Position numbers and translations under genes: made by a program
The notes under the pieces: model-generated
The model's database searches: none
Told to the model about the DNA's origin: nothing
The model's input: the letters and a program-made list of their open reading frames with translations, nothing else
Shown: positions 1-64,000 of the stretch, piece after piece
Numbering within the stretch: position 1 is the first letter of the stretch
Layout: each line of letters opens with the position of its first letter
Source: Pelagibacteraceae bacterium AG-337-I02
GTDB taxonomy: Bacteria; Pseudomonadota; Alphaproteobacteria; HIMB59; GCA-002718135
Assembly: GCA_003282155.1 (NCBI GenBank)
Contig: QBZY01000001.1
Location: 108,312 to 172,311, forward strand
Length of the DNA: 64,000 nt
Direction of reading: 5' to 3'

Positions 1-1038
1 ACTAAATAAAATAATTACACCTTGGACAGCAACAAACATGTACCTAGTGATATTTGGCATGTCAAATGTAACTTCTGATCCGCCTTGATATAAAATTCCA
101 AATAGAAATGCTGCTGGAAAAATTCCTATAGGGTGGTTTCTTCCCATTAAAGCAACAGCTATTCCAGTAAAACCATATCCAGCCGGAAATCCTGCAACGA
201 TTTTATGATGTACTCCTAATATTTCATTAACGCCTAATAGTCCTGCAAGACCTCCAGATATACACATTGCAATAATTATATTTTTATAAGGTGAAATTCC
301 TGCATAAATTGCAGCTTGTGTATTATGTCCAACAGCTCTCATTTCGTAGCCCCATCTTGTTTTCCAAACTAAAAACCATACAAAGACTGATGCAACAATT
401 GCTAAAAGAAAGGAAATATTTAACGGCGAATACCTAATCTTAATTCCAAGTAGGGCAGCAAAATCTTCGAAACTTGGAAACCATTGCTCTTTAGGTAAAG
501 CAACCGTATGAGGTCCCATTTGTGTTGTGTCCCTTATTACATCAACAAGAAGAAATACCATTAAAGATGCAGCTATAAAGTTAAACATAATTGTAGTTAT
601 AACTACATGACTGCCTCTCGTTGCTTGAAGGTATGCTGGGATAAAGGCCCAAGCTGCACCAAAAACTACAGCGCCTCCAACAGCTAGAAACCATACAATA
701 GGAACAGGTAAAAAACTAAAATTTATAGCAACTAAAAAAACACCTAGACCACCTATATATGCCTGACCCTCACCACCGATATTAAAAAGCCTACAATGAA
801 ATGCGACGGCAAATGCTAAACCAGTAAAAATAAAATTTGTTGTATAATAAAGTGTGTATGCGAAACCCTCGATATAACCAAAAGAGCCGTAGATAATTAA
901 CTTTACTGCTTCATAGGGATTTTCACCTGCAATAAATATAAATAAGCCTGAAACAAATAATGCTAAAGTTAAGTTAACAAGAGGAACGATAAGATTGGAT
1001 ACCCACCATGGAACTTTAGATTTATCTACTGTTGCCAT
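1..1038 (-). CDS. ABC transporter permease, BMP/nucleoside type (partial, runs off window start)
   Basis: Open frame on - strand starting MATVDKSKVPWWVSNLIVPLVNLTLALFVSGLFIFIAGENPYEAVK; hydrophobic; overlaps stop of the adjacent ATPase gene by 1 nt. Confidence 0.8.
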   Translation of the reverse strand, partial: MATVDKSKVPWWVSNLIVPLVNLTLALFVSGLFIFIAGENPYEAVKLIIYGSFGYIEGFAYTLYYTTNFIFTGLAFAVAFHCRLFNIGGEGQAYIGGLGVFLVAINFSFLPVPIVWFLAVGGAVVFGAAWAFIPAYLQATRGSHVVITTIMFNFIAASLMVFLLVDVIRDTTQMGPHTVALPKEQWFPSFEDFAALLGIKIRYSPLNISFLLAIVASVFVWFLVWKTRWGYEMRAVGHNTQAAIYAGISPYKNIIIAMCISGGLAGLLGVNEILGVHHKIVAGFPAGYGFTGIAVALMGRNHPIGIFPAAFLFGILYQGGSEVTFDMPNITRYMFVAVQGVIILFS

Positions 1039-2558
1039 TACACAACTCCTGCCATTAATAAACCTAACTCACGATCAGTAACATTTTTATTTTCTTTTTC
1101 ACCTACTATCTTTCCATCAAACATAACAGCAATTCTATCAGACAATGAAAGCACTTCATCCAATTCAACAGATACTAAAAGTATTGCAGCTCCTCTATCT
1201 CTCATATCTATAAGTCTTTGATGAATAAATTCAATGGCACCTATGTCTACACCTCTCGTTGGTTGACCAACCAATAATACTTTTGGTTTTTCATTAAGTT
1301 CTCTACTTAAAATTATTTTTTGTTGATTACCACCTGAGAAATTTGATGTTATTAAATTTGGTGATTGAGGTCTTACATCATACTCTTCCATAATTGTTTT
1401 AGAATGAGAAATTATATCTTTATTATTTAAGATTGATGATTTTGAAAAAGGCTGTTGATCATGATAACCAAATATAAGATTTTCATAAGCTTTAAAATCC
1501 GTAACTAGTCCCATTCTTTGTCTATCTTCAGGCACGTGCGCTAAACCCTTTTCTTTTAGCTCTCTTGGATTCAGGAAATTTTGACTATCTGATATTTTTT
1601 TTCCATCTAGATATATTTCGCCTGACTCAACTTTTCTAATTCCAGATAATGCTTCCAATAATTCTGTTTGACCATTTCCCGTAACACCTGCTAAACCTAA
1701 AATCTCTCCTGCACAAATTTCTAAATTTACGTTTTTAACCCTTGTTACATCTAGATCGTCTTTAACTGTAAGATCTTCAACTTTAAACACAACATCACCT
1801 GTTTTGACCTCTGATTTATCAAGCCTTAACAGCACGCTTCTGCCCACCATCATTTCAGCCAATTGTTCTTTGTTCGTATCTTTAGTTTTAATGTGACCAA
1901 CCATTTCCCCCTGGCGCATTACAGAAACCTGGCTTGTGAGGTCCATTATTTCTATTAATTTATGGGTAATTAAAACAATTGTTTTACCTTCCTCGTTAAG
2001 TGAACGTAATATTTTGAATAATTCATCGACTTCTTGAGGTGTTAAAACACCTGTGGGCTCATCAAGTATAAGAATTTCTGCACCTCTATATAACGACTTT
2101 AATATTTCAACTCTTTGACGGAATCCAACTGATAAATCAGAAATTATAGAATTAAGATCAATATTTAATTTGTATGTATCACAAAGATTTTTTAAATCTT
2201 TTTTTGCTTTTACAAAATTTTTTCCAAATACTAATTCACCCTCAAATCCTAAAATTATATTTTCTAAAACTGTAAAGTTTTCTACTAACATAAAATGTTG
2301 GTGCACCATACCAATGCCATTAACTATAGAGTCTTTTGGTGATCTGAGATTTATCTCTTTTCCATTAACTTTTATTGTTCCTGAATTTGCTTTATAAAGA
2401 CCAAACACGATGCTCATTAGCGTGGATTTTCCAGCACCGTTTTCCCCAATTATTCCATGGATTGTACCTTTATTAATTGTGAGGTTAATATTCTTATTGG
2501 CATGAACATGGCCGAAAGATTTATTTATATTTTTTAACTCAAGGATAGGTGAGACCAT
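1038..2558 (-). CDS. ABC transporter ATP-binding protein with two ABC domains (BMP/sugar-nucleoside family)
   Basis: Two Walker A/signature sets (GENGAGKS; GVTGNGQTE; SGGNQQK). Confidence 0.9.
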   Translation of the reverse strand: MVSPILELKNINKSFGHVHANKNINLTINKGTIHGIIGENGAGKSTLMSIVFGLYKANSGTIKVNGKEINLRSPKDSIVNGIGMVHQHFMLVENFTVLENIILGFEGELVFGKNFVKAKKDLKNLCDTYKLNIDLNSIISDLSVGFRQRVEILKSLYRGAEILILDEPTGVLTPQEVDELFKILRSLNEEGKTIVLITHKLIEIMDLTSQVSVMRQGEMVGHIKTKDTNKEQLAEMMVGRSVLLRLDKSEVKTGDVVFKVEDLTVKDDLDVTRVKNVNLEICAGEILGLAGVTGNGQTELLEALSGIRKVESGEIYLDGKKISDSQNFLNPRELKEKGLAHVPEDRQRMGLVTDFKAYENLIFGYHDQQPFSKSSILNNKDIISHSKTIMEEYDVRPQSPNLITSNFSGGNQQKIILSRELNEKPKVLLVGQPTRGVDIGAIEFIHQRLIDMRDRGAAILLVSVELDEVLSLSDRIAVMFDGKIVGEKENKNVTDRELGLLMAGVV

Positions 2559-2605
2559 AAAGTTATCTAATCTCTTGGTCTCACCAAATTTTTAAAATAG
2601 TTCTA

Positions 2606-3583
2606 TTACTCTTGCGACCAGTCAGCAACTTCCATTGATCCACTCATTATATCTGCTGCTGCTGCGGATACAGCTGCTTCCATCGCAGAAGTTACCATAC
2701 CGTCTTCAGTAGCATAACCAACCATACCTTCTGCTAAACCAAGAATATGAATTCCTGATTCGAAAGTACCTGCGTCAGTCTTTTGAGCTTGTTCAAAAAT
2801 CGTTAAGTCCAAACGCTTTAACATAGAAGTAAGCATGTTACCTGGGTGCATCCAGTTTTGGTTTGTATCAACACCGATGCCCATAATACCTGCATCAGCT
2901 GCTGCTTGTAGAACGCCAATACCTGTTCCACCTGCTGCTTGATAAACAACATCTGCGCCACCATCAATTTGTGCTTTTGTTAACTCAGCACCTTTTGTAG
3001 GATTATTCCAAGCTTCTGGTGTTGATCCAGTCATGTTAGCTAAAACATTTATATCAGGATTTACATAAAGTGCACCTTGCTCATAACCTCCCTGGAACTT
3101 TCTAATTAAAGGAATATCCATTCCCCCAACAAATCCAATTGTTCCACTTTCAGAAGCCATAGCTGCGATCATACCAACTAGGAAAGAACCTTCGTGTTCC
3201 TTATAACAAGCTTGATAAATATTGCTTGCCGGATCATCCACCCAGCATACATCAACTGCTACGAAGTTTGTATCAGGATAATCTGGGGCAACTGCTGCAA
3301 CTGCATCGGCTTGGGCAAAACCCATTGCTACGATTAATGATGCACCTCTATCTGCGATCTTACGCATACCTTGTTCAATTTGAGTGTTATTAGAAGCTTC
3401 AAATTCAACCATGTCCCATCCAAGTTCATTTTGAACTCTCAATGCGCTTTCATAAGCTAGTTCATTAAATGATTTATCGAACTTACCTCCAGAGTCATAT
3501 ACAACTCCGATTTTGTTTGCAAACGCACTTGAAGAGAAGACAAGAGCGAAAGAAACTGTAAAAATACTTAAAATTTTCTTCAT
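2606..3583 (-). CDS. BMP family (PnrA-like) substrate-binding protein
   Basis: Signal peptide then KIGVVYDSGGKFDKSFNELAYE, typical of Bmp family; operon with ABC ATPase/permease. Confidence 0.9.
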   Translation of the reverse strand: MKKILSIFTVSFALVFSSSAFANKIGVVYDSGGKFDKSFNELAYESALRVQNELGWDMVEFEASNNTQIEQGMRKIADRGASLIVAMGFAQADAVAAVAPDYPDTNFVAVDVCWVDDPASNIYQACYKEHEGSFLVGMIAAMASESGTIGFVGGMDIPLIRKFQGGYEQGALYVNPDINVLANMTGSTPEAWNNPTKGAELTKAQIDGGADVVYQAAGGTGIGVLQAAADAGIMGIGVDTNQNWMHPGNMLTSMLKRLDLTIFEQAQKTDAGTFESGIHILGLAEGMVGYATEDGMVTSAMEAAVSAAAADIMSGSMEVADWSQE

Positions 3584-3700
3584 ACTAAAAATCCCCCTTA
3601 AATATGAATTATAGATACCTCATTGATAACATTTTATTATAAAAAAAATGCATTAAAAAATGAGATTATGGATAAATAATAGGATTTTTTATGGATAACT

Positions 3701-4321
3701 TCAAGTGCCCATATACCTATCACCTGCGTCACCTAAGCCCGGTACAATGAACTTATTTTTATTCAACCTAGCATCAATATTACATGTAAATATATGAATG
3801 CCTTTTTGTTTTTTCTGGATATTTTTTATACCCTCAGGTGCAGCAAGTAAGGACACTAGAAATATATCTTTAATATTAACTCCTTTATTTTTAATAAGGT
3901 TGATAGCAGCAATTGATGAATTGCCTGTTGCTAACATTGGGTCTAGTATTAATACTTTTTTATTTTTAACTCTTGGAAGTTTAAAAAGGTATTCTACAGG
4001 TTCATAAGTTTGTTCATCACGGTATAAACCAATATGGCCTTTTTCAGCTTCAGGTAGGAACTTTGCAAAACCTTCAAGTAGTCCTAAACCCGCACGTAAA
4101 ATTGGCACTAAAATAATCGATTGACCCAAGACTGTACCACTCATTTTTATAAGAGGGGTTTCAATTGTTTGTTTTTTAAAAGGTACATATTGTAGGACTT
4201 CAGAAGCAATGAGGTAGCTTATTTCATTCATAGTTTGTCTAAAAACAGTATTTGATGTTTTTTTATTTCGTAAGACCGTTAACTTGTATTGAACAAACGA
4301 TGATTTAATTACTGTAATCAT
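3701..4321 (-). CDS. upp: Uracil phosphoribosyltransferase
   Basis: VPILRAGLGLLEG, LDPMLATGNS motifs. Confidence 0.93.
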   Translation of the reverse strand: MITVIKSSFVQYKLTVLRNKKTSNTVFRQTMNEISYLIASEVLQYVPFKKQTIETPLIKMSGTVLGQSIILVPILRAGLGLLEGFAKFLPEAEKGHIGLYRDEQTYEPVEYLFKLPRVKNKKVLILDPMLATGNSSIAAINLIKNKGVNIKDIFLVSLLAAPEGIKNIQKKQKGIHIFTCNIDARLNKNKFIVPGLGDAGDRYMGT

Positions 4322-4341
4322 ATAAGATTACATATATAGAA

Positions 4342-4842
4342 ATGCCACTAAGAGCAATGCGGTTATCAATTTATTTTTTAACATTAGTATTTTTATCTAG
4401 CTGTACAACAATTGAAGTTGGAAAAGAGGTTGTTAAGGTTGGTAAAGTTGTAAAAGATAAAGTTGAAAAAACTGTAACAAAAAAAGAGACAGAAATTATT
4501 GAAGATAAAACTATTGTTGAGGAGCAGCAGATTATTACTGAAGAAAAAGAAGAAGAAAAAACTATAGTTAAAGAACAACAAAAAATGGCAGAGATAAATT
4601 TTATAGGAAAACAGCTTGCTGAGATAAAACAAAGATTAGGACAGCCTAATTTATCACGTTCTGATGGATCAGTTCATATGATGCGATATGATAGTACTTC
4701 ATGTAGATTATTTATCTTCTTCCATTTAAACTCCAATATTAAAAGGGTAGAATATTTTGAATTTCGAGACTCTTTTGGAGAGCTTATAAACACAAAGCGA
4801 TCTATAGAAGAGTGTTATAAAGAATACGACTTTACTAGCTAA
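4342..4842 (+). CDS. Hypothetical lipoprotein with charged repeat-like linker
   Basis: Lipobox-like LVFLSSC; K/E-rich stretch; conserved-looking C-terminus. Confidence 0.5.
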   Translation: MPLRAMRLSIYFLTLVFLSSCTTIEVGKEVVKVGKVVKDKVEKTVTKKETEIIEDKTIVEEQQIITEEKEEEKTIVKEQQKMAEINFIGKQLAEIKQRLGQPNLSRSDGSVHMMRYDSTSCRLFIFFHLNSNIKRVEYFEFRDSFGELINTKRSIEECYKEYDFTS

Positions 4843-7800
4843 TTTCGACAAGTAGATCTTTTGTCTCCACATTATCACCAGAAGCAACATTGATTGATTT
4901 AATCGTTCCACTCTTATCAGCATTTATAGTGGTTTCCATTTTCATCGCTTCAATAACTAATAATTTATCACCTTTAATTACTTTACTACCTGATTGAACG
5001 AATATTTTTGCGACCTGACCTGGTAAAGGTGATCCTATGTGACCAAAGTTATTATCTTCGGCTTTTACTCTTTGTGTAATATTTTTTGAAAATTCTTTAT
5101 TCTCTATATCTATTGTTCTTGGCTGTCCGTTAATTTCAAAAAAAACAGAACACTTACCGTTACTGTTAACTTCACTTTTAGCTAGGTATCGTAAAATAAG
5201 ATTTTTTCCTTTATCAATTTCTATAGTGTATTCCTTATCTTGTTGAGGACCATAGAAAAACAATTCGGTTGAAAGAATTGATGTATCACTAAATTCCTTA
5301 AAGTGATCGACATAATCTTTAAAAACTTTTGGATACATCAAGTAGGATGCTAGATGTGCTTGATTAACCTTCATACCTATTTCATCTTCTAAATTTTTTG
5401 CTTCCTTATTTAAATCAACTGACTCTAAAACTTCTCCAGGTCTTTTTATTAATGGTTTTGTGTCTCCAAGAACTTTCTTTTGTAATTCTTTTGGGAAACC
5501 ACCGTGTGGTATACCAATTTCCCCTTTAAAAAATTCAATTACAGAAGCAGGAAAAGAAATTTCTTTTTTTGGATCTAATACATCTTCTTTAGATAAATCA
5601 TTAGCAATCATATAGAGTGCCATATCACCTACAATTTTAGAAGAAGGTGTCACCTTTACAATATCACCGAAAAGTTGGTTTACCTCTGCGTATTTATTGG
5701 CAACCATCCCCCACTTATCAGTTGTAATGCCCAAAGATCTTGCTTGCTCTTTTAAATTCGTAAACTGTCCACCTGGCATTTGATGGAGATACACGTCAGA
5801 ACTTCCCCCTTTGAAATCAGTTTCAAAAGCATGATAATTTTGACGTACTTGCTCCCAATATAAAGATAGTGTTCTTATTGCTTCGTCATCAAGTTGAGGA
5901 TCTTGATAGTTTTGTTTCATTATAGACACGATAGAGCCAAGTGCAGGTTGTGATGTTAACCCACTCATCGAGTCAATTGCAAGATCTACGATATCTACTT
6001 TTTCTTCTATTGCCGCAAGAACTGATGCTGATGAAGTGCCTGATGTATCGTGAGTATGAAAATGAATTGGAAGATCAGTTGTTTGTTTAATTTCGTTAAC
6101 TAATTTTTTTATAGCATTAGGTTTTGCTAATCCCGCCATATCTTTAATGGCGATAATATGTGCTCCTGCTTTTTCTAAGTCCTTAACAAGATCAATATAA
6201 TATTTTAGTGTATATTTTTTTTCATTTGGATCAGTTACATCATTTGTATAACAAATAGTTCCTTCACAAATTTTATTTTGATGGCGTACTTCATCAATTG
6301 CAACACGCATATTATCAATTAAGTTTAATGAATCAAAAACTCGGAATACATCAATTCCAGCTTCTGCTGACTGTTGAATGAAATGTTTAACAACGTTATC
6401 TGGATAATTTTTATATCCAACAGCATTAGATCCTCTAAAGAGCATTTGTTTAAGAAGGTTGGGGGCTCTTTTGTTTAATCTTGCTAATCTATCCCAAGGA
6501 TCCTCTTTTAAAAAACGCATAGAGGTATCAAAAGTTGCACCTCCCCAACATTCTAACGAGAATAAGTTACTTAGATTTTCACTATAATATTCAGCAATAT
6601 TAACAAGATCATCAGTTCTCATTCTTGTAGCAAGAAGCGATTGATGTGCATCACGCATCGTTGTATCAGTAATTAGGGTGTAGGGTGTTTCTTTTATTTT
6701 TTTTGCAAATTTTTCAGGACCTAAAGATTGTAGATCTTTTACATAATCATTTTTCTCACTTTTAATATTTGAAATAGGAATTTGAATTTCTATAGTCGAA
6801 TTACTATTAACTCTTCCAGATATATCATTGTGTCCGTTTACAATTATGTTTCCAAGATAAGATACGATTTTAGATGCTCGATCTTTTTGAGGATTATAAG
6901 CATAGAGCTCTTTTTTAGTATCAACAAAATTTGTATTGTAGTTTCCTTCAAGGAAATCTTTATTGTTGATAAGAGATTCTAGAAAGACTAAATTCGTTTT
7001 AACACCTCTAATTCTAAATTCTCGCAAAGCTCTATCCATTCTTTTAATACAGTCATCTTGATGCTTTGCCCAAGTTGTTACCTTAACAAGTAGAGAGTCA
7101 TAATAGGGTGTAATGATAGAACCAGATGATGCATTTGCTGCATCTAATCTAACACCAAAACCAGCTGCAGATCGATAAGTCATGATCTTCCCATAGTCTG
7201 GCATAAAATTATTAAGTGGATCTTCGGTAGTAACTCTACATTGAATTGCAAATCCATTTAGATTAATGTCTTCTTGTTTAGGAAGTGCAGGGTGATTGCC
7301 AATTTTCTCACCTTCTGCAATTTTAATCTGGGCTTTAACAATATCAATACCGGTTACTTCTTCTGTTACTGTGTGTTCAACTTGAATTCTTGGGTTAACT
7401 TCAATGAAATAAAATTTACCAGATTTTTTATCAAACAAAAATTCAACAGTTCCTGCTCCAAAATATTTAACTTTTTTTGCAATTTTAATTGCAGCATTAC
7501 AAATGTCTTTTCGAGTTTTTTGTTCAAGAAAATGTGCAGGTGCTCTTTCAATAATCTTTTGATGCCTTCTTTGGAGAGAACAATCTCTTTCAAAAAGATG
7601 TAGAATATTTCCATGTCTGTCACCCAAAATTTGAACTTCAATGTGCGCAGCATCTTCTAAAAATTTTTCTATAAATACTTCATCTTTTCCAAAAGCTTTA
7701 AGTGACTCACTTTGAGCAGTTGTAATTTGATCTATTAATAAGTTGCTTGATCTAACAACACGCATTCCTCGACCGCCACCACCCCAGCTAGCTTTGACAA

Positions 7801-8278
7801 TTACTGGGTAACCAATTTTCTCAACTTCTTTTTCAACATTTTTTAAATTTTCTTTTGTCACGAGAACAGACGGGACAATGCCCACTTTTGATTCTTCAGC
7901 AACTTTTTTAGCTTCGGTTTTATTGCCAAATCTTTTTAATATTTCTTTACTGGGTCCAATAAACGTTATGTTATTTTTTTCACACTGCTCTGCTAGTTCA
8001 GGACTCTCAGATAAGAAACCATAACCAGGATGAATTGCATCTACTTCAGCATCTTTTGCAATTTTAATAATAGAGTTTATGTCCAGATATGCTTGTATTG
8101 GACCTTTGCCCTCACCAACTAAATAACTTTCATCTGTTTTAAATCGATGAATAGCAAAACGATCTTCTTTAGAATAAATGGCAGCAGTTTTAATACCAGA
8201 TTCCTCAGCAGCTCTGAAAATTCGAATAGCAATTTCACTCCTGTTTGCTGCTAAAATTTTACTAATCTTTTTCATCAA
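4835..8278 (-). CDS. pyc: Pyruvate carboxylase
   Basis: Biotin carboxylase, carboxyltransferase (TMRDAHQSLLATRMRT) and biotinyl (EAMKMET) domains in one ORF. Confidence 0.96.
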   Translation of the reverse strand: MMKKISKILAANRSEIAIRIFRAAEESGIKTAAIYSKEDRFAIHRFKTDESYLVGEGKGPIQAYLDINSIIKIAKDAEVDAIHPGYGFLSESPELAEQCEKNNITFIGPSKEILKRFGNKTEAKKVAEESKVGIVPSVLVTKENLKNVEKEVEKIGYPVIVKASWGGGGRGMRVVRSSNLLIDQITTAQSESLKAFGKDEVFIEKFLEDAAHIEVQILGDRHGNILHLFERDCSLQRRHQKIIERAPAHFLEQKTRKDICNAAIKIAKKVKYFGAGTVEFLFDKKSGKFYFIEVNPRIQVEHTVTEEVTGIDIVKAQIKIAEGEKIGNHPALPKQEDINLNGFAIQCRVTTEDPLNNFMPDYGKIMTYRSAAGFGVRLDAANASSGSIITPYYDSLLVKVTTWAKHQDDCIKRMDRALREFRIRGVKTNLVFLESLINNKDFLEGNYNTNFVDTKKELYAYNPQKDRASKIVSYLGNIIVNGHNDISGRVNSNSTIEIQIPISNIKSEKNDYVKDLQSLGPEKFAKKIKETPYTLITDTTMRDAHQSLLATRMRTDDLVNIAEYYSENLSNLFSLECWGGATFDTSMRFLKEDPWDRLARLNKRAPNLLKQMLFRGSNAVGYKNYPDNVVKHFIQQSAEAGIDVFRVFDSLNLIDNMRVAIDEVRHQNKICEGTICYTNDVTDPNEKKYTLKYYIDLVKDLEKAGAHIIAIKDMAGLAKPNAIKKLVNEIKQTTDLPIHFHTHDTSGTSSASVLAAIEEKVDIVDLAIDSMSGLTSQPALGSIVSIMKQNYQDPQLDDEAIRTLSLYWEQVRQNYHAFETDFKGGSSDVYLHQMPGGQFTNLKEQARSLGITTDKWGMVANKYAEVNQLFGDIVKVTPSSKIVGDMALYMIANDLSKEDVLDPKKEISFPASVIEFFKGEIGIPHGGFPKELQKKVLGDTKPLIKRPGEVLESVDLNKEAKNLEDEIGMKVNQAHLASYLMYPKVFKDYVDHFKEFSDTSILSTELFFYGPQQDKEYTIEIDKGKNLILRYLAKSEVNSNGKCSVFFEINGQPRTIDIENKEFSKNITQRVKAEDNNFGHIGSPLPGQVAKIFVQSGSKVIKGDKLLVIEAMKMETTINADKSGTIKSINVASGDNVETKDLLVEIS

Positions 8279-8486
8279 GCCACCATTAAATCAAGATTAT
8301 TACTTAATATTTTTTCGAGGATGCATCTATATGTTCCTTACAAAATTAGCAAGAGATCAAAGGAATTTAGCCATTTTTTAGGATTTGGAAGCAGTTATAT
8401 ATTGATAATAAATGATTAATATAGATTACATTATCTGTGCACATATGTCCCTTTATCACAGAGGCTGTTTTGATTAATGTGAAAAT

Positions 8487-8933
8487 ATGAATTCAATGAA
8501 TGAAAATATAAGACCCTATCAAAGTTGTTCTAAATCAGTCTTCTTGATTTTAGGAATTATTTTTATAAGTTGGATTTCATTATTCTCTATTTTTTTGATT
8601 GTACAAGGTGCTTGGCCTGTGTCTATATTTCTTGGACTTGAATACTTAATTATTTTTTATTTAATCCGTTTATATTTCAAAGAGAAAAATATTAAGGATG
8701 AAATTAATATTGATCAAAAAGTGATATCTATAAAGAAATATAAAGGTGATAAACTGTTACATTCATCTAAATTCAGCACTTATTGGTCCAAAGTTTTTTT
8801 TACAAAATCTAAAAACACTTCCAAGTTATCAATAAGAGAATCAGATAAAGAAACTGAAGTTGCAACTTTCTTGCATGCTGATTTAAAAGAAAACTTATAT
8901 TTAAGGATTAAAAAACAATTAACATATTATTAA
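8487..8933 (+). CDS. DUF2244 domain membrane protein
   Basis: Two TM segments and C-terminal pattern resembling DUF2244. Confidence 0.55.
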   Translation: MNSMNENIRPYQSCSKSVFLILGIIFISWISLFSIFLIVQGAWPVSIFLGLEYLIIFYLIRLYFKEKNIKDEINIDQKVISIKKYKGDKLLHSSKFSTYWSKVFFTKSKNTSKLSIRESDKETEVATFLHADLKENLYLRIKKQLTYY

Positions 8934-8957
8934 TTTTTTATCTCAAAACATTTATAA

Positions 8958-9803
8958 TTATAAATAATTTAATTCTTTCATGACTTGCTTGCAGGAAGCT
9001 TCAATTTTTTTTATTTGAGCTAAACTTAATATATCTTTCCATTGTTCTGCTTTACCTGATCTGAAAAATTTATCTTTACCTTTATGAGTTTTCATTCCAA
9101 ATTTTTTTTCACTTTTTTGTAGTAAACTAAATTCTGAATTCTTAACACTCAACTGAACTCTGCTATTATCCTTTTTGTGATTTAAGATTTTTGATAGAAA
9201 ATCTATTGTATTATTAAACTGGCCAAGACAATCTTTTAATAAATCTTCATATTTTATTATTATACGTGGCATATAGGGCATTCCGTATTTCCATGATTTA
9301 TAATGATAGCTCCAAGATCCTAGAATTTCTATATATGGATAATTATCTATAGAGTTTAAGTTGTAAAATAATTTATCATCACAAAGATCTGATATAATTT
9401 TATCATAACTTTCATTTTTGTAATGTGCATAAGAAATGACAACATCTCTTGGATCTCTAACAATATAGATAGCCCCTAAAGTTAAATCCATATTGGTAAA
9501 GTCGTTTTTTTCTATTGATATTAAAGCATTGTGGTTTTTAAAAAAAACAACGTTTCCACCTTCAATATCAACTTCTTTTTGTAAGTCCAACCAATATTTA
9601 GAAATATTAAATGGGTTTTCTTTTAGAGATTTTTTATCTACAATTTTTTTTATTAGACTCAGTTGTGGAAATATTAAAATATTATTATCTGCTATTTGAA
9701 AATTAAATTCATTGCTCCTATTAAAGAAATAATTAGATATTAAAAATCTCATCCAAGTGTTTCCACTTTTTGGATATGATGAAATCCAAATAATTTTTTT
9801 CAT
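8958..9803 (-). CDS. Sulfotransferase domain protein
   Basis: WISSYPKSGNTWMRFL PAPS-binding loop; IVRDPRDVVISY; KFFRSGKAEQWKDIL. Confidence 0.85.
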   Translation of the reverse strand: MKKIIWISSYPKSGNTWMRFLISNYFFNRSNEFNFQIADNNILIFPQLSLIKKIVDKKSLKENPFNISKYWLDLQKEVDIEGGNVVFFKNHNALISIEKNDFTNMDLTLGAIYIVRDPRDVVISYAHYKNESYDKIISDLCDDKLFYNLNSIDNYPYIEILGSWSYHYKSWKYGMPYMPRIIIKYEDLLKDCLGQFNNTIDFLSKILNHKKDNSRVQLSVKNSEFSLLQKSEKKFGMKTHKGKDKFFRSGKAEQWKDILSLAQIKKIEASCKQVMKELNYL

Positions 9804-9824
9804 AAATTAGAATTTAATTATAAA

Positions 9825-10628
9825 TTAAAATAACAAATCATTCATAGAGAATAGACCGTTTTTCTTCTTATTTAAAAAAATGGCAGCCTCTATTGCTCCG
9901 GTCACAAATATAGATCTATTATTTGCTTTATGCACAAGGTCTATTCTATCATTGGTTCCTATAAAACTCACTGTATGTTCTCCTGCAATCTCACCACCTC
10001 TTGTAATAGAAAAACCTATTTCACCTTTTTTTCTAGATGAAAATTTTTTTGTACGATCTAAAACTTTTGATTTATTTAATTTAGTTTTTCTGCCCTCAGC
10101 AGCATACTCTCCTAAAGATAATGCTGTTCCTGAAGGTGCATCTTTTTTGTGTTTATGATGTGTTTCAGCGATTTCAATATCATAAACAGTATCTTTTAGG
10201 GCTGATGCTGTTTGTTTTACTAGGTTAAATAATAAGTTAACACCCAAGCTCATGTTAGATGACATGAGTATAGGTATTTTTTTGGAAAAGCTTTTTACTC
10301 TCCTTTTTTGTAAATCTGTCATTCCAGTTGTTCCAATAACAACTGCAGTTTTATTTGCAGAGGCAATTTTAAGATTATCTAACGTAGATTCAGGTGTTGT
10401 AAAATCAATTATAACATTTGCTTCTTTTATTAAATGAGCTGCATTAGCTGTAACTAATTTTGCAGAGTGTATACTCGAAACTTTGTTTAAGGGTTTGTTT
10501 ATATCTTTATGTTTTTTGTGTTCAAAACCACCGACAAATTCTAAATTTTTATTTTGTAAAATTTGTTTCGATATTTCCTGACCCATTCGGCCAAGACAAC
10601 CTGCAACTGCTATTTTAATTTTTGCCAT
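9825..10628 (-). CDS. dapB: 4-hydroxy-tetrahydrodipicolinate reductase
   Basis: VAGCLGRMGQEI, ETHHKHKKDAPSGTAL. Confidence 0.95.
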   Translation of the reverse strand: MAKIKIAVAGCLGRMGQEISKQILQNKNLEFVGGFEHKKHKDINKPLNKVSSIHSAKLVTANAAHLIKEANVIIDFTTPESTLDNLKIASANKTAVVIGTTGMTDLQKRRVKSFSKKIPILMSSNMSLGVNLLFNLVKQTASALKDTVYDIEIAETHHKHKKDAPSGTALSLGEYAAEGRKTKLNKSKVLDRTKKFSSRKKGEIGFSITRGGEIAGEHTVSFIGTNDRIDLVHKANNRSIFVTGAIEAAIFLNKKKNGLFSMNDLLF

Positions 10629-10669
10629 AAAAACTTCTTATACTTTGGTGATTGTAAGTTGAAAAGAAA

Positions 10670-11803
10670 TTAAGTTAAATCTTCCCAGACTTCTTTTAAT
10701 TTTGAGAAAAAACCTTGTGATTTTGGACTGTGTTTTTTTGAGGTTCCTCCCTCATTTTCAAACTCTCTCAAAATATCTTTTTGTTTGCTATTTAGGTTGA
10801 CTGGTATTTCTACGTTTGCTTGCACATACATATCACCCCTTCTACTTTGTCGTAGTATACTCATTCCTTTCCCGCGAAGTCTAAATTGTGTCTCAGATTG
10901 TGTTCCCGCAGGAATATTAAGTCTAGCTTTTTTTCCTTCAATGGTTGGAACCTCTATTTCACCGCCTAGAATAGCCGTTGTTATAGAGATTGGTATTTCG
11001 CAAAAAAGATTTTCTTCTTCTCTTTCAAAAAGTTTATCCTTTTGAACTTCAACGAAAATATACAGATCTCCATTACCCGCACCTCTTTCACCCGGCTCTC
11101 CTTCACCAGCTATACGAATTCTTGTACCTGTATCAACACCAGCGGGAATAGTAACGGAAATTGTTTTTTGTTTTTTTATATTCCCTGTTCCAGAACATTT
11201 AAGACATGGATTTTTTATGCTTGAACCTTCTCCGCCACATGTAGGGCATGGTCTTTCAATAGAAAAAAAGCCTTGTTGAGATCGAACTTTACCTGCACCA
11301 CCACAAGTAGAACAGGTACTTGGTCCGGATTTATCTGCACTTCCAGTTGCTGCACATAAATCACAACCAACATATGTAGGAATTCTTATTTGAGGTTTCT
11401 TTCCAGTGAAAGCTTCGAATAGTGAAACGGACATATTATAACGAAGATCACTTCCTCTTTGTGGACCTCTTCGTCTTGATGATTGTCCACTAAAACCTCC
11501 ACCAAAGAACTCTTCAAAAATATCAGAAAAACCACCCGCAAAATCTCCAAAGCCTTGAGCTCCACCCATGCCGCCTTGTTTGAAGGCATCATGTCCATAT
11601 TGATCATAAGCTGATCTTTTTTCTGAGTCTTTTAGAACTTCGTAAGCAGCAGCAGCTTCTTTGAATTTTCTTTCAGCTGTTTTGTCATCCTTGTTACGAT
11701 CAGGATGATATTTCATGGCTTGTTTTCTATAAGCTTTTTTTATTTCATCATCACTGGCATTTCGTTGAACACCAAGTATCTCATAGAAATCTTTATCAGC
11801 CAC
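10670..11803 (-). CDS. dnaJ: Chaperone DnaJ
   Basis: J domain HPD, G/F region, four CxxCxGxG repeats. Confidence 0.97.
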
Positions 11804-11831
11804 ATCTCCTCCTTATAAAAATTATGGAGCG

Positions 11832-13754
11832 TTAATCTTTTTTATCTTCGTCTACTTCCTCAAATTCAGCGTCTACAACCTTTTCATCTTTTGGATTATC
11901 AGCTGATGGTTCAGCACCAGATGGATCAGGTTGTGGTCCAGCACCTTGAGGGTTTTGTTTATAAATTGCTTCTCCCATTTTCAAGGATGATTGAACAAGT
12001 GCTTCAGTTTTAGATTTTATGAGTTCTAAATCTTCACCATCTTTTGCTTTCTTGAGCTCTTCGATATCTTCTTTAATTTTATTTCTATCAGATTCAGGAA
12101 TTTTATCTCCATGCTCTTTAAGGTTTTTTTCAGTCTCGTTGATTAAGCTGTCAGCATGATTTCTCGTATCAACGGCTTCTCTTTTCTTTTTATCAGACTC
12201 AGCATTTTCTTCTGCTTCTTTAACCATTTTTTCGATCTCGTCATCTGATAATCCTCCAGAAGCTTGAATTTTAATCTGCTGTTCTTTACCAGTTGATTTA
12301 TCTTTAGCAGAAACATTAACAATACCATTGGCATCAATATCAAAAGTCACCTCAATTTGTGGCATTCCTCTTGCGGCAGGTGGAATGCCTACTAGATCAA
12401 ATTGACCCAGTAATTTATTATCTGCAGCCATTTCTCTTTCACCTTGAAAAACTCTTATTGTAACCGCGCTTTGGTTATCTTCAGCTGTAGAGAATACTTG
12501 GCTTTTCTTTGTAGGGATAGTTGTGTTTTTATCAATAAGTTTTGTAAATACACCTCCAAGTGTTTCAATACCAAGTGATAGCGGTGTAACATCTAGTAAT
12601 AAAACATCTTTGACATCACCTTGTAATACCCCTGCTTGAATAGCAGCACCAGATGCAACAACTTCATCTGGGTTAACACCTTTATTAGGCTCTTTACCAA
12701 AGAAGTTTTTTACTATCTCTGTCACTTTAGGCATTCTGGTCATTCCGCCAACCAAAATAACGTCATCGATTTCTGCGGCTTGTAATCCAGCATCTTTAAG
12801 TGCCATTTCGCATGGTTTTAAACTTTGATTTAAAAGCTCACCTACGATAGCCTCTAGTTTTGCTCTTGATACTTTTATCGTCAAATGCTTCGGACCAGAT
12901 TGGTCAGCAGTTATAAATGGTAAGTTGACTTCAGTTTCAGTTGAGCTTGATAATTCAATCTTAGCTTTCTCTGCAGCTTCTTTTAAACGTTGAAGTGCAA
13001 GTTTATCTGAACGTAAATCAATACCGTTATCTTTTTTAAATTCATCTGCAAGGTAGTCTATTATTTTAAGATCAAAATCTTCACCACCAAGATGGGTGTC
13101 TCCATTGGTTGATTTAACTTCAAAAACACCGTCACCTATTTCTAAGATAGAAATATCAAATGTACCTCCGCCAAGATCATAAACAGCAACCGTACCAGTT
13201 TTCTTTTTATCTAAACCGTATGCTAATGCTGCAGCGGTAGGTTCATTAATTATTCTTAAAACTTCAAGACCGGCTATTTTACCAGCATCCTTTGTTGCTT
13301 GTCTTTGAGCATCGTTAAAATATGCAGGAACAGTTATTACTGCTTGAGAAACGTCTTCACCTAAATATGATTCTGCAGTCTCTTTCATTTTTTGTAAAAT
13401 GAATGCACTTATCTGACTAGGACTATATTTGTCTCCACGCGCTTCTACCCACGCGTCACCATTATCACCTTTTACAATTTTGTAAGGTACTAGTCCGCTA
13501 TCAGATTTAACATCTTCATCTTCAAAAGTTCTTCCAATTAATCTTTTAATGGCAAATAGAGTATTTTCAGAATTAGTTACTGCTTGTCTTTTAGCTGATT
13601 GACCAACAAGTTTTTCTTTTGTGTCACTGAATGCTACCATTGACGGCGTTGTTCTTCCGCCTTCAGAGTTTTCAATTACTTTTGCTTCCTTACCGTCCAT
13701 TACCGCAACGCAGGAGTTTGTAGTACCTAAATCAATACCAATTACTTTTGCCAT
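11832..13754 (-). CDS. dnaK: Chaperone DnaK
   Basis: [17 protein letters not shown]; full-length Hsp70. Confidence 0.98.
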
Positions 13755-13803
13755 ATTTTTTTCCTCTTTACTAAATTATTTACCAATCGAAACTGGATAC
13801 ATT

Positions 13804-13833
13804 AGATATGGGAAAAAAGATTTAAAATACAAG
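13804..13833 (-). promoter_or_regulatory. Putative sigma-32 (RpoH) promoter upstream of dnaK
   Basis: - strand CTTGTAT-N14-CCCATATCT, close to the RpoH consensus CTTGAA-N13-15-CCCATnT. Confidence 0.7.
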
Positions 13834-13960
13834 GATGTTTAGGATTTATATTGAAAAAACCCAGTGATTTATGGATTTTTTGTATGTTTTTACTTTCTCC
13901 AAGCTACTTGTAAATTACAAACTCTGTTTGACTTAACAATGTTAGCTAATTTAAACTTAA

Positions 13961-14002
13961 TTACCAAGGGTAAAACCTACAAATGAGCCGCCCTTAGTAA
14001 TT
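13961..14002 (-). other. 11-bp imperfect inverted repeat (hairpin) in grpE-dnaK intergenic region
   Basis: ATTACCAAGGG ... CCCTTAGTAAT, 20-nt loop; the one mismatch is a T-G wobble on the - strand transcript. Confidence 0.4.
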
Positions 14003-14027
14003 TAATATTAATTTTTAATAGAAAATT

Positions 14028-14708
14028 TTATTCGTTTTGTGAATTTTCTTTGCTTTCATTCTCCTCGGTATCATTATCTTTTTCTCTTTTTGATTCTTCT
14101 TTTTTAGTAGCTGTTTTTTTAGAAACACCGACCATAGCTGCTCTAAGAAGACGATCATGCATTGTATAACCAGATTGGACTTCTTGTACTACTGTTCCTT
14201 CTTCAACATCACTATTTTCAACTTCCATCATTGCCTGATGAAAATTGTGATCAAATTTTTGATTTAAAGTTTTTATTTTTTTGACTCCATGTTTTTCAAG
14301 AATACTTTTGTATTCTTTAAGGACCATTTTTAAACCATCGATAAGATTTTTTATACTTTGTGAATTATTTTCATCTTGTGGCAAAGCATCTAGAGCTCTC
14401 TCTAAATTATCTCCTGGCGATAAAATATCTCTTGCCAAGTTAATGCTACCAAATTTTATTGTTTCAACTTTTTCTCTTTCAAATCTTTTTCTAAGATTTT
14501 CCATTTCAGCGAGTAATCGGATTTTTTCTTCTTTTAGTTTTTCAACTTCCTTTTCTAAACTATCTTCTTCTGTGTTTATATCTTCACTTATCTCTTCTGC
14601 ATCTGTGTTTTCTTGACTATCATTAACATCTTCTTCGTTTTCAATATTCTCAGAATCAGGTTCTTTAATTTCTTCTTGCTGATTTTCTTCTTTTTTATTC
14701 TCAACCAT
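14028..14708 (-). CDS. grpE: Nucleotide exchange factor GrpE
   Basis: AEMENLRKRFEREK; adjacent hrcA/dnaK. Confidence 0.93.
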   Translation of the reverse strand: MVENKKEENQQEEIKEPDSENIENEEDVNDSQENTDAEEISEDINTEEDSLEKEVEKLKEEKIRLLAEMENLRKRFEREKVETIKFGSINLARDILSPGDNLERALDALPQDENNSQSIKNLIDGLKMVLKEYKSILEKHGVKKIKTLNQKFDHNFHQAMMEVENSDVEEGTVVQEVQSGYTMHDRLLRAAMVGVSKKTATKKEESKREKDNDTEENESKENSQNE

Positions 14709-15754
14709 TAATCAATCACCTTTCCAATAATTTTAGATGTATAATCAACAAGAGGAACTATTTTGGAATAATTTAGTCTAGTTGGCCCGACTACACCTAT
14801 AGCTCCTATAATTTCTTGATCATTATTTTTATATGGGGCCATTACCATAGAAAGACCAGAGTGTTTAAATAAAAAATTTTGAGATCCAATAAAAATCTGA
14901 ACCCCTTTTGCTTTTCCTGCAGTTTCTAATATATCTACAAAACTAGACTTTTTCTCGATTTCATCAAAAAGATTTCGGATTTGATCTAAATCCTTAGAAA
15001 CAATTTCATCTTTTAATAAATTTGATTGACCATGTAGAAAAATATAAGGATTTTTACTATTAGGCTGAGTTTCAATAATACCTTGTTGAATTAATTTTGA
15101 AGAAATTGACTCTAGCTCATTTTGTGAATTTTTTATTTCAGATTGAATTAGTCTTTTAATTTGTGAAATATTTTTATTAGTAAACTTTGAGGTAAGATAA
15201 TTGGAAGCCTGTATCAATAATGAACTATTATATTTTCCATTATCTTCGATGATGCGATTTTCTACTTCTCCATTCTCATAAGCAAGAATAAGCATTAATT
15301 GGTTACTATTAAGTCTTATAAATTCAACATGTTTTAAATTTTTTTGAAATTTTGGCGCAATAACTATTCCTGCATAACTTGATAATCCTGAAATAGCTTT
15401 AGAAGCAACATCGAGCACCTCTTCATAAGATTTACCTTTGGTTAAGCACTGTTGTTTAATGTTTTCTTTATCTATTTTGGAGATTCTTCCAAATTCTAAA
15501 AGCCCATCTACAAAAAACCTCATGCCTTTTTCAGTAGGCATTCTACCAGCTGATCTATGTGGGGCATATAAAAGCCCTTCTTTTTGTAAATTCGATAAAA
15601 TAGATCTGATTGATGCAGAGGAAAGATTTAAGCCTCCCATCTTCATTATTGTTTCAGAACCTGCTGGAGACCCAGTTTTGAGATATGACTCAACTAATTT
15701 TTTGAAAATTAATTTCGATCTATCATTAATTTGTGCATATACATTATCAGACAT
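14708..15754 (-). CDS. hrcA: Heat-inducible transcription repressor HrcA
   Basis: LNDRSKLIFKKLVESYLKTGSPAGSETI-type N-terminus and GVVGPTRLNYSKIVPLVDYTS C-terminus. Confidence 0.93.
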   Translation of the reverse strand: MSDNVYAQINDRSKLIFKKLVESYLKTGSPAGSETIMKMGGLNLSSASIRSILSNLQKEGLLYAPHRSAGRMPTEKGMRFFVDGLLEFGRISKIDKENIKQQCLTKGKSYEEVLDVASKAISGLSSYAGIVIAPKFQKNLKHVEFIRLNSNQLMLILAYENGEVENRIIEDNGKYNSSLLIQASNYLTSKFTNKNISQIKRLIQSEIKNSQNELESISSKLIQQGIIETQPNSKNPYIFLHGQSNLLKDEIVSKDLDQIRNLFDEIEKKSSFVDILETAGKAKGVQIFIGSQNFLFKHSGLSMVMAPYKNNDQEIIGAIGVVGPTRLNYSKIVPLVDYTSKIIGKVID

Positions 15755-15801
15755 AAGAATTTTATTTAAAAATAATATTTATCTACTATTATTAAATTTA
15801 T

Positions 15802-16512
15802 ATGAGAAAAGATAGGTCCTTCAATCAAATGCGTAAAATTTCATTTGAGAAAAATGTTAATATTCATGCAGATGGTTCGTGTTTAGTAAAATTTGGAAAT
15901 ACTCATGTGCTTTGTCTTGCGACAATTGATGAAAAAGTTCCTCATTGGTTAAAGAATACCGGAAAGGGTTGGGTCACAGCAGAATACGGCATGCTGCCAA
16001 GATCGACAAATACAAGAATGGATAGAGAGGCGGCAAAAGGAAAGCAGTCTGGTAGAACACAAGAAATTCAGAGGTTAATTGGGCGTAGCTTAAGATCTAT
16101 TGTAGATCTTTCAAATCTTGGAGAGCGTCAGATAAAAATAGACTGTGATGTAATTCAAGCTGATGGTGGCACAAGAACTGCTTCTATCAGTGGTGGTTTT
16201 ATTTCTTTATATCTGGCAATAAAAAAGTTGAAGAATAATTATAATCTCCAAAAACCAATTATCAAAAACTTTATAGGAGCTGTATCAACTGGAATAGTTG
16301 ATAGTAAAGCAATTTTAGATTTAGATTACAATGAAGACTCAGAAGCTCAAGTGGATGCAAATTTTGTGATCTGTGATTCAGATGAAATATCTGAAATACA
16401 GGTTACTGGTGAAGAATTTTTTTTTAACGATAGCCAGTTTGCAGAAATGTTTTCACTAGCAAAAGCCGGGGTGAAAGAAATAATCTCAAACCAAAAAGAG
16501 GTATTAAAATAA
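15802..16512 (+). CDS. rph: Ribonuclease PH
   Basis: GWVTAEYGMLPRSTNTRMDREA. Confidence 0.96.
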   Translation: MRKDRSFNQMRKISFEKNVNIHADGSCLVKFGNTHVLCLATIDEKVPHWLKNTGKGWVTAEYGMLPRSTNTRMDREAAKGKQSGRTQEIQRLIGRSLRSIVDLSNLGERQIKIDCDVIQADGGTRTASISGGFISLYLAIKKLKNNYNLQKPIIKNFIGAVSTGIVDSKAILDLDYNEDSEAQVDANFVICDSDEISEIQVTGEEFFFNDSQFAEMFSLAKAGVKEIISNQKEVLK

Positions 16513-16513
16513 A

Positions 16514-17095
16514 TTGAGACAAATATTATTTTTTTCAAATAATAAAAACAAAGTAATTGAAATAAAGAAAATTTTTAAAAAATTCAATCTTAAGCTTTTA
16601 TCTTTAAGTGATATCAATATAGATGATGAACCGGAAGAAAGTGGACAAACTTTCGAAGAAAATGCAAAGATAAAATCAGATTATGGATTTGAAAAAACAG
16701 GTATTCCTTGTTTTGCAGATGACTCAGGAATTTGTATTGAAACTTTAAATTGGAAACCGGGTGTTCTTTCAAAAAGATTTTTAAATAATTTTAAAAGTAA
16801 TGAAGCTTGTTTTAAAAATATTATTAAAAGCACAAAAAAAAATAGTAAAAAAATAGCTTACTTTAAAACATCAATATCCTTAACAACTAAAAAGGGTCAA
16901 AACGTAATATTTAATGGACAAATTGACGGAAAGATTTCTGATGAAGCTAAAGGTAGGTTTGGGTTTGGTTATGACCCAATATTCATTCCTAAATTTTATA
17001 AAAAAACATTAGCTGAATTAAGTTCAAAAGAAAAAAATGAGATTAGTCATAGATCTATAGCTGTAACAAAATTAATTAATTTTTTATCTAATTGA
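16514..17095 (+). CDS. rdgB: RdgB/HAM1 non-canonical purine NTP pyrophosphatase
   Basis: NNKNKVIEIK, GRFGFGYDPIF; TTG start. Confidence 0.92.
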   Translation: MRQILFFSNNKNKVIEIKKIFKKFNLKLLSLSDINIDDEPEESGQTFEENAKIKSDYGFEKTGIPCFADDSGICIETLNWKPGVLSKRFLNNFKSNEACFKNIIKSTKKNSKKIAYFKTSISLTTKKGQNVIFNGQIDGKISDEAKGRFGFGYDPIFIPKFYKKTLAELSSKEKNEISHRSIAVTKLINFLSN

Positions 17096-18407
17096 TTACA
17101 AATGAATTACCATTATTTATTTTCAATATATTCAAATCTCTTTCAATCATATTATTTTTAAAATAAAAACTTCCATCAATCCCATCAAATTTTTTATTCG
17201 GATTATTTAGTAGTTTAATAACATCTCTATATTTATATTTTTTTGAATAAATTAAATTTATTAAGCCAATTAAATCATAAGGTAGTGTTGAAATTCTTAA
17301 AAATTCCTCACCATATATTTCCATATAGTCATTGATTATATTTATTCGTTTATATTCAGGCACTCCTGGAAATATCGCCCCTTGTAATGAAGGTTCGTAG
17401 AAAAAAGTTTTGTCATCTATTACTCCGGTTCCCATAAACTGAACGATGTTTGGGTCAATATCATAGTAAGGCAATAGAGGTACAACTTGTAATAAATTCA
17501 AACCATAATCGGCAATGAGAATATTAGTAAAATCATAGTCGTTTGTTGTTTTAAATCTTTCCAATTTTTTTAATCTTTTTTTTGATTTTTCATCTTCTTT
17601 AGAAGATAAAATTTGTTTTTGTCTGTTTAGTTCATATTTTCTCAATTCATATTTTCCTAATTCTTTTATTGCGTCTCTCACATTTGAGAGATCATCTTTA
17701 TATGAAGATCGATTAACTAAGATAGACGAGCTTTCAAAAATAATATCATCGATAAAACTATTTATTAAATATCCGTACTCGTTTTCAGGATAAAGAAGGG
17801 CCACTTTTGCATCTTCATTTAAAAGTGAAAAAAGTTGGGAAAGTTCATTTTTTGGAAAAAAATTTAATAGATAAATACAGTCTTTAGCTAGTGGGGTTTC
17901 AGAAGAAAATGAAAAAAATATAACTTTTTTATCACAATATTTGTTTAATGCTTTTGTGTATTTTGATTGAATTGGTCCTATAAACACCCTTCCTGGGACA
18001 AGGTTTTTATCTATAATATTTTTTAAGTCTCTATCAGTTTCAAAAAATTCAATTTGTAAGTTAACATCCTTTACATTGAGATTATAAATTGCCAATTCAT
18101 AAGTGTTTATAAATTGTTTGCTTGTTATTGCATCATCATCATTTGCAAATAAAGCTATAATAGTGTTATTTAAAACAACATCTTCTAAAACCTTCTCCTT
18201 TTCATTTCCTTTTCTCTCAAAAATTTTGTTTTCACTTTTTATGTTATTCGATTTTTCAGAAATAGTATTTTTCTGTGTACTTTTTTCATTCTGGTTAGAT
18301 AAATTTACTGGAGCACACGATATTATATATATAAATACATATAGAATGAATAATGTAATTAATGGTCTTTCAGTTGTTGCTACTCCTATTGGAAATTTAG
18401 ATGACAT
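17088..18407 (-). CDS. LpoA-like lipoprotein / penicillin-binding protein activator (periplasmic binding fold)
   Basis: Lipobox YIISC; periplasmic-binding-like pattern; divergent from rsmI as yraM(lpoA)/yraL in enterics. Confidence 0.65.
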   Translation of the reverse strand: MSSKFPIGVATTERPLITLFILYVFIYIISCAPVNLSNQNEKSTQKNTISEKSNNIKSENKIFERKGNEKEKVLEDVVLNNTIIALFANDDDAITSKQFINTYELAIYNLNVKDVNLQIEFFETDRDLKNIIDKNLVPGRVFIGPIQSKYTKALNKYCDKKVIFFSFSSETPLAKDCIYLLNFFPKNELSQLFSLLNEDAKVALLYPENEYGYLINSFIDDIIFESSSILVNRSSYKDDLSNVRDAIKELGKYELRKYELNRQKQILSSKEDEKSKKRLKKLERFKTTNDYDFTNILIADYGLNLLQVVPLLPYYDIDPNIVQFMGTGVIDDKTFFYEPSLQGAIFPGVPEYKRINIINDYMEIYGEEFLRISTLPYDLIGLINLIYSKKYKYRDVIKLLNNPNKKFDGIDGSFYFKNNMIERDLNILKINNGNSFVIN

Positions 18408-19188
18408 AACTTATCGAGCTGTAAAAATTCTTAGAGAATGTGACATTATCATTTGTGAAAATCCTAAACATTCACTCAAATTACTAAATAAATTAGACAT
18501 TAAAAAGAAATTAATACCTTTACACGACTATAATGAGAATAAAGTTATAAATCAGATTAAGAGTTTATTAAAAAATAAAAATTGTGCATTGATTTCTGAT
18601 GCTGGGTCTCCATTAATATCAGATCCTGGATATAATTTACTACAGTATTGTATTGAAAATAATATTAGAATAACATCTATTCCTGGACCATCATCTCTTA
18701 TATCTAGCTTACAATTGTCAGGATTACCAATATCAGAATTTATTTTTTATGGTTTTGTTCCAAAATCCAATAAAAAATTAGAGGATTTTGTCAATAATAT
18801 TTCCAAAGAAGTAAAGACATCAATATTTTTTGTTTCAAGTCATAAATTAATTATTTTTTTAGAATATGTTGAAAAAATTTTACCTGGAAGATCTATTTCT
18901 ATATGCAAAGAACTTACAAAGATTAATGAGTTTGTGTTTAGGGGATTTCCTAACAAGGTTAAAACTGATATTTTAAAAAAAAAGGAAAATTTGAAAGGTG
19001 AGTTTGTAGCAGTTGTGGAGAGACATACACAAAAAAATCAAGATTTTGACAAAATTGAATTATATAAAAGTGAATTAAAAAAATTGACTTCAAAATTTTC
19101 TTTGACCGACGTCGTAGAAATAGTGCATAAATTTACAAAAATTAATAAAAATAATATTTATAAATGCTTACTAAGATTAAAAAAATAA
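18346..19188 (+). CDS. rsmI: 16S rRNA (cytidine-2'-O)-methyltransferase RsmI
   Basis: LSVVATPIGNLDDITYRAV, SDAGSPLISDPGY; start trimmed from the ORF call (18103) to the family N-terminus. Confidence 0.9.
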   Translation: MNNVINGLSVVATPIGNLDDITYRAVKILRECDIIICENPKHSLKLLNKLDIKKKLIPLHDYNENKVINQIKSLLKNKNCALISDAGSPLISDPGYNLLQYCIENNIRITSIPGPSSLISSLQLSGLPISEFIFYGFVPKSNKKLEDFVNNISKEVKTSIFFVSSHKLIIFLEYVEKILPGRSISICKELTKINEFVFRGFPNKVKTDILKKKENLKGEFVAVVERHTQKNQDFDKIELYKSELKKLTSKFSLTDVVEIVHKFTKINKNNIYKCLLRLKK

Positions 19189-19772
19189 TTAGTTTTTTTA
19201 TAATCTCATTGTTATTAATTTTGGCATTTATTAACTATGGATGTTCACCTGCCAATATTCTTGCAACAGGTGGAAGTGGGGCATTAGTTGTAGCAGAGGG
19301 AGAAAGATCTCTTGGAACTGTAATTGACGACGCTACAATTAAAGTAAACATCGCAGCAAAATTTTTAAACTCTGATAATAATCTATTTGTAAATATCAAT
19401 ACAAGTGTTTTAGAGGGTAGAGTTTTGTTAACTGGTCTTGTTGAAAATCAAGAAATTCGAATTGAGGCAGTAAGATTAATATGGGAAATTGAAGGAGTGA
19501 GAGAAATAATAAATGAAATAGAAATTGGAAATAGATCAACTTTAAAAGATTATACAAGTGATTTGTGGATCAACACACAAGCAAGAGCAGTGGCAGCTAA
19601 AACTGTTGGGATAAAATCAATTACTTTTAATTTTGAAACTATCAAAGGAAAGATTTATATTGCTGGAATATCTACGCGCCCAGATCTTTTAAATGAAATG
19701 ATATCTGCTTTAAAAAATATAAAAGGTGTTAATGAAATTGTTAACTATGTAATGATTGTAGTCAAAGAATAA
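19164..19772 (+). CDS. BON domain lipoprotein (DolP/YraP-like)
   Basis: Lipobox INYGC; tandem BON domain pattern. Confidence 0.8.
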   Translation: MLTKIKKIISFFIISLLLILAFINYGCSPANILATGGSGALVVAEGERSLGTVIDDATIKVNIAAKFLNSDNNLFVNINTSVLEGRVLLTGLVENQEIRIEAVRLIWEIEGVREIINEIEIGNRSTLKDYTSDLWINTQARAVAAKTVGIKSITFNFETIKGKIYIAGISTRPDLLNEMISALKNIKGVNEIVNYVMIVVKE

Positions 19773-19773
19773 T

Positions 19774-20124
19774 CTATCTTAAATTTCCAATTTTTTCACC
19801 GGCTAATATATGAATATGAAAATGTGGAACTTCTTGTCCACCATCTTCGCCGGTATTTGAAATTAGTCTATAACCTTTTTCCTCTAGATCTAACATACTT
19901 ATAATCAGTTGAACATTTTTAAAAAAAAATGAGATATGGTGATTATCTGCATTTTTTAAAAAATCAGAGAAATTGGCACAGGGGAATTTAGGTATACCTA
20001 AAACATGTATCTTAGCTTGAGGGTTAATATCATTAAAGAATAAACTATATTCATCTTCATAAACTTTATCACAAGGTATTTCTTTCCTTAAAATTTTCGC
20101 GAAGATATTATTTTCATCATACAT
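19774..20124 (-). CDS. HIT family protein
   Basis: NIFAKILRKEIPCDKVYED; HFHIHIL. Confidence 0.92.
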   Translation of the reverse strand: MYDENNIFAKILRKEIPCDKVYEDEYSLFFNDINPQAKIHVLGIPKFPCANFSDFLKNADNHHISFFFKNVQLIISMLDLEEKGYRLISNTGEDGGQEVPHFHIHILAGEKIGNLR

Positions 20125-20129
20125 TTTTT

Positions 20130-20402
20130 TTACTTTCTTTTATCTAGCTCTTTATGTATTTCAGTCATAGTAATATTTTTTGACTTCAGTAAAACGAGAA
20201 GGTGATAGATTACATCAACAGCCTCTTCTATTGTTCTTTTCTTTGATCCTTTTAAAAAATCAATTATTAATTCTGAAGATTCTTCGCTAAATTTTTGAGC
20301 TATTTTTTTTGGACCTAACTTTAGTAACTTATTGGTATATGAATTTTTTTTTCTTGTAATTATTCTATTGTTTATAATTTTATTTAAGTCTTCAATTTTC
20401 AT
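20130..20402 (-). CDS. hisE: Phosphoribosyl-ATP pyrophosphatase
   Basis: KKIAQKFSEESSELIID, EEAVDVIYHLLVLL. Confidence 0.88.
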   Translation of the reverse strand: MKIEDLNKIINNRIITRKKNSYTNKLLKLGPKKIAQKFSEESSELIIDFLKGSKKRTIEEAVDVIYHLLVLLKSKNITMTEIHKELDKRK

Positions 20403-20407
20403 ATAAT

Positions 20408-21163
20408 TTAATCTCTGATGCTTATATTTTTATCTTTCAAGTATTGCTTTACTTCTTTTATGCTAATTTCATCAAAATGAAAGACTGAGGCTGCTAATAA
20501 TGCATCAGCTTTGCCCTTAATTACACCTTCATAAAAATGATCAAGAGTTCCAACTCCGCCGCTAGCTATAACTGGTATTTTTAAAAATTCTGATACTTTA
20601 CTTAGCAGTTCGTTATCAAAACCAGATTTTGTACCATCCCTATCCATTGATGTTAAAAGAATTTCACCCGCACCAAGTTTTTGAGCTTTTTCTATCCAGC
20701 TTAAAGCATGTAAATCAGTTTTATTCGTACCTCCATGAGAATAAACAAACCAATCATTATCATGTTTTTTTGCATCAACAGCCACAACGATGCATTGGTT
20801 TCCAAAATATTCTGAAGCTTCTTTAATAATATTGGGATTTTTAATTGCTGCAGAATTTATAGACACTTTGTCAGCACCAGCTTTAAGTAAAGCTTGTATA
20901 TTTTCTATTGTTGAAATTCCACCACCAACTGTAAGGGGAATAAAAACTTCATTTGCAGTCTTTTTAACTACATTTACCATTGTGTCTCTATTTTCTAATG
21001 ATGCGCTAATATCTAGGAAACATATTTCATCAGCGCCATTATCGGAATAATGTTTTGCTTGTTCAACAGGATCTCCTGCATCAATTAAATTTAAAAAATT
21101 GATTCCTTTTACTACTCTTCCATCTTTAACATCTAAACATGGTATGATTCTTGTTTTTACCAT
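20408..21163 (-). CDS. hisF: Imidazole glycerol phosphate synthase cyclase subunit
   Basis: [16 protein letters not shown]. Confidence 0.97.
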
Positions 21164-21164
21164 T

Positions 21165-21905
21165 TTAGTTTAGAATTTTTTGAGCTTCTACTAAATCAAT
21201 CTTACCCTCATAGAAAGATTTGCCTGATATTATTCCTTCAATGTTTTTAAGGTTAATTTTTTTTAGATTTATTAGATCAGAGTAATCTGTTAATCCCCCT
21301 GCAATAATAATTTTTTTACTGAATTCTTTTATTTGTTTTATTTTTTTTAGAAAATTATTAACAAAATTAAAATTTAAACCTTTTAACATTCCGTCATTTT
21401 GAATATCTGTAATTACATATCCTTTAATTTTAGAACTGTTATAAATATCAAGAATATCTTGAATATTTTTACCTGAATTTTTGTCCCACCCTTTTATCAT
21501 TACATTATCTTCAAGAATATCTAATGATATATAAACTTTATCATCATACTGATTTGATAAAGCTATAACTTCGTCTGGTTTTTCAACAGACATAGACCCA
21601 ATAATCAAATTATTTATTCCAGCCTCAAAATATTTTTTTGCTAAATCTAAATTTCTAACCCCTCCACCTAATTGTATTGGTATTGAAATTGATTTTCTAA
21701 TTTTTTTTATTGTTTCAAAATTAATATTTGATCTTCCAAATGCGGCGTCTAAGTCAATCAGATGTAATTTTTTACAACCAATTTGCTCAAAGTAGATAGC
21801 TTGTTTTTCTGGATCTTTGTTATAAATGACGCTAGAGCTATCTTTACCTTTAGACAATCTAACACATTTGTTATCTTTTAAATCAATGGCTGGTATAATT
21901 TGCAC
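21165..21905 (-). CDS. hisA: HisA isomerase
   Basis: [23 protein letters not shown]. Confidence 0.95.
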
Positions 21906-22447
21906 TATAGATTTTTATAGTAATAATAACCTTTAATAAAGCCACCGTTAATATAAGCATAATATGGATTTTCACCCCACTTGCTATAATTTTTGCTAGT
22001 AAAAAGCTTAATTGCTGCGTCTTGAGTTTCTCTTACTGCTAATTGTAAGGATTTAATATTGTCTTCTTTTGCAATTTGTTCAGTGTGGTCAATCATTGTT
22101 TTAGCCAAACCATAACCTCTTGCCCATGGAGCAACAAATTGTCTTCTTATTCGTGCAATATTTTTCCTAGACTCAATATTGGGGGCCTCATACGCAAGTT
22201 GAAGAGTTCCAGCTATAACGCCGTTAAGTCTTCCAACAATAAGCTTTATATATTTGTCATTAGTTCTTTTAGTCCAATAATCTATTAGTATATCTCTTGT
22301 TGGAACTCTTAACCAACCAAAACCTCCTCCAGCCTTGATTGCTTGTTCAGTGATGTTACAAAGATCTGCCAAATCTACTTCTGTGAGCGTTTCAATGTTA
22401 TCTACTGAAATATTAATTTTTTCTTTTATTTGTGTAGTTATGTTCAT
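21905..22447 (-). CDS. GNAT family N-acetyltransferase embedded in his operon
   Basis: RRQFVAPWARGYGLAKTMIDH acetyl-CoA loop; overlaps hisA and hisH ends. Confidence 0.8.
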   Translation of the reverse strand: MNITTQIKEKINISVDNIETLTEVDLADLCNITEQAIKAGGGFGWLRVPTRDILIDYWTKRTNDKYIKLIVGRLNGVIAGTLQLAYEAPNIESRKNIARIRRQFVAPWARGYGLAKTMIDHTEQIAKEDNIKSLQLAVRETQDAAIKLFTSKNYSKWGENPYYAYINGGFIKGYYYYKNL

Positions 22448-23073
22448 ATACTTATAAATTCTTTTAATAAGTTTAATCCCTGGGAGGAACTTTTTTCAGG
22501 ATGAAACTGAACGCCATATATATTTTCTTTTCCAACTATTGAAGCAAAATTTATTCCATACTTAGTTTCCGCCAAAATATTGTCTTTATTAGCACAATCA
22601 AAGTAATAAGAGTGAACAAAGTAATAATCATTTTTAGATGAGATTAAGTTATTATGTTTCGAATTTGTCAGTTTAACCAAGTTCCACCCCATATGAGGGA
22701 GTTTTAAATTGTCTCCAGGCAATACTTTAATTTTACCATCTATCCAACCTAAGCCTTCATGAACTCCGTTTTCTTCACTCAACTTAGCTAACATTTGCAT
22801 ACCAACACATATTCCTAAAAATGGTTTTTTTTTTACTAATGCAAACTCACAAAGCTCGTCTATCAAGCCATCAGTTTTTTTTAAACCATTCATACATGTA
22901 GAAAAGGCTCCCTGACCTGGTAATACAATATGGGTTGAGTTCTTTACATCATTAATTTTTTTTGAAATTAATACATCAACCTCAATATTATTATCTTTTG
23001 CTATTTTAATAAAAGATTTTTGTGCTGACAAAACATTGCCTGAGCCGTAATCGACAATAGTTATCTTTTTCAT
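22444..23073 (-). CDS. hisH: Imidazole glycerol phosphate synthase glutamine amidotransferase subunit
   Basis: VDYGSGNVLSAQKS; FLGICVGMQML. Confidence 0.95.
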   Translation of the reverse strand: MKKITIVDYGSGNVLSAQKSFIKIAKDNNIEVDVLISKKINDVKNSTHIVLPGQGAFSTCMNGLKKTDGLIDELCEFALVKKKPFLGICVGMQMLAKLSEENGVHEGLGWIDGKIKVLPGDNLKLPHMGWNLVKLTNSKHNNLISSKNDYYFVHSYYFDCANKDNILAETKYGINFASIVGKENIYGVQFHPEKSSSQGLNLLKEFISI

Positions 23074-23079
23074 TAAAAA

Positions 23080-23667
23080 TTAGAGAGTACCTTTTGATGA
23101 TGGTATGTTATCTCTTCTTCTGTTATCTATTTCGACTGCAAATCTTATACTTTTAGCAAAGGCCTTAAAGCATGATTCAATAATATGATGATTATTTTTT
23201 CCATACAAGTTTTCAATATGTAAATTACATTTTGATTCGTTTGAAAAGGCTTTAAAAAATTCATGGAATAACTCTGTATCCATTTCGCCAATTTTTTTTA
23301 AACCAAGATTAACATTCCACACAAGCTCTGGCCTTCCACTTAAATCAATAACACATCTTGATAAGCATTCATCCATCGGAACATATGAAAAACCATATCT
23401 ATTTATTCCTTTCTTATCATCTAGTGCTTTGTTTATAGCTAAAGCAATTGCGTAAGCAGTATCTTCAACAGAGTGGTGAAGATCAACATTAGTGTCACCT
23501 TCACATTTTAAATCTATATCTATTAAACTGTGATGAGATAATAATTCCAGCATATGATCAAAAAATCCAATTTGTGTAGAAATTTTAGATTGACCAATGC
23601 CATCTAAGTTAACTTCACAGCTTATCTTGGTTTCTTTAGTGTTTCTTTCAATCTTACCTTTTCGCAT
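23080..23667 (-). CDS. hisB: Imidazoleglycerol-phosphate dehydratase
   Basis: GFFDHMLELLSHHS; DLHHSVEDTA. Confidence 0.96.
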   Translation of the reverse strand: MRKGKIERNTKETKISCEVNLDGIGQSKISTQIGFFDHMLELLSHHSLIDIDLKCEGDTNVDLHHSVEDTAYAIALAINKALDDKKGINRYGFSYVPMDECLSRCVIDLSGRPELVWNVNLGLKKIGEMDTELFHEFFKAFSNESKCNLHIENLYGKNNHHIIESCFKAFAKSIRFAVEIDNRRRDNIPSSKGTL

Positions 23668-23711
23668 TTTTGCCTAATATCAGTGAAATCTGATTTATTC
23701 TAGGTAAATTA

Positions 23712-23740
23712 CTTGATAAAAATAATTAAATAGCCATCTT
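23712..23740 (+). promoter_or_regulatory. Putative sigma-32 (RpoH) promoter of hslVU
   Basis: CTTGATA-N14-GCCATCTT directly upstream of hslV. Confidence 0.65.
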
Positions 23741-23748
23741 ATGAATGA

Positions 23749-24297
23749 ATGAAAAAAAATATTATTAAATCCACAACAATCGTAGGAATTAGAAAAGACA
23801 AACTTGTTGTAATTGCGGGTGATGGTCAGGCTAGTCTTGGTAATACCGTGATGAAATCAAATGTTAAAAAAATTAGAAGACTTGGTGCTGATGAAACAGT
23901 TATATCTGGTTTTGCGGGATCTACAGCAGATGCGTTCGCTTTATTTGAAAGATTAGAGGGAAAGTTAGATCAATATAAGAACCAACTTAAAAGAGCGTGT
24001 GTAGAATTAGCTAAAGATTGGAGAACAGATAGATATCTAAGAAGATTGGAAGCGATGATGATCGTAGCTGATAAAGATGTAAGTTTGTTGTTATCAGGTA
24101 CTGGTGATGTAATTGAATCTGATGATGGAATACTTGCAATAGGTTCTGGAGGTCCATACGCAAATAGTGCTGCTAAAGCATTGATGAAAAACACTAAAAT
24201 GAATGCAAAAGAAATTGCTTTAGAATCTCTTAACATAGCTGCAGATATTTGTATTTATACAAACCATAATATTATTTCAGAAACTATTGAGCTGTAG
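23749..24297 (+). CDS. hslV: ATP-dependent protease subunit HslV
   Basis: [29 protein letters not shown]. Confidence 0.95.
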
Positions 24298-25612
24298 AAT
24301 GGAATCCAGTTTTAGCCCAAGGGAAATTGTTTCTGAATTAGATAAATTTATCATTGGTCAGAATAAAGCAAAAAAGGCCGTTGCAGTTGCCTTAAGAAAT
24401 AGATGGAGAAGAAAACAACTTGATGATTCTTTAAAAGAGGAAATTGTACCAAAAAATATTTTAATGGTTGGTCCAACAGGTTGCGGCAAAACAGAAATAT
24501 CTAGAAGGCTTGCTAAGTTAGCAAACGCACCTTTTGTAAAAGTTGAAGCGACTAAGTTTACAGAAGTTGGATATGTTGGAAGAGATGTTGAGCAAATAAT
24601 AAGAGATCTGGTTGAAATAAGTATAACAAAAACAAAAATTCAAATGGGTCAAGAGGTGAAGGCAAAAGCAGAAAAAAATGCAGAAGAAAGAATTTTAGAT
24701 GTTTTAGTTTCTAAAAGTTCAACACCAGCTACTCGAGATAATTTTAGGAAAAAACTAAGATCAGGTGAACTAAATGATAATGAGGTTGAAATTCCAGTTT
24801 CAGCTAATGCAAATTTAAGTTTACCAACTATGGATATACCTGGAATGCCTGGTTCTCAAATGGGCATGATTAATTTAGGTGATGTATTTGGAAAAGGTTT
24901 TGGCAATCAAAAGAAAATGAAAAAAATGAGTGTTAAAGATTCGCATGCTTATTTATTAAACGAAGAAACTGACAAGCTTCTAGATAAAGATAAAATAAAC
25001 TCAAGAGCATTGGATGATGTAGAGCAAAATGGTATCGTTTTTATAGATGAAATAGATAAAATTACTTCTAGAGCTGATAGAAGTGGTGCAGATGTTTCAA
25101 GAGAAGGTGTTCAAAGAGATTTATTACCACTTATTGAGGGAACCGCGGTTACTACAAAATATGGTGTTGTAAAAACAGATTATGTTTTGTTCATTGCCTC
25201 TGGGGCATTTCACTTATCAAAACCATCAGACATGCTCCCTGAGCTCCAAGGTAGATTACCAATTAGAGTCGAGCTTGATAGTCTTAGTAAAAAAGATTTT
25301 AAACTTATTCTTACTGAAACACAAAATAGTTTGATTAAGCAGTATCAAGGACTTCTTGGTACAGAGAAAGTTGATTTGAAGTTTGAAGAAGATGGAATTG
25401 ATACAATCGCTTCTTTATCTACAGAGATAAATCAGAACGTAGAAAATATAGGTGCCAGAAGGCTCCATACTGTAATGGAAAAACTACTTGAAGAGGTTAG
25501 TTATACAGCCTCAGATATAGGCCCAACAGAAATAATCATTAACAAGCAATACGTTGAAAACAGCTTAGGAGAACTTATTAAAAGTCAGGACTTATCAAAG
25601 TTTATACTGTAA
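24287..25612 (+). CDS. hslU: ATP-dependent protease ATPase subunit HslU
   Basis: [33 protein letters not shown]; start may be ATG at 24299. Confidence 0.96.
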
Positions 25613-25641
25613 AACTCATTTAATTTTTTAAGAATTATAAA

Positions 25642-26976
25642 ATGAGTCTTTTTAAAAAAATAAGAATTGAACTGCTTGTTCTTTTAATGGTATCTTTAAA
25701 TGTTTTCATTTCATTTAATTTAGATTTAGGACTGTATAATTATTTTAAAGATTTTAATAAAAGTATTAATAGTGTTTATTTAAAAGAATTTTTTGTAGAA
25801 ATAACAAGGTTAGGGAGCTCGTCTTGGTATTTTGCGATTTCTGTTATTGGATTTGGTATTGTTTATTTAAACAATAGATTAGAATTTATAAAAAATGAGG
25901 AACAAAAAAATATAAGTAATTATTTTATATCATCTTTTTTTTATATTTTGGTAGTTGGAATTGTAACACAGGTTTTGAAGCATATTGTTGGTAGACCAAG
26001 ACCCAATCACGCAAATTTTGAGGACTCTTTTGGTTTTAATTTTTTTACTTTCGACTCAAATTTTCATTCATTTCCTTCAGGCCATTCCTCAACCATATTC
26101 ATAGTTTGTTTTATTCTTGTTGCCACTTTTCCAAAACTAAAATATTTTTTTTATTTTTTAGCATCTATTATTGCTTTGAGCAGAGTCGTTGTTGGTGCTC
26201 ACTTTTTTACTGATATTGTTGCTGGTGCTATATTGGCACTTATATCTTTTAAAATTATAAATACAATCTTAGAGAAGAAATACGCCCAATATAAATTTTC
26301 AAATTTATTGTCTAAAAAAAATTCAGAAATTTATAGTTATGTAATTTTTCTGGCAATTAGTTGTGTATTTATTACTTCAGGTCCATCTATAGATTTGTAC
26401 ATTTCAGGTTTATTTTATTATGGAACTTCACAGTTTGCTTTACAAAGTTTAGATTTAACCTCGATATTGTTTCGAGATATTTTATTACCACTAATACTTA
26501 TTTATATATTAATTTTACCAATAATTGGACGTTTCACTAAAATTGATAAATTTTTTTTTAGTTATAGATTTTCTATCAACGAAATAATGTTGTTATGGGG
26601 TTCTCAAATTATTGGAGTGTTAATTTTTGTAAACCTAATACTTAAAAATTCATGGGGCAGGGCTAGACCAAATGATATTTTACAATTTGGTGGAAAAGAA
26701 ACTTTTTCACCATGGTTTGAAATAAGCAAAGCTTGCGAAACAAATTGCTCTTTTGTTTCAGGCGATGCTTCTGTTGGGTTTTCAATTATAATTCTATATT
26801 TAATTACTAAAAAAATAATTTTTCTCTATGCAAGCGCTGTTGCTGGTTTAGTACTAGGTTTAATTAGAATAATGGCTGGTGGTCATTTCTTAAGTGATAT
26901 TTTTTTTGCTGGTTTTTTAATTGTAATTTTAAATATAATTTTATTTAAATTATATAAAAAATATTATGCTAAATAA
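25642..26976 (+). CDS. Tandem (double-domain) PAP2 family phosphatase
   Basis: Domain 1: KHIVGRPRP / PSGHSS / SRVVVGAHFFTD; domain 2: KNSWGRARP / SFVSGDAS / IRIMAGGHFLSD. Confidence 0.85.
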   Translation: MSLFKKIRIELLVLLMVSLNVFISFNLDLGLYNYFKDFNKSINSVYLKEFFVEITRLGSSSWYFAISVIGFGIVYLNNRLEFIKNEEQKNISNYFISSFFYILVVGIVTQVLKHIVGRPRPNHANFEDSFGFNFFTFDSNFHSFPSGHSSTIFIVCFILVATFPKLKYFFYFLASIIALSRVVVGAHFFTDIVAGAILALISFKIINTILEKKYAQYKFSNLLSKKNSEIYSYVIFLAISCVFITSGPSIDLYISGLFYYGTSQFALQSLDLTSILFRDILLPLILIYILILPIIGRFTKIDKFFFSYRFSINEIMLLWGSQIIGVLIFVNLILKNSWGRARPNDILQFGGKETFSPWFEISKACETNCSFVSGDASVGFSIIILYLITKKIIFLYASAVAGLVLGLIRIMAGGHFLSDIFFAGFLIVILNIILFKLYKKYYAK

Positions 26977-28351
26977 AATTTTACTGCCATCATTTGTTGT
27001 TTTACTTTTATTAAAAATAAGTGCTTTAAATTTTACTACTTTTAATTTGTTTGGCGATGAAGCACAGTATTGGTTATGGTCAAAAGATATTGACTTTGGT
27101 TATTATTCGAAGCCTCCTTTTTTGTCCTGGATAATAAGAGTTTATACTGAAATATTAGGTAGTAGTTTTGTTTCATTAAAACTTCTGCCATCATTTGTCT
27201 ATTTATTGATAGCCTGGAGTGTTTATAATCTTTTATTTAACTCAGGACTAAATAAAAAAGATTCATTTGCGGGTTGTTTAATTTTTTTATTTATACCCGC
27301 TGTTTCTTTTTCATCTTTTATAATTAGTACTGATCTTTTTTTATTATTATTTTGGACACTTTCACTTAATGAATTAATTAAGATCAATAGAGAACAAAGT
27401 TTAAAAAATTTTATATTATTAGGTATTTTTCTGGGGCTAAGTTTTTTGTCAAAATACGCAACTATATATTTTATAATTTGTTTATTGGTTTTAATTTTAT
27501 TTGATAAAAGATTTAGAAAAATTTTTTTTGATAATTTATTAGGTTTTAGTCTTACTTTTTTATGTGTATTTATAATTGTTGTACCAAATATTATTTGGAA
27601 TTTTAACAATGACTGGATAACACTAAAGCATACTACGGATAATGCGAATTTTGGAAATATTGAAATAGATCTCATTAGGGGTTTAGAATTTTTGTTAGTT
27701 CAAATTATAATGTTAGGTCCATTTATAGTTTTAGGTGGGTTATTTGGATTTAATAAACGTAACTATATTCAAAAAATTTTTCTAATATTTTCTATGCCTA
27801 TAATTTTAATTGTTTTTGTAGAAGCTATTATTGTCAGAGCTAATGCAAATTGGGCTGCTCCAGCTTTAATTTCTTTGTTTGCTCTTTTATATATTAGAAT
27901 TAATAATTCTTTTTTAAAAATGGCTAATTACATATTTAATTTTATTTTCTGCTTTATTCTTTTTGTAATGATTGGAATGAGCTATCCGTCAAAAATTTTT
28001 AACCGAATAAGCGGTATAAATGATTATGCTTTAAAAATTTACAGTAGTTCTTCAGATGGTGTCGTAAAAAATATAGTAGTTTCAGATCGGCTATTATTTT
28101 CAAGCCTTAATTTTGAATTAAGAGATAAGGATATTAATTTCTATATGCCGCATAAAGAAGGGGATGAAATAACAAACCACTTTAAAATAGTGTCTCCTCT
28201 TAGTAGAAATATAAATAAAAACTTTACTTTAATTGGGAGCCCCTCAGATATAAATTATTTAGAGAATGAATATATGGTGCTAAAAATAAATTCACCTGAT
28301 CAGAAATTTATAAAAAGAAAACTTGATGTTTACGAGGTTATCTTTGAATAA
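26966..28351 (+). CDS. ArnT/PMT-like GT39-family glycosyltransferase
   Basis: FGDEAQYWLWSKDIDFGYYSKPPFLSWIIR; polytopic. Confidence 0.85.
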   Translation: MLNKILLPSFVVLLLLKISALNFTTFNLFGDEAQYWLWSKDIDFGYYSKPPFLSWIIRVYTEILGSSFVSLKLLPSFVYLLIAWSVYNLLFNSGLNKKDSFAGCLIFLFIPAVSFSSFIISTDLFLLLFWTLSLNELIKINREQSLKNFILLGIFLGLSFLSKYATIYFIICLLVLILFDKRFRKIFFDNLLGFSLTFLCVFIIVVPNIIWNFNNDWITLKHTTDNANFGNIEIDLIRGLEFLLVQIIMLGPFIVLGGLFGFNKRNYIQKIFLIFSMPIILIVFVEAIIVRANANWAAPALISLFALLYIRINNSFLKMANYIFNFIFCFILFVMIGMSYPSKIFNRISGINDYALKIYSSSSDGVVKNIVVSDRLLFSSLNFELRDKDINFYMPHKEGDEITNHFKIVSPLSRNINKNFTLIGSPSDINYLENEYMVLKINSPDQKFIKRKLDVYEVIFE

Positions 28352-28997
28352 ATTTCTATTTTTTTTTATTATATTTGTAATTAATACTTCGTGTGCAAAT
28401 AATTTTAGTGCAGAATATAAGGTCAGCACAACAGGAATTAAAATTGGTAATTTTAGTTGGTCATTAAATATTAATGATAATATCTATCAAACAGAAATTA
28501 ATTTAAAAAATTCTGGCATTTTTTCACCCTTATATAAATTTGAAGGAAGCTATCTTTCAATTGGGGTTATTGAAAACGGTATATTTAAGACTCAGAATTA
28601 TAAACAATTTTGGAAAACGAATAAGAAAACAAAAATAGTTAAAATGTCTTTTGATGATTATTTAATTGAATTAAAACAAGAACCAATAGAAGAAGAAATA
28701 GCTAGAGTAAACCTAAAAAACTTATATTTTTATTTTGACCCAATCACCTCTTTTATCAATATTTTAAATGGGGAAGATGAGGCAAAAACTATTGATGGAA
28801 GAAGAATTTATAAATTAAAAAAAAATGAAGTTGAGAATGGAAATATAATTTTAATAATTGAAGACTACACAAATATTTGGGCTGATCATAAAAGAAATGA
28901 TTTAAAAAAAATTGAATTTTTTATTGAAAAAGATTTTCTTCCATATGAAATTCTTATTCATTTTAAAGAAAGAATCTTTAAGCTAGAAAGAATTTAA
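28323..28997 (+). CDS. DUF3108-like exported protein
   Basis: Signal/lipobox INTSC; AEYKVSTTGIKIGNFSWSL. Confidence 0.5.
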   Translation: MMFTRLSLNKFLFFFIIFVINTSCANNFSAEYKVSTTGIKIGNFSWSLNINDNIYQTEINLKNSGIFSPLYKFEGSYLSIGVIENGIFKTQNYKQFWKTNKKTKIVKMSFDDYLIELKQEPIEEEIARVNLKNLYFYFDPITSFINILNGEDEAKTIDGRRIYKLKKNEVENGNIILIIEDYTNIWADHKRNDLKKIEFFIEKDFLPYEILIHFKERIFKLERI

Positions 28998-29533
28998 AGT
29001 TTTCTTTTTCTTAAATAAACAAAAAGAGCTCCGTCCCCCCCATGTTCAAAACCTGCGTCTTGATATGTTAAGATATATTTCTTAAGATCGTCTTCGTTTA
29101 TCCAGTTTATTATTGAGTTTTTAATCTTTCCATAGAAAAGTTTGGGGTTTGCATCTTGCTTATTTTCAGTTTTTTTATGAACTCCCTTTCCAGTAATTAT
29201 AAGCAAGCATCTTTTGTTCTTGTTATAATTTTTTTTAACTTCAATTATAAATTTTTCATATGCTTCGACTAAACCGTATCCATGAAGATCAATTCTTCTA
29301 TCTATATTAATTTTTCCCCTCTTAAGCTCCTTGTTAAACTCACCAAAGGTTAAATTAAATTCTGAACTACTAACTTTGTGTTCGGTTATTATTTGTTTAA
29401 TGGTATTTTTAGTGTTAGCTTTTTTATCTAATTTTATATTTTTTTTATTGATTGTTTTTTTTTTAATTGTTGAAGTATCTTTTTTAAAAGGCTTTACTCC
29501 TTTCATTTTTTTTAAAAAAAAATCTTCTTCCAT
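28994..29533 (-). CDS. Smr (MutS2 C-terminal) domain protein
   Basis: RIDLHGYGLVEAYEKF, LLIITGKG, HGGDGALFVYLRK. Confidence 0.88.
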   Translation of the reverse strand: MEEDFFLKKMKGVKPFKKDTSTIKKKTINKKNIKLDKKANTKNTIKQIITEHKVSSSEFNLTFGEFNKELKRGKINIDRRIDLHGYGLVEAYEKFIIEVKKNYNKNKRCLLIITGKGVHKKTENKQDANPKLFYGKIKNSIINWINEDDLKKYILTYQDAGFEHGGDGALFVYLRKRKL

Positions 29534-29961
29534 TATTTTCTAGTGTAGTTTTTAATCAAATTTTTTACTCTTTCAGGGGTTTGTAAATACCACAAGCTGT
29601 CTAGCATCTCTAGTGATGCCATAAATTTTTGTTTTTTATTTAGAAAATAAAGCATTTTTTTAAACTTAGAGACACCCTTCTCTCCAAGCTGAAACAGCAT
29701 TTCTATTAATAATTCTTTTTCTGAAGTTGTGTGCTGTTTCTGAAAAAAATTTTCTTTGTATTGATTGTGTGCCTTTTTAAAATCTATTTCAAACACTTTT
29801 TCAAAATGGTTTTTTTTGTATTTCTTTATATGATAATTATTCTCATTTTTTGTGATGAGGTGCCCATAACCAATTGTATATAATCCTAATTGATCTTTAT
29901 AAGGTTTATGTGAATAACCTTCGTTTTTTTTAATCCGATATTTAAGTTTTTTAAAAGACAA
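29533..29961 (-). CDS. T4-type lysozyme (glycoside hydrolase family 24), no obvious signal peptide
   Basis: E-x8-D-x5-T catalytic pattern (EGYSHKPYKDQLGLYTIGYGHLITK); LFQLGEKGVSKFKKML and SLWYLQTPERVKNLI match T4 lysozyme landmarks. Confidence 0.85.
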   Translation of the reverse strand: MSFKKLKYRIKKNEGYSHKPYKDQLGLYTIGYGHLITKNENNYHIKKYKKNHFEKVFEIDFKKAHNQYKENFFQKQHTTSEKELLIEMLFQLGEKGVSKFKKMLYFLNKKQKFMASLEMLDSLWYLQTPERVKNLIKNYTRK

Positions 29962-29964
29962 ATA

Positions 29965-30546
29965 TTAAGTTTGGGTTAATATCCATATAGGGCTCGAAGA
30001 GTTTACAGGTTTTTCAAAAGTCCAAGTGTCTTTATTTTTAACTATAGAACCCTCATCATTGTTTAACATCTGTTCACTAATAAAATTGACCGATATTGAT
30101 ATTGTGTTGTTTTCTACTTTTGCATCTGAAATACCTTCTACAATAAGTGAATAAAATTGAGATTCTGGATTGTTTGTTTTTTCATCAATTGCTTTTTCAA
30201 AAGCAGAATAAACATCCTTAGACACAAGATTTTTAAGTGTTTTCTTATCTCCGTTGTTAAAAGATGAAATTATAATTTCAAATGCTTTCTTGGCACCATC
30301 AAGGAACTCTCTGTGGTTAAAATTATTTATTTTTTTATATACAACTTCAAGCTTTGTCTCATTGTCCATTAGTGCTGGTATTTTTTGAACATCTTCTTGT
30401 TTTTTGGTTTCTTGAGGTTTTGGATCTGAAATATTTTTTTGAAATCCTGTTCTTTTCCCAAGAACACTTCTTAATCTATAAATAATAAATCCAGCAATAG
30501 CTGCAAAAATTAAAATATCAAAAAACTGAAGATCGCCGTAAATCAT
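29965..30546 (-). CDS. Tim44/TimA-like domain protein
   Basis: N-terminal TM then FLDGAKKAFEIIISSFNNGDKKTLKNLVS. Confidence 0.85.
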   Translation of the reverse strand: MIYGDLQFFDILIFAAIAGFIIYRLRSVLGKRTGFQKNISDPKPQETKKQEDVQKIPALMDNETKLEVVYKKINNFNHREFLDGAKKAFEIIISSFNNGDKKTLKNLVSKDVYSAFEKAIDEKTNNPESQFYSLIVEGISDAKVENNTISISVNFISEQMLNNDEGSIVKNKDTWTFEKPVNSSSPIWILTQT

Positions 30547-30575
30547 CTAATTTTATATAATAACTTTTTTAAATA

Positions 30576-31250
30576 TTAATAGTTAAATTTTTTCCAAAGG
30601 GGGTTTTTTAGTTTTTTTAACATTTCTTTATGAGCAAGATAATCCTCTTTGTAAACTTCTATAATTTTAGTTTTTGTTTCGTTTTTGTTGTTAATTTGTG
30701 TGTTTTTTTCATCATCGTTAGAATCCAACTCCATAGAAAACTGCTTACCCCCTCTTAGCTCTAAATAGACTGCGGCTAAAAGCTGGGAGTCAAGTAGGGC
30801 TCCATGGAATGATCTATCCGATAAATCAACATTAAACCTTCTACACAAATAGTCGAGGTTAGCTATTCTTGTGTTTAGAACTTCTCTTGCGAGTGAAACG
30901 GTATCAACTACAGGGTTATTTAAGGGAGATAAACCTAAGATTGATAACTCATTATTTATAAAGCCCAAATCAAATGATGAGTTGTGAATAATTAATGTGT
31001 CATTTTTCAAAAAACTCAAAAGCTGCTTGTGGTTTTCTTCAAATGGTTTTTGTTGACTAAGAAAATTATCTGAAAGACCTACAATGTTTTTTGCTGCTTC
31101 ACTTATGCTTCTATCTGGTTTACAATAAAATTGGAGCGTGTTTCCTGTAGGAACATAGTTTTTGAGTTCAACGCAACCAACTTCTATTATTCTATCGCCG
31201 GTCTTATAGTCAAGACCTGTGGTTTCTGTATCAATTACTATTTCTCTCAT
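30576..31250 (-). CDS. dnaQ: DNA polymerase III epsilon subunit
   Basis: REIVIDTETTGLDYKTGDRIIEVG. Confidence 0.95.
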   Translation of the reverse strand: MREIVIDTETTGLDYKTGDRIIEVGCVELKNYVPTGNTLQFYCKPDRSISEAAKNIVGLSDNFLSQQKPFEENHKQLLSFLKNDTLIIHNSSFDLGFINNELSILGLSPLNNPVVDTVSLAREVLNTRIANLDYLCRRFNVDLSDRSFHGALLDSQLLAAVYLELRGGKQFSMELDSNDDEKNTQINNKNETKTKIIEVYKEDYLAHKEMLKKLKNPLWKKFNY

Positions 31251-31258
31251 TGTTTTAG

Positions 31259-31849
31259 CTAAAGCTTATTTATTAACTTATTAATCTTAATTTTATAATC
31301 CTTTAATGTTGAGTTGTTGTAAATAACATAATCAGATTTTTTTTTTCTTATAACATCTGAGGTTTGGGATCGGGTTATATTTTTAAACTGTTTTTCAGAC
31401 ATTTTTCTTGTTTTTTTTAATCTTTTTAATCTTGCTTGTTTGGAAGCTATTATCGATATTACTTTGTGGAAATGTTCATCTAAATTGTTTTCAAATAATA
31501 ATGGTATATCAATAAATATTAGTCTGGTTTTCTTTTCTTTTTCTTTTTTTATAAAATCAGACCTCTTTTTTCTAACTATTTTAAATATATATAACTCAAG
31601 TTTCTTTCTTATCTGTTTATTTTCAAAAATAATTTTTGATATAATTTTTTTATCTATGTTTTTTTTTGAAATGGACTTCGATAAACCAATAGCATGTAAA
31701 TAAGTAACAAATTTTTTATCAGGGTTTTTATATATTTTAGCTACCTGCTCATCTGAACTATGAATTTTAAATCCTTTTTCTTTTAATTTACAACAAAAGG
31801 TAGATTTACCTGATCCTATCCCACCTGTTATTGCTATGGTTTGCGTCAT
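31259..31849 (-). CDS. coaE: Dephospho-CoA kinase
   Basis: IAITGGIGSGKSTF. Confidence 0.93.
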   Translation of the reverse strand: MTQTIAITGGIGSGKSTFCCKLKEKGFKIHSSDEQVAKIYKNPDKKFVTYLHAIGLSKSISKKNIDKKIISKIIFENKQIRKKLELYIFKIVRKKRSDFIKKEKEKKTRLIFIDIPLLFENNLDEHFHKVISIIASKQARLKRLKKTRKMSEKQFKNITRSQTSDVIRKKKSDYVIYNNSTLKDYKIKINKLINKL

Positions 31850-32631
31850 TAAATTTTTTTATAAATCGTGTTAAGCATTTTTTCGTCTACAGATGGTGTT
31901 TTACCAAACCACATTTTAAAACACGGCTTGGCTTGTTCTATCAACATTGATATTCCATATATTTTTTTATTCTTTGGAAACTGTTTAAGAAATGTTGTGT
32001 TTCTTGGAGTATAAACAATGTCACTTACAATTGTCGATTTGGTAATAAGTTTTATGTGTTTTTTCAATATAGGGTTTATTGGTGTGGTGTTTATTATTAA
32101 AAAAACTCCATCAAGTTGAGCTCCAAGCTCGCCGTATATTTTTGTATACTCAATCTTGTTTGAATATTTAATTTTTTTCTTAGATCTATTGAAAATTAAA
32201 ATATCCTTAAAACCTCTTTTCTTTAAAACATAGTGTATAGCTTGTGACGCGCCTCCATAACCCAGAATAATAACTTTTCTATTCTTGGTTTTTTTTATGT
32301 TTTGCAGGGTTTTGTAATATCCTGTCCAATCAGTATTAGCCCCACTTATAATCTTTTTTTTTATAACACAATTTACCGCATCAATTTTTTTTGCATGAGC
32401 ATCTATTTTATCAAGGTGTTTGATAATTTTTTTTTTAAATGGAATGGTTACGTTTAGACCAAGTGTGTCTTTTTTTTCCAAAACCTCTTTTATTTTGTTA
32501 TGAAAGTTTTTTTCTGTAAGCTCTAAGTATCCGTATCTTGCTTTAACGTTATATTTTTTAAACCAATAGTTAAATATTGTTGGTGAAAGGCTTTTAGACG
32601 CTCTGCTCCCAACTACATAAAGTTTTTTCAT
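31849..32631 (-). CDS. aroE: Shikimate dehydrogenase
   Basis: VVGSRASKSLSPTIFNYW; LNVTIPFK; GYGGASQA. Confidence 0.93.
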   Translation of the reverse strand: MKKLYVVGSRASKSLSPTIFNYWFKKYNVKARYGYLELTEKNFHNKIKEVLEKKDTLGLNVTIPFKKKIIKHLDKIDAHAKKIDAVNCVIKKKIISGANTDWTGYYKTLQNIKKTKNRKVIILGYGGASQAIHYVLKKRGFKDILIFNRSKKKIKYSNKIEYTKIYGELGAQLDGVFLIINTTPINPILKKHIKLITKSTIVSDIVYTPRNTTFLKQFPKNKKIYGISMLIEQAKPCFKMWFGKTPSVDEKMLNTIYKKI

Positions 32632-33251
32632 TTTTTTGAATATAGATAATCTAGCAAATTAAATAAAGGTAATCCCATAACATTAAAATAATCTCCTTTT
32701 ATACTCTCAATAATGTTTGGTCCTAAACTTTCTATTTGATAGCACCCTACGGAGCTTAGTATTTGTTTGCCTGTTTTTTTTAGATAAGCGTTAATTTCAC
32801 TGTTATTAAGCTTTCTTATTTTTACACGAGTTTTTTCGTAATTTTCCCAAATCCTTGAACCATTCAAACAAATAGTTAAACCTGATACTATTAGGTGTTC
32901 TTTTCCTGATAGAAACTTGATTTTATTTTTTGCTTTCTCAATAGAGTTTACTTTATCTAAAATTTTTCCATTGTGATAAATTACAGTATCGCATCCTAAA
33001 ACAATTTTATTGGCATATTTTTTTTCTCTGCTCACACTTCTTGCTTTTTCATAAGAAAGTTTTTTTGCAAAAATCTCAGGTCTTGTTTTTCTATTGATGG
33101 TTTTTTTAATATCTTCTTCATTACAGTTAGGTTTTTTTTGTGTGAAGTTTAATCCTGCACTTTTAAGTATTTTGTATCTAGATTTACTTGAACTAGCTAA
33201 TATAAATTGTTGGTGCATAAATGTGTTAATAAAAATTATAGTTATAAACAC
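32628..33251 (-). CDS. maf: Maf-like nucleotide pyrophosphatase
   Basis: FILASSSKSRYKILKSAGL; true start may be downstream of the called one. Confidence 0.9.
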   Translation of the reverse strand: MFITIIFINTFMHQQFILASSSKSRYKILKSAGLNFTQKKPNCNEEDIKKTINRKTRPEIFAKKLSYEKARSVSREKKYANKIVLGCDTVIYHNGKILDKVNSIEKAKNKIKFLSGKEHLIVSGLTICLNGSRIWENYEKTRVKIRKLNNSEINAYLKKTGKQILSSVGCYQIESLGPNIIESIKGDYFNVMGLPLFNLLDYLYSKK

Positions 33252-33301
33252 TATTAAATGTAATTTGAATTTAAGAAATAGTTCTTTTAATTTAAAAATG
33301 T

Positions 33302-33313
33302 GTTGTTAACAAC
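33302..33313. repeat. 12-bp perfect palindrome GTTGTTAACAAC
   Basis: Read directly. Confidence 0.7.
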
Positions 33314-33369
33314 TTAATAACTTATCTGAATATTATAGGCTGGGTGTTAATATATTTATTATACAAAAT

Positions 33370-33385
33370 TAATAACAAGTTATTA
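33370..33385. repeat. Inverted repeat TAATAAC-AA-GTTATTA
   Basis: Read directly, 7-bp arms. Confidence 0.6.
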
Positions 33386-33563
33386 TAATTCCATTACAGT
33401 ATAAATTATTTAAAAATAATATTTTTTTTTAATATTCTTTAAATTAACATATTTCTTAGTATTATTATTCATATGTTAGTAAATAAAGAATGATACAATA
33501 TTAAACTAATAATTAAGGTTTTTAACGTAACAACTAATACTACAATTTAATATATAAATTATA

Positions 33564-33604
<41 letters not shown>

Positions 33605-33666
33605 TTGACATTAAGTTCAATTTTGATTATTAGATCGTTTCATTTCTAAACTACTCCAACAACATT

Positions 33667-34923
33667 ATGAATCTACTCGAATTAAAAGGAAAAGAACCAC
33701 AAGAGCTTTTAAAACAAGCTGATAAGCTTGGTATAGAAAACCCATCATCCCTTAGGAAGCAAGACCTGATGTTTTCAATTTTAAAAACAATTGCTGAAGA
33801 AGGTGAAATTATCACAGGTTTAGGAGTAATTGAAATTATGCAAGATGGGTTTGGTTTTTTGAGATCTGCAGAGTCAAATTATCTGCCTGGTCCTGATGAT
33901 ATTTATATTTCTCCATCACAAATTAAAAAATTTAGCTTAAGAACTGGCGATAGTGTAGAAGGTGAAATTAGGTCTCCAAAGCAAGGTGAAAGATATTTTG
34001 CTATAACTAAAATCAATAAAATAAACGGTCAAGAAACTGAATTAGTTAAAAATAGAGTTAATTTTGAAGATTTAACACCATTGTATCCTGAAGCAAGGTT
34101 CAAACTTGAACAAGAAAAACCTATGCCGGATAACACAGAAAGAATAATTGATATTATTGCTCCTCTTGGAAAAGGGCAAAGACAACTAATTGTTGCACAA
34201 CCCTTCACTGGCAAAACAATAATTATGCAAAAAATTGCTAATGCTATAACTGCTAATAGTCCAGATGCTAAACTAATTGTTCTGCTAATTGATGAAAGAC
34301 CAGAAGAAGTAACTGATATGCAAAGATCAGTTAAAGGTGAGGTAATTAGTTCAACCTTTGATGAACCTGCGTCGCGCCACGTTCAGGTTGCAGAAATGGT
34401 AATTGAAAAAGCTAAAAGACTGGTTGAATATAAACACGATGTTGTAATCCTTCTTGATTCAATCACCAGACTTGGAAGAGCTTATAATACTGTTGTTCCT
34501 TCTAGTGGAAAGGTATTAACAGGTGGTGTTGATGCCAATGCTTTACAAAGACCAAAAAGGTTTTTTGGAGCAGCAAGAAACGTTGAAAAAGGTGGTTCAC
34601 TTACAATTATTGCAACTGCTTTAATTGATACAGGAAGCAGAATGGATGAAGTTATATTTGAAGAATTTAAAGGAACAGGTAATAGCGAAATGGTTCTTGA
34701 TAGAAAACTAAGTCAAAAAAGAACTTATCCAGCTTTTGATATTGGTAAATCTGGGACAAGAAAAGAAGAATTATTGCTTGACAAAGATGAACTTGGAAAA
34801 ATTTTCATTTTAAGAAAAATACTAGCCCCTATGGGAAGCACAGAAGCTATGGAGTTCTTGTTAGATAAAATGAAAAATACAAAAACTAACAACGAGTTCT
34901 TCCAAAGCATGGGAACTAAATAA
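33667..34923 (+). CDS. rho: Transcription termination factor Rho
   Basis: [34 protein letters not shown]. Confidence 0.97.
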
Positions 34924-34985
34924 ATATAAAATTTTTATAATCTTTCTTATTTACTTAATTTCATCTTGGGTTTAATTCCCAAAAA

Positions 34986-36272
34986 ATGAAACCTTCAAAA
35001 GATATAATTTTTGCGCTTGCTACGCAAAAAGGTAAATCAGGTATAGCTGTTTTTAGAATCTCAGGAAAAGGTTCTCACAAACTAGTAAAATCAATATCTT
35101 CTAAAAAAAAATTCAAAACAAAACTTACTTCACTAAACAACATATTAGATGGTAAAAACATTGTTGATCAGACTTTAACTACTTTTTTTAAATCACCTAA
35201 AAGCTACACAGGAGAGGATATGGTTGAAATATCTTGTCATGGAAGTATTTCTGTAATCAACAAAATAACAAAAACTCTATTAAAGAAACAAATGCGACTT
35301 GCTGAACCTGGAGAGTTTACCAAACGAGCTTTAATGAATGATAAACTTAGTGTTTTAGAAGCTGAAACTATTATTGATTTAGTCAATGCAGAAACAGAAA
35401 ATCAAAGAAAGATTGCTATTAGCAACTTAAGTGGAAGTTTAGATAAGTTTATTAATGAAGTATCAAATAAACTAAAAAAACTTCTTGCTGATATAGAGGC
35501 TATTATTGATTTTGCTGACGAAGATCTTCCAAAAGAAATATACAAGAATATAACAGAACAAAAGAAGAACATAATTAAAAAAATTGAGAATATTTTAAAA
35601 AAATCATCTTTATCCAGTCAGATATATAATGGTTTTACAATAACTATTATTGGAAAGCCTAATACAGGAAAATCCTCATTTATAAATTATATTAATAATA
35701 AAGAGGTTTCTATAGTTACCAATATACCCGGGACAACCATTGATTTAGTTACCTCCACCCTAGATATTCTAGATGACAAATACACCTTTGTTGATACAGC
35801 AGGAATAAGAAAATATAAAAATTTAATTGAAAAAATTGGTATAGAAAGATCCTTAGAAAGTGCTGAAAAATCTGATCTAAACTTAGTTTTCCTTAAAAAT
35901 AATGAAAAGAAAAACTACAGTGAAATTAAGTCAAAAATATTTGTTAAATCAAAGTATGATACTAATAAAAAAAAAATTAATGGAGCACACAGCATTTCAT
36001 CTGTATCTGGTTATGGTATTGAAAAACTCTTAAAAACAATATCAATTCAATTAAAGAAAAAACCTATTTCTGGACCAGTCTTTTCACGTGAAAGACATAT
36101 AGAAAGCTTAAATAACGCTCTTATATTACTTAAAGGTTTAGATTTAAAAGAAATAGATATTTCTGCTGAAAATGTTAGAAGATCAATTATGTATATAGAT
36201 GGAATTTATCAAAAATTTGATATTGAAAAAATTTTAGATATAATATTTAGTGATTTTTGTATTGGTAAATAA
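34986..36272 (+). CDS. mnmE: tRNA modification GTPase MnmE
   Basis: DIIFALATQKGKSGIAVFRISG; GKPNTGKSS; C-terminal CIGK. Confidence 0.96.
   Translation: MKPSKDIIFALATQKGKSGIAVFRISGKGSHKLVKSISSKKKFKTKLTSLNNILDGKNIVDQTLTTFFKSPKSYTGEDMVEISCHGSISVINKITKTLLKKQMRLAEPGEFTKRALMNDKLSVLEAETIIDLVNAETENQRKIAISNLSGSLDKFINEVSNKLKKLLADIEAIIDFADEDLPKEIYKNITEQKKNIIKKIENILKKSSLSSQIYNGFTITIIGKPNTGKSSFINYINNKEVSIVTNIPGTTIDLVTSTLDILDDKYTFVDTAGIRKYKNLIEKIGIERSLESAEKSDLNLVFLKNNEKKNYSEIKSKIFVKSKYDTNKKKINGAHSISSVSGYGIEKLLKTISIQLKKKPISGPVFSRERHIESLNNALILLKGLDLKEIDISAENVRRSIMYIDGIYQKFDIEKILDIIFSDFCIGK
36082..36093. promoter_or_regulatory. parS-like site TTTCACGTGAAA (inside mnmE)
   Basis: 12-bp core of the parS consensus TGTTTCACGTGAAACA. 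Confidence 0.75.
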
Positions 36273-36284
36273 TTTCACGTGAAA
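36273..36284. promoter_or_regulatory. parS-like site TTTCACGTGAAA (mnmE-mnmG junction)
   Basis: Perfect 12-bp parS core starting right after the mnmE stop and overlapping the called mnmG GTG start. Confidence 0.8.
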
Positions 36285-38156
36285 AAAAATATGGATAATA
36301 AATTTGATGTAATTGTAATTGGTGGAGGGCATGCAGGTGTAGAGGCAGCTTGTTCATCCGCAAGAATTGGATCAAAAACATTATTAATTACTCATAAAAT
36401 TGAAAAAATAGGTGAAATGTCTTGTAATCCAGCTATTGGGGGTCTTGGAAAAGGCCATCTAGTAAAGGAAATAGATGCTTTAGATGGAATAATGGCAAAA
36501 GCCACTGATAAATCTTGTATTCAATTCAGAATGCTAAATTCCAGCAGAGGTGCTGCTGTAAGAGGCCCTAGAGCTCAAACAGATCGAATTTTATATAAAA
36601 ATGCCATAAACGAACTTTTAAAAGAGCAAAAAAACCTCTACATTTCTGAAGCTTCTGTAGAGGATTTAATTATTTCAAAAAATCAAGTAGCTGGTGTTGT
36701 TTTAGATGATTTCAAAAAGATATCCTCTAAGTGTGTAGTCTTAACCACAGGTACTTTTTTACAAGGGTTAATTAGAATAGGTTCTAAAAAACAAGATGCT
36801 GGAAGGGTTGGAGACAAACCCTCAATAAAGCTTGCAAAAAGGCTTAAAGAACTAAAGTTTTCAATAGGTAGATTGAAGACAGGAACACCTCCGAGATTAC
36901 TTAAAAAAACTATAAATTTCAATGATTTAACTAAACAAAACCCAGATAAAAAACTCATTCCCTTTTCTTTTATTAACAGAGATATCCACATTCCCCAAAT
37001 ATCTTGTTTTATTACTCATACTAATAAAAACACTCATGAAATAATAGCTCAAAACCTTAACCTATCACCTATGTATTCTGGTGAGATACAATCTATGGGG
37101 GCTAGGTATTGCCCATCTATAGAAGATAAGATTCATAAATTTAAAAGTAAACCACAACACCAGATATTTTTAGAGCCAGAAGGATTAGGCAGTGACTTAA
37201 TATATCCAAACGGAATATCTTCTTCTCTTCCAACTGAAATTCAAGAGCAATTTGTTAAAACTATTAAGGGTTTAGAGAATGTTACAATTACACAACCTGC
37301 TTATGCAATTGAATATGACTTTGTTGATCCACAAGAATTAACACACACACTTGAAACAAAAAAAATAAAAAACCTATTTTTTGCAGGGCAGATAAATGGA
37401 ACAACTGGATACGAAGAAGCAGCTGCACAAGGTATAGTGGCTGGGATAAATGCCTCACTTAGAACAACATCTAATAAAGAATTTATAATACCCAGATCCT
37501 CGGGATATATAGGAGTTTTAATAGATGATTTGGTTACAAAAGGAACTAAAGAGCCATATAGAATGTTTACCTCAAGGTCTGAATACAGACTATTACTTCG
37601 CGCTGACAATGCTGATTTAAGATTAACCCCTCTAGGAATTGATGCAGGCTGTGTGAGCACAGAAAGACAAATACACTTTGAAAATAGATATAAACGGATA
37701 AAAGAGGGATTTAAGTTTGCAAAAGGTCAGAAATTCTCACCAGACGCACTTCTTAAAAAAGGGATCAAAATAAATAAAGATGGAAAGAAAAGAAATATTA
37801 TAGAGCTTCTGTCGTTCACAAATATTACAACACCAAAGCTTAAAACAATTCTTCCCAAATTAAACGATTTAGAAGATGATGTAATTGAACAAATAGAAAT
37901 TGAAGCTAAGTACGCCGGTTATCTTGATAGACAAAGGATGGATATTAGAGATTTTGAAAAAGAAGAAAGCTTAGCTGTTCCTAAATCAATTAATTATAAA
38001 TTAGTTGGATCTTTATCTAATGAAATAGTAGAAAAATTATCAAAAATTAAACCACCAACACTAGGGGCGGCATCAAGAATTTCTGGGGTTACTCCAGCAG
38101 CTATAATAGCTTTGCTAAGATATATAAAAAAAAATAAAAACAAAAAAGCAGCATAA
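36279..38156 (+). CDS. mnmG: tRNA uridine-5-carboxymethylaminomethyl synthesis protein MnmG
   Basis: [23 protein letters not shown]; start may be ATG 36291. Confidence 0.97.
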
Positions 38157-38157
38157 T

Positions 38158-38763
38158 TTGGACAAAAAAACTGTAATAGCAAATTACAATCTTAAAAAAA
38201 GACAAATTGAATTAATCAATAACTACATACAGAATCTAAAAAAACACAACAAAATACACAATCTAGTTGGACCATCAACAATTGATGTTGTTTGGGATAG
38301 GCACATAAATGACTCTTTGCAGCTATCGGAGTTTATTTTAAAAAAACACTCATCAATAATAGACCTTGGCACCGGAGCAGGATTACCAGGAGTAATTTTA
38401 AATATTTTTGGATACACAAATATATTACTCATTGACTCTAAGAAGAAAAAAATAAATTTTATAAAAAAATTTGCTTACGAGCAAAATTTAGAAATAAAAA
38501 CTATTTGCACAAGGATTGAGAAAATCAAAAATCAAAAATTTGATTTTATAATTTGTCGAGCTTTTGCCCCGTTGTCAAAACTATTAAATTATTCACGGTT
38601 TTTTACTAAAAAAAATACATCACTGCTTTTTCTAAAAGGTAGAAGTGTTAAGAAAGAAATTGATGATGCAAAAAAACTTTTTAGTTTTGAATACAACCTC
38701 TATCCAAGCAAAAGCGAAGGTGATGGTTTTGTGCTAAAAATAAACAAATATAAAAAACTGTGA
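38158..38763 (+). CDS. rsmG: 16S rRNA (guanine527-N7)-methyltransferase
   Basis: VWDRHINDSLQL, IDLGTGAGLPGVIL. Confidence 0.92.
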   Translation: MDKKTVIANYNLKKRQIELINNYIQNLKKHNKIHNLVGPSTIDVVWDRHINDSLQLSEFILKKHSSIIDLGTGAGLPGVILNIFGYTNILLIDSKKKKINFIKKFAYEQNLEIKTICTRIEKIKNQKFDFIICRAFAPLSKLLNYSRFFTKKNTSLLFLKGRSVKKEIDDAKKLFSFEYNLYPSKSEGDGFVLKINKYKKL

Positions 38764-39533
38764 AAAAGATAATATCAATATCAAATCAAAAAGGCGGTGT
38801 TGGCAAAACTACAACCACTATAAATTTAGCAACCTCATTAGCTGCAGTCAAAAAAAATGTGCTAATTGTCGACGCCGATCCACAAGGTAATGCCAGCACA
38901 GGAATGGGCATTTCGCATGATGACAGAAAACCATCAATTTATGAAATGATTCATGAGAAGATGCTTTTAAAAGAAGGAATAAAAGAAACAATAATTCCTG
39001 GTCTAAAAATAATTGGAGCTAACACAGACTTAGCTGCAGCAGAAGTAGAGCTGACAAATTTTGAAAACAGAGAGTTTATATTCAAGTCGATTTTTGCTGA
39101 AATTAATAATTTTGATTTTGTTTTTGTAGACTGTCCACCAGCGCTTGGTCTGCTAACTATCAATTCATTAGTAGCATCTGATACCACACTTATCCCTCTT
39201 CAGTCAGAGTTTTTTGCTCTAGAGGGCCTTTCAGCTCTCATACAAACAATCAAATTAATTCAACAAAACTTTAATAAGGATCTTCAAATTGAAGGAATAT
39301 TATTGACGATGTTAGATAAAAGAAATTCACTAAGCACATTGGTTGAGAAAGATGTAAGGCAACATTTTGGTAATCAAGTATACAAAACAACAATTCCAAG
39401 AAATGTTAAAATATCAGAAGCCCCAAGCCATGGAAAACCAGCACTGATATACGATACACAAGCTGCAGGCTCTTTGGCTTATATTGAGCTTGCAAAAGAA
39501 GTAATTTTAAATCAAAATAAAAACTATGAATAA
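38760..39533 (+). CDS. parA: Chromosome partitioning protein ParA
   Basis: ISNQKGGVGKTTTTINLA. Confidence 0.96.
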   Translation: MKKIISISNQKGGVGKTTTTINLATSLAAVKKNVLIVDADPQGNASTGMGISHDDRKPSIYEMIHEKMLLKEGIKETIIPGLKIIGANTDLAAAEVELTNFENREFIFKSIFAEINNFDFVFVDCPPALGLLTINSLVASDTTLIPLQSEFFALEGLSALIQTIKLIQQNFNKDLQIEGILLTMLDKRNSLSTLVEKDVRQHFGNQVYKTTIPRNVKISEAPSHGKPALIYDTQAAGSLAYIELAKEVILNQNKNYE

Positions 39534-40365
39534 AGAAAATAAACTAGGTATGGGCCTAGGAGCACTTCTATCAACATCTAATGATAAAAATGAGAACAAC
39601 AACAGTATTCAAAAAATCAATATTTCCCAAATAATACCTAACCCATCTCAACCTAGAAAAAATTTTAAAAATGAAGAACTTAAAGAACTATCTTCCTCAA
39701 TTAAAAATCAAGGATTAATTCAACCTATAATTGTTAAACCAACAAAAGATAATCATTTCCAAATTATTGCTGGTGAAAGAAGGTGGCGAGCATGTCAATT
39801 AAATGGAATGCATGAAGTAGATTGCGTTATTAAAAATCTTGATGATACCAATGTTTTAGAGGCAGCCCTAATTGAAAATATTCAAAGAGAAGACTTAAAT
39901 GTTATTGAAGAGGCAAACGCTTATAAGGGATTAATTGATATCAAAAAAATCAATAACGAAACCCTTTCTAAAATAATAGGAAAAAGCTCAAGTCATGTTT
40001 CTAATATTTTGAGACTATTAGAATTAGATCAAAAAATTCAAGAAATGGTTATAAATGGGGATTTATCAATGGGCCATGCAAGAGCACTTATAGGAGTTCC
40101 TGACGCTATAAACAAAGCAAAAGAAATAATTGAAAAAAAACTTAGCGTAAGACAGGTAGAAAAGATTACCTCTGTGTTTAAAAAAAATAAAGCAACGAAA
40201 ACATCAAAAGACCCCAATATTGTAGACTTAGAAAAAGAGCTTTCTGATAAAATTGGACTTAAAACATCAATACAATTTAACGAAAATGGTTCATCTGGAT
40301 CACTAACCCTTTATTATTCAGACCTTAATCAACTTGACGACCTAATGAAAAGGCTTAAGAAATAG
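39526..40365 (+). CDS. parB: Chromosome partitioning protein ParB
   Basis: IIPNPSQPRKNF; IAGERRWRA; LIENIQREDLN. Confidence 0.96.
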   Translation: MNKENKLGMGLGALLSTSNDKNENNNSIQKINISQIIPNPSQPRKNFKNEELKELSSSIKNQGLIQPIIVKPTKDNHFQIIAGERRWRACQLNGMHEVDCVIKNLDDTNVLEAALIENIQREDLNVIEEANAYKGLIDIKKINNETLSKIIGKSSSHVSNILRLLELDQKIQEMVINGDLSMGHARALIGVPDAINKAKEIIEKKLSVRQVEKITSVFKKNKATKTSKDPNIVDLEKELSDKIGLKTSIQFNENGSSGSLTLYYSDLNQLDDLMKRLKK

Positions 40366-41293
40366 TAATTCTCTTCATACTTAAAAGAAAACGAAGACCA
40401 GATATAACAGACAGATCACTATTTTTTCTCAAAGCAGTCTCAGTAGATGTTAATAATTTTATTAGTAATTTCTTTTTATTTAAATTATATTTTTCATATA
40501 TATCAATCAAAAAAGATTTTTCTCTGAACAAATATTTTGGAATATTTTTTATAAAGTCATCTTTGTTTTTGCTTTCAATGATTAACATACAAAAAAATTT
40601 GGAATAGTAATATAGTTCGTTTACATCAGAGTTGGTGATAATTTTTTCTCTATACAACTGAGTTATTTGATTGTTCTGCTTTAAAATACTAAAAAACAAT
40701 TTTTCTTTTCCAGTGTTATCTATCGTTAAAATTTTTTTTATATTTTCAAGAGAAAGTTTATCACCATCTAGCTCTAATAGTTTAGATAAAGCGTCTTCAA
40801 AAAAAACATATCTATTATCAAGTTTTTCGACTAAAAACCAATAAGTTTCTTTTGATATTTCAATACTATTTATTTCTAAAAATATATTTAAAAACCTCAT
40901 TTTAGAATCTCTGTTCATTTCGTAGCAGTCAATCAAATACGAATCTTTATCATTAAGGAAAATATTTTTTATTAATTTTATTTTTGAAGAGTTTTCTTGA
41001 ACAAAAATAAATACGTAATCCATATTTTTTAATTTATTTAAATTGTTCTTATTGATACCCTTACAATTTCTTCCAACAAAAAGTTTTTTGCTATTAAATA
41101 GGCTATCTTCATCAACAAAATTATTTATGTTATCTATATTTAATATATTTAGATTTCTCTCTTTTTTGTATCTTTTGATAATTGAGTCACAGACCTTTTC
41201 AATTAATGTGCTCTCATTTCCGCTTATGAAATATAATTTTTTATTTAATAAAAATTTATTATTCAATAATATAACTGATGGATCTAGTCTCAT
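40355..41293 (-). CDS. holA: DNA polymerase III delta subunit
   Basis: KLYFISGNESTLIEKVCDSI; position before lptE-leuS. Confidence 0.8.
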   Translation of the reverse strand: MRLDPSVILLNNKFLLNKKLYFISGNESTLIEKVCDSIIKRYKKERNLNILNIDNINNFVDEDSLFNSKKLFVGRNCKGINKNNLNKLKNMDYVFIFVQENSSKIKLIKNIFLNDKDSYLIDCYEMNRDSKMRFLNIFLEINSIEISKETYWFLVEKLDNRYVFFEDALSKLLELDGDKLSLENIKKILTIDNTGKEKLFFSILKQNNQITQLYREKIITNSDVNELYYYSKFFCMLIIESKNKDDFIKNIPKYLFREKSFLIDIYEKYNLNKKKLLIKLLTSTETALRKNSDLSVISGLRFLLSMKRITIS

Positions 41294-41778
41294 TTACACT
41301 TATTTAAATCAACACCAGATACAAAAGTAACAAATTGATTTAGGTTGTTCATTACTGACAATTCATATTTTTTTTCTAAAGAAGCATCTGTTCCATAATT
41401 GTACCCTGAAGATTTGGGAAGTATTGAAAAACTAGACAGTATCTCTTTTTCATATACTAAACAGTCATTTTTAATTGAGATTAAAGTGTAAAAAAACCTT
41501 AATTCATATTTTATATCTGAGGCTGTTTGGTTTGTTTCTACTGACGACTTTGTTTTTTTCTCTTCAACTCGGACAAGTAATTGAAATTTCTGATCTTTTT
41601 TATACCCAAAAAACATAGGAATGTAAGATTTCATAAAAGATAAATCTTTTCCAGATACAACAACTTTTGTATTATCATAAAGCGGGTTTTTTAAGTTTAT
41701 ATTGTCTTTGTAGACAAATTCCAGATTTGTACATGCGCAAAGCACTAGTGATATTATTAAACTTAATACAACTCTCAT
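41290..41778 (-). CDS. lptE: LPS assembly lipoprotein LptE-like
   Basis: Lipobox LVLCAC; synteny between leuS and holA. Confidence 0.65.
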
Positions 41779-44288
41779 TTAATCACCAAATTCACAATTT
41801 TTCCTGGAACATAAATTTCTCTTACCAGGTTTTTGTTTTCAATATTTCTTTTAATCTTTTTATTATTTTTAACTAAATCTAATACCTTCTCCTTACTAAT
41901 AGTCTCATCAATTTCAATAACCCCTTTAGTTTTTCCATTAATTTGAATAGCTATTTTAATTTTTTCCCTTTTTTCAATTTTCTCTTGAGGCCAGTTTTCG
42001 TTAATACACAAAGTTCGGTTGCCAATTCCCGACCATATTTCTTCACTAATATGAGGAACAAATGGTTGTAAAATAATTGAGAGTTTTTTTAAAGACCACT
42101 CAAAATTTTCTCTTGAAATTGTTTTGTCGCTTAATGCTTGATTAAGAGTATTAACAAACTCATAGATTTTTGCTACTGACTTGTTAAATTGAAATGACTC
42201 TATATTTTCTGTAACTGCGTTCACTGTTATTTTTAAAGATTCTAATATGTCATGGTCATTTATTTTATCAGGGTTATAACTTTTATACTTTTCAATAAAC
42301 TCATATAATTTGTTCATAAACTTGAAAGACGCCGCTATCCCTGTTTCTGTCCATTGTAAATCTCTTTCGGGAGGGCTATCAGATAACATAAACCATCTTG
42401 CTGTATCAGCCCCATAAGAACTAATAATATCATTTGGGTCTACAACATTTCTTTTTGATTTACTCATCTTTTCTATTTTTCCAAGGTCTACAATTATTCC
42501 ATTCATATCTTTCAAAACCCCACTAACCTCTTCAACTTCGTTAGGTTCTACCCACTCACCGTTTTTATTTTTGTAAGTAATGTGCGTAACCATTCCTTGA
42601 GTAAAAAGACCATCAAAAGGTTCATTTAAATTAAAATAGTTTAAATCTCTAAGCGCTTTTGTAAAAAATCTTGAATATAGCAAATGTAAAATAGCATGTT
42701 CTATACCACCAATATATTGATCTACAGGCAACCAATAACTTATATCATCTTTATCAAAAGGTTTTTCTAATCTGGCGTTGCAATATCGAAAATAATACCA
42801 TGATGATTCAAAAAAAGTATCAAAAGTATCAGTTTCTCTAAATGCTTTCATTCCAGTTTTATGGCAAACTGTTTCCTTCCACCGTTGATTATTACTAAGT
42901 GTAGTTGACGATGTGCTAAAGTTTTTAACTTCAGGAAGTTTCACCGGAAGCTCACTTTCTTCTACTGCTAATACCTCACCATCTTCTCTATATATGATTG
43001 GTATTGGGCAACCCCAAAACCTTTGTCTAGAAATCCCCCAATCTCTTAATTTATAATTTATTTTTTTTCTTCCAATATTTTTTAATTCAATTTCTTTAAT
43101 AATCTGTTTTTTTGCTTCTTCTATGCTTAAACCATTTAAAAAATCTGAATTAATAATTGTTCCATTTTCTGTGAAAGCAGTTTTATCAATTTTCAAATTT
43201 TTTTCTTCAATATTTGGCGGTTTAACAACAGGTATAATTTCTATATCGTACTCATTGGCAAAATCTAAATCTCTTTGATCGTGTGCAGGACAACCAAATA
43301 TTGCTCCAAGCCCATATTCTTTTATAACAAAGTTAGCTATATAAATTGGCAATTTTTTTGTTTTAATAAACGGATGATCAACAAAGTAACTTGTTTTAAA
43401 CCCCTTTTTAATTTTATCTGGATTAATATTCTCACAATCTTTAATAAATTTTCTTAAAGCATCATCTGTTTGAGATATTTTTTTGGATAAATCATGATCT
43501 GGAGAAAGTGCTAAAAATGTTGCACCAAATATAGTATCGGGTCTAGTGGTGAAAACGGTAATTGATATATTTTTATCAGTAATCTTAAAATCAATTTCAG
43601 ATCCAACAGATTTTCCTATCCAGTTAGACTGCATTACTTTTACTTTATCTGGCCATTTGTCTAACTTTTCTAAATCATCTAATAATTCATCTGAGTATTT
43701 ACTTATCTTTAAAAACCATTGTGATAACTTTTTCTTTTCAACAACAGCCCCTGATCTCCACCCCTTACCATCAATAACTTGTTCATTTGCGAGAACAGTT
43801 TGATCTACAGGATCCCAATTTACCTCAGCCTCTTTTTTATAAGCAAGTCCAGCCCTAAACAAATCAATAAAAAACTTTTGCTCATGTTTATAATATTCAG
43901 GATGACAAGTAGCAATTTCTCTTTCCCAATCCAGAGATAAACCCATCTTCAATAATTGATTTTTCATTGTTTTAATATTTTGATAAGTCCAGTCTTCAGG
44001 ATGTTTTTTTTCAGTCAATGCAGCATTTTCAGCAGGCAGACCAAAAGCATCCCAACCCATTGGATGAAGCACATTAAACCCTTTCATTTTTTTATACCTT
44101 GCAACGACATCACCTAGTGTATAATTTCTTACATGCCCCATATGTATTTTACCTGATGGATAAGGGAACATTTCTAATACATAATATTTTTTCTTGTTTA
44201 AATTTTTTACTGCTTGGAAAACCTTTTCAGTTGACCAGTTTTCCTGCCATTTTTTCTCTATTATTTTATGATTGTATCTAGATGACAC
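41775..44288 (-). CDS. leuS: Leucyl-tRNA synthetase
   Basis: [30 protein letters not shown]. Confidence 0.98.
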
Positions 44289-44291
44289 TTT

Positions 44292-44894
44292 TTAACTTGA
44301 TTGAAGTCTTAATTTTTTAGCTTTATTTAAGATAGCGTTCTCAATTTTTATATTATTTTCTCTATCAATCTTTTTATTAACCCATATTTGGTCTTTAAAT
44401 TCCTGACAAAATGACGTTACTTTTAAATTTTCCGTATTAAGCTTTTTACCTGAAATAAAAATATTAAGTTTACATCTTTCATTTGCGTTATCGGTAGTTG
44501 AATACCAATCAGTGATTATAGTTCCACCTATTTGATCAGCTGAGCTTAGCGGCATAAAATCGATTGTTTCTAGAGCCCCTTTCCACAAAAAAGGGTTCAC
44601 AGACATGCTTATAGTGGTAGAATTTGAGTTATTATTATCTTGATTTAAAACATCACCAAAAGACAAACCTTTTTTACCAAATAACCCTCCACCAGTTTGA
44701 AGTCTTGTTTCAGCATCTCTCATAGCAAGTTCCATATCAGTAGCCGAATTAAACTTCGTACCTGATCTGTCGATTATGCTTTGTCTTGTTTGTGCTTTAG
44801 ACCACAGTTCTTTCATGTCCTCTTCATTCTTGTTACTATTACAAGAGATTAAAAAAAGTAATGATACTATTATAATTCCTCTAACCATAAACAT
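44292..44894 (-). CDS. DUF3576-like lipoprotein
   Basis: Lipobox LFLISC; conserved block upstream of leuS in alphaproteobacteria. Confidence 0.6.
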   Translation of the reverse strand: MFMVRGIIIVSLLFLISCNSNKNEEDMKELWSKAQTRQSIIDRSGTKFNSATDMELAMRDAETRLQTGGGLFGKKGLSFGDVLNQDNNNSNSTTISMSVNPFLWKGALETIDFMPLSSADQIGGTIITDWYSTTDNANERCKLNIFISGKKLNTENLKVTSFCQEFKDQIWVNKKIDRENNIKIENAILNKAKKLRLQSS

Positions 44895-44940
44895 TGAGCT
44901 ATAATTATTGTATAGAGCGGTAAAAGTAAAACATAAAAAA

Positions 44941-44966
44941 AAACGGCACTAATTAAAGTGCCGTTT
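44941..44966 (-). terminator. Rho-independent terminator of porin gene
   Basis: AAACGGCACT-AATTAA-AGTGCCGTTT, 10-bp stem followed on the - strand by a T run. Confidence 0.85.
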
Positions 44967-44987
44967 ACAAAGATATTAAATCTTAAA

Positions 44988-46043
44988 TTAAAATGACATG
45001 TTTGCACCGATGTACCATGCAGATCCATCGTCAGTAGCAACACCATCATCTTCACCTTCAACCACAGTGTAACCAAGAATTGCAGTTACACCTGCAGCTA
45101 CAGCGTAAGACACACTTGCAGAAGTTTCATCTGTAGAGTCAGCGTTTCCACCTGTTGAACCGATAGTGTTATCGGTTGCTGAACCATTAGCAAAACCAAC
45201 ATTAAATGTTAGATCGCCAGATACATATTTAACACCAGCTGCTACAACATCACCAGTGTATTCATCTGAACCATTATCAGATACACCAGCTTTTTCACCA
45301 TCAGCAAAACCAACAGCAATAGTTAAATCACCAGTTACAGCACTTAAACCAATGTGAGAACCGTTAGTATCATTTACAACAGCAGTTTCACGTTTTGAAC
45401 CGTCAGCTTGTGAAATACCAGCACCGATAGTAATAGCAGTATCACCTAAGTCAGAAACATAAGTAGCACCAATTGCATAGTGACTATCTACTCTGTAAGT
45501 ATTAATAGCTGCAGCACCACTATCAGTTGAAGCTGAAACAGATAGTTTTAGACCATCTGCTAAGAAATCAGCAGCTGTGTGATACTCAACACCAAATACA
45601 GTTGAATCAGTTCCAAAATCTAAACCTGTTGGAGCTACGTTTGAAGAAGTTACAGTTACCCCTTCAGCACCAGCTGATCCAGGAATAGATACAGCATGCG
45701 AACCTGATGCGTTACCAGCATTAATTACATCAAGCTTAGAGCCATCAGTAAATGCTAATGTTAATCCAGCATCCATATCACCTGATACAGCACCAGAAGC
45801 ACTTCCTTCATCCATTAGCTTAAAGCTAGATGAAATAGTCATACCACCATCAGTAGTTTCAGAAAGTGACACAGTAAAGTTATTGTCATTTTTCTGAGCA
45901 TTGGTATCAGTTCCACCACTTGGTGAATCAAATTCCATACCAACTTGGTGGTTACCACTCATACTCATTGATACAGCTTCAGCAACTGAAGCAGCACCTA
46001 GCGTAGAAACTAGAGCAGTTCCCATTAATAGTTCTTTTTTCAT
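44988..46043 (-). CDS. Outer-membrane porin
   Basis: Signal peptide; beta-strand alternation; C-terminal SAWYIGANMSF. Confidence 0.8.
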   Translation of the reverse strand: MKKELLMGTALVSTLGAASVAEAVSMSMSGNHQVGMEFDSPSGGTDTNAQKNDNNFTVSLSETTDGGMTISSSFKLMDEGSASGAVSGDMDAGLTLAFTDGSKLDVINAGNASGSHAVSIPGSAGAEGVTVTSSNVAPTGLDFGTDSTVFGVEYHTAADFLADGLKLSVSASTDSGAAAINTYRVDSHYAIGATYVSDLGDTAITIGAGISQADGSKRETAVVNDTNGSHIGLSAVTGDLTIAVGFADGEKAGVSDNGSDEYTGDVVAAGVKYVSGDLTFNVGFANGSATDNTIGSTGGNADSTDETSASVSYAVAAGVTAILGYTVVEGEDDGVATDDGSAWYIGANMSF

Positions 46044-46059
46044 AATTACTCCTTTTGAG

Positions 46060-46077
46060 TTAATGAATATTCATTAA
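46060..46077. promoter_or_regulatory. 18-bp perfect palindrome TTAATGAATATTCATTAA upstream of porin
   Basis: Read directly; 17 nt upstream of the porin start codon. Confidence 0.5.
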
Positions 46078-46100
46078 ATACAAGAAACAAACTTGTATTT
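46076..46100. promoter_or_regulatory. Inverted repeat AAATACAAG-N7-CTTGTATTT upstream of porin
   Basis: 9-bp perfect arms. Confidence 0.5.
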
Positions 46101-46169
46101 GGAACGTATTATTTAAAAATTGAATAAATTACAAAAAAAGCATAATGATTTATTATATTTTTTGTAACA

Positions 46170-46189
46170 ATGTTGTTTTTTTACAACAT
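46170..46189. promoter_or_regulatory. Inverted repeat ATGTTGT-TTTTTT-ACAACAT upstream of yggS
   Basis: 7-bp perfect arms, 8 nt before the start codon. Confidence 0.4.
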
Positions 46190-46197
46190 ATAATTTT

Positions 46198-46836
46198 ATG
46201 TTTAATATTGAAAAATACAATGAAATCAAAGATTTCTTAAAAAAAACAAAGAATCTTACCAAAATTGTTGCAATATCAAAGAACCATCCTCAAGAAAGCG
46301 TATTAGAGGCAATAGATGCGGGTGTCAGTATTTTTGGTGAAAATAGAGTTCAGGAAGCTCTAGAAAAATTTAGAGTAATTAAAGAAAATAACCCAAAAAT
46401 AGAACTACACTTAACAGGCCCCTTACAATCCAACAAAGTTAAAATAGCTGTAACTTTGTTTGATGTTTTTCACACATTGGACAGAGAAAAAATAGCCAGA
46501 GAATTTTCAAAACATAAAGATTTACTTGTTAATAAAAAGATTTTTCTTCAGATTAATACTGGGAAAGAGAAGACTAAAAGTGGAATTTTTCCAGAAGATA
46601 CAAAAGATTTTTTATTTTTTTTAAAAAATGAAATGAAATTATCAATCCATGGCTTGATGTGTATACCACCGGTGAATGATGATCCAATATATCATTTTTC
46701 TAAATTAAAGTTATTAGCTGATGAAAATAAAATTGATGAACTGAGTATTGGTATGAGCGATGATTATGAGATAGCATTAAAATTCAACCCAACATATATT
46801 AGGCTTGGAACAATTTTATTTGGAAATAGATTATGA
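46198..46836 (+). CDS. YggS/PROSC family pyridoxal phosphate homeostasis protein
   Basis: FGENRVQEALEKF, HLTGPLQSNK, LSIGMSDDYEIAL. Confidence 0.93.
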   Translation: MFNIEKYNEIKDFLKKTKNLTKIVAISKNHPQESVLEAIDAGVSIFGENRVQEALEKFRVIKENNPKIELHLTGPLQSNKVKIAVTLFDVFHTLDREKIAREFSKHKDLLVNKKIFLQINTGKEKTKSGIFPEDTKDFLFFLKNEMKLSIHGLMCIPPVNDDPIYHFSKLKLLADENKIDELSIGMSDDYEIALKFNPTYIRLGTILFGNRL

Positions 46837-47435
46837 AAGATAAATTAAACATATATTCGAACAATAAAATAGAAAAATTTTTACATTCTCTTTTTTCAAA
46901 TTATGATTTAAATCTTAGGAAATTAGAAACAATTGATTATATAACTCAAAAAAATCAACCAAACATTATTATAATAAATAATAACGATGAAAGTACTTCA
47001 ATTAATTTCAAAAATTTAAATGACAACTATTTAGTAATTACTAGTTTAAAATACGATAAATCAAATCTTAATAATAATCTTAAATTTATAAAAACACCTA
47101 TTCCAATAAACCATTTAAAGAATACAATATTAAATTTTACACAAAATTTAAAAATACAATTTCACGATATATCTATAGATAATGAAAAAATAACAAATCT
47201 TAAAAATAATTCATTTTGTTATCTTACAAAAGTAGAATTAGAAATACTTAAATATTTAATTAGAGAAAAAGAAGCTGGTAAGAGTTTTATAAAGGAAAAT
47301 ATTTTAAATATTAAATCTAATATTGAGACAAATTCACTCGAAAGCCATCTTACAAGAATTAGAAAAAAAATGAATAAATTAGATACCTCTGTTAAAATAA
47401 AAACGAAGAGTGAGAAATTATCAATTACAACTTAA
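46833..47435 (+). CDS. Degenerate receiver-like plus winged-helix (OmpR/PhoB-type) regulator
   Basis: CYLTKVELEILKYLIREKEAGKSFIKENIL ... LESHLTRIRKKMNKL winged-helix pattern. Confidence 0.55.
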   Translation: MKDKLNIYSNNKIEKFLHSLFSNYDLNLRKLETIDYITQKNQPNIIIINNNDESTSINFKNLNDNYLVITSLKYDKSNLNNNLKFIKTPIPINHLKNTILNFTQNLKIQFHDISIDNEKITNLKNNSFCYLTKVELEILKYLIREKEAGKSFIKENILNIKSNIETNSLESHLTRIRKKMNKLDTSVKIKTKSEKLSITT

Positions 47436-48055
47436 TCAAAAAATTTAGGATTAATTAATTTAAAAAAATTTTTATCAAATTCTTCGTTATATATGTGGTT
47501 ATAAATAGAAAGTTTTAGAAATTGATTATCAATTAGCACTTCTAAAGCTCTTAAAACCAAAGGATTTTTCTCAAAATATACTTTAATTACAAAGTCTCTT
47601 TGATCAAAATCAACACCAATTTTTTCAATGATTAACTCATTATTTTCTTCTTTTATTGAGCTATCTTCAAAAAAATATGGATTTCTAAAAATATCATAAA
47701 AAAACCAAGCATTTGTATTTTTAGGATTAAAAAATTCATCTTCTTCAAGATCATAATTATAGTACATAGCCTTATCAGTATCTAAAACGATCAATATCTT
47801 TGTTGGTGACAAATACTCAGCTCGAACTCTTTTTTCACTAATATATACTTTACCTTCACTTAAATTTACCCCATCATTTTGTATGAATGAGGCAGAAAAA
47901 TTTTTTAGTGATTTTAAATAATTTAAAACCTTATTTTTATCATCTACACCCAGAGCAGACTTAAAAAATAACAATAAAAAAATTGTTACAAAAAAAATAA
48001 GTAAATAATTTTTATTTTTTAAGAACATGTCTCTTACCTGAGTTGTTTGCTTCAC
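47432..48055 (-). CDS. lolA: Outer-membrane lipoprotein carrier LolA-like
   Basis: LKSLKNFSASFIQND ... GKVYISEKRVRAEYLSP. Confidence 0.8.
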   Translation of the reverse strand: MKQTTQVRDMFLKNKNYLLIFFVTIFLLLFFKSALGVDDKNKVLNYLKSLKNFSASFIQNDGVNLSEGKVYISEKRVRAEYLSPTKILIVLDTDKAMYYNYDLEEDEFFNPKNTNAWFFYDIFRNPYFFEDSSIKEENNELIIEKIGVDFDQRDFVIKVYFEKNPLVLRALEVLIDNQFLKLSIYNHIYNEEFDKNFFKLINPKFFD

Positions 48056-50246
48056 TTATAACTCCATCTTGTTCCATCTTTTCTACTATTCTTGCTGCTC
48101 TATTGTAACCAATTTGAAGATATCTTTGAATATAGCTTGTAGAAACTTTTTGCTGTTTAATAACTATCTCTAAAGCTTTACTGTAAAGGTCATCATTATT
48201 AGATGAAATTAAATCCTCTTTAGTGCCTAAAGTAAAATCTTCTTCAACTATGGATATTTCTTTCTTATAATCAAATGTAGCTTGGTTCTTTATATATGAA
48301 ACAACTCTATCAACTTCAGTTTCTGATACAAATCCTCCGTGTAATCTTTTTATCATACCTCCATTTTCTAAAAACAACATATCACCACTACCTAATAATT
48401 GTTCAGCTCCCATTTCGTTTAATATAGTTCTGCTATCAAACTTGCTAGAAACTTTATAACTAATGCGACTTGGAAAATTTGCTTTTATTGTTCCTGTAAT
48501 TACATCAACACTAGGTCTTTGGGTAGCTGTAATCAAATGAATTCCAGAAGCTCTTGCCATTTGAGCTAATCTTTGAACTAATGACTCAACTTCTTTTCCA
48601 GCCACCATCATCAAATCCGCCATTTCATCAATTACCACAACGATAAAAGGCATTTTTTCAAGAATAATTTCTTTTTTTTCAATAATTGGCATCCTTGTAT
48701 CATCATCTATACCTGTTTGAACCTCTCTATACAATTTTCTACCAGAAGAAATGGTCCTCAAAACTTTTTCATTATAAGTATCTATATTTTTAACATTTAA
48801 AGAGCTCATTAACTTATATCTATTTTCCATTTCTCTTACTACCCACTTAAGAGCAAATACAGCCTTCTTTGGATCAGTAACCACAGGTGTTAAAAGATGT
48901 GGAATATCTTCATAAATACTCAATTCTAACATTTTAGGATCAATTAATATCAGTTTGCATTCATTGGGTTTAAATTTGAAAAGTATGCTTAATATCATTG
49001 TGTTAATACCTACGGATTTTCCCGAACCAGTTGTTCCCGCTATTAATAGATGTGGCATTCGCTCTAAGTTTGCAAAAATACTTTTGCCTGATATATCTTT
49101 TCCAAGTGCTAGCGTAAGATTATCATTTTCTACTTCAAACCCATCTTCTTCAATTAAATCACCAAATAAAACACTATCTCTTTTAGTATTTGGTATTTCG
49201 ATACCTAAGCTTGTCTTGCCCGGTTGAGTTGAAATTCTAGCAGAAATAGAAGACATTGCTCTAGCAATATCATCAGACAAACCTATTACTTTACTAGATT
49301 TTATTCCTGCATTTGGAATAAATTCAAATAAAGTTACAATTGGACCACTACTAAAACCAACTATTTTTCCTTCAACACCATATTCAGACAGTGTTTTTTC
49401 TAACTTAATAGCAGCATCAGTGTTTATTCTTTCCAATTCTCTGTTTTTATTATTTTTTAAATTTGATTTCGAAAGTAGATTTTTAGATGGAAGGCTAAAG
49501 CTAAAATTATCTAACTCCAGTTGTTTATTAGCCCTAGGATCATAATTATTTTTTTTGCTTAAATTAATATAATTTCTTTTCTTAATTGTTGGCTCAGTTC
49601 TTAGTCTTTTGTTTGTAACTTTTTTTCTAAAATTTATATATTTAAATAAACTAAATACAGAAAATAAAAATTTAAAATATTTTAAAAATTTTAAGAAAGT
49701 AAATAATTTATTTATCCAATATAAATTTATTCTAAAAGATAAAAATATTAAAACTACGCCAAATACTAAAAGTAAAAAATTTATAATAAAATAAATGAAA
49801 AAATTTTCTAGAAGATTTAAATTTATATTTGTAAGTAAATCGACTAGGAACTGTGAAACTAAACCTGCGTTTAAAAAGACTATATCAACTGACTCTGTGG
49901 AAACGTTAATAAGAATTATTCCTGTCAAGTTGGATAAAAATTTCAAAATTATAAACCTGCTAGTAATACCTAAAAACAATTTCCCACCTTCTAGAATTAC
50001 AAAAAATGCCAATAAATAACTTAGTGTTCCAATAAAAATTAATGAATAACTTGATAAATAAGCACCAAAAAAACCCATAAGATTTTCAATTTTGCTGTCA
50101 TTAATATTGTAATTTAATTGATTAAAACCTGGATCATTTGTAGAGTATGTGTAAAGACTGGTAAAATAAACTAGGCCAAATCCAAATAAAATTATTCCTA
50201 CTAAAAATTTAACAATAAAATTTCTAACTGAACCATACTTGAACAT
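48012..50246 (-). CDS. ftsK: DNA translocase FtsK
   Basis: HLLIAGTTGSGKSVGINTMI; C-terminal gamma winged helix; N-terminal TM segments. Confidence 0.96.
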   Translation of the reverse strand: MFKYGSVRNFIVKFLVGIILFGFGLVYFTSLYTYSTNDPGFNQLNYNINDSKIENLMGFFGAYLSSYSLIFIGTLSYLLAFFVILEGGKLFLGITSRFIILKFLSNLTGIILINVSTESVDIVFLNAGLVSQFLVDLLTNINLNLLENFFIYFIINFLLLVFGVVLIFLSFRINLYWINKLFTFLKFLKYFKFLFSVFSLFKYINFRKKVTNKRLRTEPTIKKRNYINLSKKNNYDPRANKQLELDNFSFSLPSKNLLSKSNLKNNKNRELERINTDAAIKLEKTLSEYGVEGKIVGFSSGPIVTLFEFIPNAGIKSSKVIGLSDDIARAMSSISARISTQPGKTSLGIEIPNTKRDSVLFGDLIEEDGFEVENDNLTLALGKDISGKSIFANLERMPHLLIAGTTGSGKSVGINTMILSILFKFKPNECKLILIDPKMLELSIYEDIPHLLTPVVTDPKKAVFALKWVVREMENRYKLMSSLNVKNIDTYNEKVLRTISSGRKLYREVQTGIDDDTRMPIIEKKEIILEKMPFIVVVIDEMADLMMVAGKEVESLVQRLAQMARASGIHLITATQRPSVDVITGTIKANFPSRISYKVSSKFDSRTILNEMGAEQLLGSGDMLFLENGGMIKRLHGGFVSETEVDRVVSYIKNQATFDYKKEISIVEEDFTLGTKEDLISSNNDDLYSKALEIVIKQQKVSTSYIQRYLQIGYNRAARIVEKMEQDGVISEANNSGKRHVLKK

Positions 50247-50293
50247 ATAGTTAGATTGTAATACATTTAGATTATGATAATTCGAAGAAAATT

Positions 50294-51475
50294 ATGAAAG
50301 AAATTCAATCAAATATCAATATAGTAGGTGGAGGTCTGATAGGGGCTGTTACAGCATATTCACTTTCTAAACTTGGCAATAAAATAGTAGTTTTAGAACA
50401 AAATGCTAAATTTAATCATAAAAATATTTTAGACAAAAGGACAACAGCAATTTCAGAGGGTACGAAAAAATTTCTTGAAAAAATAAATATTTGGAATGAA
50501 ATTGGTAATTATGCAGAACCAATAAAGAATATTCAGATAATAGATAGAAATCAATCAAACAAAATTTATTTTGATAACCAAAGAAGAAAATCCAATCTTG
50601 GATATATAGTTAAAAATGAATTTATACTTGATTGCTTGTATAAAAAATTACAAAAACAAAAAAACGTAGAAATTTTTAATAATGTTTCTGTTAAAGATAT
50701 TTTTTATCAAGGCGACAGGATCATAACCAAGCTAAATAATTTCTATGTTAATGCAAATATTATATTTGCGTGTGATGGAAAAAACAGCTCTATAAGAAAA
50801 ATTTTTAAAACACCAATTTATAGAAAAGACTATAAAAAAAAAGCAATAGTAATAAATTTTTATCACTCAAAGAATCACAATAACACTGCTTATGAGTTCT
50901 TCTTTAAAAACGGACCTCTTGCAATTTTACCAATGCAAAAAAATAAAAATCAGTTTCAAAGTTCCATAGTTTGGACAAACACTAATAAATTTATAAACTC
51001 CTTACTATCTTTAGAGGATAATAATATTATTTCCATTCTTAACGAAAAGACACAAGGAAGTGTAGGTGAGATAAAAAAAATAATCACCAAACAGACCTTT
51101 CCTTTAAAAGCTCATTTGAACTCTAAATTTTTTGACAATAGAATTATTTATTTAGGTGATTCAGCTCACTCATTTCATCCAATCGCAGGACAGGGATGGA
51201 ATCTAGGCATGCAAGATGTAGAAAGTATATACAATCTTGTTAAAAAATACAATTCTCTAGGCTTGGAATTGGGAGATGAAATATTTTGTAAAGAATTTCA
51301 GAAAGATAATTTTTTCAAAGCCTATAGGCTGTATCAAATCACTGATAAAGTTGATAGTATCTTTAAATTAGACAATATAATTTTTAATTATGCAAGGTTT
51401 TCAGCTATCAATTTAATGGAGAAAAGTAAAAAATTAAAAAATCAGATTAGTGATTTTGCTATGGGTGTTAATTAA
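50294..51475 (+). CDS. UbiH/UbiF/COQ6 family FAD monooxygenase
   Basis: NIVGGGLIGAVTAYSL; IYLGDSAHSFHPIAGQGWNLGMQD. Confidence 0.88.
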   Translation: MKEIQSNINIVGGGLIGAVTAYSLSKLGNKIVVLEQNAKFNHKNILDKRTTAISEGTKKFLEKINIWNEIGNYAEPIKNIQIIDRNQSNKIYFDNQRRKSNLGYIVKNEFILDCLYKKLQKQKNVEIFNNVSVKDIFYQGDRIITKLNNFYVNANIIFACDGKNSSIRKIFKTPIYRKDYKKKAIVINFYHSKNHNNTAYEFFFKNGPLAILPMQKNKNQFQSSIVWTNTNKFINSLLSLEDNNIISILNEKTQGSVGEIKKIITKQTFPLKAHLNSKFFDNRIIYLGDSAHSFHPIAGQGWNLGMQDVESIYNLVKKYNSLGLELGDEIFCKEFQKDNFFKAYRLYQITDKVDSIFKLDNIIFNYARFSAINLMEKSKKLKNQISDFAMGVN

Positions 51476-52061
51476 TAGTTTTACTATTATTATCCTCAAC
51501 TATCCCAAGTTCTAAAATTGAATGAAGTTTCTTATAAAAATCATTTAAATTTTTTGTTTCCAAAAGAACCTGTTTTTCAATATCGCTAAAAGGGGATATC
51601 ATTGCTATAAACTTTATAATTTGATTAAAGTCAATATTTTGAATTTCTTCTAAGTTTAAGTTAATTTTTTTGACTTTAATATATTTGCTATACTTATCTA
51701 AAAGATTATTTTTTTGTTTTTCATTTATAATGTTTTTATTTTCCTCAAAATCCAACATTTCAGCCTCAACCAACCTAAACTTATATTTTTTTTCTAACTC
51801 TTTCTTAACTTTAAAACAATTAGTACCCTGTAGACTAATTAAATATCGTCCGTCTGTTGTTTCACTAAAACTATGAATTTTTCCAATACAACCAATATTA
51901 TAGAGTTTATTTTTTTCATCAGATTGTATCATGCCTATGCACCTTTCATTTGAAAGGGCGTAGTCAACCATTTCAATATATCTTTTTTCGAATATATTCA
52001 GAGGCAAGCTTGTTCCTGGAAAAAGGACGGCGCCGTTTAAAGGAAAAATAGGGATTTCCAT
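51468..52061 (-). CDS. LON N-terminal (substrate-binding) domain protein
   Basis: IPIFPLNGAVLFPGTSLPLNIFEKRYIEMV. Confidence 0.88.
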   Translation of the reverse strand: MEIPIFPLNGAVLFPGTSLPLNIFEKRYIEMVDYALSNERCIGMIQSDEKNKLYNIGCIGKIHSFSETTDGRYLISLQGTNCFKVKKELEKKYKFRLVEAEMLDFEENKNIINEKQKNNLLDKYSKYIKVKKINLNLEEIQNIDFNQIIKFIAMISPFSDIEKQVLLETKNLNDFYKKLHSILELGIVEDNNSKTIN

Positions 52062-52062
52062 G

Positions 52063-52929
52063 TTATGAGAACATTAATTGTGAAAGTTTTTTCCTATATT
52101 CAATAGTAACTTGATCAGTATTTCCAAGTACATCAAAAAATTCTACCATCTTAATTTTTATACTTTCCTTGTTTTTTGGATAATTTTTTAGTAGCAAATC
52201 CATTCCTTTACCATATTCCTTCATTGAAAAATATTTATCTGATATTTCTAAAATTAAATCGATATTATCTGGTTCATTCTCAAGCTTAGCAAGTAACTCA
52301 TTAATATTTGGTCCGGATGAATTATTTTTCACAATTTCCATTTTTTTTAAAATCTGTTTAACCTCATCCATTTCTTGCACATCTTTTTCTAACGAACTAA
52401 TGAACACCTGAACCTCTTCAAATTGATTAAGTTCGATCAAACACTCTAGATAAAAACAAATACCTTTAATTTCATCTGAGTTTTTAGAAATAAATTCTAG
52501 AAGAGTTTCTTTAGTTTCTTCAAACTTATTTTCAGCCATGGCATTTTCTATTTCATTATAAAATTCAGTGAAGTCTTCATTAATTTTAGACCCTAAGCAT
52601 TTTTCAATAAATTCAATAATCTGACCTTCAGGAATAACGCCCTGAAATGCATTAACAATTTGTTTATCTTTAAATGCATAGACTGTAGGAATTGATTGAA
52701 TTCTTAATTGCGTAGCAATTTGTTGATTTTCATCAATATTAATTTTTACTAAGGTGATTTTGTCTACTGATTTTGATATTATTTTTTCTAAAATTGGTGT
52801 TAATTGTTTACAAGGACCACACCAAGGAGCCCAAAAATCAACAACAATTAATTTGCTCTCACTTGCGTCAATAACCTGATCATTAAACTCTGTTTCAGTA
52901 ACGTCGATTATATTTGAATTTTCACTCAT
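52063..52929 (-). CDS. Thioredoxin-TPR protein (CnoX/YbbN-like)
   Basis: VVDFWAPWCGPCKQLTP followed by TPR-like C-terminus. Confidence 0.88.
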   Translation of the reverse strand: MSENSNIIDVTETEFNDQVIDASESKLIVVDFWAPWCGPCKQLTPILEKIISKSVDKITLVKINIDENQQIATQLRIQSIPTVYAFKDKQIVNAFQGVIPEGQIIEFIEKCLGSKINEDFTEFYNEIENAMAENKFEETKETLLEFISKNSDEIKGICFYLECLIELNQFEEVQVFISSLEKDVQEMDEVKQILKKMEIVKNNSSGPNINELLAKLENEPDNIDLILEISDKYFSMKEYGKGMDLLLKNYPKNKESIKIKMVEFFDVLGNTDQVTIEYRKKLSQLMFS

Positions 52930-53438
52930 AAAGATTTGACTATACTATAATTATCTAGAGAAAAAATATGAATTTTTTTATTATTTTCAAGGAGGAAGTT
53001 TAAAAACTCTGAAGTCTTCATACTTATGGTTGTGGTATTAATTAGGGGGTGGAAGTTAATTAATTCACTGTTAAAAAGTTTTTCATCTAAGTAAAATTCA
53101 ACAACATTATCTTTATCGTTAAGAAGGGCAAATGGTGAGACTGATCCTGGCTTTATACCCAAATATTGTTTTAAATATTCAGCATTAGCAAATGATAAAT
53201 TCTTAGCATTTATAGATTTAGAAAATTGTTTTAAATCAACCTTTGCATTTTCATCACAACTAAAAAGAAAAAAATTATTTTTTTTATTTTTTAAAAATAA
53301 ATTTTTTGTATGTGACCCTTTAATTTCACCTCTTAAATTTTCAGAATCTTCAACAGTAAATAAAGGATCATGATCATGAATTTGAAAATCTTTATTTTTT
53401 ACACTAAGTAATTCAAATAAACTTGTCTTTGTAAGCAT
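52926..53438 (-). CDS. Prolyl-tRNA editing (ProX/YbaK) family protein
   Basis: LRGEIKGSHTKNLFLKNKKNNFFL; PGSVSPFALLND. Confidence 0.85.
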   Translation of the reverse strand: MLTKTSLFELLSVKNKDFQIHDHDPLFTVEDSENLRGEIKGSHTKNLFLKNKKNNFFLFSCDENAKVDLKQFSKSINAKNLSFANAEYLKQYLGIKPGSVSPFALLNDKDNVVEFYLDEKLFNSELINFHPLINTTTISMKTSEFLNFLLENNKKIHIFSLDNYSIVKSL

Positions 53439-53495
53439 AAATAATATTATATTTATTAAGAAATAAGGTATTTAAATACAATTACTAAATTAACA

Positions 53496-54971
53496 ATGGA
53501 AAAAAAAGCAGTAGTTATAGGAAGTGGTTTTGGAGGTATAGCAATTAGTTTAAGATTAAAAAAATTAGGCTATGATACAACAATTATTGAAAAACTAGAT
53601 GAGCTTGGAGGAAGAGCAAGAGTTTTTGAAGTGAATGGTTTTAAACATGATGCTGGACCAACGGTCATAACAGCACCATTTCTTTTCGATGAATTATTTA
53701 GTTTGTTTGGAAAAAAAAGAGAGAATTATTTGAATTTTGTTCCTCTTGAACCTTGGTATAGGTACTATTTTCATGATGGCAAAACATTTGATTATTGTTC
53801 TACAGTCGAAAAAACTAACATAGAAATTAGTAAATTTGATAAGAAAGATATAAAAGGATATTATAAACTTTTAAATCAATCAAAAAAAATATTTGATGTA
53901 GGTTTTACGAAATTAGCTGACAAACCATTTATTTCTTTTTTTAAAATGTTAGGTGTTATTCCTAATTTGATAATTTTGAAAAGTTATTTTACAGTATCTC
54001 AACTTGTAAATAGTTATCTAAAAAATCCATATCTTAGAAAAGCATTTTCAATTCATCCACTCTTAGTCGGAGGCGATCCACACACAACAACATCTATTTA
54101 CGCTTTGATTCATTATTTAGAGAGAAAATGGGGAGTATTTTTTTGTATGGGTGGAACTGGTAAAATTGTATCTGAATTAAAACAATTAATGATTGATTGT
54201 GGTATTAAAATTAAAACAAATACAGAGGCAAAAGAATTTATTGTTGAAAACAATAAGATAACAAAAATATTAACAAACAATGAAGAAATTTCCAATATAG
54301 ATTTAGTTGTTTGTAATGCTGACCCACCGATGGTTTACTCCAAACTTTTAAAAAAACAAAATTTAAGAAGACCTGTATTAAAAGAAAAAAACTTACTGTA
54401 TTCAATGGGACTTTTTGTTCTTTTCTTTGGTACGAAAAAACAATACAATAGAGTTGCTCATCATACTATTTGGATGACTAAAAGATTTAAATCTTTACTT
54501 CACGATATATTTAAAAATAAAATTTTATCTGATGATTTTTCCTTATACATCCACAGGCCTACTGCAACAGACAAGTCATTTGCTCCAGAAGGTTGTGATA
54601 GTTTTTATGTTCTATGTCCAGTACCCAATTTACAAGGCAAAATTGATTGGGATCTTGAATCAGAAAACCTTAAAAATAAGATAATTAAAGAATTATCACA
54701 AACAATCATGCCAGATTTAGAAAAGAGTATTACAGATGTTTTTTGGATGAATCCTAAAGATTTCAAAAATGATTATAATTCTATGCACGGAGCTGGTTTT
54801 TCTATAGCTCCGATCTTTACACAGTCAGCTTGGTTTAGATATCACAACAAAGATAAAAAAATTAAAAACCTATATTTTTCAGCAGCAGGTTCTCATCCAG
54901 GAGCTGGAATACCAGGAGTTCTTTCATCAGCTAAAGTTGTCGAAAACATAATTAAAGCTGAATTAAAATAA
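53496..54971 (+). CDS. crtI: Phytoene desaturase
   Basis: AVVIGSGFGGIAISLRLKKLGYDTTIIEKLDELGGRARVF; AGSHPGAGIPGVLSSAK. Confidence 0.95.
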   Translation: MEKKAVVIGSGFGGIAISLRLKKLGYDTTIIEKLDELGGRARVFEVNGFKHDAGPTVITAPFLFDELFSLFGKKRENYLNFVPLEPWYRYYFHDGKTFDYCSTVEKTNIEISKFDKKDIKGYYKLLNQSKKIFDVGFTKLADKPFISFFKMLGVIPNLIILKSYFTVSQLVNSYLKNPYLRKAFSIHPLLVGGDPHTTTSIYALIHYLERKWGVFFCMGGTGKIVSELKQLMIDCGIKIKTNTEAKEFIVENNKITKILTNNEEISNIDLVVCNADPPMVYSKLLKKQNLRRPVLKEKNLLYSMGLFVLFFGTKKQYNRVAHHTIWMTKRFKSLLHDIFKNKILSDDFSLYIHRPTATDKSFAPEGCDSFYVLCPVPNLQGKIDWDLESENLKNKIIKELSQTIMPDLEKSITDVFWMNPKDFKNDYNSMHGAGFSIAPIFTQSAWFRYHNKDKKIKNLYFSAAGSHPGAGIPGVLSSAKVVENIIKAELK

Positions 54972-54973
54972 TA

Positions 54974-55855
54974 ATGATTGATTTAAAGCTCAATTCATCT
55001 GCTGACCTTAAAAAGGAAGGTAAAAGTTTTTATTGGGCAAGTTTTTTTTTACCAAAAAGTTACAAAAAAAATGCTGGCACTCTTTATTCAATTTGTAGAT
55101 ATTTTGATGATATTGCTGATAAATATGATGAAGATCAAACTATTTATCTTAAAAATTCAATTGAAGAAATAAGGACAAATAAAAATAATAAAGTAAATAT
55201 TTTTTTACATAAAAATAAAATTAATAATTTAATTTTAATAGATTTAATAGAGGGATTAATCTTGGATCAGAAAAAAATAAGAATTCAAAATAAGGAAGAA
55301 CTTATAAAATACTCTTATCATGTTGCTGGTACTGTTGGATTAATGATGTCTAAAATTATAGGAGTAAAGCATGAAAAGGCAGCACGATCCGCAATTGATT
55401 TAGGTATAGGAATGCAGCTAACAAATATAGCAAGAGATGTTTACGAAGATTCTAAAATGAAAAGAATATATCTACCTGCTAATTGGATACCTGATATATC
55501 ATTAAAAAATTTGACTGATGTTCATAACAAAAATACAATAAAAGATGAAAGAATATCAAATGCAATTTATGAAGTAATAGGCCTTTCAGATAAGTTTTAT
55601 GAAAATGGTTTTGCCGGATTAAAATATATCCCTCTATCTACCAGACTAGGCATATTCATTGCTGCTAATATTTATAGAGGTATTGGTATTAAGATAAAAT
55701 CCAATAAAAAGAAATATTTAAGAGAAAGGGCATATTTAAACTTATTAGAAAAATCTTTAATTACAGTTAAATCAATTTTACTTTTTGTTTTTATCCCTTT
55801 TATGAAATATCAGTATCAAAAAATTAGAGATAATCTCCCAAATGAAAATTTATAA
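54974..55855 (+). CDS. crtB: Phytoene synthase
   Basis: SFYWASFFLP, RYFDDIAD, MQLTNIARDVYED. Confidence 0.94.
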   Translation: MIDLKLNSSADLKKEGKSFYWASFFLPKSYKKNAGTLYSICRYFDDIADKYDEDQTIYLKNSIEEIRTNKNNKVNIFLHKNKINNLILIDLIEGLILDQKKIRIQNKEELIKYSYHVAGTVGLMMSKIIGVKHEKAARSAIDLGIGMQLTNIARDVYEDSKMKRIYLPANWIPDISLKNLTDVHNKNTIKDERISNAIYEVIGLSDKFYENGFAGLKYIPLSTRLGIFIAANIYRGIGIKIKSNKKKYLRERAYLNLLEKSLITVKSILLFVFIPFMKYQYQKIRDNLPNENL

Positions 55856-56924
55856 AGCTGCAATAATTGGCTTAGGTCCTAGTGGTTTAGCTGTAAATAA
55901 AATTCTTTATGGAGATAGCTATAACGAAATCATTGCATTTGAAAGTGAAGATATAAACAAAAGAGATAATATTTTTGGTTTTTGGTTAACGGATTGGATG
56001 AAGCCTTTTGAAAAAATTATTGAAAAAAAATGGTACAAATGGACTATTGGTAATAAAAATACCAACGTAATACATACAAGTTTAGATAAACCTTATTGTG
56101 CCATTAGTTTTAAAACTTGGAAAAAATTTTGCTTAGAAACAAAAAATAAATTAGAAATCATAAACAAAAAAGTTATCCAATATTTTCCTGAACAAAATTA
56201 TTTCAAAATAATCACTGCTGATGATAAAATATATTACGCTGAAAACATATATGATTCACGATCAGCAAAGGAAAAAAAAGGCGAATTACTACAGCATTTT
56301 TTTGGAATTAATATTACTGTGGCAGATAATACTTTTAATGAAGATAAAATAACTTTGATGCACTTTACGGAAGAAAATAATGTTTTACATTTTATATACA
56401 TCCTACCATTTAGTCACAATAAAGCTCTTGTTGAATCGACAGTCTTTTCAAAAAATGTTTTTCACAGCTCCTGGTATAGAGAAAAAATAAATGATTACTT
56501 AAAGAAAAATAATATTAATAATTTTAAAGAACAGAGCTCAGAAAAAGGATTAATACCAATGTTTTTTGCAGGGGAGAAAAGATCAGCTAATTCTAATATC
56601 TTCAATATCGGTATTAGAGGAGGTGTGTGCAAACCTTCTACTGGATACGTCTTTTCATTTCTTATAAAACAAATTCAATTGTTAAAAAATTCAAATAACA
56701 ACTATGTAAATATTCATAATTTTTTAGAAAGAAAAATGGATAAAGTTTTTATTAATTTTTTAAAAAATAACAAAGAAGATGGAAGGTCATTTATAAAACT
56801 CGCATCTAATCTAAATGGAAATGAATTCCAAAGTTTTATGATGGGTGAATCAAACTTTCTAACTAAGTTAAAAATTATAAACAGTATGCCCAAACTTCCT
56901 TTTTTAAAAGAATTATTTAAATAA
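55842..56924 (+). CDS. crtY: Lycopene beta-cyclase
   Basis: AAIIGLGPSGLAVNKIL; FGFWLTDW; GGVCKPSTGYVFSF. Confidence 0.88.
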   Translation: MKIYKAAIIGLGPSGLAVNKILYGDSYNEIIAFESEDINKRDNIFGFWLTDWMKPFEKIIEKKWYKWTIGNKNTNVIHTSLDKPYCAISFKTWKKFCLETKNKLEIINKKVIQYFPEQNYFKIITADDKIYYAENIYDSRSAKEKKGELLQHFFGINITVADNTFNEDKITLMHFTEENNVLHFIYILPFSHNKALVESTVFSKNVFHSSWYREKINDYLKKNNINNFKEQSSEKGLIPMFFAGEKRSANSNIFNIGIRGGVCKPSTGYVFSFLIKQIQLLKNSNNNYVNIHNFLERKMDKVFINFLKNNKEDGRSFIKLASNLNGNEFQSFMMGESNFLTKLKIINSMPKLPFLKELFK

Positions 56925-56925
56925 T

Positions 56926-57744
56926 ATGTTAGCCGACCTTACAATTTTAAATATTATTTCTTTTTTATTAATTTTTTTCATTGGTCTTCCACATGGTTCA
57001 TTTGATGGTGCGGTTGCATCTTTAGTAGGTTTTAGTAACAGAATTCAATTTGTACAATTTATATTTTACTACCTAATTTTATTTTTTTTAGTCATTTTAT
57101 TTTGGTTATATTTTCCTATTATTGCGCTAACAATTTTTATTATAATGACTATTGCCCATTTTGGATTATGTGATTGGACAAATTTTAAAATAAATAAATA
57201 TAAGTATTCTATAAGCTTTACTTATGGGATGACTATTATTTTTGGAATAATATTTTTCAACGAAGATCAATCTTTTATGATATTTGAATATCTGACAAAT
57301 AATAATATTTACTCAATCCAGGAATATTTTTTCATTCCATATCTTTTAACATTATTATCTATAATATATTTTATTTATCTCTCCTTTTTCGAAAAGAAAT
57401 TACGTAAAGGAATTATTGAGATTTTATTTCTTTTGTTAATTTTTTATTTTTTTGATCCATTACTAAGTTTTGCAATATATTTTTGTTTTTTTCACACTTA
57501 CAAACATTTAAAACATCTGATTAAAAATATTTATTTAAATTTAAAAAATAAATATTTCGTTATTTACTCCACAATAATTTTTACAGCAATTTCTTGGATT
57601 GGAGGTTTAGGAATTGTTTACTATTTAGTTCAGAATTTATCGTTATATGAGTCGATAATAAAAGTAATTTTTATTGGACTTGCTGCTTTAACGCTCCCCC
57701 ATATGTTACTTGTTGATATTGTCTACAGAAGAAGATTTAAATAA
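56926..57744 (+). CDS. blh: Brp/Blh family beta-carotene 15,15'-dioxygenase
   Basis: IGLPHGSFDGAVA; polytopic; FHTYKHLKHLI; adjacent crtY. Confidence 0.9.
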   Translation: MLADLTILNIISFLLIFFIGLPHGSFDGAVASLVGFSNRIQFVQFIFYYLILFFLVILFWLYFPIIALTIFIIMTIAHFGLCDWTNFKINKYKYSISFTYGMTIIFGIIFFNEDQSFMIFEYLTNNNIYSIQEYFFIPYLLTLLSIIYFIYLSFFEKKLRKGIIEILFLLLIFYFFDPLLSFAIYFCFFHTYKHLKHLIKNIYLNLKNKYFVIYSTIIFTAISWIGGLGIVYYLVQNLSLYESIIKVIFIGLAALTLPHMLLVDIVYRRRFK

Positions 57745-57798
57745 ATCGTTTTCTCAAATATTGACTTATAAATTCAAAATGGTAATTGTGTAAATTAT

Positions 57799-57873
57799 GC
57801 GGGCGTAGCTCAGGGGTAGAGCGCAACCTTGCCAAGGTTGAAGTCGAGGGTTCGAATCCCTTCGCCCGCTCCA
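57799..57873 (+). tRNA. tRNA-Gly(GCC)
   Basis: Full cloverleaf: acceptor GCGGGCG/CGCCCGC, anticodon arm CAACC-TTGCCAA-GGTTG, T-loop TTCGAAT, encoded CCA. Confidence 0.97.
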
Positions 57874-57879
57874 ATAAAT
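57823..57879 (+). repeat. Copy 1 of 57-bp tRNA-Gly 3'-end repeat (candidate att)
   Basis: Identical to 58655-58711. Confidence 0.95.
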
Positions 57880-57908
57880 CTCCCAAAAATCCAAATTATT
57901 ATATTTTA

Positions 57909-57953
57909 CGGGACACATAATGGACACTTGATATTCAATAATAATTTAATTGA
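57909..57953 (+). repeat. Inner direct repeat, left (CGGGACACATAATGGACACTTGATATTCAATAATAATTTAATT)
   Basis: Aligns imperfectly to 58570-58614. Confidence 0.6.
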
Positions 57954-57967
57954 TATAAAATAAATTT

Positions 57968-58510
57968 ATGAGTAGTCGGTATGATAACACACAAGAATGT
58001 TATCTTTGTAAAACCACAAAAGCTTTAGACAGTTTTATTAGACGCAAGGATGGAAAATATTATCGCATGTGTATGGATTGCAATGAATATGTGCAAAGAA
58101 AAAAACTTGACAGAAAAAAAGGAAAAAAAAATCTTCATACAGAAACTCATCGTACTTGCTACAAATGTCAAAGATTTTTAACAAATGATAATTTTACATT
58201 AAGGACTGCTGGAACATATTTTTCAGCTTGTAAAGAATGTAATAAATTTGGTTTTAGTCAAACTAGAAGAGCTCGAATAAAAAGTAGCGGAGGTATTATT
58301 GACCCAAAACAATTTCAAGAAAAATTAAAATTATACGAAACTTGTCCAATGTGTAAAAGAAGATGGGAAAATATTCCTTTGCTTAAAGGAAGGAAAAGTC
58401 CAATAACTATGGATCACATTATTCCAATTAGTAAAGGAGGAACAAACTTAATTGAAAATGTGCAACCACTTTGTTATTCATGTAACTCAAAAAAAAGTAA
58501 CAAAATGTAA
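57968..58510 (+). CDS. HNH endonuclease with N-terminal zinc-ribbon (CxxC) modules
   Basis: CYLCKTTKALDSFIRRKDG, CYKCQRFL...CKEC, CPMCKRRW...MDHIIPISKGGTNLIENVQPLCYSCNSKKSN. Confidence 0.85.
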   Translation: MSSRYDNTQECYLCKTTKALDSFIRRKDGKYYRMCMDCNEYVQRKKLDRKKGKKNLHTETHRTCYKCQRFLTNDNFTLRTAGTYFSACKECNKFGFSQTRRARIKSSGGIIDPKQFQEKLKLYETCPMCKRRWENIPLLKGRKSPITMDHIIPISKGGTNLIENVQPLCYSCNSKKSNKM

Positions 58511-58521
58511 TTTGATCTTTT

Positions 58522-58565
58522 GCCGGTTTTCAAGACCGGTGCTTTCAACCGCTCAGCCATCTCTC
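58522..58565 (-). pseudogene. 5' half of tRNA-Ser(UGA) (truncated)
   Basis: - strand AGAGAGATGGCTGAGCGGTTGAAAGCACCGGTCTTGAAAACCGGC: D-arm and anticodon arm present, 3' half missing. Confidence 0.75.
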
Positions 58566-58569
58566 TTTG

Positions 58570-58614
58570 CGGGACAGTAGCGGGACACTTGGTTTACAAA
58601 ATATTAAATTATGT
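58570..58614 (+). repeat. Inner direct repeat, right (CGGGACAGTAGCGGGACACTTGGTTTACAAAATATTAAATT)
   Basis: Aligns imperfectly to 57909-57953. Confidence 0.6.
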
Positions 58615-58654
58615 TATTTAAAACTTAAGAAAAGGTTAAGGATATTTGTACTCG

Positions 58655-58711
58655 GCAACCTTGCCAAGGTTGAAGTCGAGGGTTCGAATCCCTTCGCCCG
58701 CTCCAATAAAT
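58655..58711 (+). repeat. Copy 2 of 57-bp tRNA-Gly 3'-end repeat
   Basis: 57/57 identical to 57823-57879. Confidence 0.95.
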
Positions 58712-58772
58712 TCTACAAACTCTCTCTTTTGTCTGTTAAGTTTTTTTAAAACTTTCTAATTTTAAATCCTTA

Positions 58773-58797
58773 TTGTGACATTAGTGTGACAGAAAAA
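58773..58797 (+). repeat. Inner direct repeat TTGTGACATTAGTGTGACAGAAAAA
   Basis: About 21/25 match to 60621-60645. Confidence 0.6.
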
Positions 58798-58805
58798 ATA
58801 GTCTT

Positions 58806-59414
58806 TTACAGACTTCTAACTAATTTCTTGACTTTTAACATATGCTTATCGAATATTCTTTTTTCCATATTTGGCAAAACTGAATAAAATCGAATATATT
58901 TTGTTTCTAAACCGCCTAATTTAAATACTACTTTTTTAATTCTTCTAAATGGTATGTTATCAAAAATTGAAAAATTTTGGTAACTAATCATTGGGCCCCC
59001 ATAAGTAATCGAAATAATTCCAAGTTTACCCCTCATTGCTCCTGGAACAGGGTAACCATAGTTTTTAAAATATTTATTACCTGGTATGAGAGATTTATAC
59101 GAAAAAAACCATTTTGGATGAAGTACCCAATCTACCCAATTTTCTAGAATTGCATTAAGCCTTAAATTGTGACAACTTCCAATTAACATCATGACAGAAC
59201 ATCTTTCTAATCTTTTTCTGTATTCAAGAACAAGTTTTGGAGGAGGGTTTATATTTTGATTATAAAATGGAAGTTGCTCATTTTCCTCAAAGAGATTAAC
59301 CAAGTCAATTTCATGACCAAGTCTCTTTGCTTCATCTATAAAAGTATCTCTAATTGCTGAATTAAAAGAGTCTTTATAATTATGATGACCAAAAGCAATA
59401 AAAATTTTTTTCAT
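58806..59414 (-). CDS. Flavodoxin-fold NAD(P)H (quinone) oxidoreductase-like protein
   Basis: KKIFIAFGHHNYKDSFNSAIRDTFIDEAKRLGHEIDLVNL; GSCHNLRLNAILENWVDWVL. Confidence 0.75.
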   Translation of the reverse strand: MKKIFIAFGHHNYKDSFNSAIRDTFIDEAKRLGHEIDLVNLFEENEQLPFYNQNINPPPKLVLEYRKRLERCSVMMLIGSCHNLRLNAILENWVDWVLHPKWFFSYKSLIPGNKYFKNYGYPVPGAMRGKLGIISITYGGPMISYQNFSIFDNIPFRRIKKVVFKLGGLETKYIRFYSVLPNMEKRIFDKHMLKVKKLVRSL

Positions 59415-59420
59415 TAAAAT

Positions 59421-59723
59421 TTATAATATTTTTGTAAACCCCTCAAATTCTGGATGACCTAAATAAAGATGTTTATTGCTTCCTGCATTTCTATGGGCTA
59501 GACGAAATTCTTCTGATTTTGTCCAGTTAATAAAATCTTCTTCAGAATTCCATATGCTATGAGAGGCATACAAGGAATATTCTTCCGTAGTTTTACCTTT
59601 AATCAAGTTAAAGTTTTGAAACCCTGGAACTCTATCTAAGTGTGTTTCTCTATTTTTCCAAACTTTTTCAAAATCGTTTTCTTTACCAACTACAATCTTA
59701 AATCTATTCATTGCTACGAACAT
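59421..59723 (-). CDS. ABM/IsdG-HmoA-like monooxygenase
   Basis: MNRF...SEEDFINWTKSEEFRLAH: N/W/H residues with IsdG-type W-x9-H spacing. Confidence 0.75.
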   Translation of the reverse strand: MFVAMNRFKIVVGKENDFEKVWKNRETHLDRVPGFQNFNLIKGKTTEEYSLYASHSIWNSEEDFINWTKSEEFRLAHRNAGSNKHLYLGHPEFEGFTKIL

Positions 59724-59857
59724 ATTATTTATCTAACTGATAAAAATTTTTTTAAAACAATTATTTTTTTTCCAGATATCATACGTAATATTTCTTCATT
59801 TTATATTTATTATCAGTTTAAAATTAACTAATTTTTTCAATTAAAATTAACTTTTTA

Positions 59858-60529
59858 CTAAATTTTTAAATTACTAATTTTCTTACTATTATTCTTATTA
59901 TCAATTTTGTAACTTTTCTTTTTGGTATTAAGTATATTTGCAAAACTATGATTCACATCTCTGTGACCAGCTTCATCATCTCTAATGACTTTAATAACAT
60001 CTTTTAATTTAGAATTTAAGGGAAGGTTCCAGTAATTTATCGCTATTTCGGGAGCTTTAACGTTTTCGATTTTACCCTCCTCTACTTCTTTTAAATATTC
60101 ACTGTAACTTATTACAGCTTCTTCTTCAAAATACCCCACAATCCTATGAGCAGTTCTTTGTGATAATAAATATATGATTAAATAAAAAATTATAAATATG
60201 AACTGTGCTAATAAAATTATTATTCTTTCAATGAGTGTTGGTTTAGCAATTTTAATAAATGTCATTAGATGCATTCTTTCATTCTCAGCTTCATCAAGTA
60301 ATGTTTTAATCCAACCGTTATCATCTTGCATTTTTCGTAAAGACTTAAGGTGTATTAACATACCTGCAACCATACCTGGTACAGCTGCAACTGTTTCTAA
60401 GACAACTGCTCTATGACCGTATTTTTTTCTAAAAAAAGTATCAGCAAGAAACCTTAAGAATTTAGTAAACGCTAATGCGATTTTATCACTAAAATTCTTT
60501 GGTTTATGATGTTTAGACAAATACTCCAT
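59858..60529 (-). CDS. aox: Alternative oxidase (AOX, diiron ubiquinol oxidase)
   Basis: LETVAAVPGMVAGMLIHLKSLR, DEAENERMHLMTF, EEEAVISY, RDDEAGHRDVNH diiron motifs. Confidence 0.92.
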   Translation of the reverse strand: MEYLSKHHKPKNFSDKIALAFTKFLRFLADTFFRKKYGHRAVVLETVAAVPGMVAGMLIHLKSLRKMQDDNGWIKTLLDEAENERMHLMTFIKIAKPTLIERIIILLAQFIFIIFYLIIYLLSQRTAHRIVGYFEEEAVISYSEYLKEVEEGKIENVKAPEIAINYWNLPLNSKLKDVIKVIRDDEAGHRDVNHSFANILNTKKKSYKIDNKNNSKKISNLKI

Positions 60530-60620
60530 ATTAATAATATAGGCACTAATTATCCATATACATCAGGTAATGAAGGTTATTTAAAACTACGAATTAATTT
60601 TTTAAGCTTTCTTGTTATTA

Positions 60621-60645
60621 TTGTGCCAAGAGTGTGACATAAAAA
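60621..60645 (+). repeat. Inner direct repeat TTGTGCCAAGAGTGTGACATAAAAA
   Basis: About 21/25 match to 58773-58797. Confidence 0.6.
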
Positions 60646-60695
60646 CTTAACATAAATAAAAATCTAAAAATTCCATCAAAAACAATAATCTAATT

Positions 60696-60752
60696 TTAAC
60701 CTTCTCAAAGTTGAAGTCGAGGGTTCGATCCCCTTTTCTCGCCCCAATAAAT
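60696..60752 (+). repeat. Copy 3, degenerate tRNA-Gly 3'-end repeat
   Basis: About 46/57 ungapped match to copies 1 and 2, including GTCGAGGGTTCGA and CCAATAAAT. Confidence 0.8.
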
Positions 60753-61099
60753 CCTAAATTTTTCTTACTCAAATCAAAATTTACGTCTCATCTACATCCC
60801 TATATGAATAAAATTAAGTTAATTTTTCATTAATTGAGGGTAAAACTATTTTTTTTATTAATATGAATAGGTTTTTGAGAAGAAAAAAATTATTAAAAAA
60901 AATTTAATCACAAAAGAATGGCTACATCAGGCTAAGTTTTTTAAAAGAAAAGAATATTATCTCCCAATCATAAAACTACGATAATATTTAATTTTAATAC
61001 TAAATAAAAATTATTAAATAAAATAATTATATTTATTAAAAAATATTAATATTTAAATTTGTAATATTTATTTAATAATTTCTTTCTAAATATTTTTAA

Positions 61100-61927
61100 G
61101 TGTTTAAAAATATTTTTTTGGCTTCGTATCCTAAATCTGGCAATACTTGGATTAGATCTATAATTGGAAACCTTTATAATTTTGATAAAGAGTTTAGTCT
61201 GAAAACCTTAAAGTCAATACCATTATTGTCAATTAAAAAAAACTTTGATGAATTTGAAAATAAAATTTATTCTGACAATAATGTTTTGCACTTTGACTGG
61301 GTATCACAAAATATTATCGAGTGCCAAAAAATACTAAATAACAAATCAAATCACATAAATATATTTAAAACACATAGTGTCAGACATAAAAAATTTACAA
61401 ATGAAACAGTTAATGCAGGCTTTATATATATTATAAGAGATCCCAGAGATATTGTTGTTTCTTTTAAAAATTTTTCTGGAAAAAAATTTGATGAAATAAT
61501 TAATGAATTACTTTTTCAAAAAAAATTAATGATAAATACTAATGGGGCTAAGGAATTACTTTCAACATGGGATCTTCATGTTCAATCATGGCTAAACTAC
61601 AATACTGTACCAAGATTGATTATAAAGTATGAAGATTTGAAATTAAATACAAAGGGAGTTGTATTAAATATAAAGGAATTTTTAAACAAAATACACAAAT
61701 TAAATATAGATTTAAGTGACCAGCAAATTGATAAAATAATAGAAAATACAAACTTTAATAATCTAAGAAAATTAGAAAACCAAAATGGTTTTGATGAGGC
61801 TACAAAACATTCCAAATTTTTTAGATCAGGGAATTCAAATCAATGGAAAGATATTTTATCGAAAACCCAGCTTCAGCTAATAGAAAATAATTTACAGACG
61901 TTAATGAGGTATTTTAATTATATCTAA
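61100..61927 (+). CDS. Sulfotransferase domain protein
   Basis: FLASYPKSGNTWIRSI; YIIRDPRDIVVSF; KFFRSGNSNQWKDIL. Confidence 0.85.
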   Translation: MFKNIFLASYPKSGNTWIRSIIGNLYNFDKEFSLKTLKSIPLLSIKKNFDEFENKIYSDNNVLHFDWVSQNIIECQKILNNKSNHINIFKTHSVRHKKFTNETVNAGFIYIIRDPRDIVVSFKNFSGKKFDEIINELLFQKKLMINTNGAKELLSTWDLHVQSWLNYNTVPRLIIKYEDLKLNTKGVVLNIKEFLNKIHKLNIDLSDQQIDKIIENTNFNNLRKLENQNGFDEATKHSKFFRSGNSNQWKDILSKTQLQLIENNLQTLMRYFNYI

Positions 61928-61934
61928 GAAATAA

Positions 61935-62024
61935 TAGCTGTAGAGCGAGGTTCGAACTAACGAAAGAATTCCCTTGTTACTGATTTGAAAGACAAGTGCT
62001 TTCTCAACCGCTCAGCTATCTCTT
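61935..62024 (-). pseudogene. Degenerate tRNA-Ser-like sequence
   Basis: - strand GAGATAGCTGAGCGGTTGAGAAAGCACTTGTCTTTCAAA...GTTCGAACCTCGCTCT; 5' flank shares CACTTGGTTTA with the 58522-58596 fragment. Confidence 0.6.
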
Positions 62025-62099
62025 TTTAACATCTCACTTGGTTTAAATTTTAAGCTACGATAGAATATTTATATATTATAAGTTTTAAAAAAAATTAAA

Positions 62100-62699
62100 T
62101 TATTTTAATACCAATATTGTACAACCTTGCTTCCATGATCTAGAAACCGGCGTAACTTGTCTTTCAAATTTTTTAATCCATTCGCAAAGAGCCTTCCATT
62201 CTCCTTGTAACCAATTTGGGTATGGACTTAATGGTGATGGTAGTAAATCATCAAATCTAATCATTGTATCTTTAACTATCTGAGAATTAAGTTTTTCTAA
62301 GACTGTCTTAGTAGAACTGTATAAGTCACAATCAATATTTATAAAGCTTATTTTCTCTTTATATTTTTTCATCCACTCTGTAATACTTTCTTCAAATAAA
62401 CCCCTATGAAGAATTACATTTTTTTCTACATCAGGCATTTTTTCTAATGAAAAATGTCCTGCTTCAATTTTCTGATGACCCATATCCCAATCTTCAGGCA
62501 AACCAGTAAATGTATCAAATCCATGAAAAACTTTATTAGGTTTTAGTTTTGACAAAATATTAATTGAAGCTCCATTATAAACACCAAACTCTAAAAACAA
62601 ACCATCATCAAATTTTATATTCTGCATACAAAATTTATATTCCATTTCTCTATGATCTAATAATCTCATGGGGTGATATAAAAATCTTACTGGGTCCAT
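62100..62699 (-). CDS. TylF/macrocin-O-methyltransferase-like SAM methyltransferase
   Basis: FLEFGVYNGASINIL, GFDTFTGLPEDW, FINIDCDLYSSTKTVLE. Confidence 0.85.
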   Translation of the reverse strand: MDPVRFLYHPMRLLDHREMEYKFCMQNIKFDDGLFLEFGVYNGASINILSKLKPNKVFHGFDTFTGLPEDWDMGHQKIEAGHFSLEKMPDVEKNVILHRGLFEESITEWMKKYKEKISFINIDCDLYSSTKTVLEKLNSQIVKDTMIRFDDLLPSPLSPYPNWLQGEWKALCEWIKKFERQVTPVSRSWKQGCTILVLK

Positions 62700-62766
62700 A
62701 TTTTTTTGTAATTATAAAATATACAAAAATAAATTAAATAAAAACCTTATTCTTATGAAAGATATT

Positions 62767-63936
62767 CTAAATATTTTTATTATTATTTTTAAATAACAGA
62801 CCATGTTCTCTTACAAAATTTTTATTTATAGTAGAAGATTGCCTTATAGATTTTGTTTTTTCTTCTTCAAATTTGAAATCAAATTTCTTGAAAGTTTCTA
62901 TCCAATAGTTTTGATCTTGAGTATTAACATGGTGGTATCCACCTTTTCCTAAAGGTGCAAAAGTACAAAAAACATATCTACATTTTTTAAAAGTATCAAA
63001 ATAATTATTAGTATATATTTTTTCTACGTGTTCCAGGAATTCTACACACCAACATAAATCAAAATTTAATTTTATCTTGAGAGGACCGCTTGTATAGTCA
63101 TGTAAATAAAAATTATTACCAATTTCTCTTATTATTGAGTCATCTCCATCGACCCCAACAGCTTTTATTCCAAGACTTTTGGAATATTTAACCATACCAC
63201 CTGGACCACATCCAACATCAATCATTGTTCTAACTTTTATTATCTCAAGTATTTTTTTATAAGCACCCTCATCCACCCATGTTTTGCTTGAATGTCCTGA
63301 TAGATGATGACCTAGTCTTACAGGGTCATAAAAATCATAATCAATTTTTTCTAGCTTATTAATTTTTAAATCAAATAAAATTGCCATATCAGTAAAATTA
63401 CTTAAAATCTGATTGTATAGATGATCCACAAACGACTGATTTCTTTTTTCAGTAGTTTGATAAAAAACTTTATCAACAAAATTATCCTTTATTTGTAATT
63501 TTTTACCATACCTATCTAAAAACGATATTTCTTCTAATCTAAAATTTTTATTTACATTGATAAAATTGAATAGGTTTGGATTGAAATTCAAGTAACTATA
63601 ATTAATAAAACCTAGAAATGGTAATATATTAACAAACTGAGTTTCTAATTTAGAAATTTTCAATATTTGATTATAAAAACTTAATTGATTTATAAAAATA
63701 CTTGAAAAAAAAATATTAATTATGATGTCATAATCATTTTTTAATTGAAAAAAAGTTTCAGTTTTTTCGACAATATTAATATTTTTCCTATTTTCTAAAC
63801 TATCTATATAATTGATTATTATTGAATTTTGATTCGTAGGATTATAAGAAAAATATGAATCATTTAAAACTAGTATTTTTTTGTTATCTTCCTTCGTTAG
63901 ATATTCCTCTATATTTTTGAAAAAGCCTACATGCAT
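62767..63936 (-). CDS. Class I SAM-dependent methyltransferase with uncharacterised N-terminal region
   Basis: MIDVGCGPGGMVKYSKSLGIKAVGVDGD; WCVEFLEHVEK. Confidence 0.8.
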   Translation of the reverse strand: MHVGFFKNIEEYLTKEDNKKILVLNDSYFSYNPTNQNSIIINYIDSLENRKNINIVEKTETFFQLKNDYDIIINIFFSSIFINQLSFYNQILKISKLETQFVNILPFLGFINYSYLNFNPNLFNFINVNKNFRLEEISFLDRYGKKLQIKDNFVDKVFYQTTEKRNQSFVDHLYNQILSNFTDMAILFDLKINKLEKIDYDFYDPVRLGHHLSGHSSKTWVDEGAYKKILEIIKVRTMIDVGCGPGGMVKYSKSLGIKAVGVDGDDSIIREIGNNFYLHDYTSGPLKIKLNFDLCWCVEFLEHVEKIYTNNYFDTFKKCRYVFCTFAPLGKGGYHHVNTQDQNYWIETFKKFDFKFEEEKTKSIRQSSTINKNFVREHGLLFKNNNKNI

Positions 63937-64000
63937 ATTTTAAAAATTTTTGTTGATAATACTAATGCCATTCAAAAAACCAGGAATTATATAAACTTTC

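Follow-up and report, generated by a model that had tools for sequence, protein, structure and literature searches.

GH24 enzymes of the T4 type act on polymeric murein, and the lysozyme of phage T4 itself depends on a holin. Endolysins that cells have domesticated include the pyocin Lys protein, the endolysins of gene transfer agents and those of holin/endolysin secretion cassettes. To our knowledge, active endolysins are normally kept by cells only inside prophages or phage-derived machines. MltA is a murein enzyme of a different kind, a secreted lipoprotein that makes anhydro ends. Here we describe a widespread family of small-genome ocean bacteria that keeps a lone endolysin gene in a housekeeping operon.

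A T4-type lysozyme gene between Tim44 and Smr

The gene lies in a 64,000-nucleotide stretch of DNA from Pelagibacteraceae bacterium AG-337-I02 (contig QBZY01000001.1), which was analysed as a whole and is referred to below as the window. The initial annotation placed here a 142-residue GH24 lysozyme resembling that of T4, flanked by genes for Tim44 and Smr proteins and with dnaQ nearby. All of these assignments held. The features of the locus are:

29533..29961, minus strand: GH24 T4-type lysozyme gene (142 aa, TTG start, triad E14/D23/T29; assigned by PF00959 and fold)
29959..29967, minus strand: junction made of the Tim44 stop codon TAA, three bases and the lysozyme TTG; no Shine-Dalgarno sequence seen
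29965..30546, minus strand: Tim44-like domain protein, with a single hydrophobic segment near the N-terminus (PF04280, E=5e-20; hydropathy maximum 1.98)
28994..29533, minus strand: Smr-domain protein, its ATG overlapping the lysozyme stop codon (TAATG; PF01713, E=7e-15)
30576..31250, minus strand: dnaQ-type exonuclease, 5′ of Tim44, a conserved neighbour in relatives (PF00929, E=3e-30)

The Pfam model Phage_lysozyme (PF00959) matches the 142-residue protein with E=2e-9 and a score of 38.2 bits (cut-off 22.3), and sequence comparison with T4 lysozyme structures gives a match at E=6e-16. The AlphaFold model (pLDDT 92) aligns with T4 lysozyme (2lzm and others; Foldseek) at a TM score of 0.86 and 32% identity. 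Residues E14, D23 and T29 are the equivalents of T4 E11, D20 and T26, with the spacing E-x8-D-x5-T, and are unchanged in all 23 host and viral lysozymes aligned; the Q-L-G and QTP-x-R regions likewise contain several residues that are invariant among the host and viral homologues. Most likely, the host gene encodes a muramidase with an intact active site, whose enzymatic activity we infer from these features.

The order of genes is dnaQ, Tim44, lysozyme and Smr, followed on the opposite strand by an ORF with a sub-threshold match to DUF3108. Tim44 and Smr are present at each of the 131 lysozyme loci recovered, always in the order Tim44-lysozyme-Smr (the loci represent 81 distinct genes from several genera, some genomes being counted twice via different collections; flanking by Tim44 and Smr was inspected in detail at 48 of them). 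The gene is thus conserved in relatives and is limited neither to one genome nor to a phage remnant, the two circumstances that, taken together, the initial annotation had regarded as fatal to its proposal. No phage or prophage setting with a holin was found at any of the 131 loci, all of which have housekeeping neighbours, and a search for conserved small membrane ORFs near the host lysozymes returned none apart from antisense shadows. The DUF3108-like ORF (28323-28997, plus strand, TTG-started; 25.7 bits against a Pfam threshold of 26) is kept next to the lysozyme locus across the family.

Phage origin and distribution

The gene had been proposed to be a domesticated phage endolysin, and its phylogeny bears this out. 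A tree of 73 rows unites the 25 host representatives in a single clade (support 100/100), which falls within a group of pelagiphage and marine-virus lysozymes and apart from other alphaproteobacterial GH24 proteins; the exact sister group of this clade is uncertain, as the tree has only 142 columns. The best named phage matches all come from Pelagibacter phages (36-45% identity), the nearest being HTVC119P (45%), Baldr (42%) and HTVC111P (41%). Neither Tim44 nor Smr is carried by any of the viral loci fetched. Among host genes the median dN/dS is 0.084 over 1286 pairs. The single, fully supported host clade argues for one capture from a virus lineage; the fixed gene order and the low dN/dS show that vertical descent under purifying selection followed across the family.

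Host lysozymes have a mean pI of 9.8 and 21% lysine, and their viral homologues (loci L129-L208) a mean pI of 5.2 and 9% lysine. We considered this charge reversal as an adaptation to export and rejected it: the lysine content of host Smr, CoaE and AroE is about that of the lysozyme, so that the difference is at least partly a matter of host composition.

The order HIMB59, also known as AEGEAN-169 or SAR11 subclade V (PMC10308909), consists of two families, HIMB59 and GCA002718135 (PMC10734472). The two families separated by our genome searches match this published pair: the genome of the window falls in family GCA-002718135, and its sister family is presumably the HIMB59 family, the one that includes both pure cultures obtained from the order. 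The named records nearest to the window lysozyme are mostly uncultured alphaproteobacterial single-cell genomes; AG-891-K05, the reference genome of genomospecies GCA002718135-1.A (PMC10734472), encodes a lysozyme 82% identical to it (locus L081). Among genomes at least 80% complete, the GH24 lysozyme is found in 38 of 45 from family GCA-002718135 and in 0 of 25 from the sister family, where Tim44 and Smr are immediate neighbours. A genus-level search gave GH24 matches in 43 of 61 genomes. Most of the genomes used are partial single-cell assemblies, and all 21 family genomes without the lysozyme also lack the neighbouring Tim44. These absences therefore appear to be assembly gaps, and the gene is probably universal within family GCA-002718135.

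Translation start

By projection, the host lysozyme starts with TTG at 131 of 131 loci (its position in locus L004 being unclear), whereas ATG is the start codon in 85 of the 87 viral homologues and the other two offer no candidate start. Tim44, Smr, dnaQ, aroE and rho at the host loci almost always start with ATG. Across 62 distinct lysozyme genes of 426 nt, codon 1 is constant while codons 2-6 vary. At the 48 loci examined in detail, the TTG lies 1-6 nt past the Tim44 stop codon and no Shine-Dalgarno sequence is recognisable before it. This arrangement suggests that lysozyme translation is likely coupled to that of Tim44 by termination-reinitiation. Weak start codons limit expression, as does the UUG start of E. 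coli cyaA, and the TTG may similarly hold lysozyme expression low. A literature search on the host gene and on TTG-started endolysins found nothing relevant.

Two other ways of reading the junction were examined. Readthrough or frameshifting could fuse the lysozyme to Tim44 and thereby provide a membrane anchor; this was rejected, since the spacing between stop codon and TTG ranges from 1 to 6 nt and the frame between the two genes is consequently not conserved. A missed upstream start encoding a signal peptide was rejected as well, the TTG being the only in-frame start after Tim44 at 47 of 48 loci. In locus L004 (lysozyme at about 1442-1893, same contig as L109), the conserved TTG is not in the lysozyme reading frame. 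The one TTG that is in frame sits further upstream and overlaps Tim44, which points either to a shifted start or to an error in a homopolymer. That upstream start is only a few codons further up and likewise adds no hydrophobic stretch.

Location and role of the protein

Identity, fold, active site, single origin and conservation of the lysozyme have been shown computationally. The role of the protein is harder to assign. The initial annotation had remarked on the lack of an evident signal peptide, and this extends to the whole set: the N-terminus is hydrophilic, the start lies 13 residues ahead of the catalytic glutamate, and none of the 131 copies has a signal peptide, a hydrophobic N-terminus or a membrane segment.

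We tentatively favour, at a confidence somewhat short of even, a low-dose housekeeping muramidase that works in the periplasm after a signal-independent passage and has its weak start as a safety catch. On this view, the ancestor of family GCA-002718135 captured a pelagiphage-type endolysin gene once. The gene settled beside Tim44, where other alphaproteobacteria have MltA, and was kept thereafter as a vertically inherited cellular gene. Ribosomes ending Tim44 would restart a few bases on at the invariant weak TTG, resulting in low synthesis, and the small dose of enzyme would reach the periplasm without a signal and cut the glycan strands of peptidoglycan as a housekeeping function. Such a role is suggested by the apparently universal retention of the gene and its strong constraint: in plankton living at low density, both point to an advantage for the single cell. 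Against it, the simplest reading of a protein without signal peptide places it in the cytoplasm, which is free of murein. Moreover, the lysozyme fills no obvious gap, since the sister family has neither lysozyme nor MltA and other lytic transglycosylases remain. In its most specific form, a constitutive wall enzyme of a streamlined, free-living bacterium that is dosed by the TTG and passes the inner membrane independently of Sec, Tat and holin, possibly via its coupled Tim44-domain membrane partner, we consider the proposal unlikely.

The same lack of a signal could mean that the enzyme is stored. The lysozyme would then wait in the cytoplasm and cut the wall once the inner membrane is breached, for instance by the holin of an infecting phage or upon cell death, causing rapid lysis. 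A precedent exists in pyocin-driven explosive lysis and in gene transfer agents, both of which employ domesticated endolysins; the host protein is signal-less like T4 lysozyme, no conserved holin-like gene accompanies it, and an invariant weak TTG fits a stored hazardous enzyme. However, selection would hardly favour altruistic lysis in dilute plankton, where this gene is nonetheless probably universal and strongly constrained, and the locus is a housekeeping operon with no defence or prophage context. We regard storage for lysis as possible but rather doubtful.

Absence of an export signal from 131 of 131 copies also agrees with an enzyme that remains cytoplasmic for good and acts on imported wall fragments, on precursors or on some other beta-1,4 glycan, so that no export would be needed. 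Judging from charge distribution, the Tim44 domain of the neighbouring gene product probably faces the cytoplasm. Against this reading, the active-site residues are the same as in the phage enzymes, and T4-type GH24 enzymes act on polymeric murein; we consider this alternative improbable. The low-dose periplasmic muramidase remains our preferred reading.

The MltA position

The initial annotation had described the order Tim44-mltA-Smr as common in alphaproteobacteria and the lysozyme as occupying the MltA slot. The first two members of this order proved solid: among the best-scoring MltA loci in the class, outside the order, Tim44 adjoins MltA in 29 of 30, and it is this position beside Tim44 that the lysozyme holds. 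Smr as the third member is less general, as it was detected directly after MltA in only 4 of the same 30 loci. Among the best matches in 386 genomes of the class that lie beyond the family, no GH24 gene occupies the Tim44-adjacent slot. A literature search on the Tim44-MltA pair found no relevant paper.

In the window's own genome (79% complete) there is no MltA (PF03562), the presence of which elsewhere in the genome was the other finding that the initial annotation had named as a refutation. Nor does it turn up in the rest of the order: MltA was detected in 0 of 70 order genomes, 20 of them at least 90% complete, with positive controls, as compared with 220 of 289 genomes of the class. This pattern, together with the exact occupation of the Tim44-adjacent slot, would suit a lysozyme that assumed the wall-turnover task of MltA when mltA was lost, as the annotation had suggested. 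Replacement stands as far as position is concerned; replacement of function finds no such support. None of 25 sister-family genomes carries either MltA or lysozyme, so a substitute does not always accompany MltA loss, and loss evidently required none. In addition, the genomes that bear the lysozyme keep MltG, an MltB-type protein and two SLT proteins, one of the Slt type with about 580 aa and another that is small, which likewise led us to reject the lysozyme as sole glycan hydrolase. MltA is a secreted lipoprotein that produces anhydro ends, whereas the lysozyme is a hydrolase, and none of its copies has a signal peptide for export to the periplasm. Functional replacement is therefore unsupported, and we rate it as quite improbable.

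MltG (YceG, PF02618) was found in 8 of 8 genomes tested from the lysozyme family (G000, G073, G064, G062, G082, G081, G077, G080) and in 0 of 4 from the sister family (G083, G096, G102, G106); a second murein glycan enzyme thus sets the two families apart.

The clear phage ancestry of the gene might suggest a remnant, degenerate or recent, that has no function; this is contradicted by the conservation data (a gene intact at all loci, with dN/dS of 0.08, an invariant triad and an order of neighbours fixed over several genera) and is extremely improbable.

Comparison with known systems

A fixed weak start combined with no export signal makes it testable how a signal-less muramidase benefits its own cell. 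It also becomes testable whether the Tim44-MltA pairing reflects a functional link that survived the exchange of one partner for an unrelated wall enzyme.

The host lysozyme shares with the product of T4 gene e the fold, the E-D-T triad, the C-terminal W-Y-x-QTP-x-R region and the absence of a signal peptide. It is shorter (142 against 164 aa), only 32% identical, and encoded by a cellular gene that lies in a housekeeping operon, starts with a weak TTG and has no holin nearby. Its closest named relatives, of the same length class, are the endolysins of the Pelagibacter phages HTVC119P, EXVC032P Baldr, HTVC111P and HTVC200P. These are acidic and ATG-started whereas the host copies are basic and TTG-started, and they lie among small phage ORFs, unlike the host copies; in HTVC119P, the lysozyme is accompanied by several small ORFs whose products have a hydrophobic segment. 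MltA resembles the host lysozyme in the location of its gene beside Tim44 and in acting on murein glycan strands, as the lysozyme is expected to do, but belongs to an unrelated family with a different chemistry and is secreted, whereas the lysozyme has no signal peptide. Finally, as in the domesticated endolysins described elsewhere, a phage lysis enzyme has been kept by the cell. Those enzymes are induced, and their genes belong to phage-derived clusters or lysis cassettes, whereas the host lysozyme stands alone in a dnaQ-Tim44-Smr operon.
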